A stretch of 64,000 nt of DNA from Ammonifex degensii KC4. GTDB taxonomy: Bacteria > Bacillota > Desulfotomaculia > Desulfotomaculales > Ammonificaceae. Of the stretch, positions 1 to 64,000 are shown piece by piece. How positions within the stretch are numbered: the stretch's first letter is position 1; each line of letters opens with the position of its first letter. Under the pieces are notes generated by a model, which saw only the letters and a list, made by a program, of their open reading frames with translations, was not told the origin of the DNA and did not search any database. The translations under genes and the position numbers were made by a program. The stretch spans positions 1,502,175-1,566,174 of the forward strand of contig NC_013385.1 of assembly GCF_000024605.1 (NCBI RefSeq), given 5' to 3'.

Positions 1-82
1 TCCGGAGCCCGGGCTGGCGCTGGAAGCCAGAAAAGGCGGTGCCGTCATAGGCCACTTTTAGGGCCACGTGCCGTACGGTCAC
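1..82 (-). CDS. truA: tRNA pseudouridine synthase A, 5' end only
   Basis: The window edge leaves only about the first 27 codons. The frame starts with GTG, which overlaps the rplQ stop codon as GTGA, and reads [20 protein letters not shown] followed by QRQPG. The YDGT-FxGFQRQP segment is the conserved N-terminal signature of TruA, which makes pseudouridines 38-40 in the tRNA anticodon arm. The catalytic Asp lies beyond the edge. Translational coupling to rplQ makes it the last visible member of the ribosomal superoperon. The family call is firm, but the rest of the gene cannot be judged here. Confidence 0.85.
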
Positions 83-420
83 ACCAACTCCACCAACACC
101 AACTCGGCCGCATCCCCCCGGCGGTGCTCCAGCCGCAGTATCCTGGTGTAGCCACCGGCGCGGTCGGCATAGCGGGGAGCTATCTGATTGAAGAGCTTGC
201 GCACCACTTCTTCATCGTAGATGTAGCGCAGCGCCTGGCGGCGCGCCGTCAGATCCCCTCGCTTAGCAAGAGTTACCAGCCGGTCCGCCAGCGAGCGCAA
301 CTCTTTGGCCCGGGGAGCAGTGGTGGTTATCCTGCCTTCCCGGAAAAGCGAGGTCACCAGGTTGCGCAGCAGCGCCTGCCGGTGCCCCGACTTAACTCCC
401 AGCTTCCGGTAACCGCCCAT
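79..420 (-). CDS. rplQ: 50S ribosomal protein L17
   Basis: A 113-residue protein of normal bacterial L17 length. It opens with [20 protein letters not shown], the diagnostic L17 N-terminus with the HR.ALLRNL.T.L block, and ends with the family's E-LVLVELV tail. L17 binds 23S rRNA near the exit tunnel. The gene starts 3 bp after the rpoA stop and overlaps the truA start. This rpoA-rplQ-truA order is the usual end of the alpha operon in Firmicutes. Confidence 0.98.
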
Positions 421-423
421 TAT

Positions 424-1383
424 TTATTTCCCTCCTTCCTCACTACTCGGCTTCAGAGAAAGCCCCAGTTCGGCCAGCTTCTGCTTAACCTCCTCCAGCG
501 ACTTCTTGCCCAAGTTCCTCACTTTCATCATTTCCTCTTCCGTGCGCTGGGTGAGGTCCAGAATGGTGTTTATCCCTGCCCGCTTGAGGCAGTTGTAGGA
601 GCGCACGGAAAGATCGAGCTCCTCTATGGGCATCTCCAGCAATCGGTTCTTGTTGTCCTCTTCTTTCTCCACCATGATCTTTTCCAGGTGCCCGGTGCTG
701 GTACTCAGCCCGGTCAGCAACTGGAAGTGCTCGCAGAGGATGCGGGCGGCCAGGCTCACCGCCTCCTCCGGGCGCACGCAACCGTTGGTCCATACTTCTA
801 AGATGAGCCGGTCGTAATCGGCGTTCTGCCCCACCCAGGCGTTCTCCACCCGGTAGTTCACCTTTTTCACCGGGCTGAAGTCGGCGTCGACCGGTATGGC
901 CCCGATAACGTGGTCGTGGCGCTGCCGGTCCGCCGGCACGTAGCCCCGGCCGCGCCGCACCGTCATCTCCATGAAGAGCCGGCCTTCAGGCGCCAGGCTG
1001 GCGATGTAGTGGTCGGGGTTGAGGATCTCCACGTCCGCGTCGGCGATGATGTCGCGGGCCCGCACCTCCCTCTCCCCGGCGGCCTCGATGCGGAGTATCC
1101 GCTCTTCATCGGTGTGCATCCTTATCTTCAAGCCCCGCAGGTTGAGAATAATTTCTACCACGTCCTCCCGCACGCCGGGCAGGGTGGAGAACTCGTGCAG
1201 CACCCCTTCGATCTTGACCATGGTCACGGCGGCTCCGGGTATGGAAGAAAGGAGTACCCGGCGCAGGGCATTACCCAGCGTTATCCCGTAGCCACGGACC
1301 AAGGGCTCTATCACAAACCGACCGTAATCTCCGGTCGGCGCCAGGGAATCGACCGAAACCCTCGGTTTTTCAATCCCGAGCAT
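424..1383 (-). CDS. rpoA: DNA-directed RNA polymerase alpha subunit
   Basis: 319 residues. The N-terminal assembly domain (about 1-230) carries the [18 protein letters not shown] dimerisation and beta-binding region. After a charged linker, the C-terminal domain (about 250-310) has the helix-hairpin-helix core with [11 protein letters not shown] that contacts UP elements and activators. Alpha dimers seed assembly of the polymerase whose beta and beta-prime genes are encoded about 20 kb upstream in the same window. It is followed closely by rplQ and preceded by rpsD with a 30-bp gap, the standard alpha operon order. Confidence 0.99.
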
Positions 1384-1413
1384 ACGAAGCCCCCTTTGAA
1401 AGTAAAGCTTCCA

Positions 1414-2040
1414 TTAGCGGGAATAGAGCTCCACGATCAGGTGCTCCTTCACCGGTACGTCTATCTGATCTCGGGTCGGGAAGGCCAGCACTTCTCCTAT
1501 CGCTTCGTTGGGATCGTAGCGCAACCAAGGCGGAGGATTATTCTGGGCCGCGCGCTCCAGCAACTCCTGGATCCGGGGCGACTCCTTGGACCGGGGATCA
1601 AAAGAGATCTTATCCCCCACCTCGACCAGATAGGAAGGAATGTCTACCCGCCGCCCGTTCACCAGGATGTGCCCGTGCCGCACGAGCTGGCGCGCTTCCG
1701 CCCGCGAAGCCGCCATGCCCAGACGGTAGACCACGTTATCCAGCCGCCGCTCCAGCAAGCGCAGCAAGTTTTCTCCCGTCAGGCCTTTTTGCCGCTCCGC
1801 CTGGGCAAAATAATTGCGGAACTGGGCCTCCAGCACGCCGTAGATACGCTTGGCCTTCTGTTTCTCCCGCAGCTGCATGGCGTACTCCGTCATCTTCCGG
1901 CGCACCCGCCCGTGCTGCCCGGGAGGATAGTTACGGCGTTCCAGAGCGCACTTGCTCGTGTAGCAGCGATCGCCCTTGAGGTAAAGCTTTATTCCTTCCC
2001 GGCGGCAAAGCCGGCATCTCGGTCCCGTGTAGCGTGCCAT
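1414..2040 (-). CDS. rpsD: 30S ribosomal protein S4
   Basis: 208 residues: an N-terminal [16 protein letters not shown] segment followed by an S4 RNA-binding domain (about 99-160, [10 protein letters not shown]...[11 protein letters not shown]). Cysteines 9, 12, 26 and 31 form the zinc-knuckle set of the C+ (zinc-binding) form of S4. S4 is a primary 16S rRNA binder and, in many bacteria, the translational autoregulator of this operon. A leader-type regulatory site was not recognised here. It sits between rpsK and rpoA as expected. Confidence 0.98.
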
Positions 2041-2066
2041 GACTCCTTTTCACCTCCTCCTCGTTT

Positions 2067-2453
2067 TTACACCCGGCGGCGCTTGGGCGGACGGCAGCCG
2101 TTGTGCGGCACCGGAGTTACGTCCTTGATAAGGCTTACCTGCAACCCCGCCGCCTGCAAGGAACGGATGGCTGCCTCGCGGCCCGAACCCGGCCCTTTAA
2201 CCAGCACCGCCACTTCACGCACACCGTACTCCATGGCTTCCTTGGCTGCACGCTCGGCCGCCAGCTGAGCCGCGAAGGGGGTGCCTTTACGCGTTCCCTG
2301 GAAGCCCACCGTGCCTCCGCTGGCCCAGGCAATAGTATTCCCCTGAAGGTCAGTAATGGTAACGATGGTATTATTGAAGGTGGACTTGATGTGTGCCACC
2401 GCCTTTTCCACTATGCGCCGCTCTTTCTTTTTGGCCCGTGTCTTGCGTGCCAT
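2067..2453 (-). CDS. rpsK: 30S ribosomal protein S11
   Basis: 128 residues with the S11 signatures: [15 protein letters not shown] near residue 25 and the C-terminal [18 protein letters not shown] tail. S11 forms part of the 30S platform at the mRNA exit site. The N-terminus is lysine- and arginine-rich ([13 protein letters not shown]), typical for the Firmicute form. It lies in the rpsM-rpsK-rpsD-rpoA string with short gaps. Confidence 0.99.
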
Positions 2454-2475
2454 AAAATTTCCCTTTCCCCCTTAC

Positions 2476-2847
2476 TTACTTTTTCCTCTTAACACCTACC
2501 GTACGCCGCGGCCCTTTGCGGGTACGAGCATTGGTGCGGGTGCGCTGACCGCGCACGGGCAAGCCCCTTATGTGGCGAATACCCCGGTAGCACCTGATGT
2601 CGATGAGCCGCCGGATATTCATCGCTATCTCCCGGCGCAGGTCACCCTCCACCTTGTACTCCTTGTCGATCACTTCACGGATGCGGGCTATTTCGTCCTC
2701 CGTCAAGTCTTTAACCCGCGTATCGGGGTTGACCCCGGTCTTTTCCAGGATCTTCTTGGCCGAAGACCGGCCTATGCCGTAAATATAGGTGAGGGCTATC
2801 TCCACCCGCTTGTCCTTGGGAAGGTCCACTCCCGCTATGCGTGCCAA
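2476..2847 (-). CDS. rpsM: 30S ribosomal protein S13
   Basis: 123 residues. It begins [20 protein letters not shown] and carries the IYGIG helix-hairpin-helix (about residues 22-32). The basic tail [20 protein letters not shown] reaches toward the P-site tRNA. Length and all motifs are standard. A strong SD-like AGGAGGTG precedes the ATG. First gene of the alpha-operon block, just downstream of rpmJ. Confidence 0.99.
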
Positions 2848-2864
2848 GCTCCATCACCTCCTTC

Positions 2865-2978
2865 TTATCCTTGCCGCTGCTTGTGCTTGGGGTTGACGCA
2901 GATGACCATAACCTTGCCCTTGCGCCGGATGATCTTGCACTTCTCGCAGATCACCTTGACCGAAGGCCTAACCTTCAT
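2865..2978 (-). CDS. rpmJ: 50S ribosomal protein L36
   Basis: A 37-codon gene read directly from the sequence. The product starts [20 protein letters not shown], continues [17 protein letters not shown], and ends at TAA. Cys11, Cys14, Cys27 and His32 make the C3H zinc ribbon of the C+ form of L36. Position between infA and rpmM-family S13 is the canonical one. The zinc-containing form fits the zinc-type S4 and S14 nearby. Confidence 0.97.
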
Positions 2979-3019
2979 CTTTAAAACCCCCTTCCGTCTC
3001 TAAACAAAACAAACCTCTC

Positions 3020-3043
3020 CTTTCCTACCGCCCGGTAGGAAAG
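3020..3043 (-). promoter_or_regulatory. Intercistronic hairpin between infA and rpmJ
   Basis: A perfect 10-bp inverted repeat (3020-3029 with 3034-3043, ctttcctacc / ggtaggaaag) around a 4-nt loop in the 92-bp gap between infA and rpmJ. In the transcribed direction it is followed by a purine stretch and then TTTGTTTTGTTT after about 8 nt, so it is not a classic terminator. It could be an mRNA processing or stability hairpin, or a weak attenuator. The structure is seen directly; its function is inferred. Confidence 0.45.
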
Positions 3044-3070
3044 AAAACCTCCTCTTCCGGCGCCACGCCT

Positions 3071-3289
3071 TTACTTGAAGCGGTAGACGATGCGCCCCCG
3101 GGTCAAGTCGTAAGGAGAAAGCTCCACCAGCACCCGGTCCCCGGGCAGGATGCGGATGAAGTGCATCCTGATCTTCCCGGAAACGTGCGCCAGGACCTTA
3201 TGCCCGTTAGCCAACTCGACCCGGAACATGGCGTTGGGTAGGGGCTCGATTACCGTGCCCTCCACTTCGATAACGTCCTGCTTCGACAT
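3071..3289 (-). CDS. infA: Translation initiation factor IF-1
   Basis: 72 residues, the exact usual IF-1 length, forming a single OB-fold. Visible signatures are [20 protein letters not shown], the [19 protein letters not shown] core and the ending [11 protein letters not shown]-1 binds the 30S A site during initiation. It lies in the usual Firmicute position before rpmJ and rpsM, downstream of map and a KOW-domain gene. Confidence 0.99.
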
Positions 3290-3319
3290 ATGAACCCCCT
3301 TTGTCCTTAAGCTCCCCCT

Positions 3320-3622
3320 TCAGGACTGGGAGATAAGGCGTTCCAGAGCTTCCCTTATCTCCGCGTTGGTGACGCGCTCCCCTTGCTTCAACTTCGCCGC
3401 GATTTCTTCCGCCACTTTAGGGTGAAAACAAAGGTGCTTGATGTTTTTCGGTTTAGGATTTTCTATCCGCCGTATCCGCCCATCCACCACCCGCACGAAG
3501 CGGTCGGATAAAACCTCGTAGATCAAGTAGTAGCGGCCCCGGTCACGGCCGGCCTTGGAACTCACCAGCCGCCCCGGCTCTATACCACAGTTATCGATCG
3601 CTGCCACCTCTGCCACCTCCAT
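3320..3622 (-). CDS. KOW-domain RNA-binding protein (L14e-like)
   Basis: About 100 residues. The core IEPGRLVSSKAGRDRGRYYL is a KOW motif of the kind found in archaeal/eukaryal L14e and in the small KOW proteins that many Clostridia encode between map and infA. The C-terminal half (PKPKNIKHLCFHPKVAEE) is conserved in this group. Function is unproven; the location suggests a ribosome-associated RNA binder. The ATG at 3622 follows the map stop by 4 bp. A GTG at 3607, seven bases after a GGAGGT, is an equally credible start. A longer frame running back into map is unlikely to be used. Confidence 0.8.
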   Translation of the reverse strand: MEVAEVAAIDNCGIEPGRLVSSKAGRDRGRYYLIYEVLSDRFVRVVDGRIRRIENPKPKNIKHLCFHPKVAEEIAAKLKQGERVTNAEIREALERLISQS

Positions 3623-3626
3623 AGCC

Positions 3627-4373
3627 TCAGGGGCGGGTGAGGATCTCCGCCCGCGTCTTACGTACGGCGATGGTGTGCTCAAAGTGGGCGGAAAGACGGC
3701 GGTCTTTGGTCACCACCGTCCAATTGTCCGGCAGCACCTCCACCTCGCAGGTGCCGGCATTGACCATGGGCTCGATGGCCAGGGTCATCCCCTCTTCCAG
3801 CCTCGGCCCCCGGCCTGGGGGACCAAAGTTGGGTACCTGGGGCTCTTCGTGCATCCGCCTGCCTATGCCGTGCCCTACGAAATCCCGGACCACGGAAAAG
3901 CCGTGGCTTTCCACGTAGGTCTGGATGGCGTAGGAGATGTCGCTCAAGCGGTTGCCTGCCACCGCCTTCTCTATCCCCCGGTAGAGGGCTTCCCGAGTAA
4001 CTTCCAACAAGCGAGCCGCTTCCTCGCTTATTTCCCCTACCGGAAAGGTCCAGGCACCGTCGCCGTGGTAGCCTTCTACCTCAGTGCCCACGTCGATGCT
4101 GATTATGTCCCCTTCGCGCAACCGGCGAGGACCGGGAATGCCGTGCACCACTTCTTCGTTTATCGAAGTGCAGATGCTAGCGGGGAAGCCGTAAAGCCCT
4201 TTAAAAGCGGGCTTCGCTCCCTGGCGGCGGATGAACTCCTCCGCCAGAGAGTCGAGTTCCTTAGTGGTCACCCCTGGCCTTATGGCCTTTTCCAGTTCCT
4301 GTAGGGTTAGGGCCACAATGCGCCCCGCCTCCCGCATGTACTGAAGCTCGCGCTCCGACTTACGGTGTATCAT
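3627..4373 (-). CDS. map: Methionine aminopeptidase, type I
   Basis: 248 residues, the type Ia length without N-terminal extension. The pita-bread fold metal ligands are visible in order: [17 protein letters not shown] (two Asp), [13 protein letters not shown] (His), [11 protein letters not shown] (Glu) and HFEHTIAV (Glu in the final strand). It removes the initiator Met from nascent proteins. It follows secY after only 19 bp, so the adk gene that usually separates the two is missing here. Confidence 0.98.
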
Positions 4374-4392
4374 CCGCTTCCGCCACCGCTTC

Positions 4393-5652
4393 TTATTTTA
4401 TAAAGCCCTGGTAGCTCCGCATCAAGAGGTGGGCCTCCAGCTGCTTCATCGTCTCCAGCGCCACGCCCACCACAATCAGAAGCGCCGTACCCCCGAAATA
4501 GACATTGGGGATGCGGGTTACGAGGAGCACGAAGTTCGGCAGAATGGCGATAAGCGCCAGGAAAACCGCGCCTACCAGGGTTATCCGGGACATCACCCGG
4601 CTTATGTACTCCGCCGTGGGGCGCCCCGGACGGATACCGGGGATGAAGCCCCCGTACTTTTTGAGGTTATCTGCTATGTCCAGTGGGTTCATGATCACCG
4701 CCGTGTAGAAGTAGGTAAAGCCTATAATTAGAAGCGCATAAATGAACGTATGCCAGAAAGAACCCCAGTGAAACACCCGCAGGAACCAGTCAGCCACCGG
4801 ATGACCCTTAAACCATCCTGCTATCTGCTCCGGCAAGAAGAGGAGCGAGGAGGCGAAGATTACCGGGATAACCCCCGCCATATTTATTCTAAGGGGAAGA
4901 TGGGTACTCTGGCCACCGTAAACCCGCCGTCCCACTATCCGCTTGGGGTACTGCACGGGAATGCGGCGCTGCGCCTCGTTCATGGCCACGATCCCGGCAA
5001 TCACCAGGGCACCGATGACCAGCAACACCAGGATGTTAAACCAGCTAATGGTGCCCGCCTGTAGGTAGCTTATAAGTCGTGCTCCTCCGGCCGGGATCCG
5101 GGAGACGATTCCGGCGAAGATTAAAAGAGAGATGCCGTTGCCGATCCCCTTCTCCGTTATCTGCTCCCCCAACCACATGAGGAACACCGTGCCGGCGGTG
5201 AGGCTTATCGCCACCACCAGGTAGCTTCCCAGGCCAGGGTGGAGCAGGGCGTGGCGCAGGTAAGCGGTCATCCCTAGCGCCTGGATGAAGGCCAGGATCA
5301 CTGTGCCGTAGCGGGTGTACTCGACGATCTTCCTTCTGCCTTCCTCCCCCTCCTTGGCCAGCTGCTCCAGGCGGGGTATAACCACCGTCAGCAGCTGCAT
5401 GATGATGGAGGAGTTAATGTAGGGCACTATGCTCATGGCAAAGATCGAGAAGCTTTTGAAAGCTCCGCCGGAGATGACGTCGAAGAAGCCGAATATCAAC
5501 CCCGACTCTATGAGCCTGGCCACTTCCTGGGGGTTGACCCCAGGCACAGGGATATGCGCCCCCAGGCGGAAGACCAGGAGCAAGGCCAGGGTATAAAGCA
5601 GACGGCTCCTCAACTCCTTAAGCCCCGCGGCTACCCTGAGATTGTTTAGCAT
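4393..5652 (-). CDS. secY: Preprotein translocase subunit SecY
   Basis: 419 residues with ten predicted membrane segments. Hallmarks are the N-terminal [22 protein letters not shown], the plug region after it, [14 protein letters not shown], and the [20 protein letters not shown] loop followed by [13 protein letters not shown]. It forms the protein-conducting channel for SecA-driven export. It overlaps the rplO stop by 7 bp, indicating translational coupling within the spc block. Confidence 0.99.
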
Positions 5653-6095
5653 GTAGCCTCCACCTCAACCCTGCCCCTGGCGGCTTCTATCTTGGCTGCC
5701 GCTCCCTTGCTTACGGCCTCCACCCGCACGGTAAGCGACCGCTTGAGCTCGCCGCTACCCAGAATCTTCACCGGTCCCCGCTTCTTCACCAGGCCCGCCT
5801 TGCGCAAAAGCTCCGAGGTGACCACCGTACCGTCGGGGAAGCGGTTAAGCTTTTCCACGTTCACCACCACGAACTCCTGGCGGAAGGGGTTCCGGAAGCC
5901 GCGCTTGGGCATGCGGCGCACCAGGGGCATCTGCCCTCCTTCAAAGCCGGGACGCACACCGCCACCGGAGCGCGCTTTCTGCCCCTTCTGGCCCCTACCC
6001 GCCGTCTTACCTAAGCCCGAGCCTATACCGCGCCCTTTGCGCACCGGCTCCCGCCGCGAACCCGGCGCCGGGCGCAGCGAAGAAAGATCGAGCAT
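5646..6095 (-). CDS. rplO: 50S ribosomal protein L15
   Basis: 149 residues from the ATG at 6095, which has an AAGGGAG purine tract just upstream and gives the usual [15 protein letters not shown] start. A TTG at 6119 would add eight residues and overlap the rpmD stop, but is less likely. The glycine- and arginine-rich segment [19 protein letters not shown] and the [16 protein letters not shown] motif are diagnostic of L15. It binds 23S rRNA late in 50S assembly. Confidence 0.97.
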
Positions 6096-6115
6096 CTCTC
6101 CCTTTCCCCCCTTTC

Positions 6116-6298
6116 TCAAACCTCTTCGACCTCCACCAAGTGCCGTACCGCCTCCACCATTCCCCTAACAGCAGGGGTGGCCTCCTTCTCCACCGTCTGG
6201 TGCAGGCGGCGCAGGCCCAGGGCCTTTAAGGTGGCCCGCTGTCTTTCATTAGCCCCTATGTAGCTTCGCTTGAGGGTTATCCGCCAAAGCTTAGCCAT
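6116..6298 (-). CDS. rpmD: 50S ribosomal protein L30
   Basis: 60 residues, the short bacterial L30. The sequence [20 protein letters not shown] followed by [14 protein letters not shown] matches the family throughout (IG...RQ..TL.ALGLR). It is often absent in bacteria with reduced genomes but present here in its usual place between rpsE and rplO, with a 3-bp gap to rpsE. Confidence 0.98.
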
Positions 6299-6301
6299 CG
6301 G

Positions 6302-6823
6302 TTACTCCCTCCCGGAACTGGCCCAACGGTAATCGATCTTGACCCCCCGCAGCCGGGCTACCTGGGCCGGATCCTTAAGCTTCATCAGGGCGTCAAAAGT
6401 GGCGCGAGTCACGTTGTGCGGGTTGTTCGATCCTAGCGACTTGGTGAGAATGTCCTTGATACCTGCCAGCTCCAGGATAGCCCGCACCGCGCCGCCGGCG
6501 ATGACACCTGTTCCGGGCGCAGCGGGCTTCAAGAGCACCTTGCCGGCGCCGTAATGCCCTATCACCTCGTGGGGGATAGTGGTGCCCACTATGGGTACCT
6601 TTATGAGGTTTTTCTTGGCGTCCTCGATCCCCTTACGGATGGCCTCCGGCACTTCCGCCGCTTTGCCCAGGCCCGCGCCCACGTGCCCCTGCCCGTCACC
6701 CACAATCACCAGCACGGAGAAAGTAAAGCGCCTTCCTCCCTTGACCACCTTGGCGCAACGCCTGATGGAGACTACCCTTTCCGTAAGTTCCAGCTTGCTG
6801 GCATCTATTTCTTGCTGGGCCAC
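6302..6823 (-). CDS. rpsE: 30S ribosomal protein S5
   Basis: 173 residues. An N-terminal double-stranded RNA-binding domain (about 12-75, [39 protein letters not shown]) precedes a C-terminal domain with [19 protein letters not shown] and [13 protein letters not shown]5 lies at the mRNA entry site and affects decoding fidelity. Standard length and position between rplR and rpmD. Confidence 0.99.
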
Positions 6824-6841
6824 TACCTTCCCTCCTTCCGA

Positions 6842-7207
6842 CTAAAATTCCAAGCCGCCCTCGCGCGCCGCCTCGGCCAGCGCCTTCACGCGCCCATGGT
6901 ACTTGTAGCCGGCGCGATCGAAGACCACTTTGGTTATCCCTTTGGCCCGAGCCTTTTCCGCCAAGAGCCTGCCTACCGCCGCCGCTCCCTCCACGTTGCC
7001 GCCGTTGATCTTGCCCCGCAATTCAGGGGACAGGGAGGAAGCGGACACCAGCGTCACTCCCCGATCGTCATCGATTATCTGAGCGTAGATGTGCTTCAAG
7101 CTCCGGAAGACGTTAAGCCGCGGGCGCTCGGCCGTGCCGTGGATCTTCTTGCGCACCCGCAGGCGTCTCTTTTCCCGTTGCTCTCTCCGGTTCACCTGCT
7201 TCGGCAC
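6842..7207 (-). CDS. rplR: 50S ribosomal protein L18
   Basis: 121 residues with the L18 signatures [30 protein letters not shown] and the C-terminal [25 protein letters not shown]18 binds 5S rRNA with L5. A GTG start at 7207 follows GGGGGGAG with a seven-base spacer. Sits between rplF and rpsE as usual. Confidence 0.98.
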
Positions 7208-7222
7208 GTCCCTACTCCCCCC

Positions 7223-7771
7223 TTACTTCTTGCCCTTACCGGCGGTCTTACCCGCCTTGTGGCGTATGACTTCTCCTTCGTACCGGATCCCCTTACCCTT
7301 ATAGGGCTCCGGCTTGCGTATGCTGCGGATCTTGGCGGCCAGCTGGCCCACCTGCTCCTTGTCCAGGCCCTTTACCACGATCTTGTTAGGGGCAGGGACC
7401 TCGATTTCGATTCCCGGCGGCGGCTCGATTTCCACCGGGTGCGAGTAACCCACGCTTAAGACCAGCTTGTTGCCCTGCTTGGCGGCACGGTAACCCACGC
7501 CCACTATCTCCAGGGAGCGGCTCCACCCCTGGGTAACCCCCAGGATCATGTTGTTGAGGAGCGTGCGGCTGAGCCCGTGGAGGGCCTTGTCGCGGGGTTC
7601 GTCGGAGCGGCGGTGCACCACCAGCTGCCGGTCCTGCTTCTCTATCCACACCCCTTCCGGGAACTCCCGCTCCAGCCTCCCCTTAGGACCCTTGACCGCC
7701 ACGCGGTTGCCTTCGATGACCACTTCTACTCCTTCCGGAATGGGAACCGGTTTTTTACCAATCCGCGACAT
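7223..7771 (-). CDS. rplF: 50S ribosomal protein L6
   Basis: 182 residues made of two similar L6 domains. It starts [17 protein letters not shown] and ends with the [20 protein letters not shown] signature of the second domain. L6 is at the base of the L7/L12 stalk near the sarcin-ricin loop. The C-terminus is lysine-rich. Position between rpsH and rplR is canonical. Confidence 0.99.
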
Positions 7772-7790
7772 AAAACCTCCTCCTCAAAGT

Positions 7791-8195
7791 TTACCATACG
7801 TAACAGATTACTTCGCCGCCCACGCCCAGCTTGCGGGCCTGCTTGTCGGTCATGATCCCCTTAGAGGTAGAAAGAATGGCGATCCCTAATCCCCCCAAGA
7901 CCCGGGGGATCTGGTCTTTCCGCACGTAGACCCGCCGTCCCGGCTTGGAGATGCGCTTGAGCCCGGTTATCACCCGCTCCCGGTTGGGACCGTACTTCAG
8001 GTAGATGCGGATGATGCCCTGCTTGCCGTCCTCGATGACCTCGTAATCCTTGATGAAGCCCTCCTCCTTGAGGATGGAGGCCAGGGCGATCTTTATCTTG
8101 GAAGCCGGGATTTCCACCGTGCTGTGGTAGACCATATTAGCGTTCCTTATACGTGTCAGGAAATCGGCTATGGGATCGGTCATTACCACGGCCAA
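7791..8195 (-). CDS. rpsH: 30S ribosomal protein S8
   Basis: 134 residues from a TTG at 8195 that lies six bases after AGGGGG. The internal ATG at 8183 gives the shorter [16 protein letters not shown] start and is less well spaced. The C-terminal [21 protein letters not shown] and EVICYVW signatures are diagnostic. S8 is a primary 16S rRNA binder and the known translational regulator of the spc operon in E. coli; the equivalent target was not identified here. Confidence 0.97.
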
Positions 8196-8211
8196 AGCTT
8201 ACCCCCTTTCC

Positions 8212-8397
8212 TTACCAACTCGCCTTGCGGATCCCCGGTATCGCGCCCTCATAGCAGAGCTTGCGGAAGCAAAGACGGCACACGCCGAACTTCCGCATGT
8301 AAGCCCGGGGACGGCCGCAAAGCTTGCAACGGTTATAAGCCCGCACCTTGAACTTGGGCGGGCGCTGCGCCTTTACTACCAAAGCTTTGCGTGCCAA
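8212..8397 (-). CDS. rpsZ: 30S ribosomal protein S14, zinc type (S14Z)
   Basis: 61 residues, the short C+ form of S14. Cys24-x2-Cys27 and Cys40-x2-Cys43 ([20 protein letters not shown], then RLC) form the zinc site. The frame is open further upstream, but the TTG at 8397, eight bases after GGAGG, gives the standard (M)[10 protein letters not shown] start. S14 helps build the 30S head. Lies between rplE and rpsH as in other Firmicutes. Confidence 0.97.
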
Positions 8398-8416
8398 GGG
8401 ACCACCCTCCTTTCTT

Positions 8417-8968
8417 TCAGGCTGCCCGGAAGGGCATACCCAAAAGGCGTAAGAGTTCCCGCGCTTCTTCATCGGTCTCCGCCGAAGTAACTATGGTTAT
8501 GTCCATGCCCCTTATCTTGTCTACCTTGTCGTAGTCGATCTCCGGGAAGATGATCTGTTCCTTAAGCCCTAAAGTGTAGTTCCCCCGGCCGTCGAAAGAG
8601 CGGGGGGAGACTCCCCGGAAGTCGCGCACCCGGGGCAAAACGATGTTTATGAGCTTGTCAAGGAAGTCGTACATCCGGTGCCCCCGCAAGGTGACCTTAG
8701 CCCCGATGGGCATTCCCGCCCGCAGCTTGAAACCAGCAATGGAACGCTTAGCCCGGGTGATGAGGGGCATCTGCCCCGTTATGGCCTTGAGGTCCTCCAC
8801 CGCCGCATCGATCACCTTGGGGTTCTGCACCGCCTCGCCCAGCCCCATGTTGATGACGATCTTGATGAGCTTGGGGACTTCCATCACGTTCTTGTACCCG
8901 AACTTTTCCATGAGGGCCGGTACGACTTCCTCCTGGTACTTCTTCTTCAATCGCGGTACATAGGCCAC
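8417..8968 (-). CDS. rplE: 50S ribosomal protein L5
   Basis: 183 residues from a GTG at 8968, preceded by GGAGGAAG. This gives the usual start [19 protein letters not shown] and the typical length of about 180; the upstream open frame is not needed. Signatures are [27 protein letters not shown] and the [20 protein letters not shown] loop. L5 binds 5S rRNA and contacts the P-site tRNA. Confidence 0.98.
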
Positions 8969-9004
8969 GGTAAACTTCCTCCTCCCTTCTTCCCGCCGCA
9001 TCCT

Positions 9005-9328
9005 CTAGTCGATGGGCTCCCCACACTTCTTGCAGACCCGGACCTTCTTGCCCTCCGGCAAGATCCGGTGCCCTACCCGTGTGGGACGGCCGCACTTGGT
9101 GCAGACCAGCATGACATTGGAGGCGTGAATGGGCGCCTCCTTTTCGATGATGCCCCCTTGGGGAAACTGGCGCGTGGGCCGCATGTGGCGCTTGACTATA
9201 TTGACCTTTTCCACGATCACCCGCTGCTCTTCGGGTATGACCCGCAGCACCTTACCCTTTTTCCCGGCGTCCTTACCAGTAAGGACCAGCACGGTATCTC
9301 CCTTTTTGACGTGCACCTTTCCTTTCAT
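9005..9328 (-). CDS. rplX: 50S ribosomal protein L24
   Basis: 107 residues with an N-terminal KOW domain ([20 protein letters not shown], residues 8-27). Its C-terminal half carries Cys76-x2-Cys79 and Cys99-x2-Cys102 ([12 protein letters not shown]...RVCKKCG), the zinc-ribbon form common in Firmicutes. L24 starts 50S assembly by binding the 5' domain of 23S rRNA. Located between rplN and rplE. Confidence 0.99.
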
Positions 9329-9341
9329 CTGCCAAGCCTCC

Positions 9342-9710
9342 TTAAAGCACTTCCGGAGCCAGGGAGATGATCTTCATGAACTCTTTCTCCCTGAGTTCCC
9401 GCGCCACCGGCCCGAATATCCGCGTGCCCCGGGGGCTCTTGTCGTCTCTTATAATGACCGCCGCGTTCTCGTCAAACTTGATGTAGGAGCCGTCGGGGCG
9501 CCTTACCTCCTTCTTGGTCCGCACCACCACGGCCTTGACTACGTCCCCTTTCTTGACTATCCCGCCCGGCGTGGCTTCCTTCACCGAAGCCACGATGATG
9601 TCCCCCAGGCTGGCGTAGCGGCGGGAAGAACCTCCCAAAACTCTTATGCACATGATCTTTTTGGCGCCGGTGTTATCGGCCACGTTGAGCATGGTGCTTA
9701 CCCGAATCAT
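9342..9710 (-). CDS. rplN: 50S ribosomal protein L14
   Basis: 122 residues, the invariant family length. It begins [20 protein letters not shown] and includes the [28 protein letters not shown] core and the [13 protein letters not shown] signature. L14 forms part of the intersubunit bridge. First gene of the spc block. Confidence 0.99.
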
Positions 9711-9741
9711 AACCAGAACTCCCTCCTTCCGTCGAAAGCTT

Positions 9742-10041
9742 TTACGCGTTTTCCTCCGGCGCCGGCTCCTCTACTTCCTCGCCCAAATGCCTGCCCCGCT
9801 CCAGGATCTGCACTACCCGCCAGCGCTTCTCCTTGGAGAGGGGCCGCGTTTCCATGATGAGCACCTTGTCTCCTACCCGGCACTCGTTGTTCTCGTCGTG
9901 GGCTTTGACTTTCTTGGTGCGCCGAACGGCCTTCTGGTAGAGCTTGTGGCGCACCAGGGTCTCGATGGCTACCACGACGGTCTTATCCATCTTGTCGCTT
10001 ACTACCCGGCCTACGCGAACCTTGCGATGTCCCCGTTGCAT
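9742..10041 (-). CDS. rpsQ: 30S ribosomal protein S17
   Basis: 99 residues, an OB-fold with the signatures [28 protein letters not shown] and DEN...[17 protein letters not shown]. It has an acidic C-terminal tail ([12 protein letters not shown]), slightly longer than the minimum for the family. S17 is a primary binder at the 30S body. Last gene of the S10 block. Confidence 0.98.
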
Positions 10042-10059
10042 AAGGCAAAGCTTACCTCC

Positions 10060-10269
10060 TTACCCGATCGCTCGGTCGATCTTGAGCTCCCTCTCCCGCA
10101 ATACCGTCTTCAGGCGAGCTATGCGCCGCTTGACTTCCCTTATCCGCATGGGGTTGTCGAGTTGCCCCGTCGCTAGCTGGAAGCGCAACCGGAAAAGCTC
10201 CTCCTTAGAAGCCCGGATCTTCTCCTGGATTTCCTCGTTGGAAAGATTCCTTATCTCCTTAATCTTCAT
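10060..10269 (-). CDS. rpmC: 50S ribosomal protein L29
   Basis: 69 residues from the ATG at 10269. The two-helix coiled coil reads [20 protein letters not shown]...[34 protein letters not shown], the L29 pattern. L29 sits at the tunnel exit and helps dock trigger factor and SRP. The start lies inside the end of rplP, an 11-bp overlap implying coupled translation. Confidence 0.98.
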
Positions 10270-10714
10270 TGGCCTCACCCACCTCCGCCACTTCGGCCAC
10301 TTCCAGCCCCTCCCGCTTGACAATCCGGGTGTCGATCGGGAGTTTGTGAGAAGCCAACCGAAGCGCCTCCAGTGCTACTTCTTCCGGTACCCCAGCCACT
10401 TCAAAGAGGATCCGCCCGGGTTTCACCACGGCTACCCAGTAGGCCGGCGAACCCTTGCCGCTACCCATACGGGTTTCCGCCGGCTTGGCCGTTACCGGCT
10501 TATCGGGGAAGATGCGAATCCATACTTTTCCTCCCCGCCGGAGGTGGCGCGTTATGGCCACCCGGGCCGCCTCTATCTGCCGGGCCGTGATCCAGGAAGG
10601 CTCCAGGGCCTGTAGCCCGTAGTCGCCAAAGTGCAGGGTAGTGGCCCCTTTCGCCTTCCCCTTCATCCGCCCTCGATGGTGCTTCCTGTACTTGACCTTG
10701 CGCGGCTGCAGCAT
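10259..10714 (-). CDS. rplP: 50S ribosomal protein L16
   Basis: 151 residues beginning [20 protein letters not shown], with the [29 protein letters not shown] signature region and [13 protein letters not shown]16 shapes the A-site tRNA binding region. The C-terminal tail ([14 protein letters not shown]) is acidic and longer than in E. coli (136 residues). Directly abuts the rpsC stop. Confidence 0.98.
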
Positions 10715-11383
10715 TTAAGCGCTACCTCCTTGCGCCTGCGCCCCTCGCTGGGGCAGAACATCGCCTTTGTAGATCCACACCTTAACGCCGATCTTGCCGT
10801 AGGTGGTTATGGCTTCCGCAAAGCCGTAATCTATATCGGCCCGCAAGGTATGTAGCGGAACCCTCCCCTCGCGGAGCCACTCGGTACGGGCGATCTCCGC
10901 TCCTGCCAGACGCCCGCTCACTTCCACCTTTATCCCCTTAGCGCCCATGCGCATGGCCCGCGCTATGGCCTGCTTCATGGCCCGGCGGTAAGCCACGCGC
11001 CGCTCGATCTGCGAAGCGATGTTCTCGGCCACCAACTGGGCATCGAGTTCGGGCACCTTTATCTCCACGATGTTGATGCTAACCTGCTTGCCGGTCATCT
11101 CCTCCAGCTCGCGCCGCAGGTTTTCCACCTCGGCACCTCCCCGGCCTATGACCATGCCGGGACGGGCTGTGTGGATGGTGACTCTGATCCGGTTGGCCAT
11201 GCGCTCGATGACGATGTTGGATACCCCGGCGTGGTAAAACTTCTGCTTGATGTGCCGCCTTATCTTCACGTCTTCCAACAGAAAATTAGCGAAGTCCTTG
11301 TTTTCGGCGTACCACTTGGCGTTCCAGTCCCGGATGATACCGAGCCTCAACCCCCGCGGATCTACTTTTTGGCCCAAACTCAC
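10715..11383 (-). CDS. rpsC: 30S ribosomal protein S3
   Basis: 222 residues: an N-terminal KH domain ([20 protein letters not shown], about 66-85) and a C-terminal S3 domain with [22 protein letters not shown]3 guards the mRNA entry channel and contributes to helicase activity. A GTG start overlaps the rplV stop as GTGA. Confidence 0.99.
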
Positions 11384-11733
11384 TTCCCCCCTTTCTCGCC
11401 GACTACGACGGTTATGTGGCTGGTGCGCCTGCGCCTCAAATCAGCCCGCCCGTAAGCCCGGGGCCGGTAGCGCTTGAGAGTGGGACCCTCGTCCACGTAA
11501 GCCCGCAGTACCACCAACTCCGAAGCGATGAGGTCGTAGTTGTGCTCAGCGTTGGCCACCGCCGAGCGCAAGACCTTTTCTATGAGCCGCGCCGCCTTGC
11601 GCGGAGTAAAGCGGAGGATGGCGAAAGCCTCGTCCACCCGTTTTCCCCGAATAAGATCGATCACCTGGCGGGCCTTGAAGGGAGAAATGCGCACGTACTT
11701 GGCCGTGGCGCGCGCTTCTTTGCCGTTCATCAC
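11380..11733 (-). CDS. rplV: 50S ribosomal protein L22
   Basis: 117 residues with the L22 motifs [20 protein letters not shown] and the beta-hairpin region [25 protein letters not shown] that reaches into the exit tunnel. Two adjacent Met codons (MMNGKEA) make the exact start ambiguous by one residue. Located between rpsS and rpsC. Confidence 0.98.
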
Positions 11734-11743
11734 TTCCCGCCTC

Positions 11744-12028
11744 CTACTTCAATGCGGTGGAGCGCTCCGTGGGCGCACCGTGGCCGCGGAAGGTCCGCGT
11801 GGGAGCAAATTCGCCCAGTTTGTGCCCCACCATCTCCTCGGTGATGTAAATGGGAACGTGCTTCCTGCCGTCGTAGACGGCGATAGTATGCCCCACCATT
11901 TGGGGGAGAATGGTGGAGCGACGGGACCAGGTCTTGATTACCTTGCGCTCACCCGTGGCGTTCATCTTCTCGATCTTCTTTAAAAGCTTAGGGTCGCAGT
12001 AAGGACCCTTCTTCAAAGAACGCCCCAT
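11744..12028 (-). CDS. rpsS: 30S ribosomal protein S19
   Basis: 94 residues starting [20 protein letters not shown], with [29 protein letters not shown] and the [17 protein letters not shown]-terminal signature. S19 forms a complex with S13 in the 30S head. Length and order (rplB-rpsS-rplV) are standard. Confidence 0.99.
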
Positions 12029-12046
12029 TGCCGTCCTTCACCCCCC

Positions 12047-12874
12047 TTACTCGTAGCGCCGCTTCAAAATGAACTTGTCGCTCGGCTTGGCCTTGCGCGT
12101 CCGCACACCGCGAGCAGGCTTGCCCCAGGGCGTCTTGGGGTGAGGAAGACCAATAGGTGCCTTACCCTCACCACCACCGTGGGGATGGTCCACCGGGTTC
12201 ATGGCCGAACCGCGTACCGTGGGCCTTATTCCCAGCCAGCGCGCCCTCCCGGCCTTACCAATGACTATGTTCTCGTGGTCCACGTTTCCTACCTGCCCTA
12301 TGGTGGCCCGACAGTCGAGATGTATAAGCCTTATCTCGCCCGAGGGCATCCTTATGTGGGCGTAATCCCCTTCTTTAGCCAGGATCTGGGCCGCCGTGCC
12401 CGCCGCCCGCACGAGCTTGCCCCCCTCGCCCGGGTTGAGCTCTATGTTATGCACCAGCGTACCCACCGGTATGTAGCGCAGAGGCAGGGCATTCCCTACC
12501 TTTATGTCGGCCTCGGGCCCGGACATCACTTCCTGCCCGACCTTCAACCCCTCCGGTGCCAGGATGTAGCGCTTCTCCCCATCCCGGTAGTGCAGGAGGG
12601 CTATGCGGGCCGAGCGGTTAGGGTCGTACTCTATGGCCGCCACCTTGGCCGGGATGCCGTCTTTGTCCCGCTTGAAGTCGATTATCCGGTAAAGGCGCTT
12701 GTGCCCCCCGCCCTTGTGGCGCACCGTTATCCTTCCCTGGTTATTACGACCCGCCCGCCTCTTCAAGGGCTTAACCAGGGAGCGCTCGGGCTCCGTCTTG
12801 GTGATCTCCTCGAAGGTGGATACCGTGACGAAGCGGATGCCCGGCGAGGTGGGTTTGTAGCGCTTAACGCCCAT
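12047..12874 (-). CDS. rplB: 50S ribosomal protein L2
   Basis: 275 residues. The N-terminal OB domain ([19 protein letters not shown]) and the C-terminal SH3-like domain with the highly conserved [18 protein letters not shown] loop, near the peptidyl transferase centre, are both present. Ends with [15 protein letters not shown]. One of the most conserved ribosomal proteins, with no oddities seen. Confidence 0.99.
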
Positions 12875-12895
12875 CCTTACTCACCCCCTTCCGAA

Positions 12896-13180
12896 TTAGA
12901 GTCCTTCGAACACTTCGATCTTGTGACCCGGTTGCAGGGTCACTATGGCCTTCTTTACCTCCGGCGTCCTACCTACGGCACGCCTTACCCGCTTTACCTT
13001 GCCCTTTACCCGCATGGTGTTAACCTTCAATACCTTCACCTTGAAAATGGTCTCTACTGCCCGCTTGATATCGGTCTTGGTAGCCTTCGGGTGCACGATG
13101 AAGGTGTACTTGTTCTGCTGCAAAAGGGCAGTGGACTTCTCAGTTATCACTGGCTTTATTAAAACGTCGTGGACATCCAT
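12896..13180 (-). CDS. rplW: 50S ribosomal protein L23
   Basis: 94 residues with [20 protein letters not shown] at the N-terminus, [21 protein letters not shown] in the middle and the [19 protein letters not shown] loop. L23 is the main tunnel-exit docking site for trigger factor and SRP. Follows rplD after 2 bp. Confidence 0.99.
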
Positions 13181-13182
13181 CT

Positions 13183-13812
13183 TTAACCGAGCACCTCCTC
13201 CACGCGGGCGAGGGCCTCCCTGGTGATGAAGACCTTGGGATACCGGAGGAGGTCGTAAACGTTGAGGTTATTTACCGGCAAAAACTTTACCCCCTCCAGG
13301 TTGGCAGTGGCCAGCTTAACCACCGGATCGGGATCGGCCCCTACCAGGAGCACGCCCGTCTCCACCCCAAAGCGGGAAAGCAGTTCTTTCGCCAGCTTGG
13401 TCTTGGGTGCCTCCAGTCGCAACTCTTCCAGCACCACCAGGTTGCCGGCCCGCAGCTTATCGGACAACACCGATTTCAAGGCCAGCCGCCGCACCTTTTT
13501 GGGCACTGTGTAGTCGTAGTCCCTGGGCTTGGGCCCGAAGACGACACCTCCCTTGCGCCAGATGGGAGAACGGATGCTACCGTGACGCGCCCTGCCCGTA
13601 CCCTTCTGGCGCCAGGGCTTGCGGCCGCCTCCGCGCACCTCGCCCCGGGTCTTGGTGCTATGAGTACCCCGCCGGCGGTTAGCCAGGTGCATAACCACCA
13701 CTTCGTGAACCACGTAGGGGTTGGGCTCGATCCCGAAGACCTCCTCTTTGAGCTCCATCTCCCCTACCGGCTCACCCGCCAGGTTGTATACGGTCGCCTT
13801 AGGCAATGTCAT
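13183..13812 (-). CDS. rplD: 50S ribosomal protein L4
   Basis: 209 residues. The extended loop contains the signature [20 protein letters not shown] and [17 protein letters not shown], which lines the exit tunnel; the C-terminal part has [18 protein letters not shown]. In E. coli L4 represses the S10 operon; no S10 leader structure was recognised here, since rpsJ directly follows tuf. Confidence 0.98.
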
Positions 13813-13821
13813 CTCCCCCTC

Positions 13822-14451
13822 TTATTGCGTCGCCTTGACCGCCTGCTTGATGATGAGGAGACCTCCCCGCGGGCCAGGCACTGCACCCTTGACCACCAGC
13901 AAGTTGCGCTCCGGGTCTACTTTCACCACTTCCAGATTCTGCACCGTGACCCGCTCCATGCCCATGTGCCCCGGCAGCTTGCGGCCCTTGAAAACCCGGG
14001 CCGGGCCCTTGGCCCCTAGCGAGCCAGGGCGGCGGTGGTACTTGGAGCCGTGGGACATGGGACCCCGGCTGAAGCCGTGCCGCTTAATACCCCCGGCGAA
14101 CCCTTTACCTTTGCTTATGCCGGTGACATCCACCTTTTCCCCGGGGGAGAAGATGTCTACCTTTATTTCCTGCCCCACGGTGTAGGCCGAGGCATCGGGT
14201 ACCCGGAACTCCCGCAGGTAGCGCAGGGGCTTAAGCCCGGCGCGGGCAAAGTGCCCCCGCAAGGGCTTATTGACCCGGTGCTCGGGAATCTCCTCAAAAC
14301 CCACCTGTATGGCCTCGTAGCCGTCCGTTTCTCGGTTTTTGGTCTGCACCACCACGCAAGGCCCGGCCTTGATCACCGTTACCGCCATGGCTTCCCCCGC
14401 CGGCGTGAAATACTGCGTCATGCCCAATTTCTTCCCTAGGATGCCCTTCAT
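13822..14451 (-). CDS. rplC: 50S ribosomal protein L3
   Basis: 209 residues starting [20 protein letters not shown]. The conserved [26 protein letters not shown] finger and [18 protein letters not shown] are present. L3 binds near the peptidyl transferase centre and is an assembly initiator. Canonical rpsJ-rplC-rplD order. Confidence 0.99.
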
Positions 14452-14470
14452 CGGTACTCAGCACCTCCGT

Positions 14471-14779
14471 TTAAAGCTTGATTTCTATGTCCACGCCGGC
14501 CGGCAGATCCAGGCGCATGAGCGCCTCGATGGTCTTCGGTGTGGGGTCGAGTATGTCAATCAGGCGCTTGTGCGTCCGGATCTCAAACTGCTCCCGCGAA
14601 TCCTTGTCCTTGTGGGGGGAGCGCAGGATGGTGTAAACACTCCGGTCGGTGGGAAGGGGGACCGGGCCGGCTACCTGCGCCCCCGTACGCTTAGCCGTCT
14701 CCACTATCTTCTGCGCCGACTGGTCTAGGAGATAGTGGTCGAAAGCCTTGAGCCTTATGCGAATCTTCTGCCGCGCCAT
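14471..14779 (-). CDS. rpsJ: 30S ribosomal protein S10
   Basis: 102 residues from the ATG at 14779, preceded by GAGGTGG; six extra upstream codons are open but less likely to be used. Signatures are [27 protein letters not shown]...[18 protein letters not shown] and [13 protein letters not shown]10 also doubles as NusE in antitermination. Starts 23 bp after tuf, joining the str and S10 blocks. Confidence 0.98.
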
Positions 14780-14802
14780 ATAAGCCACCTCGATCATCTT
14801 CC

Positions 14803-16005
<1,203 letters not shown>

Positions 16006-16020
16006 AAAGCTTCCTCCTCC

Positions 16021-18093
16021 TTAACTTGCCTTCTGGATGATTTTCTCCGCGATGTTCCGCGGTACCTCGGCGTAATGATCGAACTGCATGGTGTAAGAAC
16101 CACGCCCCTGGGTGAGGGAGCGAAGGGTAGTGGCGTAGCCGAACATCTCGGCCAGAGGCACGAAGGCCCTTATCACCCGCACCGGTCCGCGGGCCTCCAG
16201 TCCCTCGATTTGGGCCCGGCGCGCGTTGAGATCGCCGATGACCTCGCCCAGGTACTCCTCCGGAGTTATCACTTCGATCTTCATCATGGGCTCGAGCAGC
16301 ACCAGGCCCGCCTGCCGAGCAGCCTCCTTAAAGGCCAGCGAGGCAGCGATCTTGAAGGCCATTTCCGAAGAGTCCACCTCGTGGTAGGAGCCGTCCACCA
16401 GGGAAACGCTTACGTCGATGACCGGGTAGCCGGCCAGGACGCCGTTTTCCATGGCCTCCCGCACCCCGGCTTCTACGGCAGGCACGAACTCCTTGGGCAC
16501 CACACCGCCCACGATCTTGTTGTGGAACTGGAAGCCCGACCCCCGCGGCAGAGGTTCGATCTCCAGCCACACGTGGCCGTACTGACCCCGACCACCCGTC
16601 TGCCGGATGTACTTTCCTTCTGCCTTGGCCGGCCGGGTAATGGTTTCGCGGTAGGCCACCTGCGGCTTGCCCACGTTGACGTCCACCTTGAACTCCCGGC
16701 GGAGCCGGTCCACGATGATCTCCAAGTGGAGCTCTCCCATGCCAGAGATGATGGTCTGCCCCGTCTCGTGGTCTACATGGGTGCGGAAGGTGGGGTCTTC
16801 CTCCGCCAGGCGGCTCAGAGCCGGACCCAGCTTGTCATAGTCGTCCCGCGTCTTGGGCTCTATCGCCACCGAAATGACCGGCTCGGGGAACTCCATGGAC
16901 TCCAGCAGTATGGGATGCTTTTCGTCACAAAGAGTGTCGCCGGTGAAAGTCTCTTTAAGGCCTACCGCTGCGGCGATTTCCCCGGCGTAGATTTCCCCCA
17001 CTTCTTCCCGGTGGTCGGCATGCATGCGCAAGATACGGCTTATGCGCTCCCGCTTCCGGCGGGTGGCGTTGTAAACATAGCTTCCCGCCTTGAGGCTACC
17101 CGCATAGACGCGGAAGAAGGTGAGACGCCCCACATAAGGATCGGCCATGATTTTGAAGGCCAAGGCAGTGAAGGGAGCGTCGTCCCGGCTCTCCCGAACC
17201 TCCTCCTCTCCCGTCTCGGGGTTCACCCCCTTGACCGGCGGTATGTCAATGGGTGAAGGCAGGAAGTCCACCACCGCATCGAGCAGCGGCTGCACCCCTT
17301 TGTTGCGGTAGGAAGCCCCGCAGAGCACCGGCACCGCCTTGCCCGTAAGCGTGGCGATGCGCAAGCCTCGCTTGATCTCCTCCGGGGTAAGCTCCTCCCC
17401 TTCCAGATACTTGAGCATGAGCTCTTCATCGGCCTCGGCTGCCGCCTCCAGGAGCTTCTCCCGGTACTCGGCCGCCAGCTCCTTCAAGTCCTCGGGGATC
17501 TCCCTCTCTTCGATCTGGGTTCCCAGCTCGTCGACGTAGATGAGCGCTTTTTCCCGGATGAGGTCCACCACGCCGACAAAGCTATCCTCCACCCCTACGG
17601 GTAGCTGAATGGGCACAGGGTTGGCCCCCAGGCGCTCGCGCATCATCTGGAGCACCCGGAAGAAGTCGGCCCCCACGCGGTCCATCTTGTTGACGTAGGC
17701 GATGCGGGGAACATGGTACTTGTCCGCCTGCCGCCATACGGTTTCGCTCTGGGGCTCCACTCCACCCACCGCACAAAAGATAGCTATGGCCCCGTCAAGT
17801 ACGCGTAAGGAGCGCTCTACTTCCACCGTAAAATCCACGTGCCCGGGCGTGTCGATAATGTTAATTCGGTGCCCCCGCCAGAAGCAGGTGGTAGCCGCCG
17901 AGGTGATGGTGATGCCCCGCTCCTTCTCCTGGGGCATGAAGTCCATGACGGCTGTGCCATCATGCACCTCGCCGATGCGGTGAATCCGCCCGGTGTAGTA
18001 AAGAATGCGCTCCGTGGTAGTGGTCTTCCCGGCGTCGATGTGGGCCATTATTCCTATGTTCCTAACTTTCTCCAAAGGATACTCCCTCGGCAA
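16021..18093 (-). CDS. fusA: Elongation factor G
   Basis: 690 residues with the full five-domain arrangement. GTPase motifs are AHIDAGKTT (17-25), the RGITI switch, DTPGHVDF and NKMDR. Domain IV carries [14 protein letters not shown] and the conserved C-terminus has EMFGYAT.LRS.TQGR.SYTM.F. It catalyses translocation and, with RRF, ribosome recycling. Lies between rpsG and tuf, as in the classic str operon. Confidence 0.99.
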
Positions 18094-18108
18094 GATTCCA
18101 AAACCCCC

Positions 18109-18579
18109 TTACCACCGGTAGTGGGCAAAGGCCCGGTTGGCCTCAGCCATGCGGTGGGTCTCATCCCGCTTCTTTACCGCTCCGCCCGTGCCGTTGTAGG
18201 CATCCAGGATCTCCGCTGCTAACTTTTCGATCATGCTCTTACCCTGACGCTGCCGCGCGTACTCCACCAGCCAGCGGATGGCCAGCGACACTTGCCGCTC
18301 CGGACGCACCTCAATGGGTACCTGGTAGGTGGCGCCGCCCACCCGCCGCGGCCTTACTTCTAGCACCGGCTTTACGTTCTCTATAGCCTTTTCCAACACC
18401 TCTACCGGGTCCTTGCCCGTTTTCTCCCGTATGAGATCGAAAGCCCCGTAACAGATCCACTCCGCGATACTCTTTTTTCCGTCGCGCATCACTTTGTTAA
18501 TGAGCTTAGCGACGAGCTTACTCCCGTACACCGGGTCGGGATCAATCTCCCGCGGCGGTACAGGACCTCTGCGCGGCAT
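18109..18579 (-). CDS. rpsG: 30S ribosomal protein S7
   Basis: 156 residues from the ATG at 18579 ([20 protein letters not shown]). A second ATG two codons upstream is closer to the GGAGGTGGA tract but would give an unusual start. Signatures are [33 protein letters not shown] and the C-terminal [15 protein letters not shown]7 organises the 30S head and represses the str operon in E. coli. Confidence 0.98.
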
Positions 18580-18599
18580 AAGCATTCCACCTCCTTCCC

Positions 18600-18974
18600 T
18601 TACTTCTTGGGCCGCTTGGTTCCGTACTTGGAACGCCCCCGGCGCCGATCTTGCACGCCGGCCGCATCCAGAGCTCCTCGGATGATGTGGTAGCGCACGC
18701 CCGGCAGATCCTTCACTCGGCCGCCGCGCACCAGCACCACTGAGTGCTCCTGCAGGTTGTGCCCGATACCCGGAATGTAGGCCGTTACTTCCATGCCGTT
18801 GGTCAGCCGCACACGGGCCACCTTGCGCAGGGCCGAGTTAGGCTTCTTGGGGGTGGTGGTGTAAACACGCACGCATACCCCCCGCTTTTGCGGGCAGCCG
18901 CGCAGAGCCGGAGCCGAAGATTTACTGCGCACCGCTTCCCGACCGTAACGCACCAGTTGGTTTATCGTCGGCAT
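18600..18974 (-). CDS. rpsL: 30S ribosomal protein S12
   Basis: 124 residues from the ATG at 18974, giving the normal [15 protein letters not shown] start; the upstream open frame crosses a hairpin and is not used. The decoding-centre loops [20 protein letters not shown] and [13 protein letters not shown] are intact, with the lysines whose substitution gives streptomycin resistance in the wild-type state. First canonical gene of the str block. Confidence 0.98.
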
Positions 18975-19027
18975 CCCCAATCCCCACCTCCTTTCTCCAG
19001 TAACCTTCCCGCCTAACAGGCAAAAGA

Positions 19028-19066
19028 TTGCCCCCTGGTTATCCAAGCAACCGTACCAGGGGGCAA
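19028..19066 (-). promoter_or_regulatory. Perfect 12-bp inverted repeat in the rpsL leader
   Basis: In the 96-bp gap between the L7Ae-like gene and rpsL, ttgccccctggt (19028-19039) pairs perfectly with accagggggcaa (19055-19066) around a 15-nt loop. In the transcribed direction the stem is followed by TCTTTTG, a weak U-tract. It may be a partial terminator or attenuator that lowers expression between the two genes, or a protein-binding leader element. The structure is seen; its role is inferred. Confidence 0.5.
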
Positions 19067-19070
19067 GCCT

Positions 19071-19322
19071 TTAGTCTTCCAGTACAGCTGCCGAAGCGCA
19101 GTTAACCTCAATGCCACAGGCTCGTCCCAACTCCTTCATCGAGGGCACCACTTCTACGGGAATCCCTCTCTCTTTAGCTGCCTGTACTATGGGTTCGGTA
19201 ACCCAGCTTTCTGCGTCAGCGGCCACGAATACTACCTTCGCTTGCCCCCGTTCTACTGCTTTTAGCGTTTGCCGTGATCCTACGGTCTTTTTACGTGCTT
19301 GGCTTATGCGCGCATAGGGCAC
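19071..19322 (-). CDS. rplGB: L7Ae-family RNA-binding protein (YbxF/RplGB-like)
   Basis: 83 residues from a GTG at 19322, eight bases after GGAGGG, giving MPYARISQARKKTVGSRQTL. The L7Ae fold is visible: GSRQTLKAVERGQAKVVFVA, then VEVVPSMKELGRACGIEV. Family members bind kink-turn RNA; B. subtilis YbxF, found at the same place between rpoC and rpsL, associates with ribosomes. The precise role is unknown. It has its own promoter just upstream. Confidence 0.9.
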   Translation of the reverse strand: MPYARISQARKKTVGSRQTLKAVERGQAKVVFVAADAESWVTEPIVQAAKERGIPVEVVPSMKELGRACGIEVNCASAAVLED

Positions 19323-19356
19323 TATGACATCCCTCCACGCCCCCACACGCTTTATC

Positions 19357-19386
19357 AGTGTAGCATTCTGCCCCTAACGCTGTCAA
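19357..19386 (-). promoter_or_regulatory. Sigma-A promoter for the L7Ae/str block
   Basis: Reading leftwards, TTGACA (19381-19386) and TACACT (19357-19362) are separated by 18 bp. A start site near 19350 would leave a leader of about 30 nt before the L7Ae-like gene. It lies entirely in the 71-bp gap after rpoC. It would allow the ribosomal protein genes to be expressed separately from rpoBC. Confidence 0.65.
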
Positions 19387-19393
19387 TAAGCTT

Positions 19394-22918
<3,525 letters not shown>

Positions 22919-22924
22919 CGGTCA

Positions 22925-25900
22925 TCACCTCGTTTTTCTCTTGGCCTTGCCCTTTTCTTCTTTCTCTTCCGTCGATTCTTCTTCCGTCGGCTCGTAAAGC
23001 TTATGGAAGTCCCACTCTGTTTTCTCCGCAGGTTCTCCCTCACTATCGGTGTCCTTCAACTCCACTTCCTCGCCGCGGCTGGAAAGCACCCGGACGTCCA
23101 GCCCCAGGCTCTGAAGCTCTTTGATCAGCACTTTAAAGGACTCGGGCACGCCCGGCTCCGGCACATTTTCGCCTTTGACGATGGCCTCGTATGTCTTCAC
23201 CCGTCCCACTACGTCGTCCGACTTCACGGTAAGCATCTCCTGCAGGGTGTAAGCCGCTCCATAGGCCTCCAACGCCCAGACCTCCATTTCTCCAAAGCGC
23301 TGGCCGCCGAACTGCGCCTTACCGCCCAGCGGCTGCTGCGTGACCAGGGAGTAGGGGCCGGTGGAACGAGCGTGGATCTTGTCGTCCACCAGATGGGCGA
23401 GCTTCATCATGTATATGTAACCTACGGTCACCGGGTTATCGAAAGGTTCCCCCGTGCGGCCGTCGTAAAGGGTGACCTTACCGTTGCGAGGCAAACCGGC
23501 CCGTTCCAAGGTCTCAAATATGTCCTCTTCCTTGGCCCCGTGGAAGATGGGGCTGGAGATCTTGATTCCCAGTTTTTTCGCCGCCCACCCCAGGTGGGTT
23601 TCCAGCACCTGACCCAGGTTCATCCGGGAAGGTACTCCCAAGGGATTAAGGACGATCTCCACCGGCGTACCGTCCTCCAGGAAGGGCATGTCCTCCTCTG
23701 GCAGGATGCGGGCTACCACTCCCTTGTTCCCATGCCTCCCCGCCATCTTGTCTCCCACCGAGATTTTGCGCTTCTGGGCCACATAGACCCGCACCAGCTT
23801 GATGACTCCCGGTGGGAGCTCATCTCCTTTGTCCCGGCTGAAGATCTTGACATCCACCACCGTACCCGACTCGCCGTGGGGAACCCGCAAGGAGGTGTCC
23901 CGTACCTCGCGGGCCTTCTCGCCGAAAATGGCCCGTAAAAGCCTCTCTTCTGCCGTAAGTTCGGTCTCCCCCTTGGGAGTCACCTTGCCCACCAGGATGT
24001 CGCCTGGCCTCACCTCCGCCCCTATGCGGATGATGCCCCGCTCGTCGAGATCTTTCAGGGCATCCTCACCCACATTGGGGATGTCCCGGGTGATTTCTTC
24101 CGGCCCGAGCTTGGTGTCCCGGGCCTCGCACTCGTACTCCTCTATGTGAATGGAGGTGAAGAAGTCCTCCTTCACCAGCTTCTCGCTTATGAGGATGGCG
24201 TCCTCGTAGTTGTAGCCCTCCCAGGGCATGAAGGCCACCAGCACGTTCCTTCCCAGGCTCAACTCCCCGTGATCGGTGCAGGGACCGTCGGCTATGACTT
24301 GCCCGGCCTCCACTCGGTCGCCGCGCTTGACAATGGGGCGCTGGTTGATGCAGGTGCCCTGGTTGGAGCGCTGGAACTTCCGCAGCGAGTAGCGGTCGGT
24401 CTCTCCGTCATCGGTGGTGATGACGATCTCGTTGGCCGTAACCTTGGTAACCGTACCGGAGCGCCGGGCCACCACTACCGCTCCTGCATCGCGGGCCACC
24501 TTTTCCTCAATGCCCGTACCTACCAGCGGCGCCTCCGTCCGGATGAGGGGAACCGCCTGGCGCTGCATGTTGGCTCCCATCAAAGCCCGGTTGGCGTCGT
24601 CGTTTTCCAAGAAGGGAATGAGTGAGGCTCCCACGCTGAAGACCTGCTTGGGCGAGACGTCCACCAGGTCCACTTCTTCTACTGGAACTACCAAGATCTC
24701 GCCCTTGTACCGAGCACTCACCCGGTCCTCCAGGAAGCGCCCTTCTTCGTCCAGGGCCACGTTGGCCTGCGCGATCACGTACTGCTCCTCTTCGTCCGCC
24801 GTGAGGTAAACAATCTCATCGGTTACCCGGCGGTTCTCCTTATCCACCCGCCGGTAGGGAGTTTCAATGAAGCCAAATTCATTCACCCGGGCGTAGGTAG
24901 TGAGGCTGCCAATAAGGCCGATGTTAGGTCCTTCCGGTGTTTCTATGGGACAAATACGCCCGTAGTGGGAGTGGTGCACGTCCCGCACCTCGAAGCCCGC
25001 CCGCTCCCGGCTCAATCCTCCCGGCCCGAGGGCTGAGATACGCCGCTTGTGCGTGAGCTCGGAGAGAGGATTGGTCTGGTCCATGAACTGGGAGAGCTGG
25101 CTCGACCCGAGGAATTCCTTTATGGCCGCTACTACCGGGCGGATGTTGATGAGGACCTGCGGGGTCACTACTTCCACGTCCTGGATGGTCATGCGTTCCC
25201 TGACCACCCGCTCCATGCGCGCTAGCCCGATCCGGAACTGGTTCTGTAAAAGCTCGCCTACCGAGCGCACCCGTCGGTTGCCCAGGTGGTCGATGTCATC
25301 CACCTGGCCCTCGCCTCGCATGACCTTGAGCAGGTAGCGGATGGTGGCCACGATGTCCTCTGGCAAGAGCTCCCGGATAAACTCCCGGTCCTTGGGGACC
25401 ATTTTCTTGAGGTAAGGATCCCATTCCTGCGGACCGTTTTCTTGCTTGAAGCGGTAAAGTATACCGTGTCCCAGCTTCTTGAAGAGCTTGTAGCGCCCCA
25501 CATTCCCCAGGTCGTAGCGCTTGGGGTCGAAAAAGAGGCTCTCCAGAAGCGCCCGCGCGTTGTCCACCGCCGGCGGCTCACCCGGACGCAGGCGCTTGTA
25601 GATTTCCAAAAGGGCCTCTTCCTGGTTAGTGGAAGGATCGCGGCTCAAAGTCTCCTGGATGAACTTGTCATGATCGAAAAGCTCCAGGATATGAGCGTTG
25701 GTAGGATAGCCCAGAGCCCGCACCAGCGTGGTGGCCGGGATCTTGCGGGTGCGGTCCACCCGTACCCAGATGACGTCAGAGGCATCAGTCTCAAACTCCA
25801 GCCAGGCTCCGCGGTTTGGGATGATGGTAGCGGTGTAAAGCTTCTTTCCCGTAGGATCTATCTGCTCCCCGTAGTAAACACCGGGGGAACGGACCAGCTG

Positions 25901-26305
25901 ACTCACTACCACCCGCTCGGCCCCGTTAATGATGAAAGTACCCCGCTCAGTCATCAAGGGGAGATCCCCCATGAAGACCTCTTGCTCTTTGATCTCCCCC
26001 GTTTCCTTGTTGATAAGGCGTACTTTGACCCGGAGGGGAGCCGCGTAGGTCATGTCCCGGTCCTTGCACTCCTGCTCGGAGTACTTCGGCGGCCCCAAGG
26101 TGTAGTCAAGAAATTCCAGAATCAGGTTACCGGTGAAGTCCCGGATGGGGGAGATATCGGCTAGGGCTTCCCGCAAGCCCTTTTCCAGAAACCACCTGTA
26201 AGACTTACGCTGGATCTCTAGGAGGTCAGGTAGAGGAAGGATTTCCTGCAACTTGCCGTAGCTTACCCGTTCGCCCGAACCTTCTTTGAACGAAGGAATT
26301 GCCAT
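22925..26305 (-). CDS. rpoB: DNA-directed RNA polymerase beta subunit
   Basis: 1126 residues. The rifampicin pocket segment [20 protein letters not shown] and [11 protein letters not shown] is wild-type in form. Later conserved blocks include [32 protein letters not shown] and the C-terminal [19 protein letters not shown] clamp region. The acidic/lysine-rich C-terminal tail (after about residue 1085) is lineage-specific. Unusually, the genes upstream are minCDE rather than rplJ-rplL; rpoB has its own promoter. Confidence 0.99.
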
Positions 26306-26432
26306 AAAGTCTTTAGCCCCTCCCAGAAGAGCGTCTTAAGAAAGTCTTGAGAAAAACAATAAAAACCCACTGCTTCCATTCCTGCCGAATGGCCGCGCGG
26401 TTCCGCTACGAAAAATATGATTACCAACAGCG
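26306..26432 (-). promoter_or_regulatory. rpoB 5' leader with short hairpin and U-rich tract
   Basis: About 127 nt lie between the inferred start site and the rpoB ATG. In the transcript a 6-bp hairpin CCATTC-GGCAG-GAATGG (26376-26392) is followed, about 10 nt later, by a U-rich stretch (complement of 26351-26366). The separation is too long for an ordinary intrinsic terminator. It might be an attenuation or processing site; this is weak inference from layout. Confidence 0.3.
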
Positions 26433-26439
26433 CTTCCCT

Positions 26440-26469
26440 ATATTAGCACAGCCCCTCTACCCCCGTCAA
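26440..26469 (-). promoter_or_regulatory. Sigma-A promoter for rpoB
   Basis: TTGACG (26464-26469) and TAATAT (26440-26445) lie 18 bp apart on the minus strand, pointing at rpoB. The -35 box is only 26 bp past the minE stop, and no strong terminator is seen between them. Read-through from the min operon is therefore possible in addition to this promoter. Confidence 0.7.
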
Positions 26470-26495
26470 GCAACCCCCTGCCGCACGACCTGTGC

Positions 26496-26783
26496 CTACA
26501 CCGGAGCTACTTTCACCGCCCGCCTTACCCGCCTGATGGGAATGCTCGCCACCAGGGCCACCATTTCCTCTTGGCTCGCAAGCGCTATCTCCAGCCCTTT
26601 CTCCTCAACCTCCATATACCGGGAAATTACCTGGAGGAGATCCCGCTTTAAATGCTCCAGGAGCTCGGGGGAGACGCTGGCCCGGTCGTGCACCAGGATG
26701 AGGCGCAGGCGCTCCCGCGCTATCTCTTTGCTGCGCGCGCCGGAGCGGGAAAACAGGCGGTTTACCATCTGCCACAAATCCAT
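26496..26783 (-). CDS. minE: Cell division topological specificity factor MinE
   Basis: 95 residues. The N-terminal part (LWQMVNRLFSR, then ARERLRLILVHDRASVSPEL) contains the anti-MinCD and MinD-binding region (RLRLILVHDR), and the C-terminal half is the dimerisation domain. MinE drives MinD off the membrane and creates pole-to-pole dynamics. It is uncommon in rod-shaped Bacilli, which use DivIVA, but widespread in Clostridia. Last gene of the mre-min run. Confidence 0.95.
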   Translation of the reverse strand: MDLWQMVNRLFSRSGARSKEIARERLRLILVHDRASVSPELLEHLKRDLLQVISRYMEVEEKGLEIALASQEEMVALVASIPIRRVRRAVKVAPV

Positions 26784-26804
26784 CCCTCTAAACCCCCGTT
26801 CCTT

Positions 26805-27599
26805 TTAACCTAAGCCCAGTATCTTGCGCAGACGGACCAAAAAGTTGCCATTGCTTTCTAGGTCGAGAAGGGGCACCGGCTCGCCCAGGATGCGTCTGCT
26901 GATGTTGCGGAAGGCCTCGGCCGCCAGAGAGTTTCTTTCCTGCACTATCGGCTCTCCTCGGTTGGTGGAGACGATGATGCGCTCGTCCTCCGGCACTACC
27001 CCCAGCAGGTCTACGGCCAGAATGTCCAGGATATCTTCGATGTCCATCATGTCTCCCTGCCGCACCATCTTGGGGCGCAACCGGTTTATCACTAGCTTTG
27101 GCTCGTTGAGCCCCGCCGCCTCCAGTAGACCAATCACCCGGTCCGCATCCCTTACTGCCGCCACTTCCGGCGTAGTCACCACTATGGCCTTATCCGCTCC
27201 GGCAATGGCGTTTTTAAAGCCCTGCTCTATACCGGCAGGACAATCCACGATTACGTAGTCGAACTCCTCTTTGAGTTGCTGGCAGATCTCTCGCATCTGC
27301 TCGGGCTTCACCGCCGTCTTGTCCTTAGTTTGAGCGGCGGGCAAAAGATAAAGCCCCTCGAAGCGCTTGTCGCGAATGAGCGCCTGCTTCAGCCGGCAGT
27401 GACCGTGAGCTACGTCTACCAGGTCGTAGACTATACGATTTTCCAGCCCCAGCACCACATCGAGGTTCCTAAGCCCTATGTCGGCATCTACCAGGGCCAC
27501 CTTATGGCCCAGCAGGACCAAGCCCGCCCCTATGTTAGCCGTGGCTGTAGTCTTACCTACGCCCCCCTTGCCCGAGGTGATTACGATTGCCTCACCCAT
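26805..27599 (-). CDS. minD: Septum site-determining ATPase MinD
   Basis: 264 residues. The deviant Walker A motif SGKGGVGKTT (9-18) has the signature lysine of the ParA/MinD group. DADIGLRNLDVVLG and VIVDCPAGIEQGF (Walker B region) follow. The C-terminal residues 251-264 (GNFLVRLRKILGLG) form the amphipathic membrane-targeting helix. It recruits MinC to the membrane and is displaced by MinE. Confidence 0.98.
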   Translation of the reverse strand: MGEAIVITSGKGGVGKTTATANIGAGLVLLGHKVALVDADIGLRNLDVVLGLENRIVYDLVDVAHGHCRLKQALIRDKRFEGLYLLPAAQTKDKTAVKPEQMREICQQLKEEFDYVIVDCPAGIEQGFKNAIAGADKAIVVTTPEVAAVRDADRVIGLLEAAGLNEPKLVINRLRPKMVRQGDMMDIEDILDILAVDLLGVVPEDERIIVSTNRGEPIVQERNSLAAEAFRNISRRILGEPVPLLDLESNGNFLVRLRKILGLG

Positions 27600-27621
27600 T
27601 CCTTTCCCCCCACCTATGAAT

Positions 27622-28005
27622 TTAGAGCTTGAACCCCAGCGCCTCGATGACTACCATTCCGTCCCTTATCCGCGCCACCTCCGGCTGCCCCGAAGGAATC
27701 ATGCCCTCCGGCGGCCTGGAAACGTGGTTGGCAATGCGTAGTTGTACGGGCTCCAGCCGAAAGGCCACCACCAGAGCCTCCTCGTCTCCTCCTGCTCCGG
27801 CGTGTACCGTCCCTCTAAGCGTTCCTATGACGATGACATCCCCGGTAGCAGTGACCTCCGCACCCGGGTTCACGTCCCCCAAAATGACAACGTTGCCGTC
27901 GTAAAAGAGAGATTGCCCTGAACGCAAGGTCCGCTCGATCAAAATAGTCTTTCTTTCCGGTCGAACTCCGGGAACCTGCACCATTGCACCCTGCCCTGCA
28001 CCCAT
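27622..28005 (-). CDS. minC: MinC, C-terminal domain only
   Basis: 127 residues, against about 210-230 for full MinC. What is present is the C-terminal beta-helix: LRSGQSLFYDGNVVILGDVN and PGAEVTATGDVIVIG.LRGTVHAGAGGDE.A.V.AFRL.P.QLRIA. This domain binds MinD and dimerises. The N-terminal domain that blocks FtsZ polymerisation is missing. The ATG at 28005 has GGAGGG seven bases upstream, and only 126 bp separate it from fur, so no N-terminal fragment is hidden there. Either the domain alone works as a divisome-binding adaptor or the FtsZ inhibitor is supplied elsewhere. Confidence 0.92.
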   Translation of the reverse strand: MGAGQGAMVQVPGVRPERKTILIERTLRSGQSLFYDGNVVILGDVNPGAEVTATGDVIVIGTLRGTVHAGAGGDEEALVVAFRLEPVQLRIANHVSRPPEGMIPSGQPEVARIRDGMVVIEALGFKL

Positions 28006-28131
28006 GACCGATCCCTCCTGGAAGCTTTATTCGCCGTTCTCTAACCAATTCCTGCTAAAAATGTGCCCCGCTAGTTGTACTCCGGGCAGGGCCGACCCTG
28101 TAAGTGGTATCGGCACCCAGAGGCCCGCACT

Positions 28132-28572
28132 TTACCTCTTCCGGCAGGCGGGACAGACCCCGTATGCACTGAGCGAAACCTTCTCTACCCAGAAACCTTC
28201 GATCTCCTCCGGAAGCTTTTCCAGCGCGGGCTGAACTCGAGGCAAATCAAAAACCCGGCCGCAAAGCTGGCAGTAAAAGTGGGCGTGGGGAGTAGGATCC
28301 GGATCAAAACGGCGCCGCTCTGGATCAATGGTCAAGACCTGGATTTCTCCAGACTGCTCTAAGATCTCCAAGGTACCGTAAACTGTAGCCAAAGAAAGAG
28401 AAGGAAAGCGGGGTTTAAGGGCCTGGTAGATCTCCTCCGCCGAAGGGTGGTTCCGGTTCCCTTCGAGAAAAGCAAGGATGGCCAAGCGCTGAGGGGTAGC
28501 CCTCAGCCCCAGACGCCTCAGTTTGCTTGCCCGCTCGTTTCTCTTTTCCCGCCGCTCTTTCTTCCGCTCCAT
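28132..28572 (-). CDS. Fur-family metalloregulator, PerR-like
   Basis: 146 residues: winged-helix DNA-binding half (LRATPQRLAILAFLEGNRNH) and a C-terminal dimerisation half. The structural zinc cysteines are C101/C104 and C140/C143. The regulatory metal ligands fall at H42, D90, H96, H98 and D109, exactly the B. subtilis PerR set (H37, D85, H91, H93, D104) shifted by five. This points to peroxide sensing by metal-catalysed oxidation rather than iron uptake control, but Fur or Zur cannot be excluded without the target set. Lies between mrdA and minC, unusual neighbours. Confidence 0.85.
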   Translation of the reverse strand: MERKKERREKRNERASKLRRLGLRATPQRLAILAFLEGNRNHPSAEEIYQALKPRFPSLSLATVYGTLEILEQSGEIQVLTIDPERRRFDPDPTPHAHFYCQLCGRVFDLPRVQPALEKLPEEIEGFWVEKVSLSAYGVCPACRKR

Positions 28573-28590
28573 CTCTCTAAAACCACCTTT

Positions 28591-30531
28591 TTAACCGCCG
28601 AAATAAGCGCTTAGAATCTCCTTAGCCACCGGGGCGGCCACTGCTCCACCATGCCCAGCGTTTTCCACCACCACCGCCACCGCTACGCGTGGATTATCGG
28701 CCGGGGCATAGCCTACAAAAAGGGCGCATGTGCCCTTGCCCGGCACCTCGGCCGAGCCGGTCTTGCCCGCCACCTTAACCGGCAAACCGTTAAACACCCC
28801 AGCGGCTGTTCCGTCTCCTTGAGTCACCAAGCTCATTCCCTCTTGCACCGCCTTGAGGTATTCCGGCTTAACCTTTAGCCGCCCCAGCACCTCAGGCCCG
28901 AAGCTGGCCACCGTCCGGCCGTCGGGTGCCACTATCTTCTTCACCAGAAAAGGACGGTAGCGCGTGCCGCCGTTGGCCAGCGTGGCCGTATAGTTGACCA
29001 ACTGCAAGGGTGTACAGGACACGTAACCCTGGCCTATGGCCGTGTTGAGAGTATCGTAAGTGTGCCAGTCCAGATCCCAGGCATAGCGCTGGTATTCCGC
29101 TCTTAGCGCCTGAAGGCGCCGATCTTTCTCCTTCTCCAACTTCTCCCTTTCTTTCGGGTCCTGGGTGGCTTTAAGCTTACGGGCATACTCTTCCTCCACC
29201 GCTTTAAACTTCGGCTCAAAAATAGAGTCGAGATAGGCTTTCATTCGCTTATACTTATACTCCGGGGTGGGGACGACCCCTGCCATCTCCCCCGGCAGGG
29301 TAATCCCCGTCTTTTCACCAAGACCCAGCTCCCGAGCCATACGAGCCAAGCGGTCAATACCGGTCATTTGCCCCACTGTCCAGAAGTATACATTACAAGA
29401 GACTTGTAGGGCTCGCTTGAGGTTGACAGTTCCGTGCCCGCTGGAGAGCCAATCTCGGAAGATGTGGCTCCCTAGCCGGTAGTAACCGGAGCAGAACACG
29501 GTGAAATCGGGATTTATTATCCCCGCCTCCAGGGCAGCCAGGGCAGTGACCATCTTAAAAGTAGAACCCGGTGGATAGGCGGACAAAGCCCGGTTAAGCA
29601 AAGGGCTGTCCGGGTTCTGAAAAAGGGCCTTGGCCTCTACCGGTGTAAGCCCCCGGGTGAAAACGGAAGGGTCGTAGGAAGGGTAGCTGGCCATGGCCAG
29701 TATTTCCCCCGTATGTACATCTTCCACCACGGCTGCCCCTCCAGGGGCCGGGAAGCCTTTTTTCCGGGCTTCTTTTACCGCCTTCTCCAGGGCGGCCTCG
29801 GCCGCCTGCTGCACTTTGAGATCTATGGTCAGTTCCAGATTGTCCCCCGGGGTAGGAGGTTTGACCCCTAGATCCCGCACCGGACGTCCTACGGCGTCTA
29901 CCTCTATGTAGCGTGCCCCGTCCTTACCCCGGAGGTAACGCTCGAAAGCGTACTCCAGCCCGTCCTGGCCGAAGAAGTCGCCCGGCGCGTACCCTTCATC
30001 CTTGTGCTTTTTTAGTTGCTCGGCGCTTATCTCGTGCACGTAGCCCAGCACCTGGGCTAAGACGGAACCGTAGGGGTAATAGCGAACCGGCACTATTTCC
30101 ACCATTATGCCAGGAAATTCGTCATGGTGCTCCTCCAGGTAAGTTACTGCCTGAAGAGGAACATTGGTGGCTAAACGCACGGGCTGACCGGAGTTCTCTC
30201 CCTCTTTTATCTTTTTTTCAATTTCCGCCGGATCCATGTTTAAAAGCCCAGCTAATCTCTTCACCAGATCGGGAGCAACCGGTTTCCCCAAATTGACATA
30301 AGAAAGGGCATAAACCGGGCGATTGCCCACTATTTTCTGGCCGTTGCGGTCGAAAACTTCCCCCCGCGGCGCCCTTATGAGCACCAGGCGCAGGCAGTTT
30401 TCCTTGGCCAGAACGGCATAGTGTTCCCCCCGCCAAATCTGCAAGTAGCCCAGACGCAGAAAGAGTATGGTGAAAAGCAGAGCACAGACGAGGAGAAACA
30501 CCTTTCCTTTGTGCTCTACGGGGGAAGCCAT
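28591..30531 (-). CDS. mrdA: Penicillin-binding protein 2 (elongasome transpeptidase)
   Basis: 646 residues. One N-terminal membrane helix (about 10-30) and a dimerisation domain (IRAPRGEVFDRNG) come before the transpeptidase domain. Active-site motifs are S323-TFK, S378-CN and K590-TGS. Odd feature: a lysine- and glutamate-rich insertion at about 425-490 between the second and third motifs, predicted helical or coiled. It cross-links side-wall peptidoglycan with MreBCD and RodA; no rodA is seen in this cluster. Confidence 0.96.
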   Translation of the reverse strand: MASPVEHKGKVFLLVCALLFTILFLRLGYLQIWRGEHYAVLAKENCLRLVLIRAPRGEVFDRNGQKIVGNRPVYALSYVNLGKPVAPDLVKRLAGLLNMDPAEIEKKIKEGENSGQPVRLATNVPLQAVTYLEEHHDEFPGIMVEIVPVRYYPYGSVLAQVLGYVHEISAEQLKKHKDEGYAPGDFFGQDGLEYAFERYLRGKDGARYIEVDAVGRPVRDLGVKPPTPGDNLELTIDLKVQQAAEAALEKAVKEARKKGFPAPGGAAVVEDVHTGEILAMASYPSYDPSVFTRGLTPVEAKALFQNPDSPLLNRALSAYPPGSTFKMVTALAALEAGIINPDFTVFCSGYYRLGSHIFRDWLSSGHGTVNLKRALQVSCNVYFWTVGQMTGIDRLARMARELGLGEKTGITLPGEMAGVVPTPEYKYKRMKAYLDSIFEPKFKAVEEEYARKLKATQDPKEREKLEKEKDRRLQALRAEYQRYAWDLDWHTYDTLNTAIGQGYVSCTPLQLVNYTATLANGGTRYRPFLVKKIVAPDGRTVASFGPEVLGRLKVKPEYLKAVQEGMSLVTQGDGTAAGVFNGLPVKVAGKTGSAEVPGKGTCALFVGYAPADNPRVAVAVVVENAGHGGAVAAPVAKEILSAYFGG

Positions 30532-30536
30532 TATCC

Positions 30537-31028
30537 CTACCTCACTTTAAAGCGCCGCGGCAAAAGCCTCTGCCAGAGATGGAAAAGGACCACGGCTGCA
30601 ATAGCGTTGTAAGCGGTCACCGGTAAGATCAGGTAAACAAAGGTGCTCTTGAACGGCAGCCGGATGCCCAGAAAGAGCAACAGAAGATAAGTGACCAGTT
30701 CGGCCACCAAGGTAACTGACCCGGTAACCAGGGCGCAAGTCAAGCTGCTCTCCCGGTAAAAGAAAGCTCCCGCCTGCCCCGCCAGGTAACCAGCCAGAAG
30801 CTTGGTCAAAGCGTTAAGCCCCACGAATCCCCCGGTCACCAGATCGCAGATCAGGCCCGCTACCGCTCCCCAGAGCCCCCCTTCCCTAGGACCCCGCCAG
30901 AAGCCGATAAAAGCAGCCAATATAAGCAAAAGATCGGGTCTTACCCCCGCCACCCGCAAATAGGTCAAAACCGTGGTCTGTAGAAGCAAACTAAAACCGA
31001 TGAGCAAAAGCAGGATGAAGGTCTGCAC
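30537..31028 (-). CDS. mreD: Rod shape-determining protein MreD
   Basis: 163 residues, strongly hydrophobic with about five membrane segments. The central RPDLLLILAAFIGFWRGPREGGLWG and GLICDLVTGGFVGLNALTKLLAGYLAG match the MreD pattern. It links MreC to the PBP2/RodA machinery. Position between mreC and mrdA is standard. Confidence 0.95.
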   Translation of the reverse strand: MQTFILLLLIGFSLLLQTTVLTYLRVAGVRPDLLLILAAFIGFWRGPREGGLWGAVAGLICDLVTGGFVGLNALTKLLAGYLAGQAGAFFYRESSLTCALVTGSVTLVAELVTYLLLLFLGIRLPFKSTFVYLILPVTAYNAIAAVVLFHLWQRLLPRRFKVR

Positions 31029-31048
31029 CTACTTCGCCGCCCCGCTTA

Positions 31049-31870
31049 CTACTTCTTCAACAGCACCAGAACCTCCTGGACCCGGTTGAGATCTACCACC
31101 GGTTTCAGGTAGATGGTGCGGAAAAGCCCTCCTTCTCCTTCCTCCACCCGCGCCACCCTGCCCACGGGAATGCCGGGAGGGAAAATGCTGCTTAAGGAAG
31201 AAGTCATTACCAGCATTCCCTGCTTTACCGGCTCATCCTTCACCACGTAGTCCATGCGCATCTCCCCCGGCGCTAGCACGCCCCGCACTATCCCCGGGAC
31301 CCGGGTCTCATAGACCACCGCCCCCACCGCGCTGCGCGGGTCAGTTATGAGCAGTACCTCCGAAGTGTGGGCACTTACCCGCCAAACCCGCCCCACCAAT
31401 CCTGCGGGGGCCACCACCACGGCGTCGGGAGTAACCCCGTCGGCCTCCCCCCGGTTGATGGTCAGGGTACCGAACCAGTTATCAGGATTCCGGGCCACCA
31501 CTTCCGCTACCAGGCTGGGACTGGGCTGGGTCTCTTTATAATCGAGGAGGGCCTTGAGGCGGGCGTTTTCCGCCGCCTGCTCCCGCAGCCGAGCTACTTC
31601 TCCTTCCAGCTCGGCTATCCGGGCTTTCAGTTCTCGCACGGTGGCATTTTCCTTTCCCCCGGAAAAAAGAAAGGCCATCCCTTCGGCCATTTTCTTCGCC
31701 CCTAGGTTCAGCCCTGCCCCTAGGGGTGCTGTCCCATCCCAAACCCATGAACTGAAAGGAATGGTCGCCTGGCCCTCCCGGGGGGCGGTAAAGCGTAAAA
31801 GAGCTAGAGCTAGAGAAAGGAGTAAAGATACCGCCAACCCTTTCCTTACCAGGCGCCACCAGCCGGGCAA
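31049..31870 (-). CDS. mreC: Rod shape-determining protein MreC
   Basis: 273 residues: a short cytoplasmic start, one membrane helix (about 10-27), a coiled coil (about 74-110, VRELKARIAELEGEVARLRE) and the extracytoplasmic beta-barrel domain (VVARNPDNWFGTLTINRGEADGV, GLVGRV). It activates PBP2. It begins one base after the mreB stop. Confidence 0.96.
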   Translation of the reverse strand: MPGWWRLVRKGLAVSLLLSLALALLRFTAPREGQATIPFSSWVWDGTAPLGAGLNLGAKKMAEGMAFLFSGGKENATVRELKARIAELEGEVARLREQAAENARLKALLDYKETQPSPSLVAEVVARNPDNWFGTLTINRGEADGVTPDAVVVAPAGLVGRVWRVSAHTSEVLLITDPRSAVGAVVYETRVPGIVRGVLAPGEMRMDYVVKDEPVKQGMLVMTSSLSSIFPPGIPVGRVARVEEGEGGLFRTIYLKPVVDLNRVQEVLVLLKK

Positions 31871-31871
31871 G

Positions 31872-32906
31872 CTACATCACCCGCCGTGGCTGCAAAGCTA
31901 CCCGGCGCAGGATTTCGATATTGTCCAGGACGTAGCCCGTACCGTAGGCCACCGCCAAGAGCGGCTCCTCTGCCAGTACCACTGGCATACCCGTCTGCTC
32001 GCTTACCAGACGGTCAAGCCCGCGGAGCAAAGCCCCTCCCCCAGCCATTACTATGCCCCGGTCCATGATATCGGCCGCTAGCTCCGGCGGAGTCTGCTCC
32101 AAGGTGGCCTTGATGGCGTCCACGATGGCAGCCACCGGCTCTTTCAAAGCCTCGTAAATTTCCTCCGCCGTCACCTTGATGGTCTTGGGGAGGCCGGTCA
32201 CCAGGTCCCTACCCCGTACCTCCTCCTCTTCGCCGGGATTATCGGGAGGATAGGCCGAACCTATGCGAATCTTGACCTCCTCCGCCGTCCGTTCGCCTAT
32301 CATCAGGTTGTAGTGTTTTTTGACGTACTGTGCAATGGCCTCGTCCATCTCGTCCCCGGCCACCCGGATGGAGCAACTGGTGACGATGCCTCCTAAAGAA
32401 ATGACCGCCACCTCGGTGGTTCCGCCGCCGATGTCGACTATCATGTTCCCCGTGGGCTCTTCCACCGGCAGCCCGGCCCCTATGGCCGCTGCCATGGGCT
32501 CCTCGATGAGGTAAACCTCTCTCGCCCCCGCCTGCAGGGCGGCCTCCCGGACAGCCCGCTCCTCTACTGCCGTCACTCCCGAAGGAACCCCTATGACCAC
32601 CCGCGGCCGCACAAGGAAACGGCGGTTTTTTAGGGCTCGTCCAATGAAGTACTTTATCATAGCCTGGGTAGTGTCAAAGTCGGCAATAACCCCGTCGGCC
32701 AGCGGCCTTATGGCCACTATGTTCCCGGGCGTCCGTCCAATCATCTTCTTGGCTTCTTCCCCCACTGCCAGGATCCTGCCCGTGTCCTTCTGAATGGCCA
32801 CTACCGAAGGCTCCCGCAAAACAATGCCTTCTCCCTTAACGTAGACAATGGTGTTGGCCGTTCCTAGATCAATGCCGATGTCGCGCGAAAAAAGCCCTAT
32901 ACGCAA
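31872..32906 (-). CDS. mreB: Rod shape-determining actin homolog MreB
   Basis: 344 residues from a TTG at 32906, downstream of AAAGGAG, giving [19 protein letters not shown], the normal MreB start. A longer frame overlapping radC is open but would add 18 residues foreign to the family. Actin-fold ATP motifs are [28 protein letters not shown] and [12 protein letters not shown]. The filaments orient side-wall synthesis. Confidence 0.97.
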
Positions 32907-32923
32907 GTCTCCTACGACTCCTT

Positions 32924-33622
32924 TCACCAGAGATTTGCCTCTTTGAGGCTCACATAGCAATTATCGCCTATGATGAGGTGATCCAGCACCTCAATGCCCA
33001 AGAGATCCCCCGCCTGCACCAGGCGCCGGGTAAGAGCCAGGTCTTCCCCGCTGGGCGTAGGGTCGCCACTTGGGTGGTTGTGCACCAAAATCAGGGCACA
33101 GGCCGAACGGCGCACCGCCGCCCGAAAGACCTCGCGGGGCAAGACCCCAGCGCTGTTAAGCCCACCTACGGCCACGGTTTCTATCCCCAGCAACTGATTC
33201 TTGGTATCCAGCAGTATCACCCTAAACTCCTCTTGCTCTAGATGGGCCATAGTAGGCACTACCAGTTGCGCCGCGGCGGCCGGAGAATTTATTACCGGCC
33301 GTGAAGAAACCTCCAAGGTCCCTAACCTCCGGCCCAACTCTAGAGCAGCAGCCACCTGCGCCGCCTTTGCCTCCCCCATGCCCGGAACCGAACTTAATTC
33401 CTGTACCGCCGTCGTAGCCAGCCCTTTAAGTCCCCCAAAATTGGCCAGGAGAAACCGGGCCAGGTCCAGGGCCGAGCCTCTGGCCGAGCCGGTACGCAGG
33501 ATGATGGCCAAGAGTTCCACCTCAGAAAGAGCAGACGCCCCTTCCCGCCAAAGACGCTCGCGCGGGCGGGTTGAGGGAGGGAGCTCCTTTATGGAAACCC
33601 GGTAAGTCTTCTCTTCTTTCAT
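32924..33622 (-). CDS. radC: RadC-family JAB1/MPN domain protein
   Basis: 232 residues. An N-terminal helix-hairpin-helix (about 70-95, [14 protein letters not shown]) precedes the JAB/MPN domain with the metal motif H181-N-H183[11 protein letters not shown]194. Despite its name the family is not firmly tied to recombinational repair, and its biochemical role is unresolved. It overlaps the maf stop as ATGA, in the common maf-radC-mreB arrangement. Confidence 0.96.
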
Positions 33623-34218
33623 TCCTCAAGTCCTTGCCCCGTCAGCAGGTTTATTCCGAATTGACGTAGCAGGTAGCAGAGCAAAGATACCGGCAATCCC
33701 ACCACGTTGAAATAACATCCCTCGATTCTCCTAAGGAAAAGCGCTCCTCTACCCTGAGCGGCATAAGCCCCCGCTTTGTCCAGAGGCTCGCCGGTAGCGA
33801 CGTAAGCCGCTATCTCTTCGGCGGTAAGGGGAGTAAAAAACACTCGGGTGGCCGCGTGATCCGTGATTAGTTTGCCTTCCGGCAGGCCCAGCACGGCTAC
33901 ACCCGTAAAGACTGTGTGCTCGTCCCCTTGAAGCGCCGCCAGCATCTCTTTGGCCTCTTGTTCGTTGCGGGGCTTACCTAAAACTTTCTCCCGGTACACC
34001 ACGATGGTATCGGCACCGATAATAAGTGCCGGTGGGGTCACCCGGGAGGCCACCTCTTCCACCTTGCGCCGGGCAAGCTCCTTTGCCACTTCCGCCGGCG
34101 GAAGGGCCGAAGAAAAACTTTCTTCCACCTGCGGAGCCACTACTTCAAATCTTACTCCCAAAGAACGTAAGATCTCCTGGCGCCGGGGTGAGGTGGAAGC
34201 CAAGATGATGCGCCTCAT
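33619..34218 (-). CDS. maf: Maf-type nucleoside triphosphate pyrophosphatase
   Basis: 199 residues from the ATG at 34218, preceded by GGAGGAT. Signatures are ILASTSPRRQEILRSLG at the N-terminus, LIIGADTIVVYRE..LGKP and the DKAGAYAAQGRGA motif. Maf enzymes hydrolyse modified or canonical NTPs and have been linked to septum formation. The ATG overlaps the stop of the upstream DUF4321 gene. The upstream open frame would duplicate that gene's end and is not used. Confidence 0.96.
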   Translation of the reverse strand: MRRIILASTSPRRQEILRSLGVRFEVVAPQVEESFSSALPPAEVAKELARRKVEEVASRVTPPALIIGADTIVVYREKVLGKPRNEQEAKEMLAALQGDEHTVFTGVAVLGLPEGKLITDHAATRVFFTPLTAEEIAAYVATGEPLDKAGAYAAQGRGALFLRRIEGCYFNVVGLPVSLLCYLLRQFGINLLTGQGLEE

Positions 34219-34472
34219 ATCCTCCGGTACGCCCAGTATCCGGCCAACAACCCCAGCACCGTAGCCGGCCCCAAGGCCAGTGAAAAGCCCAAGGTGCATT
34301 TACAAAAATGCAGATCCAGTGTAGCCGGGCCAAAACCTATGGCGGCAGTGTTCTTCAAGAAAGGGAAGAAAGTACCCAGCCCCTCCCCCAGAACGCTGCC
34401 CGCCAACCCACCCATGAAAAGCATGAGGATCAAGGTTCCCTTGCCGTGCTGGGTGCGTTGACCTCTGGCCAA
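34215..34472 (-). CDS. DUF4321 small membrane protein
   Basis: 85 residues from a TTG at 34472, seven bases after GGAGG. It has two hydrophobic segments (about 13-34 and 61-80), with LLAGYWAYRRI at the C-terminus. Small proteins of this kind, DUF4321, are often encoded just before maf in Clostridia; no function is known. It is the first gene of the maf-radC-mre-min transcription unit and has a good promoter 37 bp upstream. Confidence 0.75.
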   Translation of the reverse strand: MARGQRTQHGKGTLILMLFMGGLAGSVLGEGLGTFFPFLKNTAAIGFGPATLDLHFCKCTLGFSLALGPATVLGLLAGYWAYRRI

Positions 34473-34508
34473 AAAGCTCCCTCCGCCAGCCCAAGGCGTA
34501 CCTTCTTC

Positions 34509-34537
34509 AGTTTATCGCAACGCCCCTCCTTTGACAA
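34509..34537 (-). promoter_or_regulatory. Sigma-A promoter for DUF4321-maf-radC-mre-min unit
   Basis: TTGTCA (34532-34537) and TAAACT (34509-34514) with a 17-bp spacer on the minus strand. The inferred start near 34502 leaves about 30 nt to the TTG of the first gene. This is the only strong promoter found between here and the rpoB promoter, so one transcript may cover eleven genes. Confidence 0.65.
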
Positions 34538-34582
34538 GCACAGCCGAAGAAGCAACCCAGCCGGTAATTTTTCTTTTACCTG

Positions 34583-34611
34583 TTGCCTTTTCTCGTGCCG
34601 CGTATTAAAAT
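34583..34611 (+). promoter_or_regulatory. Promoter of tRNA-Val
   Basis: TTGCCT (34583-34588) and TAAAAT (34606-34611) are 17 bp apart on the plus strand. Transcription would begin about five bases before the mature tRNA 5' end, which is typical for a solitary tRNA gene. It is back to back with the leftward promoter at 34509-34537. Confidence 0.55.
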
Positions 34612-34623
34612 AAAGTTTGAAGC

Positions 34624-34698
34624 GGGCGCGTAGCTCAGCGGGAGAGCGCTTGACTCACATTCAAGAGGTCGCAGGTTCGATCCCTGCCGCGCCCACCA
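34624..34698 (+). tRNA. tRNA-Val(CAC)
   Basis: A 75-nt cloverleaf. The acceptor stem is gggcgcg / cgcgccc, the D arm starts at gctcagc, the anticodon stem is cttga / tcaag around the loop CTCACAT, and the T arm is gcagg-TTCGATC-cctgc. The anticodon CAC reads GUG valine codons. The 3' ACCA is encoded in the DNA. A solitary gene on the strand opposite to nearly everything else in the window. Confidence 0.96.
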
Positions 34699-34712
34699 TA
34701 AAAAAGACATAG

Positions 34713-34748
34713 AAAACCCGCAGGCGATTAGGTCTGCGGTTTTTTCTT
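34713..34748 (+). terminator. Intrinsic terminator after tRNA-Val
   Basis: An imperfect stem (aaaacccgcag with ctgcggtttt, one bulged C) around a loop of about 10 nt is followed by a run of T residues (TTTTTTCTTTC). It lies 15 bp past the tRNA 3' end and fits rho-independent termination. Confidence 0.8.
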
Positions 34749-34833
34749 TCTCCCGCTCTAGGTTGACAGGGGTATAGGGGGAGAGGTAAGCTGGAACTGG
34801 TTGAGTCTATTTAGGGAAGGAGCGCGGAGGCTT

Positions 34834-35052
34834 ATGCCCATTTACGAATTCAAGTGCCAAGCGTGCGGCCACCGGTTTGAAAGGCTCTGCTCCATGGGGG
34901 AGACGGGAGAAAACCTCACTTGTCCCGCTTGTGGAGCCAAGGCACCCCAGAGGGTGATGTCGGCCTTCGCCACCAAAGGGGTAGAAGGTGGCTCGGGTTC
35001 CTCTTGCAGTTCCTGCACTAGCACCTCCTGCAGCACTTGTTCCCTAAAATAG
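34834..35052 (+). CDS. FmdB-type zinc ribbon protein with Cys/Ser-rich tail
   Basis: 72 residues from the ATG at 34834, just after GGAGG. It starts MPIYEFKCQACGHRFERLCS and has a second pair in LTCPACGAKAPQR, the zinc ribbon of the FmdB / CxxC_CxxC_SSSS regulatory family. The tail is a run of Ser and Cys (SSCSSCTSTSCSTCSLK), a typical feature of this family. The family was named from a putative regulator of formamidase, but the function of most members is unknown. Only protein gene on the plus strand; it is convergent with the radical SAM gene. Confidence 0.85.
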   Translation: MPIYEFKCQACGHRFERLCSMGETGENLTCPACGAKAPQRVMSAFATKGVEGGSGSSCSSCTSTSCSTCSLK

Positions 35053-35053
35053 A

Positions 35054-35080
35054 AAGGGCCCGGTGGGCCCTTAAATTTTT
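35054..35080. terminator. Hairpin between convergent genes
   Basis: aagggccc (35054-35061) pairs with gggccctt (35065-35072) around a 3-nt loop and is followed by AAATTTTT on the plus strand. It should end the zinc-ribbon transcript. On the minus strand the U-tract is weaker, so termination of the radical SAM transcript here is uncertain. Confidence 0.65.
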
Positions 35081-35095
35081 GCCTTTCACAACTTT

Positions 35096-36496
35096 CTACT
35101 TTTTGCTTCCTGCCACTGCCTCTTTCTGGGTACCATGCCTCTCTGCCCAGATCTCGTCCGCCAGACGGCGCCACGCCTCTGCCCGCTTATCCAGGTAGGA
35201 AGCTATAGGCTCCTGTAGCACCGAATCGGCACCGGGGTGCGTAGGCCGGGCTCCGCTCTCGGCCACTATGTCCCGTAAAGCCTGGGGGACGTCGATTATC
35301 GGGCAGGGGCGCAGGAGATTGGGGCTGAAGGGCTGCCGTTTCTGGTAAGCGGCAAAGAGGGGGTTGCGCAGCACCTCCAGCAAGCTCTTCTCCTTAATGT
35401 TGTCCACGGCGAAATGCACGAAGGCGCAGGGTTCCACGTCCCCCTTGGCAGTGATGTGGAAGTACATTCTTCCTCCCGCAATGCATCCACCGGTGAGTTC
35501 CCCGTCGTTCCAGAAGTCAGCGATCTGAATGGGCTTGTGGGTGCGGATGTAAGGTATGCGCTTGGCCAGGTAGGCCCGCTGCTCAGGGGTCACCATGAGC
35601 TCGGGATTGGGGTTGCGCCCTATGGGCACGTAGTGGAAGGTCCAGACATAGGTGACTCCCTTGTCGATGAGGAAGTCGATGAATTCGTCGCTGGTGACCG
35701 TCTCCAGGTTGTTGCGCGTTATGGTGATGGAGGCCCCGAAGATGACCCCCCGCTCCCGCAAAAGATCCATGGTCCGCATTATGCGGTCAAAGACCCCTTT
35801 GCCCCGCCGGGCGTCGGTCTCCTCCCGCCAACCTTCCAGGCTTATGGCCGGGGAAAGGTTACCCACCTCCACCAGAGCGTCGGCCACCTTTTCGGTGATC
35901 AAAGTCCCGTTGGTGTAGACCATGAAGGCCATGTCGGGATGCTTCGCCACCAACTCCAGCAGTCGGGAGTACTTGAAGGGCTCGCCTCCCGACATTACTA
36001 TCCAGTAGATTCCCAACTCTTTGGCCTCGGTGATGATACGATCGAGGGTCTCGAACTCTAAAGTGTCATGCTTCTCGTACATCCCCGCCCAGCAGCCCTC
36101 GCAGCGAAGGTTGCAGTCGCTGGTGGGGTCAATGAGGATGAAGTTAGGGATGTGCACCCCCAGCTTGGCCGAGAGTTCTTGCTGCCGGGGAATGCCCAAG
36201 AGCATGGCATTGATGAACCAGTTGTAGACCAGGCGGCGCTTGACGTTAGGATGGGTACGCTCGAACAGCCGGTTGATATAGAGTCTCACCGCCGGGTTGT
36301 TCTCGTACCAGGCCGCGATCTTTTCAGCGTGCGCTTTATGGTGGGGCTGTTTGGCCACCTTCTTGGCTAAGTTCAAGATCTTGGGGAAGTTCTGCTCCGG
36401 ATCCCGGTCCACGTAGTTAAGCATCTGCCGCAAAATCTGCTCGCTCACGAAACGCTTGGCAAAGTCGAAACTCGGCAACGAGGGCCAACTTGCCAT
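35096..36496 (-). CDS. Radical SAM protein with SPASM-like C-terminus
   Basis: 466 residues. The radical SAM core starts with C128-x3-C132-x2-C135 (SDCNLRCEGCWAG), which binds the [4Fe-4S] cluster, followed by MSGGEPF (168-174), the SAM-contacting GGE. Further cysteines C338, C357 and C398 (GGCIAG, EPCAF, RPCPII) suggest an auxiliary-cluster region. About 120 residues precede the core, including a helical segment. The substrate cannot be told from the sequence. The winged-helix gene just upstream (12 bp) is probably its regulator. Confidence 0.85.
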   Translation of the reverse strand: MASWPSLPSFDFAKRFVSEQILRQMLNYVDRDPEQNFPKILNLAKKVAKQPHHKAHAEKIAAWYENNPAVRLYINRLFERTHPNVKRRLVYNWFINAMLLGIPRQQELSAKLGVHIPNFILIDPTSDCNLRCEGCWAGMYEKHDTLEFETLDRIITEAKELGIYWIVMSGGEPFKYSRLLELVAKHPDMAFMVYTNGTLITEKVADALVEVGNLSPAISLEGWREETDARRGKGVFDRIMRTMDLLRERGVIFGASITITRNNLETVTSDEFIDFLIDKGVTYVWTFHYVPIGRNPNPELMVTPEQRAYLAKRIPYIRTHKPIQIADFWNDGELTGGCIAGGRMYFHITAKGDVEPCAFVHFAVDNIKEKSLLEVLRNPLFAAYQKRQPFSPNLLRPCPIIDVPQALRDIVAESGARPTHPGADSVLQEPIASYLDKRAEAWRRLADEIWAERHGTQKEAVAGSKK

Positions 36497-36508
36497 TACT
36501 CACACCCC

Positions 36509-37204
36509 CTAGAAAGACTTAGTATCAGGAGAGAAGTTCCGGCCTCGGCTCAGTCCTTCTCGGAGGAATTCCAGGAGGCAGCGCAGCTCTTCGGACGTCA
36601 AGTTGGGGATGACCTCCAACCACCTCCTCAAACACTCCCTTACCGGCAAAGAACCTCCTCTATCGCGCAAGAAGTTGGCCAGCACCACCCCGGTGAAGAG
36701 ATTGAGTCCCTGCTCTGGGGAGCTTAAGCGGGCAAGGTACTGCACCAAAAGTTTCTTGCCCCGTTTAAACCCCATTTCTTCCAGGGAAGCCAGCAGCACC
36801 GCCAGCTTGTAAGCGCTCCGGGCCAAGCGAGAAGTTTCTTGTGAAAGCTCGCTTAAGAGCTCGGCTATAAGCTCCCGCGTGGCCCGGCCCTTCTCCTGCA
36901 GCTTGGATAGCAGGCGGGACCTGAGCGCCTGCCACTCCTCCCCGCCAGGAAGCCTCAAAACTTCCTCCCCTTTGGGAGTGAGCCGGTAAAGAAGTTGCTT
37001 TCTCCCTCTGGTTTTTTCCTCCCGCAACTCCTCGAAGACCGCCTCCAGATATCCTTCCTCCTCCAGCTCCCGCAAAAGGTCATAGGCCGTCCACTTGCTC
37101 ACCCGCATCTCCCGGGCAACCAAGGTGTAGTGTACCGGTTTCCCTTCCTCCTGCTGTATCTTTTTCAGCGCCCTCAAAAACTCCAGCCGCCGCCTCGTGA
37201 GCAA
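36509..37204 (-). CDS. Winged-helix transcriptional regulator
   Basis: 231 residues from a TTG at 37204 preceded by GGGGAGGAAG. The N-terminal half (LEFLRALKKIQQEEGKPVHY, then TLVAREMRVSKWTAYDLLRELEEEGYL) is a winged helix-turn-helix with a wing (RGRKQLLYRLTPKGEEVL), similar to MarR/PadR-like regulators. The rest (about 95-231) is helical, leucine-rich and unassigned; it may sense a ligand or oligomerise. Co-transcribed with the radical SAM gene from the promoter at 37262-37290. Confidence 0.75.
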   Translation of the reverse strand: MLTRRRLEFLRALKKIQQEEGKPVHYTLVAREMRVSKWTAYDLLRELEEEGYLEAVFEELREEKTRGRKQLLYRLTPKGEEVLRLPGGEEWQALRSRLLSKLQEKGRATRELIAELLSELSQETSRLARSAYKLAVLLASLEEMGFKRGKKLLVQYLARLSSPEQGLNLFTGVVLANFLRDRGGSLPVRECLRRWLEVIPNLTSEELRCLLEFLREGLSRGRNFSPDTKSF

Positions 37205-37261
37205 CTTAACTTCCTCCCCTTAATACCAATAAACCCAAAAAACCAAACTTCCTTTTTAAGG

Positions 37262-37290
37262 ATATTATACCCGGCCAGCCTCTCCGTCAA
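37262..37290 (-). promoter_or_regulatory. Sigma-A promoter for regulator-radical SAM pair
   Basis: TTGACG (37285-37290) and TAATAT (37262-37267) are 17 bp apart on the minus strand, the same two hexamers as the rpoB promoter. The overlapping TATAAT at 37264-37269 would leave only 15 bp. The -35 box touches the T-tract of the nrdG terminator. Confidence 0.65.
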
Positions 37291-37292
37291 TA

Positions 37293-37322
37293 CAAAAAAC
37301 TTAAGGGGCGGTCCCCCGCCCC
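37293..37322 (-). terminator. Intrinsic terminator of the nrdRDG operon
   Basis: GGGGCGG and CCGCCCC (37316-37322 and 37305-37311) form a 7-bp GC stem with a 4-nt loop. In the transcript it is followed by TTAAGTTTTTTG. It lies 28 bp past the nrdG stop. Confidence 0.8.
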
Positions 37323-37349
37323 TGAGAGCCCTTGAACCTGGTCAGGATT

Positions 37350-37847
37350 TCAGACCTCCACTGTAACCACCCTTCCCTCCCGCATTGAGCGCGGGACGTC
37401 TATCAACCGCTGGTTGGAAGAACCCCGGAAGGGAAGGGTAGGATCTTTAAGCTCAAGCCTAAAGGGCCCGTCAACCAGGATGTCGGTCACCTCCAGGAGC
37501 CGCCTTATCGGTTTAAGATCCAGGGCCATAAGCTCCTCAAAGGTATAGCCGGTGTAGGTTACTACGCTTAAGCCCCGGCGTTTCACCTCTTCCCCCAGGC
37601 AGGCAAAGGCACCTGCCTGGAGGAAAGGCTCGCCGCCGGAAAAGGTCACGCCGCTGAGTAAAGGGTTCCGGAAAACATCAGCGAGCAGGTACTCAACGGA
37701 GACCTCTTCTCCGCTTTCCAGATCCCAAGTGTGCTGGTTATGGCAGCCGGGGCAGCGGTGCAGGCACCCCTGGGCGAAGATGACGTACCGTATGCCAGGG
37801 CCGTCCACTACGCTCTCCCTCACCACTCCCGCTATTCTTAACTTCAC
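37350..37847 (-). CDS. nrdG: Anaerobic ribonucleotide reductase activating protein
   Basis: 166 residues from a GTG at 37847 that overlaps the nrdD stop as GTGA. The radical SAM motif C28-x3-C32-x2-C35 (GCLHRCPGCHNQHTWD) is the NrdG form, and TFSGGEPFLQAG follows. It uses SAM to put the glycyl radical on NrdD. The longer upstream open frame lies inside nrdD and is not a credible start. Confidence 0.97.
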   Translation of the reverse strand: MKLRIAGVVRESVVDGPGIRYVIFAQGCLHRCPGCHNQHTWDLESGEEVSVEYLLADVFRNPLLSGVTFSGGEPFLQAGAFACLGEEVKRRGLSVVTYTGYTFEELMALDLKPIRRLLEVTDILVDGPFRLELKDPTLPFRGSSNQRLIDVPRSMREGRVVTVEV

Positions 37848-39856
37848 AGACTGTGCACCACCCGGTCCCTGAGCTCCGCCAGCTTGGCGCTGTTCCAGCG
37901 GTCGGTGGTAGCAAGGTAGCCGGTTATCCGCCGCACTCTTTTTATCCGGTTCGAGCCGCACTTGGGGCAGTTGTCAGGCAAAACTCCCTGGTAGCCGCAG
38001 GTCACGCAGAAGTCCACCGGGAAGTTTATGCCCACGTAGCCCATGTCGTTTTGGGCCATGTACCTCAAAATAGCCTCCACCGCCTCCGGATTGTGCATGG
38101 GAGGAGAAGGAAGCTCCACGTAGCTTATGTGCCCGGCATCGCAGTACTTGTGGTAGGGCCCTTCGATTTCTATCTTCCGGTAGGCTTCGCAAGGGTAGTA
38201 GACCGGCACGTGGAAGGAGTTAGTGTAGTACTCCTTGTCGGTTACCCCCTTGATTACCCCGAACTCCCGCCGGTCGAGTTCCACGAAGCGCCCAGCCAGG
38301 CCCTCCGCTGGTGTGGCCAGCAGGGTGAAGTTGAGGCCGTACTCCTCCCCTGCCTCCTCCACCATCTCCTTGAGCCGCGACACTATCTCCAGCCCCAGTT
38401 CCTGCGCCGAGGAAGACTCGCCGTGGTGCTGCCCGGTCAGGGCTATCAGAGTCTCAGCAAGACCAATGAAGCCCACCGCCAGAGTCCCGTTTTTGATAGC
38501 CTCCTCTACCGGGTCATCCGGTCCCAGGTTCTCCGAACCCAGGTAAAGCCCCTGGCCCATGACGAAGGGCAGGTCTTTTACCCGGAGCCGGCTCTGGACT
38601 TTGAAGCGGTGCAGGAGTTGCTGGATGACAAGCCAGGTAGTCTCCCGCAGGTTCTGCCAGAAGGAGTTCAAGTTCCCCCCGGCGCGCAAGGCTATACGGG
38701 GGAGGTTGATGGTGGTAAAGGAGAGGTTGCCCCTGCCTTCGGTGACCGCCGGGCCGCAACGGTTAGCCATGACCCGGGAGCGACAGCCCATGTAGGCCAC
38801 CTGGTCCCCGTAAGGCGCGTTGAAGCTCGCGTCCATGAAGCTGAAGGTGGGATTGAGACGCTTGCTCGCCACCCGCACAGCGAGCTTGAAGAGATCGTAA
38901 TTAGGATCGCCCGGCTCGAAGTTTATCCCCTTCTTCACCCGGAAGATGATGTTGGGGAAGATAGGATTTTCTCCCCGGCCCAGGCCCGCCTCGTAGGCCA
39001 GGAGCAGGTTCCGCGTCACCTTGCGTCCGGCCTCGCTTGTGTCCGTCCCCAGGTTTATGTTGGAGAAGGGGACCTGCGCTCCCGCCCGGCTGTGCATGCT
39101 GTTGAGGTTGTAGACCAGCGCCTCCATAGCCTGGTAGGTTTCGTCTTCCGAAGCGTTCTCGAAGAAGGGGGCCATGTCCCGGTCGAAGAAGGGGAAGGAC
39201 TGTCCCCCAAACATGTCGTTTTGGGAGCTCTGCAGGATGATGCAGGCTAAAGCGGCGGCGGAGCTTGGCCTCTTGGGCGGCCTTATGTACCCGTGCCCGT
39301 TGTCGAAACCCTGCGTCAAGAGCCTTCCCAGAGGAATTTGTAGGCAGTTCATGGTCTTGGCATAAAACCCCAGGTCGTGAATGTGGATGCGACCCTGTAT
39401 GTGCGCTTGAGCAAACTCTTCGGGGATAAGTCGGGTTAGGTAATACTTTTTGCTGGCCGCCTCGGCAATCTGCAGCATCTTGCCCGAGGGGGAGTTAGAA
39501 ACATTGGCGTTCTCTTTATGGGTTTCTTTGAGGATGTCGGCCACCGCATCCATGAGCTCCGACTTGGCCTCCCGGATGCGGGTACGCCAGGCGCGGTAAA
39601 GGATGTAGGCTTTGGCCGTCTTGGCGTGGCCGTGCTCGATGAGCACTTTCTCCACTGCGTCCTGCACGTCCTCTACCCCGAAGATGGTGCCGTTGTAGCG
39701 GGCCTTGAGGTACTTCATGACCTCCAAGGTGAGTCGCATGGCCGTCTCCCGGTCTTCCCCGCCTACGGCCCGCGCTGCTTTGAAGATCGCCTCGGTTATG
39801 CGGTTGGGATCAAAAGGAACCTCCCGCCCGTCACGCTTCCTTATCACTTCGAACAT
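37844..39856 (-). CDS. nrdD: Anaerobic (class III) ribonucleoside triphosphate reductase
   Basis: 670 residues from the ATG at 39856. The N-terminal ATP-cone (about 3-90) senses ATP/dATP; the catalytic barrel follows. C-terminal zinc ligands are C617, C620, C630 and C633, and the glycyl radical site is G646 in [13 protein letters not shown]. It reduces ribonucleotides to deoxyribonucleotides without oxygen. The start overlaps the nrdR stop region by 26 bp, tying synthesis to its repressor. Confidence 0.97.
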
Positions 39857-40322
39857 TCTGCTCCCCCTCCTTCTCGCGCGCCAAGCGCTCGATTTCTTCC
39901 TTGAAGTCATAACTGTCCCGGAACTCCCGGTAGACGGAGGCAAAACGCACGTAGGCCACCTCGTCCAGCCGCTTCAACTTCTCCATGACCAGTTCCCCTA
40001 TAACGTAGCTGGGTATTTCCGGCTCCAGCCGGTTCCTGAGCTCCCGCTCCACCTCGTCCACCAGGTTTTCCAGATCCTCGCGGCGAACCGGCCGCTTGTG
40101 GCAGGCCCGCAGGCAACCGCCCAGGATCTTGGCTCGGTCAAAGAGCTCCCGCCGACCGTCCTTTTTAATCACCACCAGCGGCAGCTCCTCCACCCGCTCA
40201 AAGGTGGTGAAGCGCCGGCCGCAGCGAGGACACTCCCTCCGCCGGCGGATGGCCGTTCCTTCGTTGGCCGACCGCGTGTCCACTACCCGGGTATCGGCAA
40301 AATGGCAGAAAGGGCAACGCAT
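39831..40322 (-). CDS. nrdR: Transcriptional repressor NrdR
   Basis: 163 residues from the ATG at 40322 ([20 protein letters not shown]). The zinc ribbon uses C3, C6, C31 and C34, and an ATP-cone (about 49-139) lets it sense ATP/dATP. It represses ribonucleotide reductase genes. It heads the nrdR-nrdD-nrdG operon, and a pair of NrdR boxes lies on its own promoter, so the operon should be autoregulated. Confidence 0.98.
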
Positions 40323-40335
40323 AAAGCCGGCTTCA

Positions 40336-40382
40336 CCCCTATATCTAGTGGACAGGAAGGAGAATATCACAAGATGTTGTAG
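40336..40382 (-). promoter_or_regulatory. Tandem NrdR boxes
   Basis: Two 16-bp sites resembling the consensus acaCwAtATaTwGtgt: 40336-40351 (ccccTATATcTaGtgg) and 40367-40382 (tcaCaAgATgTtGtag). Centres are 31 bp apart, three helical turns, the spacing usual for NrdR operators. The right box fills the promoter spacer and the left box sits between the -10 box and the nrdR ribosome binding site, an arrangement expected to block transcription. Confidence 0.75.
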
Positions 40383-40389
40383 AGGACAA
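40361..40389 (-). promoter_or_regulatory. Promoter of nrdR-nrdD-nrdG
   Basis: TTGTCC (40384-40389) and TATTCT (40361-40366) are 17 bp apart on the minus strand. The spacer is almost exactly the upstream NrdR box. Each hexamer deviates modestly from consensus. Confidence 0.6.
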
Positions 40390-40503
40390 CCCCGGAGAAG
40401 AAGCAAAAAAAGGAAAGGGGGGAGCTAGGCTTGGGCAGAGGAAGGTATTGCTCCCGCGGAAAAAAGATTTAGGGTTCACCCCATAACCTGGGTTAATTTG
40501 GCA

Positions 40504-40782
40504 CTAGCGGCGGTAAGGAGGGCGGGTCCAAGCCTCACTGGGTGCCTCTACCAAAATGACGTCCGTACCTATTTTGACCACGCGCTCCCAAGGAATGACG
40601 ATCTCGTCTTCCCGGCCCCAAAACCCCAGAAGCTTCGCCGGACCCGGGAGAATGAGGGCGCTTATGCGCCCGTTCTCCACGTCTATGTCAATGTCTTTGA
40701 TGAGTCCTAACCTTCTCCCGTCCGATATGTTGATGACCTCGCGCAGCCGCAGATCAGAAACCTTCAAAGCCAGAAGCCTCAC
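40504..40782 (-). CDS. PRC-barrel protein YlmC/YmxH
   Basis: About 92 residues. The PRC-barrel is seen in VSDLRLREVINISDGRRLGL and IDIDVENGRISALILPG, the YlmC/YmxH family found in spore formers. Members are small and of unknown function, some expressed during sporulation. The GTG at 40782, after AAGGGGGGAGG, is favoured; another GTG at 40797 is possible. It follows the spoIIR terminator. Confidence 0.85.
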   Translation of the reverse strand: MRLLALKVSDLRLREVINISDGRRLGLIKDIDIDVENGRISALILPGPAKLLGFWGREDEIVIPWERVVKIGTDVILVEAPSEAWTRPPYRR

Positions 40783-40842
40783 CCTCCCCCCTTCCACCCT
40801 CCTTAAGCTAAAAGGTATGCCAAGCCTTCTGCTCCTAGAAGC

Positions 40843-40868
40843 AAAAAAGGCCCAGGGACAAGGGCCTT
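40843..40868 (-). terminator. Intrinsic terminator after spoIIR
   Basis: AAGGCCC and GGGCCTT (40862-40868 with 40847-40853) form a 7-bp stem with an 8-nt loop, followed in the transcript by TTTTGC. It lies 24 bp past the spoIIR stop. Confidence 0.8.
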
Positions 40869-40891
40869 GTCACTGTTGCTTCCAGAGACTT

Positions 40892-41491
40892 TCAGCGGTA
40901 CGGTTCTGCCTGCACCAGCTGGCGCAGGGGCGGGAATAAATGGTGGCGGGCCAACTCGTAAAGGCGGCTGCGCAGGGCCACTTCCCCTTTACCTTCCCCT
41001 TCGGGCGAATTTTCTACATCCAGCAGGCAAAGAGGAGGGAAGAGCACGCACCACCAGTTCTGCCCCTGGCCCGTTCCTAAGACCACCCTCACCGCCTCGT
41101 ACTCGCCGGCAGGAAGGGTGAGGCGCCCGTAGGATCGCTCCGGAAAGTCGAAGTAGCCGTGATAGACCTTTACTTCGTAATTTTTCCCGGCGGCTTGGAC
41201 CTCTTGCTGGGCTACTTCCCTTATCTTTTCCAAGTTGGCCTCCACTTTCTGCCGGGCTGTCTCGATCTCCTTTACCCCCTGGAATTCAGGGGCCATGGCG
41301 GTTATTATCGCGTCGCGCACCCGGTATTTCAGGGCCTGGTCGGAGGGAGTGTCGCTGTTCGCCACGATGTGAATCCGGATGAGGTTGTGCGGATCGTAAG
41401 CCTTCACCGCCACAGCCTTATACCATCCCCAGGTTATAAGCCCCACTCCCAAGGAAAGCAGGGCCCAGAGAATCAACCACCTTCTTCGCAA
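40892..41491 (-). CDS. spoIIR: Stage II sporulation protein R
   Basis: 199 residues with an N-terminal hydrophobic signal/anchor (about 5-24) and the family block LIRIHIVANSDTPSDQALKYRVRDA. SpoIIR is made in the forespore and exported to the intermembrane space, where it triggers SpoIIGA to process pro-sigma-E. It is next to sigG here, with spoIIGA-sigE immediately upstream, which groups the signalling partners. Confidence 0.96.
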   Translation of the reverse strand: MRRRWLILWALLSLGVGLITWGWYKAVAVKAYDPHNLIRIHIVANSDTPSDQALKYRVRDAIITAMAPEFQGVKEIETARQKVEANLEKIREVAQQEVQAAGKNYEVKVYHGYFDFPERSYGRLTLPAGEYEAVRVVLGTGQGQNWWCVLFPPLCLLDVENSPEGEGKGEVALRSRLYELARHHLFPPLRQLVQAEPYR

Positions 41492-41506
41492 GGATCTTCT
41501 ACCTCC

Positions 41507-42277
41507 TCAGACGTACTTGCGCATGTGGTTAAGCGCCGCCTTTTCTAGACGCGATACCTGCGCTTGCGAGATACCTATCTCCTCAGCTACTTCCATCTGG
41601 GTCTTGCCCTCAAAAAAGCGCATTTTGATAATCTGGCGCTCTCGCTCGGATAAGCGCTTCATCGCTTCTTTTATGGCTATATTTTCCAACCAGTTGACAT
41701 CCTGGTTCTTCTCGTCTCCTACCTGGTCCATCACGTATATGGGGTCTCCCCCGTCGTGATAGACGGGCTCAAACAGGGAAACCGGATCCTGGATGGCCTC
41801 CAGCGCCATCACCACCTCCTCTTGCGGCAGCTTGAGCGCCTCGGCGATCTCGGCCACCGAGGGCTCGCGGGCATACTGGCTGGCCAATACATCACGTACC
41901 TGCAGAGCCTTGTAAGCTATGTCCCGCAAGGAGCGGGACACCCTTATGGCGTTGTTATCGCGCAGATAACGCCTTATTTCGCCTATAATCATAGGAACGG
42001 CATAAGTAGAAAACTTTACATTCTGGTCAAGGTCGAAGTTGTCGATGGCCTTAATCAAACCTATACAGCCTACCTGAAAAAGGTCATCCAGGTGTTCACC
42101 GCGATTGGCAAACCTCTGTACAACACTTAATACCAGACGCAAGTTACCCTTTATCAGCTCCGAGCGGGCATTTCCGTCCCCCCGCTTCATAGCTTCAAAG
42201 AGCCGGCACATCTGCTGAGCAGTTAGCACCGGAAGCTTGGAAGTGTTGACTCCACATATTTCCACCTTATTAAACAT
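41507..42277 (-). CDS. sigG: RNA polymerase sigma-G factor
   Basis: 256 residues. Opens with VEICGVNTSKLPVLTAQQM, typical of SigG; sigma region 2 has DDLFQVGCIGLIKAIDNFD and region 4.2 has TQMEVAEEIGISQAQVSRLEK. It directs late forespore transcription. Its upstream region carries a sigma-F-like promoter and follows the sigE terminator, as in B. subtilis where sigma-F first transcribes spoIIIG. Confidence 0.98.
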   Translation of the reverse strand: MFNKVEICGVNTSKLPVLTAQQMCRLFEAMKRGDGNARSELIKGNLRLVLSVVQRFANRGEHLDDLFQVGCIGLIKAIDNFDLDQNVKFSTYAVPMIIGEIRRYLRDNNAIRVSRSLRDIAYKALQVRDVLASQYAREPSVAEIAEALKLPQEEVVMALEAIQDPVSLFEPVYHDGGDPIYVMDQVGDEKNQDVNWLENIAIKEAMKRLSERERQIIKMRFFEGKTQMEVAEEIGISQAQVSRLEKAALNHMRKYV

Positions 42278-42327
42278 GAGCTCCTAACCGCTCCCTACCC
42301 CAATCAACAACAGCTATTTCATCTGTC

Positions 42328-42355
42328 ATTATTACCACCCAAAAACGGATTATGC
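42328..42355 (-). promoter_or_regulatory. Sigma-F/G-type promoter before sigG
   Basis: On the minus strand GCATA (42351-42355) and GGTAATAAT (42328-42336) match the sigma-F -35 (GYATA) and -10 (GGnnAnnhT) patterns. The spacer is 14 bp, one short of the usual value. It lies 50 bp before the sigG ATG and downstream of the sigE terminator. Confidence 0.5.
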
Positions 42356-42375
42356 ATATGGCTTATACACTAACT

Positions 42376-42403
42376 AAATAAAAAAGGCGGGACTTAGCCC
42401 GCC
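42376..42403 (-). terminator. Intrinsic terminator after sigE
   Basis: GGCGGG and CCCGCC (42398-42403 with 42386-42391) form a 6-bp stem with a 6-nt loop, followed by TTTTTTATTT in the transcript. It separates spoIIGA-sigE from sigG. Confidence 0.85.
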
Positions 42404-42426
42404 GGTCACCGGGTAAAGACGCTTTT

Positions 42427-43158
42427 TTAAGCTAGCCGGCAGATCTCCCGCCGCAAGCGCTTGAGAATGCGTTTTTCTAGCCGGGAAATATAGGACTGGG
42501 AAATCCCTAGAAGGTCGGCTACCTCTTTTTGGGTCTTCTCCTCGCCGTCGGCCCCCAGGCCGAAGCGCAGCTCCATTATGACCCGCTCGCGCCCGCTTAG
42601 GCTGGCCAGGGCGAGCTTAAGGACCCTGCGATCCACTTCTTCCTCCAGGTGGCGCGAGGTTACGTCTCCCTCCGTCCCCAAAACGTCAGAAAGCAAAAGT
42701 TCGTTGCCATCCCAGTCGGTATTAAGCGGCTCGTCGAAGGACACCTCTTGCCGCAGGGTCCGAGACTGCCGCCTTAAAAACATCAAAATTTCGTTCTCGA
42801 TGCAGCGCGAAGCATAGGTGGCCAGCTTGACCTTGCGTTGGGGATTAAAGGTGTTGACCGCTTTAATAAGGCCGATACTCCCGATAGAGACCAGGTCCTC
42901 CAGATTGATACCCGTACTCTCGTACTTCCGGGCTATATAAACCACCAGGCGCAAGTTGCGCTCCACTAAAGTGTTCCGCACCGACTGGTCCCCTGCCTCC
43001 AGCCGCTTGAGCAAGTGGGCCTCTTCCTCGGCGTCAAGCGGGGGCGGGAGGGCTTCCGGTCCGCCCACATAAAACCCTGCTGGCTTAAGCCGCAGAAGCC
43101 AGAGGTAAAGCCAGAGTTTAAAACGCAGCTTCAAGGTTTGAAGTTGGCCCAGCAACAC
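42427..43158 (-). CDS. sigE: RNA polymerase sigma-E factor, pro-form
   Basis: 243 residues from a GTG at 43158 behind AAGGGGGG. The N-terminal pro-sequence is basic and hydrophobic ([20 protein letters not shown]), followed by [12 protein letters not shown]; SpoIIGA would cut in this area. Sigma region 2 ([20 protein letters not shown]) and region 4 ([18 protein letters not shown]) are typical. It controls early mother-cell genes. The longer frame into spoIIGA is not used. Confidence 0.97.
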
Positions 43159-43171
43159 TCTTCCCCCCTTC

Positions 43172-44074
43172 TCAGAGTAAAGGTTCGATAATTTTGGGAG
43201 GCAAAAGGGCTTGATAGGCACCTTCCGAACTCAGACGCTCGCCGTAGATACCTATCACTACCTTCTGGGTCTTCACCCCCTTTCCTCCGTAAAATACCTC
43301 CACCGCGTCGGGCTTTAAGCCCACCAGCAACCCCCCGCTTACCCCCAGAGAACGGAAGGGAATGAGTCTTACTCTGGTAAGCCAGCGCGAATCACGCCAA
43401 GATAAAGAGGAGAGGCTGGTAGGGTCAAACCTCCTGCTCTCCTTAAACCAGGTCCGCATCTCCTCCGGCAAGCACTTCTCCAAAGCTTCATAATCCACTA
43501 CCATCACGGGATGGCCGGAAACAGGGTCAAATAGTTGATTACCCGTGTCCACCAGGGCGGTAAGCTCCAAGCGGCAGTTTCCCAGCCAGATGACGCAGGG
43601 GACGCGGAAGAAACTTTCACTTACCCGCCGGCGCAAGCTCACCCCCTTGCGTCCCAAAATTACTGCCAGGACCAGAGTGGCCAGCAGGCCAGGGAGGAGA
43701 AAACGGTAGGAAAGTTTTTCTTCTCCGGACCTGCCGCCGAAAAGGAAGCTAACCCCGAAAACTACTCCTCCTAGAGCAAAAGAAACGCCGTAAAACAGGG
43801 CGTATACCACCAAAAAGCAGCGCCAGGACATCCTGCCAAAGGCCAAAAAGACTATGAGAAACGATAGGAGAAACTTCCCGATCAGGTTATAAAGATATGC
43901 TCCGCCGGGAAGAAAAAGGACCAGCAGATAAAGCGAGCCTAGGAGCGCTGCCAGGAAAAGGCGGAAGAAAGAGAGGGGAAGGCCTGCCAGCTTGCCGGTA
44001 AGGTAAAGGATGAGGTAGTTCATCAGGAGGTTGGTAGCCAGCAACTCGTCCACGTAAACCACGTAGCCGGCCAA
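43172..44074 (-). CDS. spoIIGA: Sigma-E processing peptidase SpoIIGA
   Basis: 300 residues from a TTG at 44074 after GGGGGGAG. Five membrane segments fill the first 140 residues. The cytoplasmic protease half has D176-T-G-N, the aspartic protease motif, in the context [14 protein letters not shown]. It cleaves pro-sigma-E after activation by SpoIIR. Immediately upstream of sigE with a 13-bp gap. Confidence 0.96.
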
Positions 44075-44133
44075 TCTTCTCCCCCCACCCCAGCCTGCTA
44101 TACCCTTATGCGCTGCCCGACCGCCCCATGCCC

Positions 44134-44172
44134 CAAATAAAAAACCTCGGCCTTAATTTTAGCAAGCCGAGG
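44134..44172 (-). terminator. Intrinsic terminator after ftsZ
   Basis: GCCTCGGC-type stem: gccgagg (44166-44172) pairs with cctcggc (44145-44151) around a 14-nt loop, with TTTTTTATTTGG following in the transcript. Ends the dcw transcript after ftsZ. Confidence 0.8.
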
Positions 44173-44215
44173 CAGCAGAGACTGTCATATCTTGGAAATA
44201 AAGGAAGCCAATATC

Positions 44216-45271
44216 CTACCGGCTTCCCGACCGCCGTAGGAGAAAGACGGGTATGTCCAGATCTTCGTGGTGGTTGAGCGTGCGTAGCTCTACCTCCGTC
44301 TTCTCCCTAGAAGAAGGTCGCTCATCGAAGCCCGTGGCGATAACCGTAACGCGTACCTCGTCGTTTAAGCTCTCATCGATCACCGCGCCGAAGATGATGT
44401 TGGCCTCGGGGTCCACCACCTGGGAGATGATCTGCGCCGCTTCGTTCACCTCCAGGAGGCGCATGGAGGGGTCGCCGGTGAGATTGAGCAATACCCCCTT
44501 CGCTCCCTCGATAGAGGTTTCCAGCAAGGGGCTGGAGATGGCCAGCTTGGCCGCCTCCACCGCCCGATTTTCTCCCCGCGCTACCCCGATCCCCATGAGG
44601 GCCGACCCCGCATCCTTCATTATGGTCCGTACATCCGCAAAGTCGAGGTTTATAAGACCAGGAACGGCTATGAGGTCGGATATTCCCTGAACTCCCTGCC
44701 GCAGCACGTCGTCGGCGATACGGAAGGCCTCTATCATAGAAGTGTTTTTGTCGATCACCTGCAAGAGACGGTCGTTAGGTATGGTTATGAGGGTGTCCAC
44801 CCGTTCTTTGAGATTTTTGATTCCCATCTCGGCCTGCATCTGCCGCTTGCGTCCCTCAAATGTGAAGGGGCGCGTGACTACCCCCACGGTGAGCGCCCCC
44901 AGCTCCTTGGCCAGTGCCGCCACAATGGGAGCAGCACCAGTACCGGTACCTCCTCCCATGCCCGCCGTGACAAAGACCATGTCCGCTCCTCGCAGGGCAG
45001 CTACGATGTCATCCTTGCTCTCTTCCGCCGCCTTTTCTCCTATCTCCGGGTTACCCCCCGCTCCCAGCCCTTTGGTGAGTTTAACTCCTATCTGGATCTT
45101 GTTGGGGCTCTGGGACATGGCTAGAGCCTGGGCGTCGGTGTTGATGACGATGAACTCCACCCCGCGTACTCCCGCCGCGATCATGCGGTTGACGGCGTTG
45201 CCCCCCGCTCCCCCCACACCCACGACTTTTATATTAGCCAGTTCGTTGAGTTCCATTTCGATGTCAATCAT
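44216..45271 (-). CDS. ftsZ: Cell division GTPase FtsZ
   Basis: 351 residues. GTP-binding motifs are [14 protein letters not shown] and the tubulin signature GGGTGTG (106-112). The C-terminal linker is short and ends with the conserved peptide DIPVFLLRR used to bind FtsA, SepF or ZapA-type partners. It forms the Z ring. It is the last gene of the dcw cluster, and no ftsA lies beside it. Confidence 0.99.
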
Positions 45272-45306
45272 GGGCCGCTTTCCCCCTTTCTCCTTTCCAC
45301 CTTATT

Positions 45307-45335
45307 GCCTTAAGAGTTTTTCCTCAAACCGACAA
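45307..45335 (-). promoter_or_regulatory. Possible weak promoter before ftsZ
   Basis: TTGTCG (45330-45335) and TAAGGC (45307-45312) are 17 bp apart on the minus strand. An alternative pair TTGAGG / TAAGGT, also with 17 bp, overlaps it. Both -10 boxes are poor. Such a promoter would give ftsZ extra expression. Confidence 0.3.
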
Positions 45336-45349
45336 TTTTCCTGCCAGCA

Positions 45350-45697
45350 TTATTTTTTTCGCCCCAAAAAGTGGCGCCGAATTATAGCCAGGTTTTGGAA
45401 AAGGCGCACTCCGAAAGCCACTATGGCCGCCGTGTAAAGCTCCACCCCCAGGCGATCTCCCAGAAAAACCAGGCCGGCCGCCAGGCAGGCGTTGACGAAG
45501 AAACCACTTAGGAAAACAGCGTTATCGAAGCGCCCCTCTAGCGAAGCCCGCATCCCTCCGAATACCGAATCTAAAGCAGCCAGCACCGCTACCCCTAGAT
45601 ACTTGCCGTAAGCTTGAGGAATGACTAAGGGTAAATTGAGGCCTAGGGCTATTCCCACCATCAAACCTAAGATTACTAAAACAATTCCCCACCACAT
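45350..45697 (-). CDS. sbp: Small basic protein Sbp (DUF1290)
   Basis: 115 residues with three to four membrane segments and a basic C-terminus (RRHFLGRKK). LGLNLPLVIPQAYGKYLGVA and AALDSVFGGMRASLEG match DUF1290, the Sbp family found between ftsQ and ftsZ in Firmicutes. Its function is not established; the context suggests division. Starts directly at the end of the DUF881 gene. Confidence 0.93.
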   Translation of the reverse strand: MWWGIVLVILGLMVGIALGLNLPLVIPQAYGKYLGVAVLAALDSVFGGMRASLEGRFDNAVFLSGFFVNACLAAGLVFLGDRLGVELYTAAIVAFGVRLFQNLAIIRRHFLGRKK

Positions 45698-46402
45698 CTA
45701 GCTTTTCCCTCCCGTTTCTACGGCGCGGGCGTAATCAAAATGCAAAGACTTGCTTAGAGCCGGAACTCTTACCTGCTGCCACGTTTCTATCTGAATGCGC
45801 ACACCCCAATCGCGTAAGGTCTCCACTATTCCCCCTTTTACCTCCAGAGAGGCTTTTAAAGCTGCCGGGTCGCCGATAGCCAGTATCTCGTAAGGAGGAG
45901 TGATGCGCTGGAGGTTGACGTTGATGAAGGAACCAGCCGTCCTAATTTCTGAAGTAGAGACCAGCCGCTGGCCGTTGATGGATATGGCTTCCGCTCCTGC
46001 GGCCCGAAGTTCGTTCACTACTTTCAAGAGGTCTTCGTCGCGCACCGCAAAGATGGTACCCCCCGCGGTGCCGGGAGGGTTGTCCACCACTACCCGCACC
46101 CCCGGCCCTTCCAGCGGGACCGCTCCTGCCAGCGCCGCCGCCTCCTTCACCTCGGCTTCCAAGGCCAGCTGGGCCTCGGTATAACCTTGCTTGGCCTTGG
46201 CAAGCTTGGCCCGCAAATCTCTCGCCTGGGCCTCTAGGTCCGCCCGTTCTTTAGCCAGGGCTTTGAGCTCCAGGGTGAGTTCGTGGGCCCGATCGTAAGG
46301 GACGGTCCGCTCCACGCGGTTGGCCGTGCGATAGGTGAAGGCTAGGAGAAAGCCGAGTACCAGTGCGATCAAGCCTAGCGATACCAGTTCCTTCTTTTTC
46401 AA
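45698..46402 (-). CDS. DUF881 protein (YlxX/YlxW-like), second copy
   Basis: 234 residues: an N-terminal membrane helix (about 6-25), a coiled coil (about 43-90) and the DUF881 domain (EGPGVRVVVDNPPG, LLKVVNELRAAGAEAISING, then QRLVSTSEIR). Proteins of this family are encoded next to ftsQ or sbp in Firmicutes and are presumed division or envelope factors. It is similar to the upstream copy, so the pair likely arose by duplication. Confidence 0.92.
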   Translation of the reverse strand: MKKKELVSLGLIALVLGFLLAFTYRTANRVERTVPYDRAHELTLELKALAKERADLEAQARDLRAKLAKAKQGYTEAQLALEAEVKEAAALAGAVPLEGPGVRVVVDNPPGTAGGTIFAVRDEDLLKVVNELRAAGAEAISINGQRLVSTSEIRTAGSFINVNLQRITPPYEILAIGDPAALKASLEVKGGIVETLRDWGVRIQIETWQQVRVPALSKSLHFDYARAVETGGKS

Positions 46403-46418
46403 CCCAACGAGTCCCCCT

Positions 46419-47120
46419 TTACTCCTTTACCGGGTGCGCGTACTCGAACCGGCGACTACCCTTGTAAGCCGATATGGTAACCTCCGGTAGCTTCTTTATG
46501 CTCACCTGGATACCCCAGAACTGTTGCAGGGTATCCACTACGCCTCCTCGCATATTCAGCGCGTTTATCATAGTGTCCGGGTTGCCTATGGCGGTGATGA
46601 CGAAGGGAGCGGCCAACCGCTTCGTCTTGTTCACCAGTATGGTCGGCCCCGCACACCTTACTTCGCTGGTGGCTATCAGCCGCTCGCCGTTTATGGCCAA
46701 AACCTCCGCCCCCGCCGCCTTAAGCTCGTTCAAAACTCGCAGTATGTCTTCGTCGTGCAGCACGTAGAGGTTAGGGTTCTGCCCGGGCTTGGGCATAAGC
46801 GTGCTATCGTTGAGCGTCACCTCTATCCCCGGGCCCGTCACCGCCACCAGCCCTGCCTCGATCCGGTAGGAATTAAGCTCACTCTTGAGTTCTTTCAGCC
46901 CCTCCTGGTTGGTTACCGCATCCAGCTCCTGCTGTAACCGGTTCACTTCGTTCTGCAACTGGTCCCTCTCCTTGCGCGCCGCCTGTACCTCCGCCATTAA
47001 AGTGTTAATGCGCTGGATGGGAACCGTACGGGATATCTCCTGGGCCAGGCGCATTTGCACGGCCACGATCAGTCCCAGGGTCAAGCCTACCAAGAGTAGG
47101 CTTAGGTGAAGTGTGCGCAC
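46419..47120 (-). CDS. DUF881 protein (YlxX/YlxW-like), first copy
   Basis: 233 residues from a GTG at 47120, with GGGGGAG upstream. N-terminal membrane helix (about 5-22), coiled coil (about 43-80) and the DUF881 domain (GPGIEVTLNDS, ILRVLNELKAAGAEVLAING, then ERLIATSEVRC). Shares its domain order and key blocks with the next gene. Its first 116 bp overlap the 3' end of ftsQ in another frame. Confidence 0.92.
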   Translation of the reverse strand: MRTLHLSLLLVGLTLGLIVAVQMRLAQEISRTVPIQRINTLMAEVQAARKERDQLQNEVNRLQQELDAVTNQEGLKELKSELNSYRIEAGLVAVTGPGIEVTLNDSTLMPKPGQNPNLYVLHDEDILRVLNELKAAGAEVLAINGERLIATSEVRCAGPTILVNKTKRLAAPFVITAIGNPDTMINALNMRGGVVDTLQQFWGIQVSIKKLPEVTISAYKGSRRFEYAHPVKE

Positions 47121-47862
47121 TTTGGCGGTCTCCCCCCTTGAAACGTACTACGGGCCGACTCGCTACCTGAAGATCTACATACTCTACTTCCCCCGCCTTG
47201 AGCATGGGGAGAAGGCGGGCCAAGATATCCACCTTCTCCTTTACTTCGGCAGGAGTGCCCAAGTATATCTTAACCCCCTCAGTGGTATAGGCTTCAATCG
47301 TGCGGTCTGAAATATTTAGGTGAATTTCGCCTATCTTCTCCAGAAGGCCGGCCTGTTTTAAGGCAGCCAATAGCCCCTTTAACAGAAAAAACCCGGCGTC
47401 GCTTATCTGCTTTCCCGGCGGCGGTGCTTCTCCCACCCCGGTTAGCACGGGGAAGGGAAGGTCGACCGAGTAGCGGCCCAGGCAGTGCCCGGTGAGGTCC
47501 ACCCCGTAAAAACCATCCTTGCCCGGTAGCAGAGCCACCAGTTCTCTCTCCTTAACCTCTATAAGCACCGTATGGGGAAGTAGCCGTTTCACCTGCGCCT
47601 CGGCAATCTGGGGGAGGGTAGCTACTCTTTGGGCCACTTCCTCCAGGTTCACCTTAAAGATGTTCTCTCCCTGGCGAAGATGCGCTGCCTCAAGTATCTC
47701 CTTCGTCGCCACTTTCTTATTTCCTGCCACTCTTACCTCTTTGATGGAAAAGAGAGAGGAGTTGAGTAGCAAGTAAATACCCAACAAAAGTAAGAGGAGG
47801 AGACTTATCCGCTCCCACCAACCGTACCTTCTCTTCCTCGCCCGCGAGGAAACCGAGAGCAT
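47005..47862 (-). CDS. ftsQ: Cell division protein FtsQ/DivIB
   Basis: 285 residues from the ATG at 47862, behind GGGGGA. Membrane helix at about 16-33, then the POTRA domain (LFSIKEVRVAGNKKVATKEI) and beta domain (AEVEYVDLQ-type end). It holds FtsL/FtsB and controls septal wall synthesis. Odd feature: after VVRFKGGD the frame continues for about 45 residues with no family resemblance, overlapping the DUF881 gene by 116 bp. The TnpB element ends about 20 bp before its start codon. Confidence 0.93.
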   Translation of the reverse strand: MLSVSSRARKRRYGWWERISLLLLLLLGIYLLLNSSLFSIKEVRVAGNKKVATKEILEAAHLRQGENIFKVNLEEVAQRVATLPQIAEAQVKRLLPHTVLIEVKERELVALLPGKDGFYGVDLTGHCLGRYSVDLPFPVLTGVGEAPPPGKQISDAGFFLLKGLLAALKQAGLLEKIGEIHLNISDRTIEAYTTEGVKIYLGTPAEVKEKVDILARLLPMLKAGEVEYVDLQVASRPVVRFKGGDRQSAHTSPKPTLGRLDPGTDRGRANAPGPGDIPYGSHPAH

Positions 47863-47882
47863 AAGGCCTGTCCCCCGTAGGC

Positions 47883-48060
47883 GTGACTTTCTCCCCACCC
47901 CTAAAGGGGTAGGGCTTCCTAGCGGCACGTTCCCCTTTGAAGGTACTGATGCCGGGTCACACCGGTACAAGCGGCCCTTTTGAACCCGTTACCGGGGGGC
48001 CTCCCGGAGGGGACCGTCACTACCGTCCCGACTACTCCAGGTGCCGCTCAAGCGGCCCTT
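47883..48060 (-). ncRNA. Putative omega RNA (reRNA) region
   Basis: TnpB proteins use an RNA derived from the 3' end of their gene and the right end of the element. The region past the tnpB stop is GC-rich and fold-prone: a 9-bp stem with one T.G pair and a TTTA loop lies at 47893-47914. The RNA would continue past the element end, so its guide would come from the ftsQ ribosome binding site. The 5' limit is arbitrary. This rests on family knowledge, not on a visible promoter. Confidence 0.4.
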
Positions 48061-49353
48061 GGAGATACTTGCACAAACCGGTTCAGCCTCCCGTCCCAGC
48101 GCCAGACCCGCACTTCCCTGAAGGCAAAGGGCTCGGCCGGTGCAGCTGCCGAAGAGGTACTGCTTTAAGAGGTTGGCCGCGCCGTTGAGGCCGGCCTGCA
48201 GGACCAGCCCGCACCTCCCGCACACCCACAGGCCCCGGTGCCTCCGCCAGGCGGGGTTGCGGGCACCACAGAGACAGCACGTGGAAGATGTGTTTCTTTC
48301 CGTCCAGGTGTCGGTCTCAATGCCCCGCGTGAGGTTCTTGTAGTGCTGCTCCTGCCGGAGCCGGTCGTAAGCCATCTGGTTGATCTTCTGGCTGGCCTTC
48401 TTGCCCTTCATTCCGGTACGGGCGGAGCGGCGCAGGCCGGTCAGGTCGCCCACCACCGCGAAGGCCACACCCTCTGCTCCGTCCAGCTCCGCGGAGAGCT
48501 TCGTCAATGCGTGCTCCATTTGTCTTATGCGGCGGTCGAGTCTCTTCAACACACGTACCTTCGCGGAAAGACACCTCTTCCACCTGCGGGAGCCTTCCTT
48601 TAGGCGGCTTATCTTTTCCTGGAACCCCGCTATGATTTTGTTCCTGTACTGCACCAGGGAAAGGAGCTCCCGGCACACAAACAGGTCGAGTCGGCCATTG
48701 GATACAGCGCGGGCCACCACAGCAGAGTTGTAATCATAGGCCGAAACGGCACCCGCACGGTAAACGGGCACTACTCCAAGGTCGAGGGTCACGTGGAGCA
48801 CCAGGTTTTCCACCCTGCGGCGGCGGATGACCGCTTTCACCTTGACCTCGACCGGGACGCCCTTCACCTCCGTGCCGTCCGGCAGGACGACCACGTCCCA
48901 CCCTTCGGGCAGCACGACCTCGATAGGCTCCTTCCCGCGTGAGAGCTTCAACACGAGGGTGCTGCCATCGACGTCGAAGCCCTGCCTCTTCCAGGTGACG
49001 GTGCGGAGGTGGTTCTTTGGCTTGAAGCCCGGCGGGTTCATTTCCAGGTGGCCGTTTTCCCTGTGCTTCCGGTAGGCAGACACGGCCTCGAAGTACTCCT
49101 CCACCACCGACTGGGCCGACTGGGAGTGGAGTTCCTTCCACGCGGCGAAGGATTTAAACTTTGTCTTGAGCTCCGCCTCCGTCGGCCAGCGGTCCTCCTG
49201 CTTAAAGATTTCGCGGCTGTGCCAGGCGCAGGAGTTCCAGATGCGGTTTGCCGCCTGCATGACAGGTTGGAAAATCGGTAGCGTTTCCAAGCCCAGCGGG
49301 AACTGTTTGGTCAAAAGGAGCCGGTAAGGATGCGACTTATCGCTCCAGGCCAC
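47989..49353 (-). CDS. tnpB: TnpB-like RNA-guided nuclease homolog with altered RuvC site
   Basis: 454 residues from a GTG at 49353, eight bases after AAGGAGG. The TnpB layout is present: N-terminal domain, RuvC-I (AVSAYDYNSAVVARAV, Asp207), a long helical part, RuvC-II, zinc ribbon (CCLCG...CGRCG, about 359-381) and RuvC-III. In RuvC-II the expected Glu of the -EDL- motif is Gly302 (AVVGDLTGLR), and in RuvC-III the Asp of the D-x-N-AA-N motif is Gly388 (QAGLNGAANL). Two of three catalytic acids are therefore missing at the canonical sites. It could be nuclease-dead, or one of the TnpB variants with relocated catalytic residues. Confidence 0.85.
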   Translation of the reverse strand: MAWSDKSHPYRLLLTKQFPLGLETLPIFQPVMQAANRIWNSCAWHSREIFKQEDRWPTEAELKTKFKSFAAWKELHSQSAQSVVEEYFEAVSAYRKHRENGHLEMNPPGFKPKNHLRTVTWKRQGFDVDGSTLVLKLSRGKEPIEVVLPEGWDVVVLPDGTEVKGVPVEVKVKAVIRRRRVENLVLHVTLDLGVVPVYRAGAVSAYDYNSAVVARAVSNGRLDLFVCRELLSLVQYRNKIIAGFQEKISRLKEGSRRWKRCLSAKVRVLKRLDRRIRQMEHALTKLSAELDGAEGVAFAVVGDLTGLRRSARTGMKGKKASQKINQMAYDRLRQEQHYKNLTRGIETDTWTERNTSSTCCLCGARNPAWRRHRGLWVCGRCGLVLQAGLNGAANLLKQYLFGSCTGRALCLQGSAGLALGREAEPVCASISKGRLSGTWSSRDGSDGPLREAPR

Positions 49354-49432
49354 GTGCTTCACCTCCTTTCTTTCCGGAACATGGCGCCTGAGTTAACTGT
49401 AGCACAAAAACCTGCCCGCCGTGGTCGATCCG

Positions 49433-49452
49433 CCCGCCTTTATGGAGGCGGG
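49433..49452 (-). repeat. Left-end hairpin of the TnpB element
   Basis: cccgcct (49433-49439) pairs with aggcggg (49446-49452) around a 6-nt loop, between the murA stop and tnpB. Imperfect hairpins near both ends are recognised by the Y1 transposase in IS200/IS605 elements. It could also act as a terminator for murA, but the bases after it are not U-rich. Confidence 0.5.
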
Positions 49453-49489
49453 TCTTCTAAGCTTACGGTTTTTATAAAAATAGGCGGCA

Positions 49490-50743
49490 TCAACCTACGC
49501 GTTCGATGCAGGCACCCAGGCGCCGGTATTTCCCCTCTAAGTTCTCATAGCCCCGATCTATATGCCCTATCCCTTCCACAATCGTGGTGTTCTCGGCCAC
49601 CAGTCCGGCCAGTACCAGAGCCGCCCCTGCCCGGAGGTCGGGAGCTTCCACCCGCGCCCCCACCAGCTGAGGAACTCCCTTTATTATCAAAGTGCGGCCT
49701 TCGATACGGATGTCGGCCCCCATACGCTGAAGTTCAGGGACGTGCCGGAAGCGGTTTTCGAATATGTTTTCCGTCACCACACTTGTGCCTTCCGCCACAG
49801 AAAGTAAAGCGCACATAGGAGCCTGGAGATCGGTGGGGAAGCCGGGGTAGGGCATGGTGCGCACGTCTACCGCCTTAAGGGGTTTTCGCCGCCAAACCCA
49901 GATCTTATCCTCCCCTACTTCTACCTCTGCCCCTGCCTCCCGCAACTTAGCGATAAGCGGCTCCAGGTGCTCCGGTATCACGTTTTCTACTTCCACCTCG
50001 CCCCCGGTGAGGGCAGCAGCAATGAGGTGGGTCCCTGCCTCTATGCGGTCAGGGATGACCTGGTGTCCTTTCGGTGCCTGCAGAGGCTTGCTAACTCCTT
50101 CTATCCTTATGGTAGAGGTGCCGGCACCCCTTATCCGTGCCCCCGCGCGGTTGAGGAAGTTCTGGAGATCCACGATTTCCGGCTCTTTGGCCGCGTTCCC
50201 TATGATGGTGGTTCCTTCGGCCAGCACAGCCGCCATCATCAAGTTCTCGGTTGCCCCCACGCTGGGAAGATCGAGGTGGATCTCGGCCCCCCGCAGACGC
50301 TCCGCCTCGGCTACGATGAAGCCCGCCCGCTCGGTGATCTTCGCCCCCATGGCCTTAAGCCCCTTGAGATGCAGGTCGATGGGCCTGGCTCCGATATTGC
50401 AGCCGCCAGGAGCAGCAATCTTTACCCTGCCGAAGCGGGCCAGCAAAGGCCCCATGACCAGACAAGAAGCCCGCATGCGGCGAGTGAGTTCTTCCGGGAT
50501 TTCCTCTAACTGGAGGGAACTGGTATCCACTTTCAGAGTTTCCCCTTCCCGGCGGCAAAGTACTTTTAGATGGCGCAAAACGGCGCTCATCACCGCCACA
50601 TCGCCCAGCTGGGGCACCCCGTGAATTACGCTCTCGCCGTCGCAGAGAAGACAGGCGCAAAGTATGGGTAAAATGGCGTTCTTGGCCCCACTTACCCTTA
50701 TCTTTCCTTTTAGAACGTTGGGTCCCTTGATGACTAGGCGCAT
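49490..50743 (-). CDS. murA: UDP-N-acetylglucosamine 1-carboxyvinyltransferase
   Basis: 417 residues from the ATG at 50743 (MRLVIKGPNVLKGKIRVSGA). Catalytic Cys115 (APGGCNIGARP) and the K22-N23 pair (GAKNA) are intact, so fosfomycin sensitivity would be expected. It adds enolpyruvate to UDP-GlcNAc, the first committed step of peptidoglycan synthesis. The start overlaps the murB stop by 10 bp. Longer upstream open frame not used. Confidence 0.98.
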   Translation of the reverse strand: MRLVIKGPNVLKGKIRVSGAKNAILPILCACLLCDGESVIHGVPQLGDVAVMSAVLRHLKVLCRREGETLKVDTSSLQLEEIPEELTRRMRASCLVMGPLLARFGRVKIAAPGGCNIGARPIDLHLKGLKAMGAKITERAGFIVAEAERLRGAEIHLDLPSVGATENLMMAAVLAEGTTIIGNAAKEPEIVDLQNFLNRAGARIRGAGTSTIRIEGVSKPLQAPKGHQVIPDRIEAGTHLIAAALTGGEVEVENVIPEHLEPLIAKLREAGAEVEVGEDKIWVWRRKPLKAVDVRTMPYPGFPTDLQAPMCALLSVAEGTSVVTENIFENRFRHVPELQRMGADIRIEGRTLIIKGVPQLVGARVEAPDLRAGAALVLAGLVAENTTIVEGIGHIDRGYENLEGKYRRLGACIERVG

Positions 50744-51669
50744 ATTTCCCCGTCCCACCCGAAGGGTCCTAAAAACTTTACCTCTGGTTCCAGCTTTATC
50801 CCGAACTTGGCTTCTACCAGGCTCTGCACCCGGCGGATCAGGCACAGGACGTCTGTCGCCCGCGCTCTTCCCAGGTTAACGATGAAGTTAGCGTGCTTGG
50901 GAGAAACCATGGCCTCCCCTACCCGCAAGCCCTTGCCTCCCGCCAGCTCTATGAGCTTTCCGGCTGCCGGAGCGCCGGGTGGGTTTTTAAACACGCTCCC
51001 CGCGCTGGGGTATTCCAGAGGCTGGGTGAGCTGGCGCTTTTGCCAAACAGCCGTCATGCGCCGGGCCACCGCCGCGGGGTCATCGGGGCAAAGCTCCAGT
51101 TCTACCTCCAGAACCACGACGGGTAAGTGCTGCAGGACACTCTGCCGGTAGCCAAAACCTAGTTCTTCTCCCCGCAAAATCTCCACCCGCCCCTCCAGGT
51201 CCATCACCTTGACCCACCGCACCACTTCGGCCATGCTCTGCCCGGCCGCCCCGGCGTTCATGACCACCGCTCCCCCTAAGCTGGCCGGAATACCGCAGGT
51301 AAACTCCAGGCCGGAAAGCCCGGCCGCCTGCGCCAAGGCCGCCAGGCGGGCAAGCTTTGCCCCCGCTCCTGCCCTTAGCCGTCTTCCTTCCACTTTTACC
51401 TCGCCCAGAGCTTGGCCTATCTTCACTACCATCCCCGGTACTCCGGCATCGCTTACCAGGAGATTAGAGCCGTTACCTATGAAGTTAAGAGGAATGCCTT
51501 CCTTTCTTGCCAGGCGCAAAAGAAGGGCCAGATCTTCCTGATCTGCTGGCTCCACCAGCACCTCCGCTGGCCCGCCTATGCGCCAAGTAGTATGGTGCTC
51601 CATGGGCTCCTGGAAGTGAACGCGGCCTTTAAGTTTCATCCTAGAGATCCAGGAAGCAACCGGTGCCAC
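50734..51669 (-). CDS. murB: UDP-N-acetylenolpyruvoylglucosamine reductase
   Basis: 311 residues from a GTG at 51669 that shares one base with the murC stop codon, with GGCGGAG just upstream. FAD-binding blocks are FIGNGSNLLV and CGIPASLGGAVVMNAGA. The catalytic Ser225 is in YPSAGSVFKNP and Glu295 near the C-terminus completes a type-I-like site set. It reduces the MurA product to UDP-MurNAc. Confidence 0.98.
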   Translation of the reverse strand: MAPVASWISRMKLKGRVHFQEPMEHHTTWRIGGPAEVLVEPADQEDLALLLRLARKEGIPLNFIGNGSNLLVSDAGVPGMVVKIGQALGEVKVEGRRLRAGAGAKLARLAALAQAAGLSGLEFTCGIPASLGGAVVMNAGAAGQSMAEVVRWVKVMDLEGRVEILRGEELGFGYRQSVLQHLPVVVLEVELELCPDDPAAVARRMTAVWQKRQLTQPLEYPSAGSVFKNPPGAPAAGKLIELAGGKGLRVGEAMVSPKHANFIVNLGRARATDVLCLIRRVQSLVEAKFGIKLEPEVKFLGPFGWDGEICA

Positions 51670-53144
51670 TACTCCGCCCCCTTCAAAATTTCAAGCAGCT
51701 CTTTACCTACCCGGTAGATATCCCCTGCGCCCATGGTCAACACTAGGTCTCCTGGAGAAACGATTTCTTTAAGGAACGCCGCTTTTCCTGTGGAAGGCAG
51801 ACGGTAAAGGGGGAGGTCGGGGCAATGATCCTGGCAAGCTTTGGCAATGAGCTCCGCTGTCACCCCCGGAAGGGGTGGCTCACCAGCGGGATAAATCTCA
51901 TCCAGCACCAAAACGTCGGCGCCGAAGAAAGACCGGCCGAACTCGGGATAAAGCAAAGCGGTGCGGGTGTAACGGTGCGGTTGAAACACCACTACCAGGC
52001 GCCCCCGGTGTATCTGCCGGGCGGCCTCGATGGTGGCCTGGACTTCCGTGGGGTGGTGGGCGTAGTCGTCCACCACCATCACTCCCCCCGCTTCTCCAAG
52101 GAACTCGAAGCGCCGCCGCACGCTTCTGAACTCCGCCAGTGCCTGCGAAGCCACCGCGAAGGGAACTCCTAAGTAAGCCCCTACGGCCACCGCTGCCGCG
52201 GCGTTTAAAAGATTGTGCTTCCCGGGCAGATTAAGCTTGAGCTGCCCCAGAAGCCTTCCTCGGTAGTAGAGCAGGGCAGAAGAAGAACTGCCGGAAAGCT
52301 CCACCTTCTTCAGGATGTAGTCGGCTCCTTCTTCCATCCCGTAGGTAATCACCGGAATGTTCAAGACGCCGATCAGCTGGCGCACCAGGGGGCTGTCGAG
52401 GCAGACTACGGCCGTCCCCGGCGGCTCTATGCGCGCCAAGAAAGTGCGAAAGGCACCCAGTAGCGCTTCCAGGTTTCCGTAATAGTCCAGGTGGTCGTTT
52501 TCTATGTTGGTGACCACCGCCAACATCGGCGTAAGGAGGAGGAAAGAGGCGTCGCTCTCGTCGGCCTCGGTGACAAAGTAAGATCCTTTGCCCAAGCGGC
52601 AGTTACCTTCAATGAGCGGCCAGTACCCCCCTACCAGAACGGTAGGGTCAAGCCCTCCGGCCAGCAGCACGTTGGCCACCATGGCGGTGGTGGTGGTCTT
52701 TCCGTGCGCCCCCGCCACCGCTATTCCCCGGTAATCCCTCATGACCCAGGCCAGCAGCTCCCCGCGCCGGATGACGGGAATCTCCCGCTCTCTGGCTGCA
52801 AGTAACTCCGGATTGTCGGGCTTGATGGCAGAGGAAACCACCACCAACTCCGTTTCAGGAGCCAGATTAGCCGGCGCATGCCGGTTGTATACTCTGATGC
52901 CGGAAAGTTTTAGAGTTTGCAGAAAGTAAGAATCACCCGTGTCCGAGCCGGTTACCTCATGCCCCTGCTGTTTCAGGAGTAAGGCCAGGCCGCTCATCCC
53001 CACGCCGCCTATGCCTACGAAGTGAAGATGACGAGGAATCTCCTTGCAGCCCAAAGTCTCCTTCTCCTCCGCTCCCGCCTTGCCCTGGGTATAATATGCG
53101 AGGCGGGAATCGACTGCTACTGAACTTGTCCTTTCCTGCGCCAA
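51669..53144 (-). CDS. murC: UDP-N-acetylmuramate--L-alanine ligase
   Basis: 491 residues from a TTG at 53144 after AAGGGG. The N-terminal Rossmann block HFVGIGGVGMSGLA starts only at about residue 40, so the protein has a 35-40 residue N-terminal extension. A TTG at 53054 near GGAGAAGGAG would give the ordinary length instead. The ATP loop is GAHGKTTTT, and the C-terminal domain has VDDYAHHPTEVQATI. It adds the first stem-peptide alanine. Confidence 0.95.
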   Translation of the reverse strand: MAQERTSSVAVDSRLAYYTQGKAGAEEKETLGCKEIPRHLHFVGIGGVGMSGLALLLKQQGHEVTGSDTGDSYFLQTLKLSGIRVYNRHAPANLAPETELVVVSSAIKPDNPELLAAREREIPVIRRGELLAWVMRDYRGIAVAGAHGKTTTTAMVANVLLAGGLDPTVLVGGYWPLIEGNCRLGKGSYFVTEADESDASFLLLTPMLAVVTNIENDHLDYYGNLEALLGAFRTFLARIEPPGTAVVCLDSPLVRQLIGVLNIPVITYGMEEGADYILKKVELSGSSSSALLYYRGRLLGQLKLNLPGKHNLLNAAAAVAVGAYLGVPFAVASQALAEFRSVRRRFEFLGEAGGVMVVDDYAHHPTEVQATIEAARQIHRGRLVVVFQPHRYTRTALLYPEFGRSFFGADVLVLDEIYPAGEPPLPGVTAELIAKACQDHCPDLPLYRLPSTGKAAFLKEIVSPGDLVLTMGAGDIYRVGKELLEILKGAE

Positions 53145-53150
53145 GAGATA

Positions 53151-54272
53151 TCATCCCCTTGCCAATCTTACCACGAGATCTACTAACAGGTTAAGGGCCT
53201 CAGGCTTGCCCAGGCGGCGAGACTCTTCCGCCATACGGGAAAGCTTCGATGGAGAAGTTAAAAGACGCTTGACCTCGGAAAGAAGCCTCTCCCCGGTAAG
53301 CTCGGCGTCCTCTATAACCACGGCCGCTCCCTTGTCCGCCAGGGCCCGGGCGTTGTACTCCTGGTGCCTGCCCGTGGCGTAGGGGTAAGGAATGAGGATG
53401 GCCGGGCGGCCAAGGCAAGTAAGCTCTGCCAGCGTGGCTGCCCCTGCCCGGCAGATGACCAGATCTGCTGCTGCCAGATAGTCGGCGATGTGGTAAAAAT
53501 AGGGAAAAACCTTGATGTTAGGTCGAGATCCGAGATCTATCCCCTCTGCTTCTAGTTCCCCGAGAAAAGACTCGTAGTGCCCTTGGCCGGTGGCGTGGAA
53601 GAGATAAATTCCTTCCTTATCTCTAAAGTAGCGGATGAGCTCCTTTACCGCCTCGTTTATCCGGCTGGCTCCCCGGCTCCCCCCAAAAGAGAGGAGCAGC
53701 TTATCTCCCTCTTTCAAGCCCATCTGCTTACGCGCTTCCTCCCGGCGCACATTAAGTATTTCTTCCCGCACCGGCAGTCCCGTGACCACTACCCGGGCCC
53801 GGCGTGGCAAATAGCGCGCCGCTTCGGGAAAGGTGAGGGCTGTCACCTGGGCTAGGCGGGAAAGAAGGCGGTTGGTAAGGCCGGGGAAGGCGTTTTGCTC
53901 GTGGATGAGAACCGGTATCCTTCTGAGCCAGGCCGCAAGAACCACCGGTCCGGCCACGTACCCGCCGGTGCCGATCACCACCCGCGGAGAAAGGCGCCCC
54001 AGCAGGCGGTAAGCCGCCCCTAACCCCTGGAAAGCCCTAAAAAGAGCTTTGAGATTACTCAAGGTGAAGCAGCGCTTAAGGCCGGCAGCTTCGATGGCGT
54101 AAAAGGGAAAACCCGCCTTGGGCACGAGGTCGGCCTCCAGCCCCTCTGCCGTCCCTAAGTAAAAGATCTCTGCTTGGGGAAATCTTTTCTTCAACCCTTG
54201 AGCTATAGCCAGGGCAGGATAGATGTGTCCCCCTGTGCCCCCGCCTGTCACCACAAAACGCCACCTACGCAT
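53151..54272 (-). CDS. murG: Undecaprenyl-PP-MurNAc-pentapeptide GlcNAc transferase
   Basis: 373 residues. The N-terminal GGTGGHIYPALAIAQGL loop and the second-domain donor-binding region (GGSRGASRINEAV, ICRAGAATLAELTCLGRPAILIPYP) are standard GT28 features. It makes lipid II at the inner membrane surface. It follows ftsW/spoVE closely and precedes murC. Confidence 0.98.
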   Translation of the reverse strand: MRRWRFVVTGGGTGGHIYPALAIAQGLKKRFPQAEIFYLGTAEGLEADLVPKAGFPFYAIEAAGLKRCFTLSNLKALFRAFQGLGAAYRLLGRLSPRVVIGTGGYVAGPVVLAAWLRRIPVLIHEQNAFPGLTNRLLSRLAQVTALTFPEAARYLPRRARVVVTGLPVREEILNVRREEARKQMGLKEGDKLLLSFGGSRGASRINEAVKELIRYFRDKEGIYLFHATGQGHYESFLGELEAEGIDLGSRPNIKVFPYFYHIADYLAAADLVICRAGAATLAELTCLGRPAILIPYPYATGRHQEYNARALADKGAAVVIEDAELTGERLLSEVKRLLTSPSKLSRMAEESRRLGKPEALNLLVDLVVRLARG

Positions 54273-54276
54273 ACCA

Positions 54277-55371
54277 TCACCTAACGCTATAGCGAGATAT
54301 ATTGAGCAAGATTCCTATAGAGGCCAAGGTGAAGACCAAGGAGGTCCCACCGTAACTTATCAAGGGAAGGGGGATGCCGGTTATAGGCAGGTTGCCGGTC
54401 ACCACCCCTATGTTTATGAACGCCTGTAGCCCTATGCCAGCCGTGATCCCGGCGGCCAGGTAGCAACCGAAGGTGTCGGGAGCGTAAAGGGCCGTCCGCA
54501 AACCCCTCCATATGAGGATCACGAAGAGGGTTATGACCAGCAAGGCTCCTATAAATCCCAGCTCCTCGCCGATGACAGCGAAGATGAAGTCAGTATGCTG
54601 CTCCGGCAGGTAAAGCAGTTTCTGCTTCCCTTGTCCCAGGCCCAGGCCAAAAAGCCCTCCCGACCCTATGGCGTAAAGGGACTGGATAATGTGAAAGCCT
54701 GCCCCTAAAGGGTCCTTCCAGGGATCGAGAAAGGCAAATAGGCGCTTCAAGCGGTAAGGTTCAAGCTTGATCGCTAACCCCACGCAGGCCAAGCCCACCA
54801 GGCTAAGACACCCTAGGGTGAGAAGAGGAACCCCGGAGCAAAAAAGAAGTACGAAGATGGTGCCCGCTAAAGCCAGCGCTGTACCCAGGTCGGGCTCGAG
54901 CAGGATGAGCAAAGCAGCCAACCCGGTAACTCCTAGGTAGGGAAGGATGGCTCTAAACTTTCTGACCTCTGCTCCCTGGCGGCTCAAGCCATCGGCCACG
55001 AAGAGCAAGAGCCCGAATTTCACTACTTCCGCTGGTTGAAAGCTGAAGCTGCCCAAAGAAATCCAGCGCTGGGCGCCGTGAGAAGCATCGCCCACGCCAG
55101 GGATGAGCACTAAGATCAGGAGGATAAAGGACAGGGCCAGCAGGGGAAGGGTCAGGCGGCGGAAGTGCCAATAATCGTAGCGGAGGAAGAAGAAGAGAGC
55201 AGCCAGACCCAGGCAGGCGTGAAGAAGCTGCCGTTTGAAAAAGTAAAGACTGTCACCATAGCGGACTAAGGCCGCGTACTCACTGGAGCTCAAAACCATT
55301 ACCAAGCCCAGGCAGAGAAGGGATAAAACGGTGAAAAAGAGTAGGAAGTCCGGCGCCCTCTTCTTCCGCAT
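54277..55371 (-). CDS. ftsW: SEDS glycosyltransferase FtsW/SpoVE
   Basis: 364 residues with about ten membrane segments. Signatures are WISLGSFSFQPAEVVKFGLLLF, LLEPDLGTAL (catalytic-type Asp) and TGIPLPLISYGGTSLVF. It polymerises septal peptidoglycan with a partner class B PBP, here most likely the SpoVD-type protein encoded in the same cluster. FtsW and SpoVE cannot be separated by sequence alone; position between murD and murG suits both. Confidence 0.96.
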   Translation of the reverse strand: MRKKRAPDFLLFFTVLSLLCLGLVMVLSSSEYAALVRYGDSLYFFKRQLLHACLGLAALFFFLRYDYWHFRRLTLPLLALSFILLILVLIPGVGDASHGAQRWISLGSFSFQPAEVVKFGLLLFVADGLSRQGAEVRKFRAILPYLGVTGLAALLILLEPDLGTALALAGTIFVLLFCSGVPLLTLGCLSLVGLACVGLAIKLEPYRLKRLFAFLDPWKDPLGAGFHIIQSLYAIGSGGLFGLGLGQGKQKLLYLPEQHTDFIFAVIGEELGFIGALLVITLFVILIWRGLRTALYAPDTFGCYLAAGITAGIGLQAFINIGVVTGNLPITGIPLPLISYGGTSLVFTLASIGILLNISRYSVR

Positions 55372-55379
55372 ACCGTTTC

Positions 55380-56753
55380 TTACCTCCGCTCGGTCCTGGC
55401 TTCCTCCTGGATTAACTCTTTAACCGCCTGCCGAAAACATTCTCCCCGTTCTTCGTAGTTCCGGAACATATCCCAGCTGGCACAGGCGGGGGAGAGAAGG
55501 ACCACGTCTCCCGGCCGGGCTTTTTCCCGGGCCCGGCGCACAGCATCGGGCAAATCCCGGGCCAAGACGATGTCGCTCACACCTGCCGCCTTGGCTTGAG
55601 CCGCCAGGAGAGGAGCGCTTTCTCCGATCAGCACCAGCGCCTTCACCTTTTCCTTCATCTTGGAGGCTAAGAGACGAAAGTCACTCCCTTTGTTGCGCCC
55701 CCCGGCTATTAAAACGATGGGGCAATCGTAAGCCTCCAAGGCTTTTATGGTGGCCTCGGGGTTGGTTCCCTTGGAGTCGTTCACGTATTTCACCCCGTTT
55801 ATCTCGGCCACCAACTCCAGGCGGTGGGCCACCCCTTTAAACTCCCGCAGGACCCGGCCGATCACCTCCAAGGGCACGTTCTGTGCCACCGCTGCAGCGG
55901 TGGCTGCCAGCGCGTTTTCTAGGTTATGTGCTCCGGGAAGGGCCAAGGAAGCTACCTCCGTCACCTTTCCTTCTACCCCTTCCCACTTCACCAGAATTTC
56001 GCCCTTGGCTACCCAAACGCCTGTTGCCAATTTATGTCGGCGACTGAAGAATAATACCCGCCCGCATGAGTCCGCCGCCATATTCCTAACCTCTGGATCG
56101 TCGTAGTTGAGTACCGTAACCTCCTTGTCGGTCTGACGGGCAAATATCCGCGCTTTGGCCTGCCGGTAGGAGTTAAAGTCGCCGTGGCGGTCCAGGTGAT
56201 CAGGAGTAAGGTTTAAGATCACCGCCACTACCGGCTTAAAGGTGGAAGTAGTCTCGAGCTGAAAACTCGAAACCTCCACCACCAGGATATCCTCCGGTCT
56301 TGCCTCCTCCACCACCTCGCTCAGAGGCAGGCCGATATTGCCCGCCACCCAGGTGCGCAGGCCAGCAGCCTGAAATATGGCTCCGGTGAGGGCAGTGGTA
56401 GTGGTCTTGCCATTGGTGCCGGTCACCGCCACCACCGGGGCCCGGGCAAAACGAAAGGCGAGCTCCAGCTCCCCTACTATCTCAATGCCAGCCTCCTTAG
56501 CCTCTCGAACTGGCGGTACGGTCAGAGGCACCCCGGGACTCAAGACCAAGAGGTCGAACTCTTTGGCCGAAGGGTACTCCCCCAGAACCAGGCGAACCTT
56601 GTCGGGAAAAGGCGGTAAATCTACCTTCTGACTGTCCGCCAAGACGACCTCGGCGCCATGGCGCAGGAGCAGACGGGTAGCCGCTATGCCGCTTTTCCCC
56701 GCCCCTATTACCAGCACCTTCTTCCCTCTAAGCTCCACTTTCTTTAAAGCCAA
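55380..56753 (-). CDS. murD: UDP-N-acetylmuramoyl-L-alanine--D-glutamate ligase
   Basis: 457 residues. N-terminal Rossmann loop VLVIGAGKSGIAATRLL, ATP loop GTNGKTTTTAL, LNLTPDHLDRHG and the C-terminal IAGGRNKGSDF block. It adds D-glutamate to UDP-MurNAc-Ala. The TTG at 56753 lies on top of its AGGAGG tract; a GTG five codons later (56738) may be the real start. Confidence 0.97.
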   Translation of the reverse strand: MALKKVELRGKKVLVIGAGKSGIAATRLLLRHGAEVVLADSQKVDLPPFPDKVRLVLGEYPSAKEFDLLVLSPGVPLTVPPVREAKEAGIEIVGELELAFRFARAPVVAVTGTNGKTTTTALTGAIFQAAGLRTWVAGNIGLPLSEVVEEARPEDILVVEVSSFQLETTSTFKPVVAVILNLTPDHLDRHGDFNSYRQAKARIFARQTDKEVTVLNYDDPEVRNMAADSCGRVLFFSRRHKLATGVWVAKGEILVKWEGVEGKVTEVASLALPGAHNLENALAATAAAVAQNVPLEVIGRVLREFKGVAHRLELVAEINGVKYVNDSKGTNPEATIKALEAYDCPIVLIAGGRNKGSDFRLLASKMKEKVKALVLIGESAPLLAAQAKAAGVSDIVLARDLPDAVRRAREKARPGDVVLLSPACASWDMFRNYEERGECFRQAVKELIQEEARTERR

Positions 56754-56757
56754 CCTC

Positions 56758-57744
56758 CTAACCTAAGCGGTAAAGCCCTGAAAGTCCCAAGACTCCGGCC
56801 ACTATTCCCCAGAAGGCGAAGACCAGGACCACCTTATTTTCCGACCACCCTTTGAGTTCGTAGTGGTGGTGCAGCGGGCTCATGCGCCAAATCCGCCTAC
56901 CGGTCAAGCGGAAGGAAAGTACCTGCAAGATCACCGACAGGGTCTCGGCCACGAAGACCGCCCCGATCACGGGCAGGAAAAGCTCGGTGCGCGTCAGTAC
57001 TGCCGCTGCCCCCAGGGCTCCTCCCAGCGCCAAAGAGCCGGTGTCACCCATAAAGATTTTCGCCGGGTGGCGATTGAAAACCAAAAACCCCAGGCACCCG
57101 CCCACCATCGCCGCCAAAGTAACAGCCACGCCCACTTTGTCCACCACTAAGGCAATGAAAACGTAAAAGCCGGCCGCTATGGCCGTTAAGGTAGCAGCCA
57201 AGCCGTCCAGCCCGTCGGTGAGGTTCAGGGCATTGGCCGAACCCACCAGCACCAGGATGGTAAAGAAGAAGAAAAAGAGAAAGCCTAAATCGAAGCGGAT
57301 TCCCCCCACTTCCCAGAAGCCGGAGAAGGGAAGCACGTAATCAGTACCCCGTCCGGCAAAAGCACAGGCCCACCAGGCTAAGCCCGCCGCCACCAAGACC
57401 TGTGCCAGAAGCTTCTCCCGGGCGCGCAGGCCCAAAGAACGACCTTTTATAACCTTCAGAAAGTCGTCCAAAAAGCCTATGAGGCCATAGGCAAGAGCTA
57501 CCAGGAGGACCACTACCCCGTCAGGCCGGTGCCGGGCTAAGGATAAAACAGCCACGGTCATCCCGCCGAGAAACATGATTCCACCCATGGTAGGCGTACC
57601 CGCCTTTACTAGGTGCCGGGCCGGGCCATCGGTACGAATCCTCTGCCCTACTTTAAGTTGCTTGAGCACCGGGACGAGCCAGAACCCCAGGATCACCGTC
57701 GAGCAGGCTGAAAGAAAGACTGCTCGGCTCACCTCGGCCGTCAA
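56758..57744 (-). CDS. mraY: Phospho-MurNAc-pentapeptide transferase
   Basis: 328 residues from a TTG at 57744 that overlaps the murF stop as TTGA, with GGGGGGAAGGG before it. About ten membrane segments. The catalytic FLDDFLK and NLTDGLDGLA motifs are intact, as is HHHYELKGWSE at the C-terminal cytoplasmic loop. It makes lipid I. A GTG five codons earlier is an alternative start. Confidence 0.97.
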   Translation of the reverse strand: MTAEVSRAVFLSACSTVILGFWLVPVLKQLKVGQRIRTDGPARHLVKAGTPTMGGIMFLGGMTVAVLSLARHRPDGVVVLLVALAYGLIGFLDDFLKVIKGRSLGLRAREKLLAQVLVAAGLAWWACAFAGRGTDYVLPFSGFWEVGGIRFDLGFLFFFFFTILVLVGSANALNLTDGLDGLAATLTAIAAGFYVFIALVVDKVGVAVTLAAMVGGCLGFLVFNRHPAKIFMGDTGSLALGGALGAAAVLTRTELFLPVIGAVFVAETLSVILQVLSFRLTGRRIWRMSPLHHHYELKGWSENKVVLVFAFWGIVAGVLGLSGLYRLG

Positions 57745-59135
57745 TGCCCTTCCCCCCACCGGCGGAGGGCCTGGACCACCCGTTCCAAGCCCATGGCCCG
57801 GGAAGCTTTGACCAGAAGCACCTCATCCCCCTCAAGCTCGTTCATAAGTTGCCTTATGGCCTCTTCCACCGTGGCTACCGCCAGGACCCTGTCCGGGGGC
57901 ATCCCGGCCGACAAGGCGCCCGCCGCCAGGTCGCGGGCCCTTTCCCCCACCACCACCAGCAGGTCGGCCACCGCCGCCGCTTTCTCCCCCACTTCCCGGT
58001 GGGCTGCCACCGTCCTCTCACCCAGCTCCAGCATGTCCCCCAGCACCGCTACCTTGCGCCTGCCCTTTCCCAGTTCGGCCAGTACCTCCAAAGCACCCGC
58101 CATAGAGGCGGGATTGGCGTTGTAAGCATCGTTTATCACGGTAAAGCCCCTCCAGTGCTCAATTTCCAACCGCATACCACTTGTTTGTACCCGGCGGAAA
58201 CCCTCCTGCACTTCCTCCGGGGAGAAACCAAGTTGCCTGGCTATCGCTATCACAGCCGTACAGTTCAAGGCGTTGTGGTAGCCCGGAAGAGGAAGTTGAT
58301 ACTCTTCCTCCCCTGTAGCGGTGCGCACCCGGAAAACGCACCCCTTCTCCCCCAGGGAGGTATAGGAAAGCAGGCGGACCTGGGCTTTGTCGCTTTCTCC
58401 GAAGTAGATCACCTTCCCCCGACAGCGCCGGGCCTCCTCCTCGATGAAGGGGCTCTCCGCTGGCAGCACGGCGAAGCCTTCCGGGGGAATGTAGTCCAGA
58501 ATTTCTCCCTTGGCCCGGGCGATGGCCCGTACGCTCCCCAGCCTTTCCAGGTGCGCCTCGCCGATGTTGGTTATCACCGCCGCGTTAGGTTCCGCCAAAG
58601 CCGAGAGGGCAGCTATCTCTCCCTCCCCGCGCATGGCCATCTCCACCACCGCGAACTCGTGCTCTGGTCCGAGTTCCAGTAGGGTAAGCGGAACCCCTAT
58701 TTCGTTGTTGCGGTTGCCCCGGGTAGCCAGCACCCGGTGCCTAACCGCCAGCACGGCGGCCAGGAGATCCTTGGTAGTGGTTTTACCAGTACTTCCCGTC
58801 ACTCCTATCAAGAAAGGCCCGGTGGCCCGCCGCACGTAGTGCGCAAGCCTTTGCAGGGCCGCCAGCACATCGGTTACCTCCAAGATAAGGAAATCGGGAG
58901 GTAGAGGCTGTTCGGGCAACCGGCTGACCACCGCCCCTAAAGCTCCCTTGGCCCCGGCCTCGGCGACAAAATGGTGCCCGTTGAAGCGCTCCCCCTTTAG
59001 AGCAAAGAAAAGGGCCCCTTCCGGTATCTCCTCCCGGGTATCCGTGAAGACGGCCCGAACTATCCGGTCGGGAGAACCTCTTATCAGACGGGCCTCCATG
59101 ATCTCGGCCAGGCGTCCGGCCTCCAGAGGTATCAT
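57741..59135 (-). CDS. murF: UDP-MurNAc-tripeptide--D-alanyl-D-alanine ligase
   Basis: 464 residues, starting in the murE stop as ATGA. ATP loop GVTGSTGKTTTKDLLAAVL, the ligase motif NNEIGVPLTLLEL, and NDAYNANPASM in the C-terminal half. It completes the UDP-MurNAc-pentapeptide. Sits between murE and mraY, each overlapping. Confidence 0.98.
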   Translation of the reverse strand: MIPLEAGRLAEIMEARLIRGSPDRIVRAVFTDTREEIPEGALFFALKGERFNGHHFVAEAGAKGALGAVVSRLPEQPLPPDFLILEVTDVLAALQRLAHYVRRATGPFLIGVTGSTGKTTTKDLLAAVLAVRHRVLATRGNRNNEIGVPLTLLELGPEHEFAVVEMAMRGEGEIAALSALAEPNAAVITNIGEAHLERLGSVRAIARAKGEILDYIPPEGFAVLPAESPFIEEEARRCRGKVIYFGESDKAQVRLLSYTSLGEKGCVFRVRTATGEEEYQLPLPGYHNALNCTAVIAIARQLGFSPEEVQEGFRRVQTSGMRLEIEHWRGFTVINDAYNANPASMAGALEVLAELGKGRRKVAVLGDMLELGERTVAAHREVGEKAAAVADLLVVVGERARDLAAGALSAGMPPDRVLAVATVEEAIRQLMNELEGDEVLLVKASRAMGLERVVQALRRWGEGH

Positions 59136-60610
59136 CGGCTCTTCATCTCCCGCAAGAGACGGCGGGCCACTTCCCGGTCGTCGAAGGGGATGCGCTTATC
59201 CCCTATTATCTGACAGTTTTCGTGCCCCTTGCCCGCTAGTATAACTATATCTCCCGGACGGGCGCGGGCAAAGGCCTCTTTTATGGCTGCCTCCCGATCC
59301 TCGATGAGCAGGTAGCGGGAGGGAGGAGCCACCTGGGCCAAGCCCTGGGCGATGGCCTGCATAATGGCGACCGGATCTTCGCTTCTGGGGTTGTCGGAAG
59401 TGACCACCACGAGGTCGGCATACTCTCCAGCTATTCTTCCCATCACCGGCCGTTTGGAGGGATCCCGGTCTCCACCGCACCCGAAAACCACGATAACCCG
59501 CCCCCGGCTTATCTCCCTGGCAGTGCGCAGGATATTCAGCAGGCCGTCGGGAGTATGGGCGTAATCGACCAGTACCGTAAAGTCCTGCCCCTCGTCGATC
59601 CGCTCGCACCTCCCGGGAACGGCCTGCACCCGGGACAAAGCGCGGGCGGCCAGATCCAAAGGCATTCCCTCTCCCACCGCCACGGCCAGAGCCGCCAGGG
59701 CGTTGTAGACGTTAAAGATCCCCGGCAGGGAAAGCTTTACTTCTACCCTTTCTCCCCCTGCGCTGGCCAGAAGACGGGTGCCTTCGGGACGGAGCTCATA
59801 GTCTAGGGCGTGCACCTCTCCCTCCTTTAAACCGTAGGTCAGCACTTCTACTCCCCGGCATAAAGATGTGAGCCGCTGCCCATAGGGGTCGTCCCGGTTA
59901 ATGACCGCCAGCTTTTTCCCCGGCTTCTCCCCCAAAAGCTCCGTAAAAAGCCGGGCTTTGGTCTGAAAGTAGTCTTCCAGGTCGCGGTGGAAGTCCAGGT
60001 GGTCCTGGGTGAGATTGGTGAAGACGGCTACGTCGAACGCCACCCCGGTCACCCGCTCCAAGGCCAGCCCGTGGGAGGAAACCTCCATAACCGCCACCTC
60101 TATTCCTTCCTCCACCATGCGGGCAAGCCAGGACTGCAGGTCCAGCGACTCGGGTGTGGTGCGCTCCCCCGGAAAGGCCTTCTCCCCCAGCTTTACGTAA
60201 AGGGTGCCTATAAGTCCCACCTTTTTCCCCTGCTCCTGGTAGAGGGAGCTCAGGAGATGGGTGGTGGTGGTCTTACCGTTGGTTCCCGTCACCCCCACCA
60301 CGTGTAGTTTACGGCTGGGGTGCCCGTAAAACTGCGCTGCCGCCCAGGCCAAGGCCCGCCGGGTATTGGGTACCACCTCCAGCACCACCCCCGGCGGAAC
60401 CTCTACCTTCCTTTCCGCCACTATCCCTATAGCCCCCCGCGCTACGGCCTCGGGGATGAAATCGTGCCCGTCCCTGACCAGTCCCTTGATGGCAAAAAAG
60501 ATGTACCCTTTTTCTACCCGCCGCGAGTCGTAAGCCAATCCTCTGGGGTTTAGCTTCATTATTCTTTCCAGCGTCGGCTCACCACCTGCCGCTAAAACAA
60601 TTATTTCCAC
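59132..60610 (-). CDS. murE: UDP-MurNAc-dipeptide--diaminopimelate ligase
   Basis: About 492 residues from a GTG at 60610, two bases after the spoVD-type PBP stop. GLAYDSRRVEKGYIFFA near the N-terminus, ATP loop GVTGTNGKTTTTHLL and the DNPR motif (TSDNPRSEDP), which indicates meso-diaminopimelate as the added amino acid. The SD is weak and the start is uncertain; a later ATG at 60559 or a start inside the previous gene are alternatives. Confidence 0.95.
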   Translation of the reverse strand: MEIIVLAAGGEPTLERIMKLNPRGLAYDSRRVEKGYIFFAIKGLVRDGHDFIPEAVARGAIGIVAERKVEVPPGVVLEVVPNTRRALAWAAAQFYGHPSRKLHVVGVTGTNGKTTTTHLLSSLYQEQGKKVGLIGTLYVKLGEKAFPGERTTPESLDLQSWLARMVEEGIEVAVMEVSSHGLALERVTGVAFDVAVFTNLTQDHLDFHRDLEDYFQTKARLFTELLGEKPGKKLAVINRDDPYGQRLTSLCRGVEVLTYGLKEGEVHALDYELRPEGTRLLASAGGERVEVKLSLPGIFNVYNALAALAVAVGEGMPLDLAARALSRVQAVPGRCERIDEGQDFTVLVDYAHTPDGLLNILRTAREISRGRVIVVFGCGGDRDPSKRPVMGRIAGEYADLVVVTSDNPRSEDPVAIMQAIAQGLAQVAPPSRYLLIEDREAAIKEAFARARPGDIVILAGKGHENCQIIGDKRIPFDDREVARRLLREMKSR

Positions 60611-60611
60611 A

Positions 60612-62738
60612 TCAAGGAGGTGTCTTGAGCTCCGGAGGGACAAATTTGACCTTTATCGCTGTACCGCGCTTGACCCGCTTTCCCGGTGCTGGGGACTGGC
60701 TTACCGCCACCCCCGTACCTTCGGGGCTCAAAACCAACCCCAATTTCTCCAGGAGTACCGCCGCCTCCCGTACTCCCAGCCCGCTGAGGTCCGGCACGGT
60801 TACCTCCGCGCCTCCCCCTTCCGGAGTCGCTTTTAGGTTCAATACCACCTGGGTGCCCGCGTCCACCGTGGCCCCTCCCTGGGGAACCTGGGAGCAGACC
60901 ACGTCTCCCTCACCCTCCAGCACGAAGTTAAGTCCTGCCGCTTTGAGGGTCTTGACCGCCTCGTGAACCGGCAGGTTCACCACCGAAGGCACCTTTACCG
61001 GCTTGGACTCTGGCACCTGCTCGTACCAGGGTTTGGCCGGCCGGGCTAGCCCCTCCTGCGGGGGAACTCCCAGGTAACGCAGGGCGTCCTGCATCACCGC
61101 CTTGAAGACCGGTGCAGCCACCTCGCCGCCGTAGTAGGCTCCCTGGGGCTCAGAAATGACCACCAGCGTCACCAAGCGCGGATCCTCCACCGGAGCAAAA
61201 CCCACGAAGGAGGCCACGTACTTGCCGGGAACGTAGCCTCCTTTGGGGCTTACCACCTGAGCCGTCCCCGTTTTGCCAGCAGCCCGGTAGCCGTCGAGAT
61301 AAGCCTTTACTCCTGTTCCTTTAAGAACCACGTTTTCTAGCAATCGGCAAAGTTCCCGGGCCACCTGAGCCGGGATCACCCGGCGCACCGGCTGGGAAGA
61401 AAACTCCTTTACCACCTTGCCTTCCGGGGAAACAATAGCCTTCACTACGTGGGGACGTACCAGGTACCCCCCATTGGCCACCGCCGCAGCGGCAGTGATG
61501 AGCTGGATGGGGGTGACACCGACCGACTGGCCGATGGAGATGGTGGCCAAGTTTAGGTTGGTCACCTTATCTTCCGGGATCAAGAGACCAGAAGCCTCGC
61601 CCGGAAGATCTATCCCGGTAAGCTTGCCGAAGCCGAAGGCCCGAATGTAGTGGTAAAGCTTTTCCTTCCCCAGCTTGAGCCCCACCTGGATAAAGCCCAC
61701 GTTACAAGAGTTCTGCACCACTTCAGCGAAGGTCTCGCTGCCATGACCTCCGTCCTTCCAGCAGCGGATGATCCGGTCGGCCACCTTGATGTACCCAGGG
61801 CAGTAAAAGTGGTCCTCCGGTCGCACCACCCCCTCGGCTAGGGCGGCCGCCGCCGTGACGATCTTGAAAGTGGAGCCGGGTTCGTAAATCTGCCAGATAG
61901 CCAGGTTGCGGTTCCAGACCTCGGCCGGAGCTTTCTGCCAGTTCTCCGGGTCGAAGGTGGGGCGGTTGCCCAAGGCTAGAATCTCCCCCGTTTTGGGGTC
62001 CATAACGATTATAACCGCGCTGGCGGGGTGGTACTGCGCCACAACTTTATCCAGCTCCCGCTCTACAAAGTGCTGGATAGTCTCGTCGATGGTGAGAACC
62101 AGCTTATCTCCCGGGCGGGGAGGATAAAAGCGGTGGAGGGCCGAAGGTATATCCCGCCCCACCGCGTCCTGCTCGATGACGATCCGCCCGGGCACCCCCC
62201 GAAGTGCCTGGTCGTACTCCTTTTCCACCCCCAAAAGGCCCTGGTTATCCACCCCGACGAAACCCAAAATGTGGGCAGCCAAAGAGCCGCAGATGTACTG
62301 CCGGCGGCTCTCCTCGTAAAGCTCTATCCCCTCCAGACGCAGCTTCCTTATCTTCTGCGCCGTGTGGTAATCCACCTTGCGCTTAAGCCACACAAAAGCC
62401 TGCCGACGGGAGAGGATCTCTTTAAGTTTTTCTTCCGGCATCTCCAGAAGGGGAGCGAGCTCGGCCGCCACCTTTCCCGGGTCCTTTATCTGCGGGGGGA
62501 AGGCAGCCACCGACTCGGCGCTGACGCTGGTGACCAGCAACCGGCCGTTGCGATCCGTTATATCTCCCCTTTTGGCCTCCACCGGGATGTCCCGCATGCG
62601 GTTCTCCTGCGCCTGCTTCTGCAACTCTGCCCCTTTCACTATCTGCAACCAAAAAAGCCTCCCCGCCAGACAGGTAAAAAACAAAAGGGAAGAGAGAAAG
62701 AGCAGGGCCAGACGCCGCCTGATTACGATATTAGCCAT
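60612..62738 (-). CDS. spoVD: Class B penicillin-binding protein with two PASTA domains (SpoVD/PbpB type)
   Basis: 708 residues. N-terminal membrane helix (about 10-30), dimerisation domain (AKRGDITDRNGRLL) and transpeptidase domain with S289-TFK, S344-CN and K489-TGT. Two PASTA repeats follow at about 581-637 (KVPSVVNLPVHEAVKTLKAAGL) and 645-701 (VTVPDLSGLGVREAA). It cross-links septal or spore wall with FtsW/SpoVE. Vegetative PbpB and sporulation SpoVD share this layout; as the only copy in this cluster it may serve division. Confidence 0.94.
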   Translation of the reverse strand: MANIVIRRRLALLFLSSLLFFTCLAGRLFWLQIVKGAELQKQAQENRMRDIPVEAKRGDITDRNGRLLVTSVSAESVAAFPPQIKDPGKVAAELAPLLEMPEEKLKEILSRRQAFVWLKRKVDYHTAQKIRKLRLEGIELYEESRRQYICGSLAAHILGFVGVDNQGLLGVEKEYDQALRGVPGRIVIEQDAVGRDIPSALHRFYPPRPGDKLVLTIDETIQHFVERELDKVVAQYHPASAVIIVMDPKTGEILALGNRPTFDPENWQKAPAEVWNRNLAIWQIYEPGSTFKIVTAAAALAEGVVRPEDHFYCPGYIKVADRIIRCWKDGGHGSETFAEVVQNSCNVGFIQVGLKLGKEKLYHYIRAFGFGKLTGIDLPGEASGLLIPEDKVTNLNLATISIGQSVGVTPIQLITAAAAVANGGYLVRPHVVKAIVSPEGKVVKEFSSQPVRRVIPAQVARELCRLLENVVLKGTGVKAYLDGYRAAGKTGTAQVVSPKGGYVPGKYVASFVGFAPVEDPRLVTLVVISEPQGAYYGGEVAAPVFKAVMQDALRYLGVPPQEGLARPAKPWYEQVPESKPVKVPSVVNLPVHEAVKTLKAAGLNFVLEGEGDVVCSQVPQGGATVDAGTQVVLNLKATPEGGGAEVTVPDLSGLGVREAAVLLEKLGLVLSPEGTGVAVSQSPAPGKRVKRGTAIKVKFVPPELKTPP

Positions 62739-63206
62739 CTACGCCCCCCTCTGTCCCAGGTGCGCCGCCAAGAATTGCAGGAACTCTTCCAGCCACCCCC
62801 TCCGCCCCTTATTCTCCTCTTTAGCTGCTTCTCCCTGATTTACCGGCGGCAAGACGATCTCTCCCGCTGCGGAGGAAGGATAGACCATGCCCAGTTGCTT
62901 CTTGGCAATGGCCTCCAGACGGTCAGGGGTGGTCAGGCTTTCCAAGCTGGTCTCCAGTAACTGATTTTCGGCCCGTAAACGGTCGATGGACTTCTCCAAC
63001 GCCTGCAGCCGAAAGCCCACCAGGGCTATCTGGGCCTGGCAGTAAACCAGCGCGGTGCACAAGAGGAAGCCCAGAAGGAGCAGAGAGCAGGCCTTCAACC
63101 GCGAAACCTGAGCAACTCTCTTGGCAGGCTTCCTTTCAGGCCTGGGGCTTCTTTCCGGCCTCCTCTGGGGCAAAGAGCGAGTCAGCCGTTCTTGCGCCGC
63201 TATCAA
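62739..63206 (-). CDS. ftsL: Cell division protein FtsL
   Basis: 155 residues from a TTG at 63206 after GGAGG. A basic cytoplasmic start (about 1-38) precedes one membrane helix (about 39-58) and a short coiled coil (ALEKSIDRLRAENQLLETSLESL), then AKKQLGMVYP. This is the FtsL/septum-formation initiator layout. The low-conservation family is recognised mainly by layout and by its place between rsmH and the PBP gene. Confidence 0.9.
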   Translation of the reverse strand: MIAAQERLTRSLPQRRPERSPRPERKPAKRVAQVSRLKACSLLLLGFLLCTALVYCQAQIALVGFRLQALEKSIDRLRAENQLLETSLESLTTPDRLEAIAKKQLGMVYPSSAAGEIVLPPVNQGEAAKEENKGRRGWLEEFLQFLAAHLGQRGA

Positions 63207-63207
63207 C

Positions 63208-64000
63208 TTATTCGCCTCCCTCCGGGTTTAGAATTTTCTCCGCCGCGCGCAATTTGCAACTCGACGCTCGGGGGTTCTGCTTTACCTCCTCCGGCGAAGG
63301 GGTCAACGGCTTTTTAGTAAGGGGGCGAAGGCAGGTATATTGGCGAAAGAACCCCTTTACCAAGCGATCTTCCAGCGAATGGTAACTCAGCACCACCAGC
63401 CTCCCCCCGGGCTTTAAGCAGTCGGCCGCCTGGGGTAAAGAAGCCTTTAAAGCCTCCAGTTCCCGGTTTACCGCTATCCGCAAAGCCTGGAAGGTGCGGC
63501 GGGCAGGATGGGGACCTCGGCGCCGGGCAGAAGCCGGAATGGCCTCTTTGATTATCTCCACCAACTGGCCGGTGGTGAGGATGGGCCGGCGGGCCCGGGC
63601 CCGCACGATGAACCGGGCTATCCTTTTGGCCCACCTCTCCTCGCCGAACTCCCTTATGATGCAGGCCAGTTCTTTTTCTTCCAGCCGGTTCACCAGATCG
63701 GCCGCCGTGACGGGAGAAGAAGGATCGAAGCGCATGTCTAAAGGAGCGTCTTCGCGGTAGGTGAAGCCCCTCTCCGGCCGGTCCAACTGGTAAGAAGAAA
63801 CCCCCAGATCATAAAGGACTCCGTCCACTCCCCTCACTCCTAACCCCGCCAACACCTCCGCCAGGTCGGCAAAGCTGGCGTGGACCAGATGCACGCGGGG
63901 GTCGTTTCCCAACCGCTTCCGGGCAAAAGAAAGCGCTTCCGGGTCCCGGTCAAGTCCGATGAGCCGGCCCTCGTCTCCTATAAAGGCCAAGATGGCCGCC
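63208..64000 (-). CDS. rsmH: 16S rRNA (cytosine1402-N4)-methyltransferase, 5' end missing
   Basis: The frame runs off the right edge, so the N-terminal SAM motif (DGTLGxGGH) is not visible. What remains has [54 protein letters not shown] and the C-terminal [15 protein letters not shown] and [16 protein letters not shown] blocks, all RsmH. It methylates C1402 in the 16S decoding centre. First visible gene of the dcw cluster; mraZ would be expected beyond the edge. Confidence 0.97.

Follow-up and report, generated by a model that had tools for sequence, protein, structure and literature searches.

The tnpB gene between murA and ftsQ of Ammonifex degensii KC4 almost certainly represents an ordinary tnpB-only insertion of the IS200/IS605 type, belonging to a clade in which the RuvC-II glutamate is relocated, and its present copy is inactivated and decaying. 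We analysed the gene within a window of 64,000 nt (GCF_000024605.1, NC_013385.1, positions 1,502,175-1,566,174, forward strand), whose features are collected in Table 1. As E352 is conserved clade-wide, D388G and a frameshift are private to the window copy, and the element is multicopy, we interpret the locus as an ordinary dying mobile element and not as a new division regulator.

Table 1. Coordinates of the inserted element, its tnpB gene and adjoining features, in window positions.
Feature	Position	Strand	Remarks
Whole inserted element, IS200/IS605-type, own tnpA absent	47883..49473	minus	1591 bp; sibling-shared ends and uninterrupted A. thiophilus (L073) site
TTTTTAT target and likely TAM, left end	49474..49480	minus	TTAT-type sequence precedes sibling left ends; TTTTTAT of the empty site abuts the flank
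Left end with hairpin CCCGCCTCCATAAAGGCGGG	49380..49473	minus	Conserved upstream of sibling copies
tnpB ORF, current reading	47989..49353	minus	454 codons/aa; start GTG 49353, stop 47989; C-terminus frameshifted
Asp207 codon (RuvC-I), kept	48733..48735	minus	Invariant in two homolog alignments
Gly302 codon, canonical RuvC-II Glu position	48448..48450	minus	Gly throughout the clade
Glu352 codon, putative relocated RuvC-II Glu (ExxxxxxCxxC)	48298..48300	minus	Present in the window copy
Zinc ribbon C359/C362/C378/C381	48211..48279	minus	Cysteines invariant in alignment
Gly388 codon, RuvC-III Asp to Gly	48190..48192	minus	Window copy only
Frameshift by loss of 5 bp (a GAGCC unit) behind codon 408	48125..48135	minus	DNA alignment of copies, C-terminal readings, model
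Predicted omegaRNA scaffold and right end, final GTCAC	47883..48062	minus	Right ends of 17 copies, aligned and folded to a consensus
Predicted guide, right-flanking DNA (ftsQ leader)	47863..47882	minus	Copy alignment and empty-site comparison
ftsQ, likely true start ATG 47862-47860	47005..47862	minus	A. thiophilus homology starts at residue 31 of the 321-aa TTG ORF

The window protein belongs securely to the TnpB family, scoring 121.7 bits against the NCBIfam model guided_TnpB (NF040570, cut-off 100) and above the cut-off of Pfam Cas12f1-like_TNB (PF07282). Structure comparison returned Cas12f and TnpB proteins, with ISDra2 TnpB among the PDB matches (Z ~20). An earlier note on this DNA had numbered the RuvC residues Asp207, Gly302 and Gly388, and had described an intact zinc ribbon, a strong ribosome-binding site and a location inside the dcw cluster. 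All of this was borne out: the three residues and the four zinc-ribbon cysteines are present at those positions, an intact AGGAGGT serves tnpB, and murA and ftsQ lie on either side. Its statement that two of the three RuvC acids are lacking is correct for the canonical positions, but not for the RuvC-II Glu, for which E352 offers an alternative position.

For the RuvC-II motif, we aligned 57 TnpB homologs from A. degensii and related genomes. In 37 of them, Gly at the canonical position is paired with a Glu that lies six residues ahead of the first zinc-ribbon cysteine, in 17 the canonical Glu is paired with Pro, Thr or Arg at the alternative position, and the remaining three end before that position; copies within one genome are related, and these counts are therefore not independent events. 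The two Glu positions are mutually exclusive with no exception among the 57, and this holds across several lineages, among them a second Gly/Glu lineage (L013-L016) and a canonical one (L025-L030). D207, G302 and E352 are invariant in an alignment of 20 sequences of the Gly/Glu type, and Gly302 occurs clade-wide in several genera. In the AlphaFold2 model of the intact sibling L002 (mean pLDDT 87), E352 is placed just after strand 346-351, strand 202-208 has D207 close to its end, and helix 387-401 begins with D388. A relocated RuvC-II glutamate, termed Ealt, has been described for some TnpBs and Fanzors (Yoon et al., PMC10711439), and an active ortholog is known from the RuvC-II-rearranged clade RII-r5 (PMC10278001).

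Judged by these alignments and by the topology of the model, the window clade consists of TnpBs with the Ealt arrangement, E352 replacing the canonical RuvC-II Glu. The window copy itself lacks the canonical Glu (G302) and has a Glu six residues ahead of the first CxxC (E352, C359), but departs from the arrangement at RuvC-III, where Gly388 replaces the Asp found in all siblings. The earlier suggestion of relocated catalytic residues was thus right for the RuvC-II Glu, as a property of the clade. When the PDB was searched with a profile of Ealt-type proteins alone, the Fanzor2 structure was not recovered, and no residue-level match to a solved Ealt enzyme was obtained. The clade-wide Gly at the canonical position could also be taken to mean that the entire clade is nuclease-dead and retained for another role, which we regard as very improbable, given the invariant Glu at the alternative position that active enzymes use, the conservation of D207 and D388, the purifying selection on the family and its ongoing mobility.

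We additionally noted that TnpB homologs of same-order clostridial genomes (L035, L036, L037 and L047) fit the full DPG...ExxxxxxCxxC...CxxC...D pattern, the Fanzor/pro-Fanzor fingerprint given as mostly or exclusively cyanobacterial (Yoon et al., PMC10711439). A crude motif search of the short flanks of L035-L037 found no IS607 or Y1 transposase.

Within the 2.16 Mb A. degensii genome, we identified eight near-full copies, namely the window copy and seven others that are 86-89% identical to the window protein, along with fragments. The frame is open in five of the eight, and one has its own Y1 tnpA. Copies in this genome commonly decay, as two siblings have early stops (codon 63 in L006, codon 3 in L007) and others are fragments (L009-L012). 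At least two other multicopy TnpB lineages occur in the same genome, of which L013-L016 have the alternative and L025-L030 the canonical RuvC-II Glu. Relatives at 57-87% were found in Ammonifex thiophilus, Desulfovirgula, Fervidicola, Hydrogenibacillus and other genomes. The window copy falls within the group of A. degensii copies. Between-species dN/dS values of 0.11-0.22 indicate that purifying selection preserves the protein across the family. The window copy has few changes of its own (5 nonsynonymous and 3 synonymous), which point to relaxed selection on it but do not prove it.

All other homologs in which position 388 is present carry Asp there, and Gly is confined to the window copy. 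An active TnpB in which both the RuvC-II and RuvC-III acids have been relocated would have precedents in the RuvC-II shift of the window clade itself and in the RuvC-III-rearranged clade RIII-r4 (PMC10278001). It is extremely improbable here, since all siblings and relatives keep the Asp at 388, and the private changes of the window copy brought no compensating acid near this position.

The second private lesion was identified in a DNA alignment with the seven same-genome siblings: the window copy lacks one GAGCC unit behind codon 408, which leaves the last 46 residues (409-454) out of frame, contrary to the earlier description of a reading frame that is otherwise full length. Other open-frame copies end in a conserved C-terminal tail, WRWD/YRWD...N(R/K)(F/Y)...VS.RA; the frameshifted reading runs through the conserved ..VRVWRWDGxxNRFVQVSPRAA(stop) and into the omegaRNA region. 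In the model of L002 the tail forms a hairpin, with blocks at pLDDT of about 87-93, whereas residues 412-454 of the window copy are modelled as disordered (pLDDT about 26-35), with a pTM of 0.52 against 0.78 in L002. With both lesions, the window copy has most likely lost catalysis and is drifting.

The body of the window protein (residues 10-405) retains an open frame and, in the model, its predicted fold. With the ribosome-binding site also intact, the window copy could still bind RNA or DNA. Such a cleavage-dead binder of omegaRNA and DNA might act as a dominant negative against the intact siblings, or silence incoming DNA carrying the empty site, although we give either role only a very slight chance.

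In A. thiophilus (L073), the murA-ftsQ interval is uninterrupted, with ...ATATTTTTAT running directly into GCCTGCGGGGGACAGGCCTTATG..., while in the window the same interval reads ...TATTTTTAT, then the 1591-bp element, then GCCTACGGGGGACAGGCCTTATG.... The A. thiophilus junction is TTTTTAT followed by GCC, and the insertion after TTTTTAT is scarless, lacking a target duplication. No TnpB match was found at this site in the stretches searched from five further relatives, one of these stretches ending before ftsQ, and among the remaining copies whose flanks could be read, none neighbours murA or ftsQ. The position in the dcw cluster thus reflects one insertion event, and not conserved synteny.

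The left ends are common to the copies, each following a TTAT-type sequence, and the right ends finish in ...GGGAGGAAGTCAC, after which the flanking DNA is different in each copy. A Y1 (HUH) TnpA is encoded directly upstream of tnpB in L002, and also accompanies copies in four other genomes (L033, L060, L063 and L067); we found no tnpA with the window copy. The IS200/IS605-type assignment draws on the TnpB family match, the scarless insertion by a short motif and the Y1 TnpA within the family, together with a right-end omegaRNA whose guide lies in flanking DNA, the last predicted from sequence and covariation. We also observed that a 321-aa ftsQ ORF with a TTG start begins within the right end of the element (window 47860-47970); automatic annotation could thereby add a false N-terminal extension to FtsQ, for which the A. 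thiophilus comparison suggests the ATG start.

Across 17 copies, the right ends fold into a common structure of 47 pairs, of which 10 show compensatory changes. This structure contains the subterminal hairpin typical of omegaRNAs, and we predict a conserved omegaRNA at this end. Rfam returned only a sub-threshold match to RAGATH-10 (E 0.78), set aside as due to chance. As omegaRNA processing requires RuvC activity (PMC10278001), the loss of D388 may also block guide maturation. We noted that murA, tnpB, the omegaRNA and ftsQ all lie on one strand, and that the guide part of the omegaRNA corresponds to the ftsQ leader including its ribosome-binding site (window 47860-47883), so that any processing at the 3' end of the guide would involve the ftsQ mRNA as well.

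The window copy has the adjacent ftsQ leader as its guide, whose own target has been split by the insertion. The genome contains no second exact match to the 16-nt guide, and no other match to the TAM plus 10 nt of guide with fewer than 2 mismatches; the best TAM-included matches have 2 mismatches, about chance by a rough estimate. At 2-3 mismatches, the 16-mer matches 65 scattered places in the genome, against 25 in all for a reversed-pattern control; it has no match with a single mismatch.

Besides relocated catalytic residues, the earlier note had left open a second option, a nuclease-dead TnpB repurposed as an RNA-guided regulator, here a TldR-like one of the division cluster. The loss of D388 in a largely open frame and a guide covering the ftsQ leader would fit this option, but we judge it highly unlikely. 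D388 is lost in only one of many mobile copies, and the Glu has moved rather than been lost, so that inactivating RuvC changes are not conserved across the clade; the C-terminal tail is frameshifted; and siblings located elsewhere carry other guides. The murA-ftsQ position is likewise unconserved, with an empty site in A. thiophilus, and no stable non-transposon partner gene was seen among copies with readable flanks. The insertion has split the guide's own target, and no other exact TAM-flanked target for the 16-nt guide exists in the genome. The homolog survey that the earlier note had proposed confirmed Gly302 as conserved clade-wide, but neither Gly388 nor the genomic position. We found another candidate acidic residue, E352, and a gene that moves freely without conserved substitutions, both of which the earlier note had itself named as observations against a regulator. 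Domestication or division-related regulation of the window copy finds no support, and its guide is simply flanking sequence.

Under the interpretation as a dying insertion, a tnpB-only element entered the murA-ftsQ interval after TTTTTAT, scarlessly and without target duplication, with a sibling's Y1 TnpA probably acting in trans to mobilise it. In its clade, the RuvC-II Glu appears to have moved to E352, beside the zinc ribbon, and intact members are for this reason expected to be RNA-guided nucleases; the intact siblings would use D207-E352-D388 and a right-end omegaRNA with flanking DNA as guide. The window copy later lost D388 and, through contraction of a 5-bp repeat, its C-terminal tail. 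Apparent loss of catalytic residues in a TnpB thus needs comparison with siblings and with alternative Glu positions before domestication is claimed. To test a relocated-Glu site in a Y1-associated TnpB, the intact siblings of thermophile origin are a reasonable choice, for example L002, which has a Y1 TnpA and a TTAT-type TAM.

Compared with known systems, the element shares with the TnpB of IS200/IS605 (ISDra2 type) the fold, the zinc ribbon, the right-end omegaRNA, the scarless insertion after a short AT-rich motif and, in a sibling element, the Y1 TnpA. It differs in the alternative position of the RuvC-II Glu across the clade and, for the window copy, in being without the RuvC-III Asp, the C-terminal tail and tnpA. 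With the TldRs, nuclease-dead TnpB-like repressors (PMC13418256), the window copy has in common the loss of at least one RuvC acid; in contrast to them, the element has no clade-conserved loss, stable gene partner or separate guide target, and is still mobile and multicopy. Finally, the clade resembles the Ealt/RII-r TnpBs and Fanzors (PMC10711439, PMC10278001) in having no canonical Glu and a Glu six residues before the first CxxC, but its RuvC-I motif reads D-Y/L/I-N where those have D-hydrophobic-G or DPG, and its associated transposase is Y1, rather than IS607.
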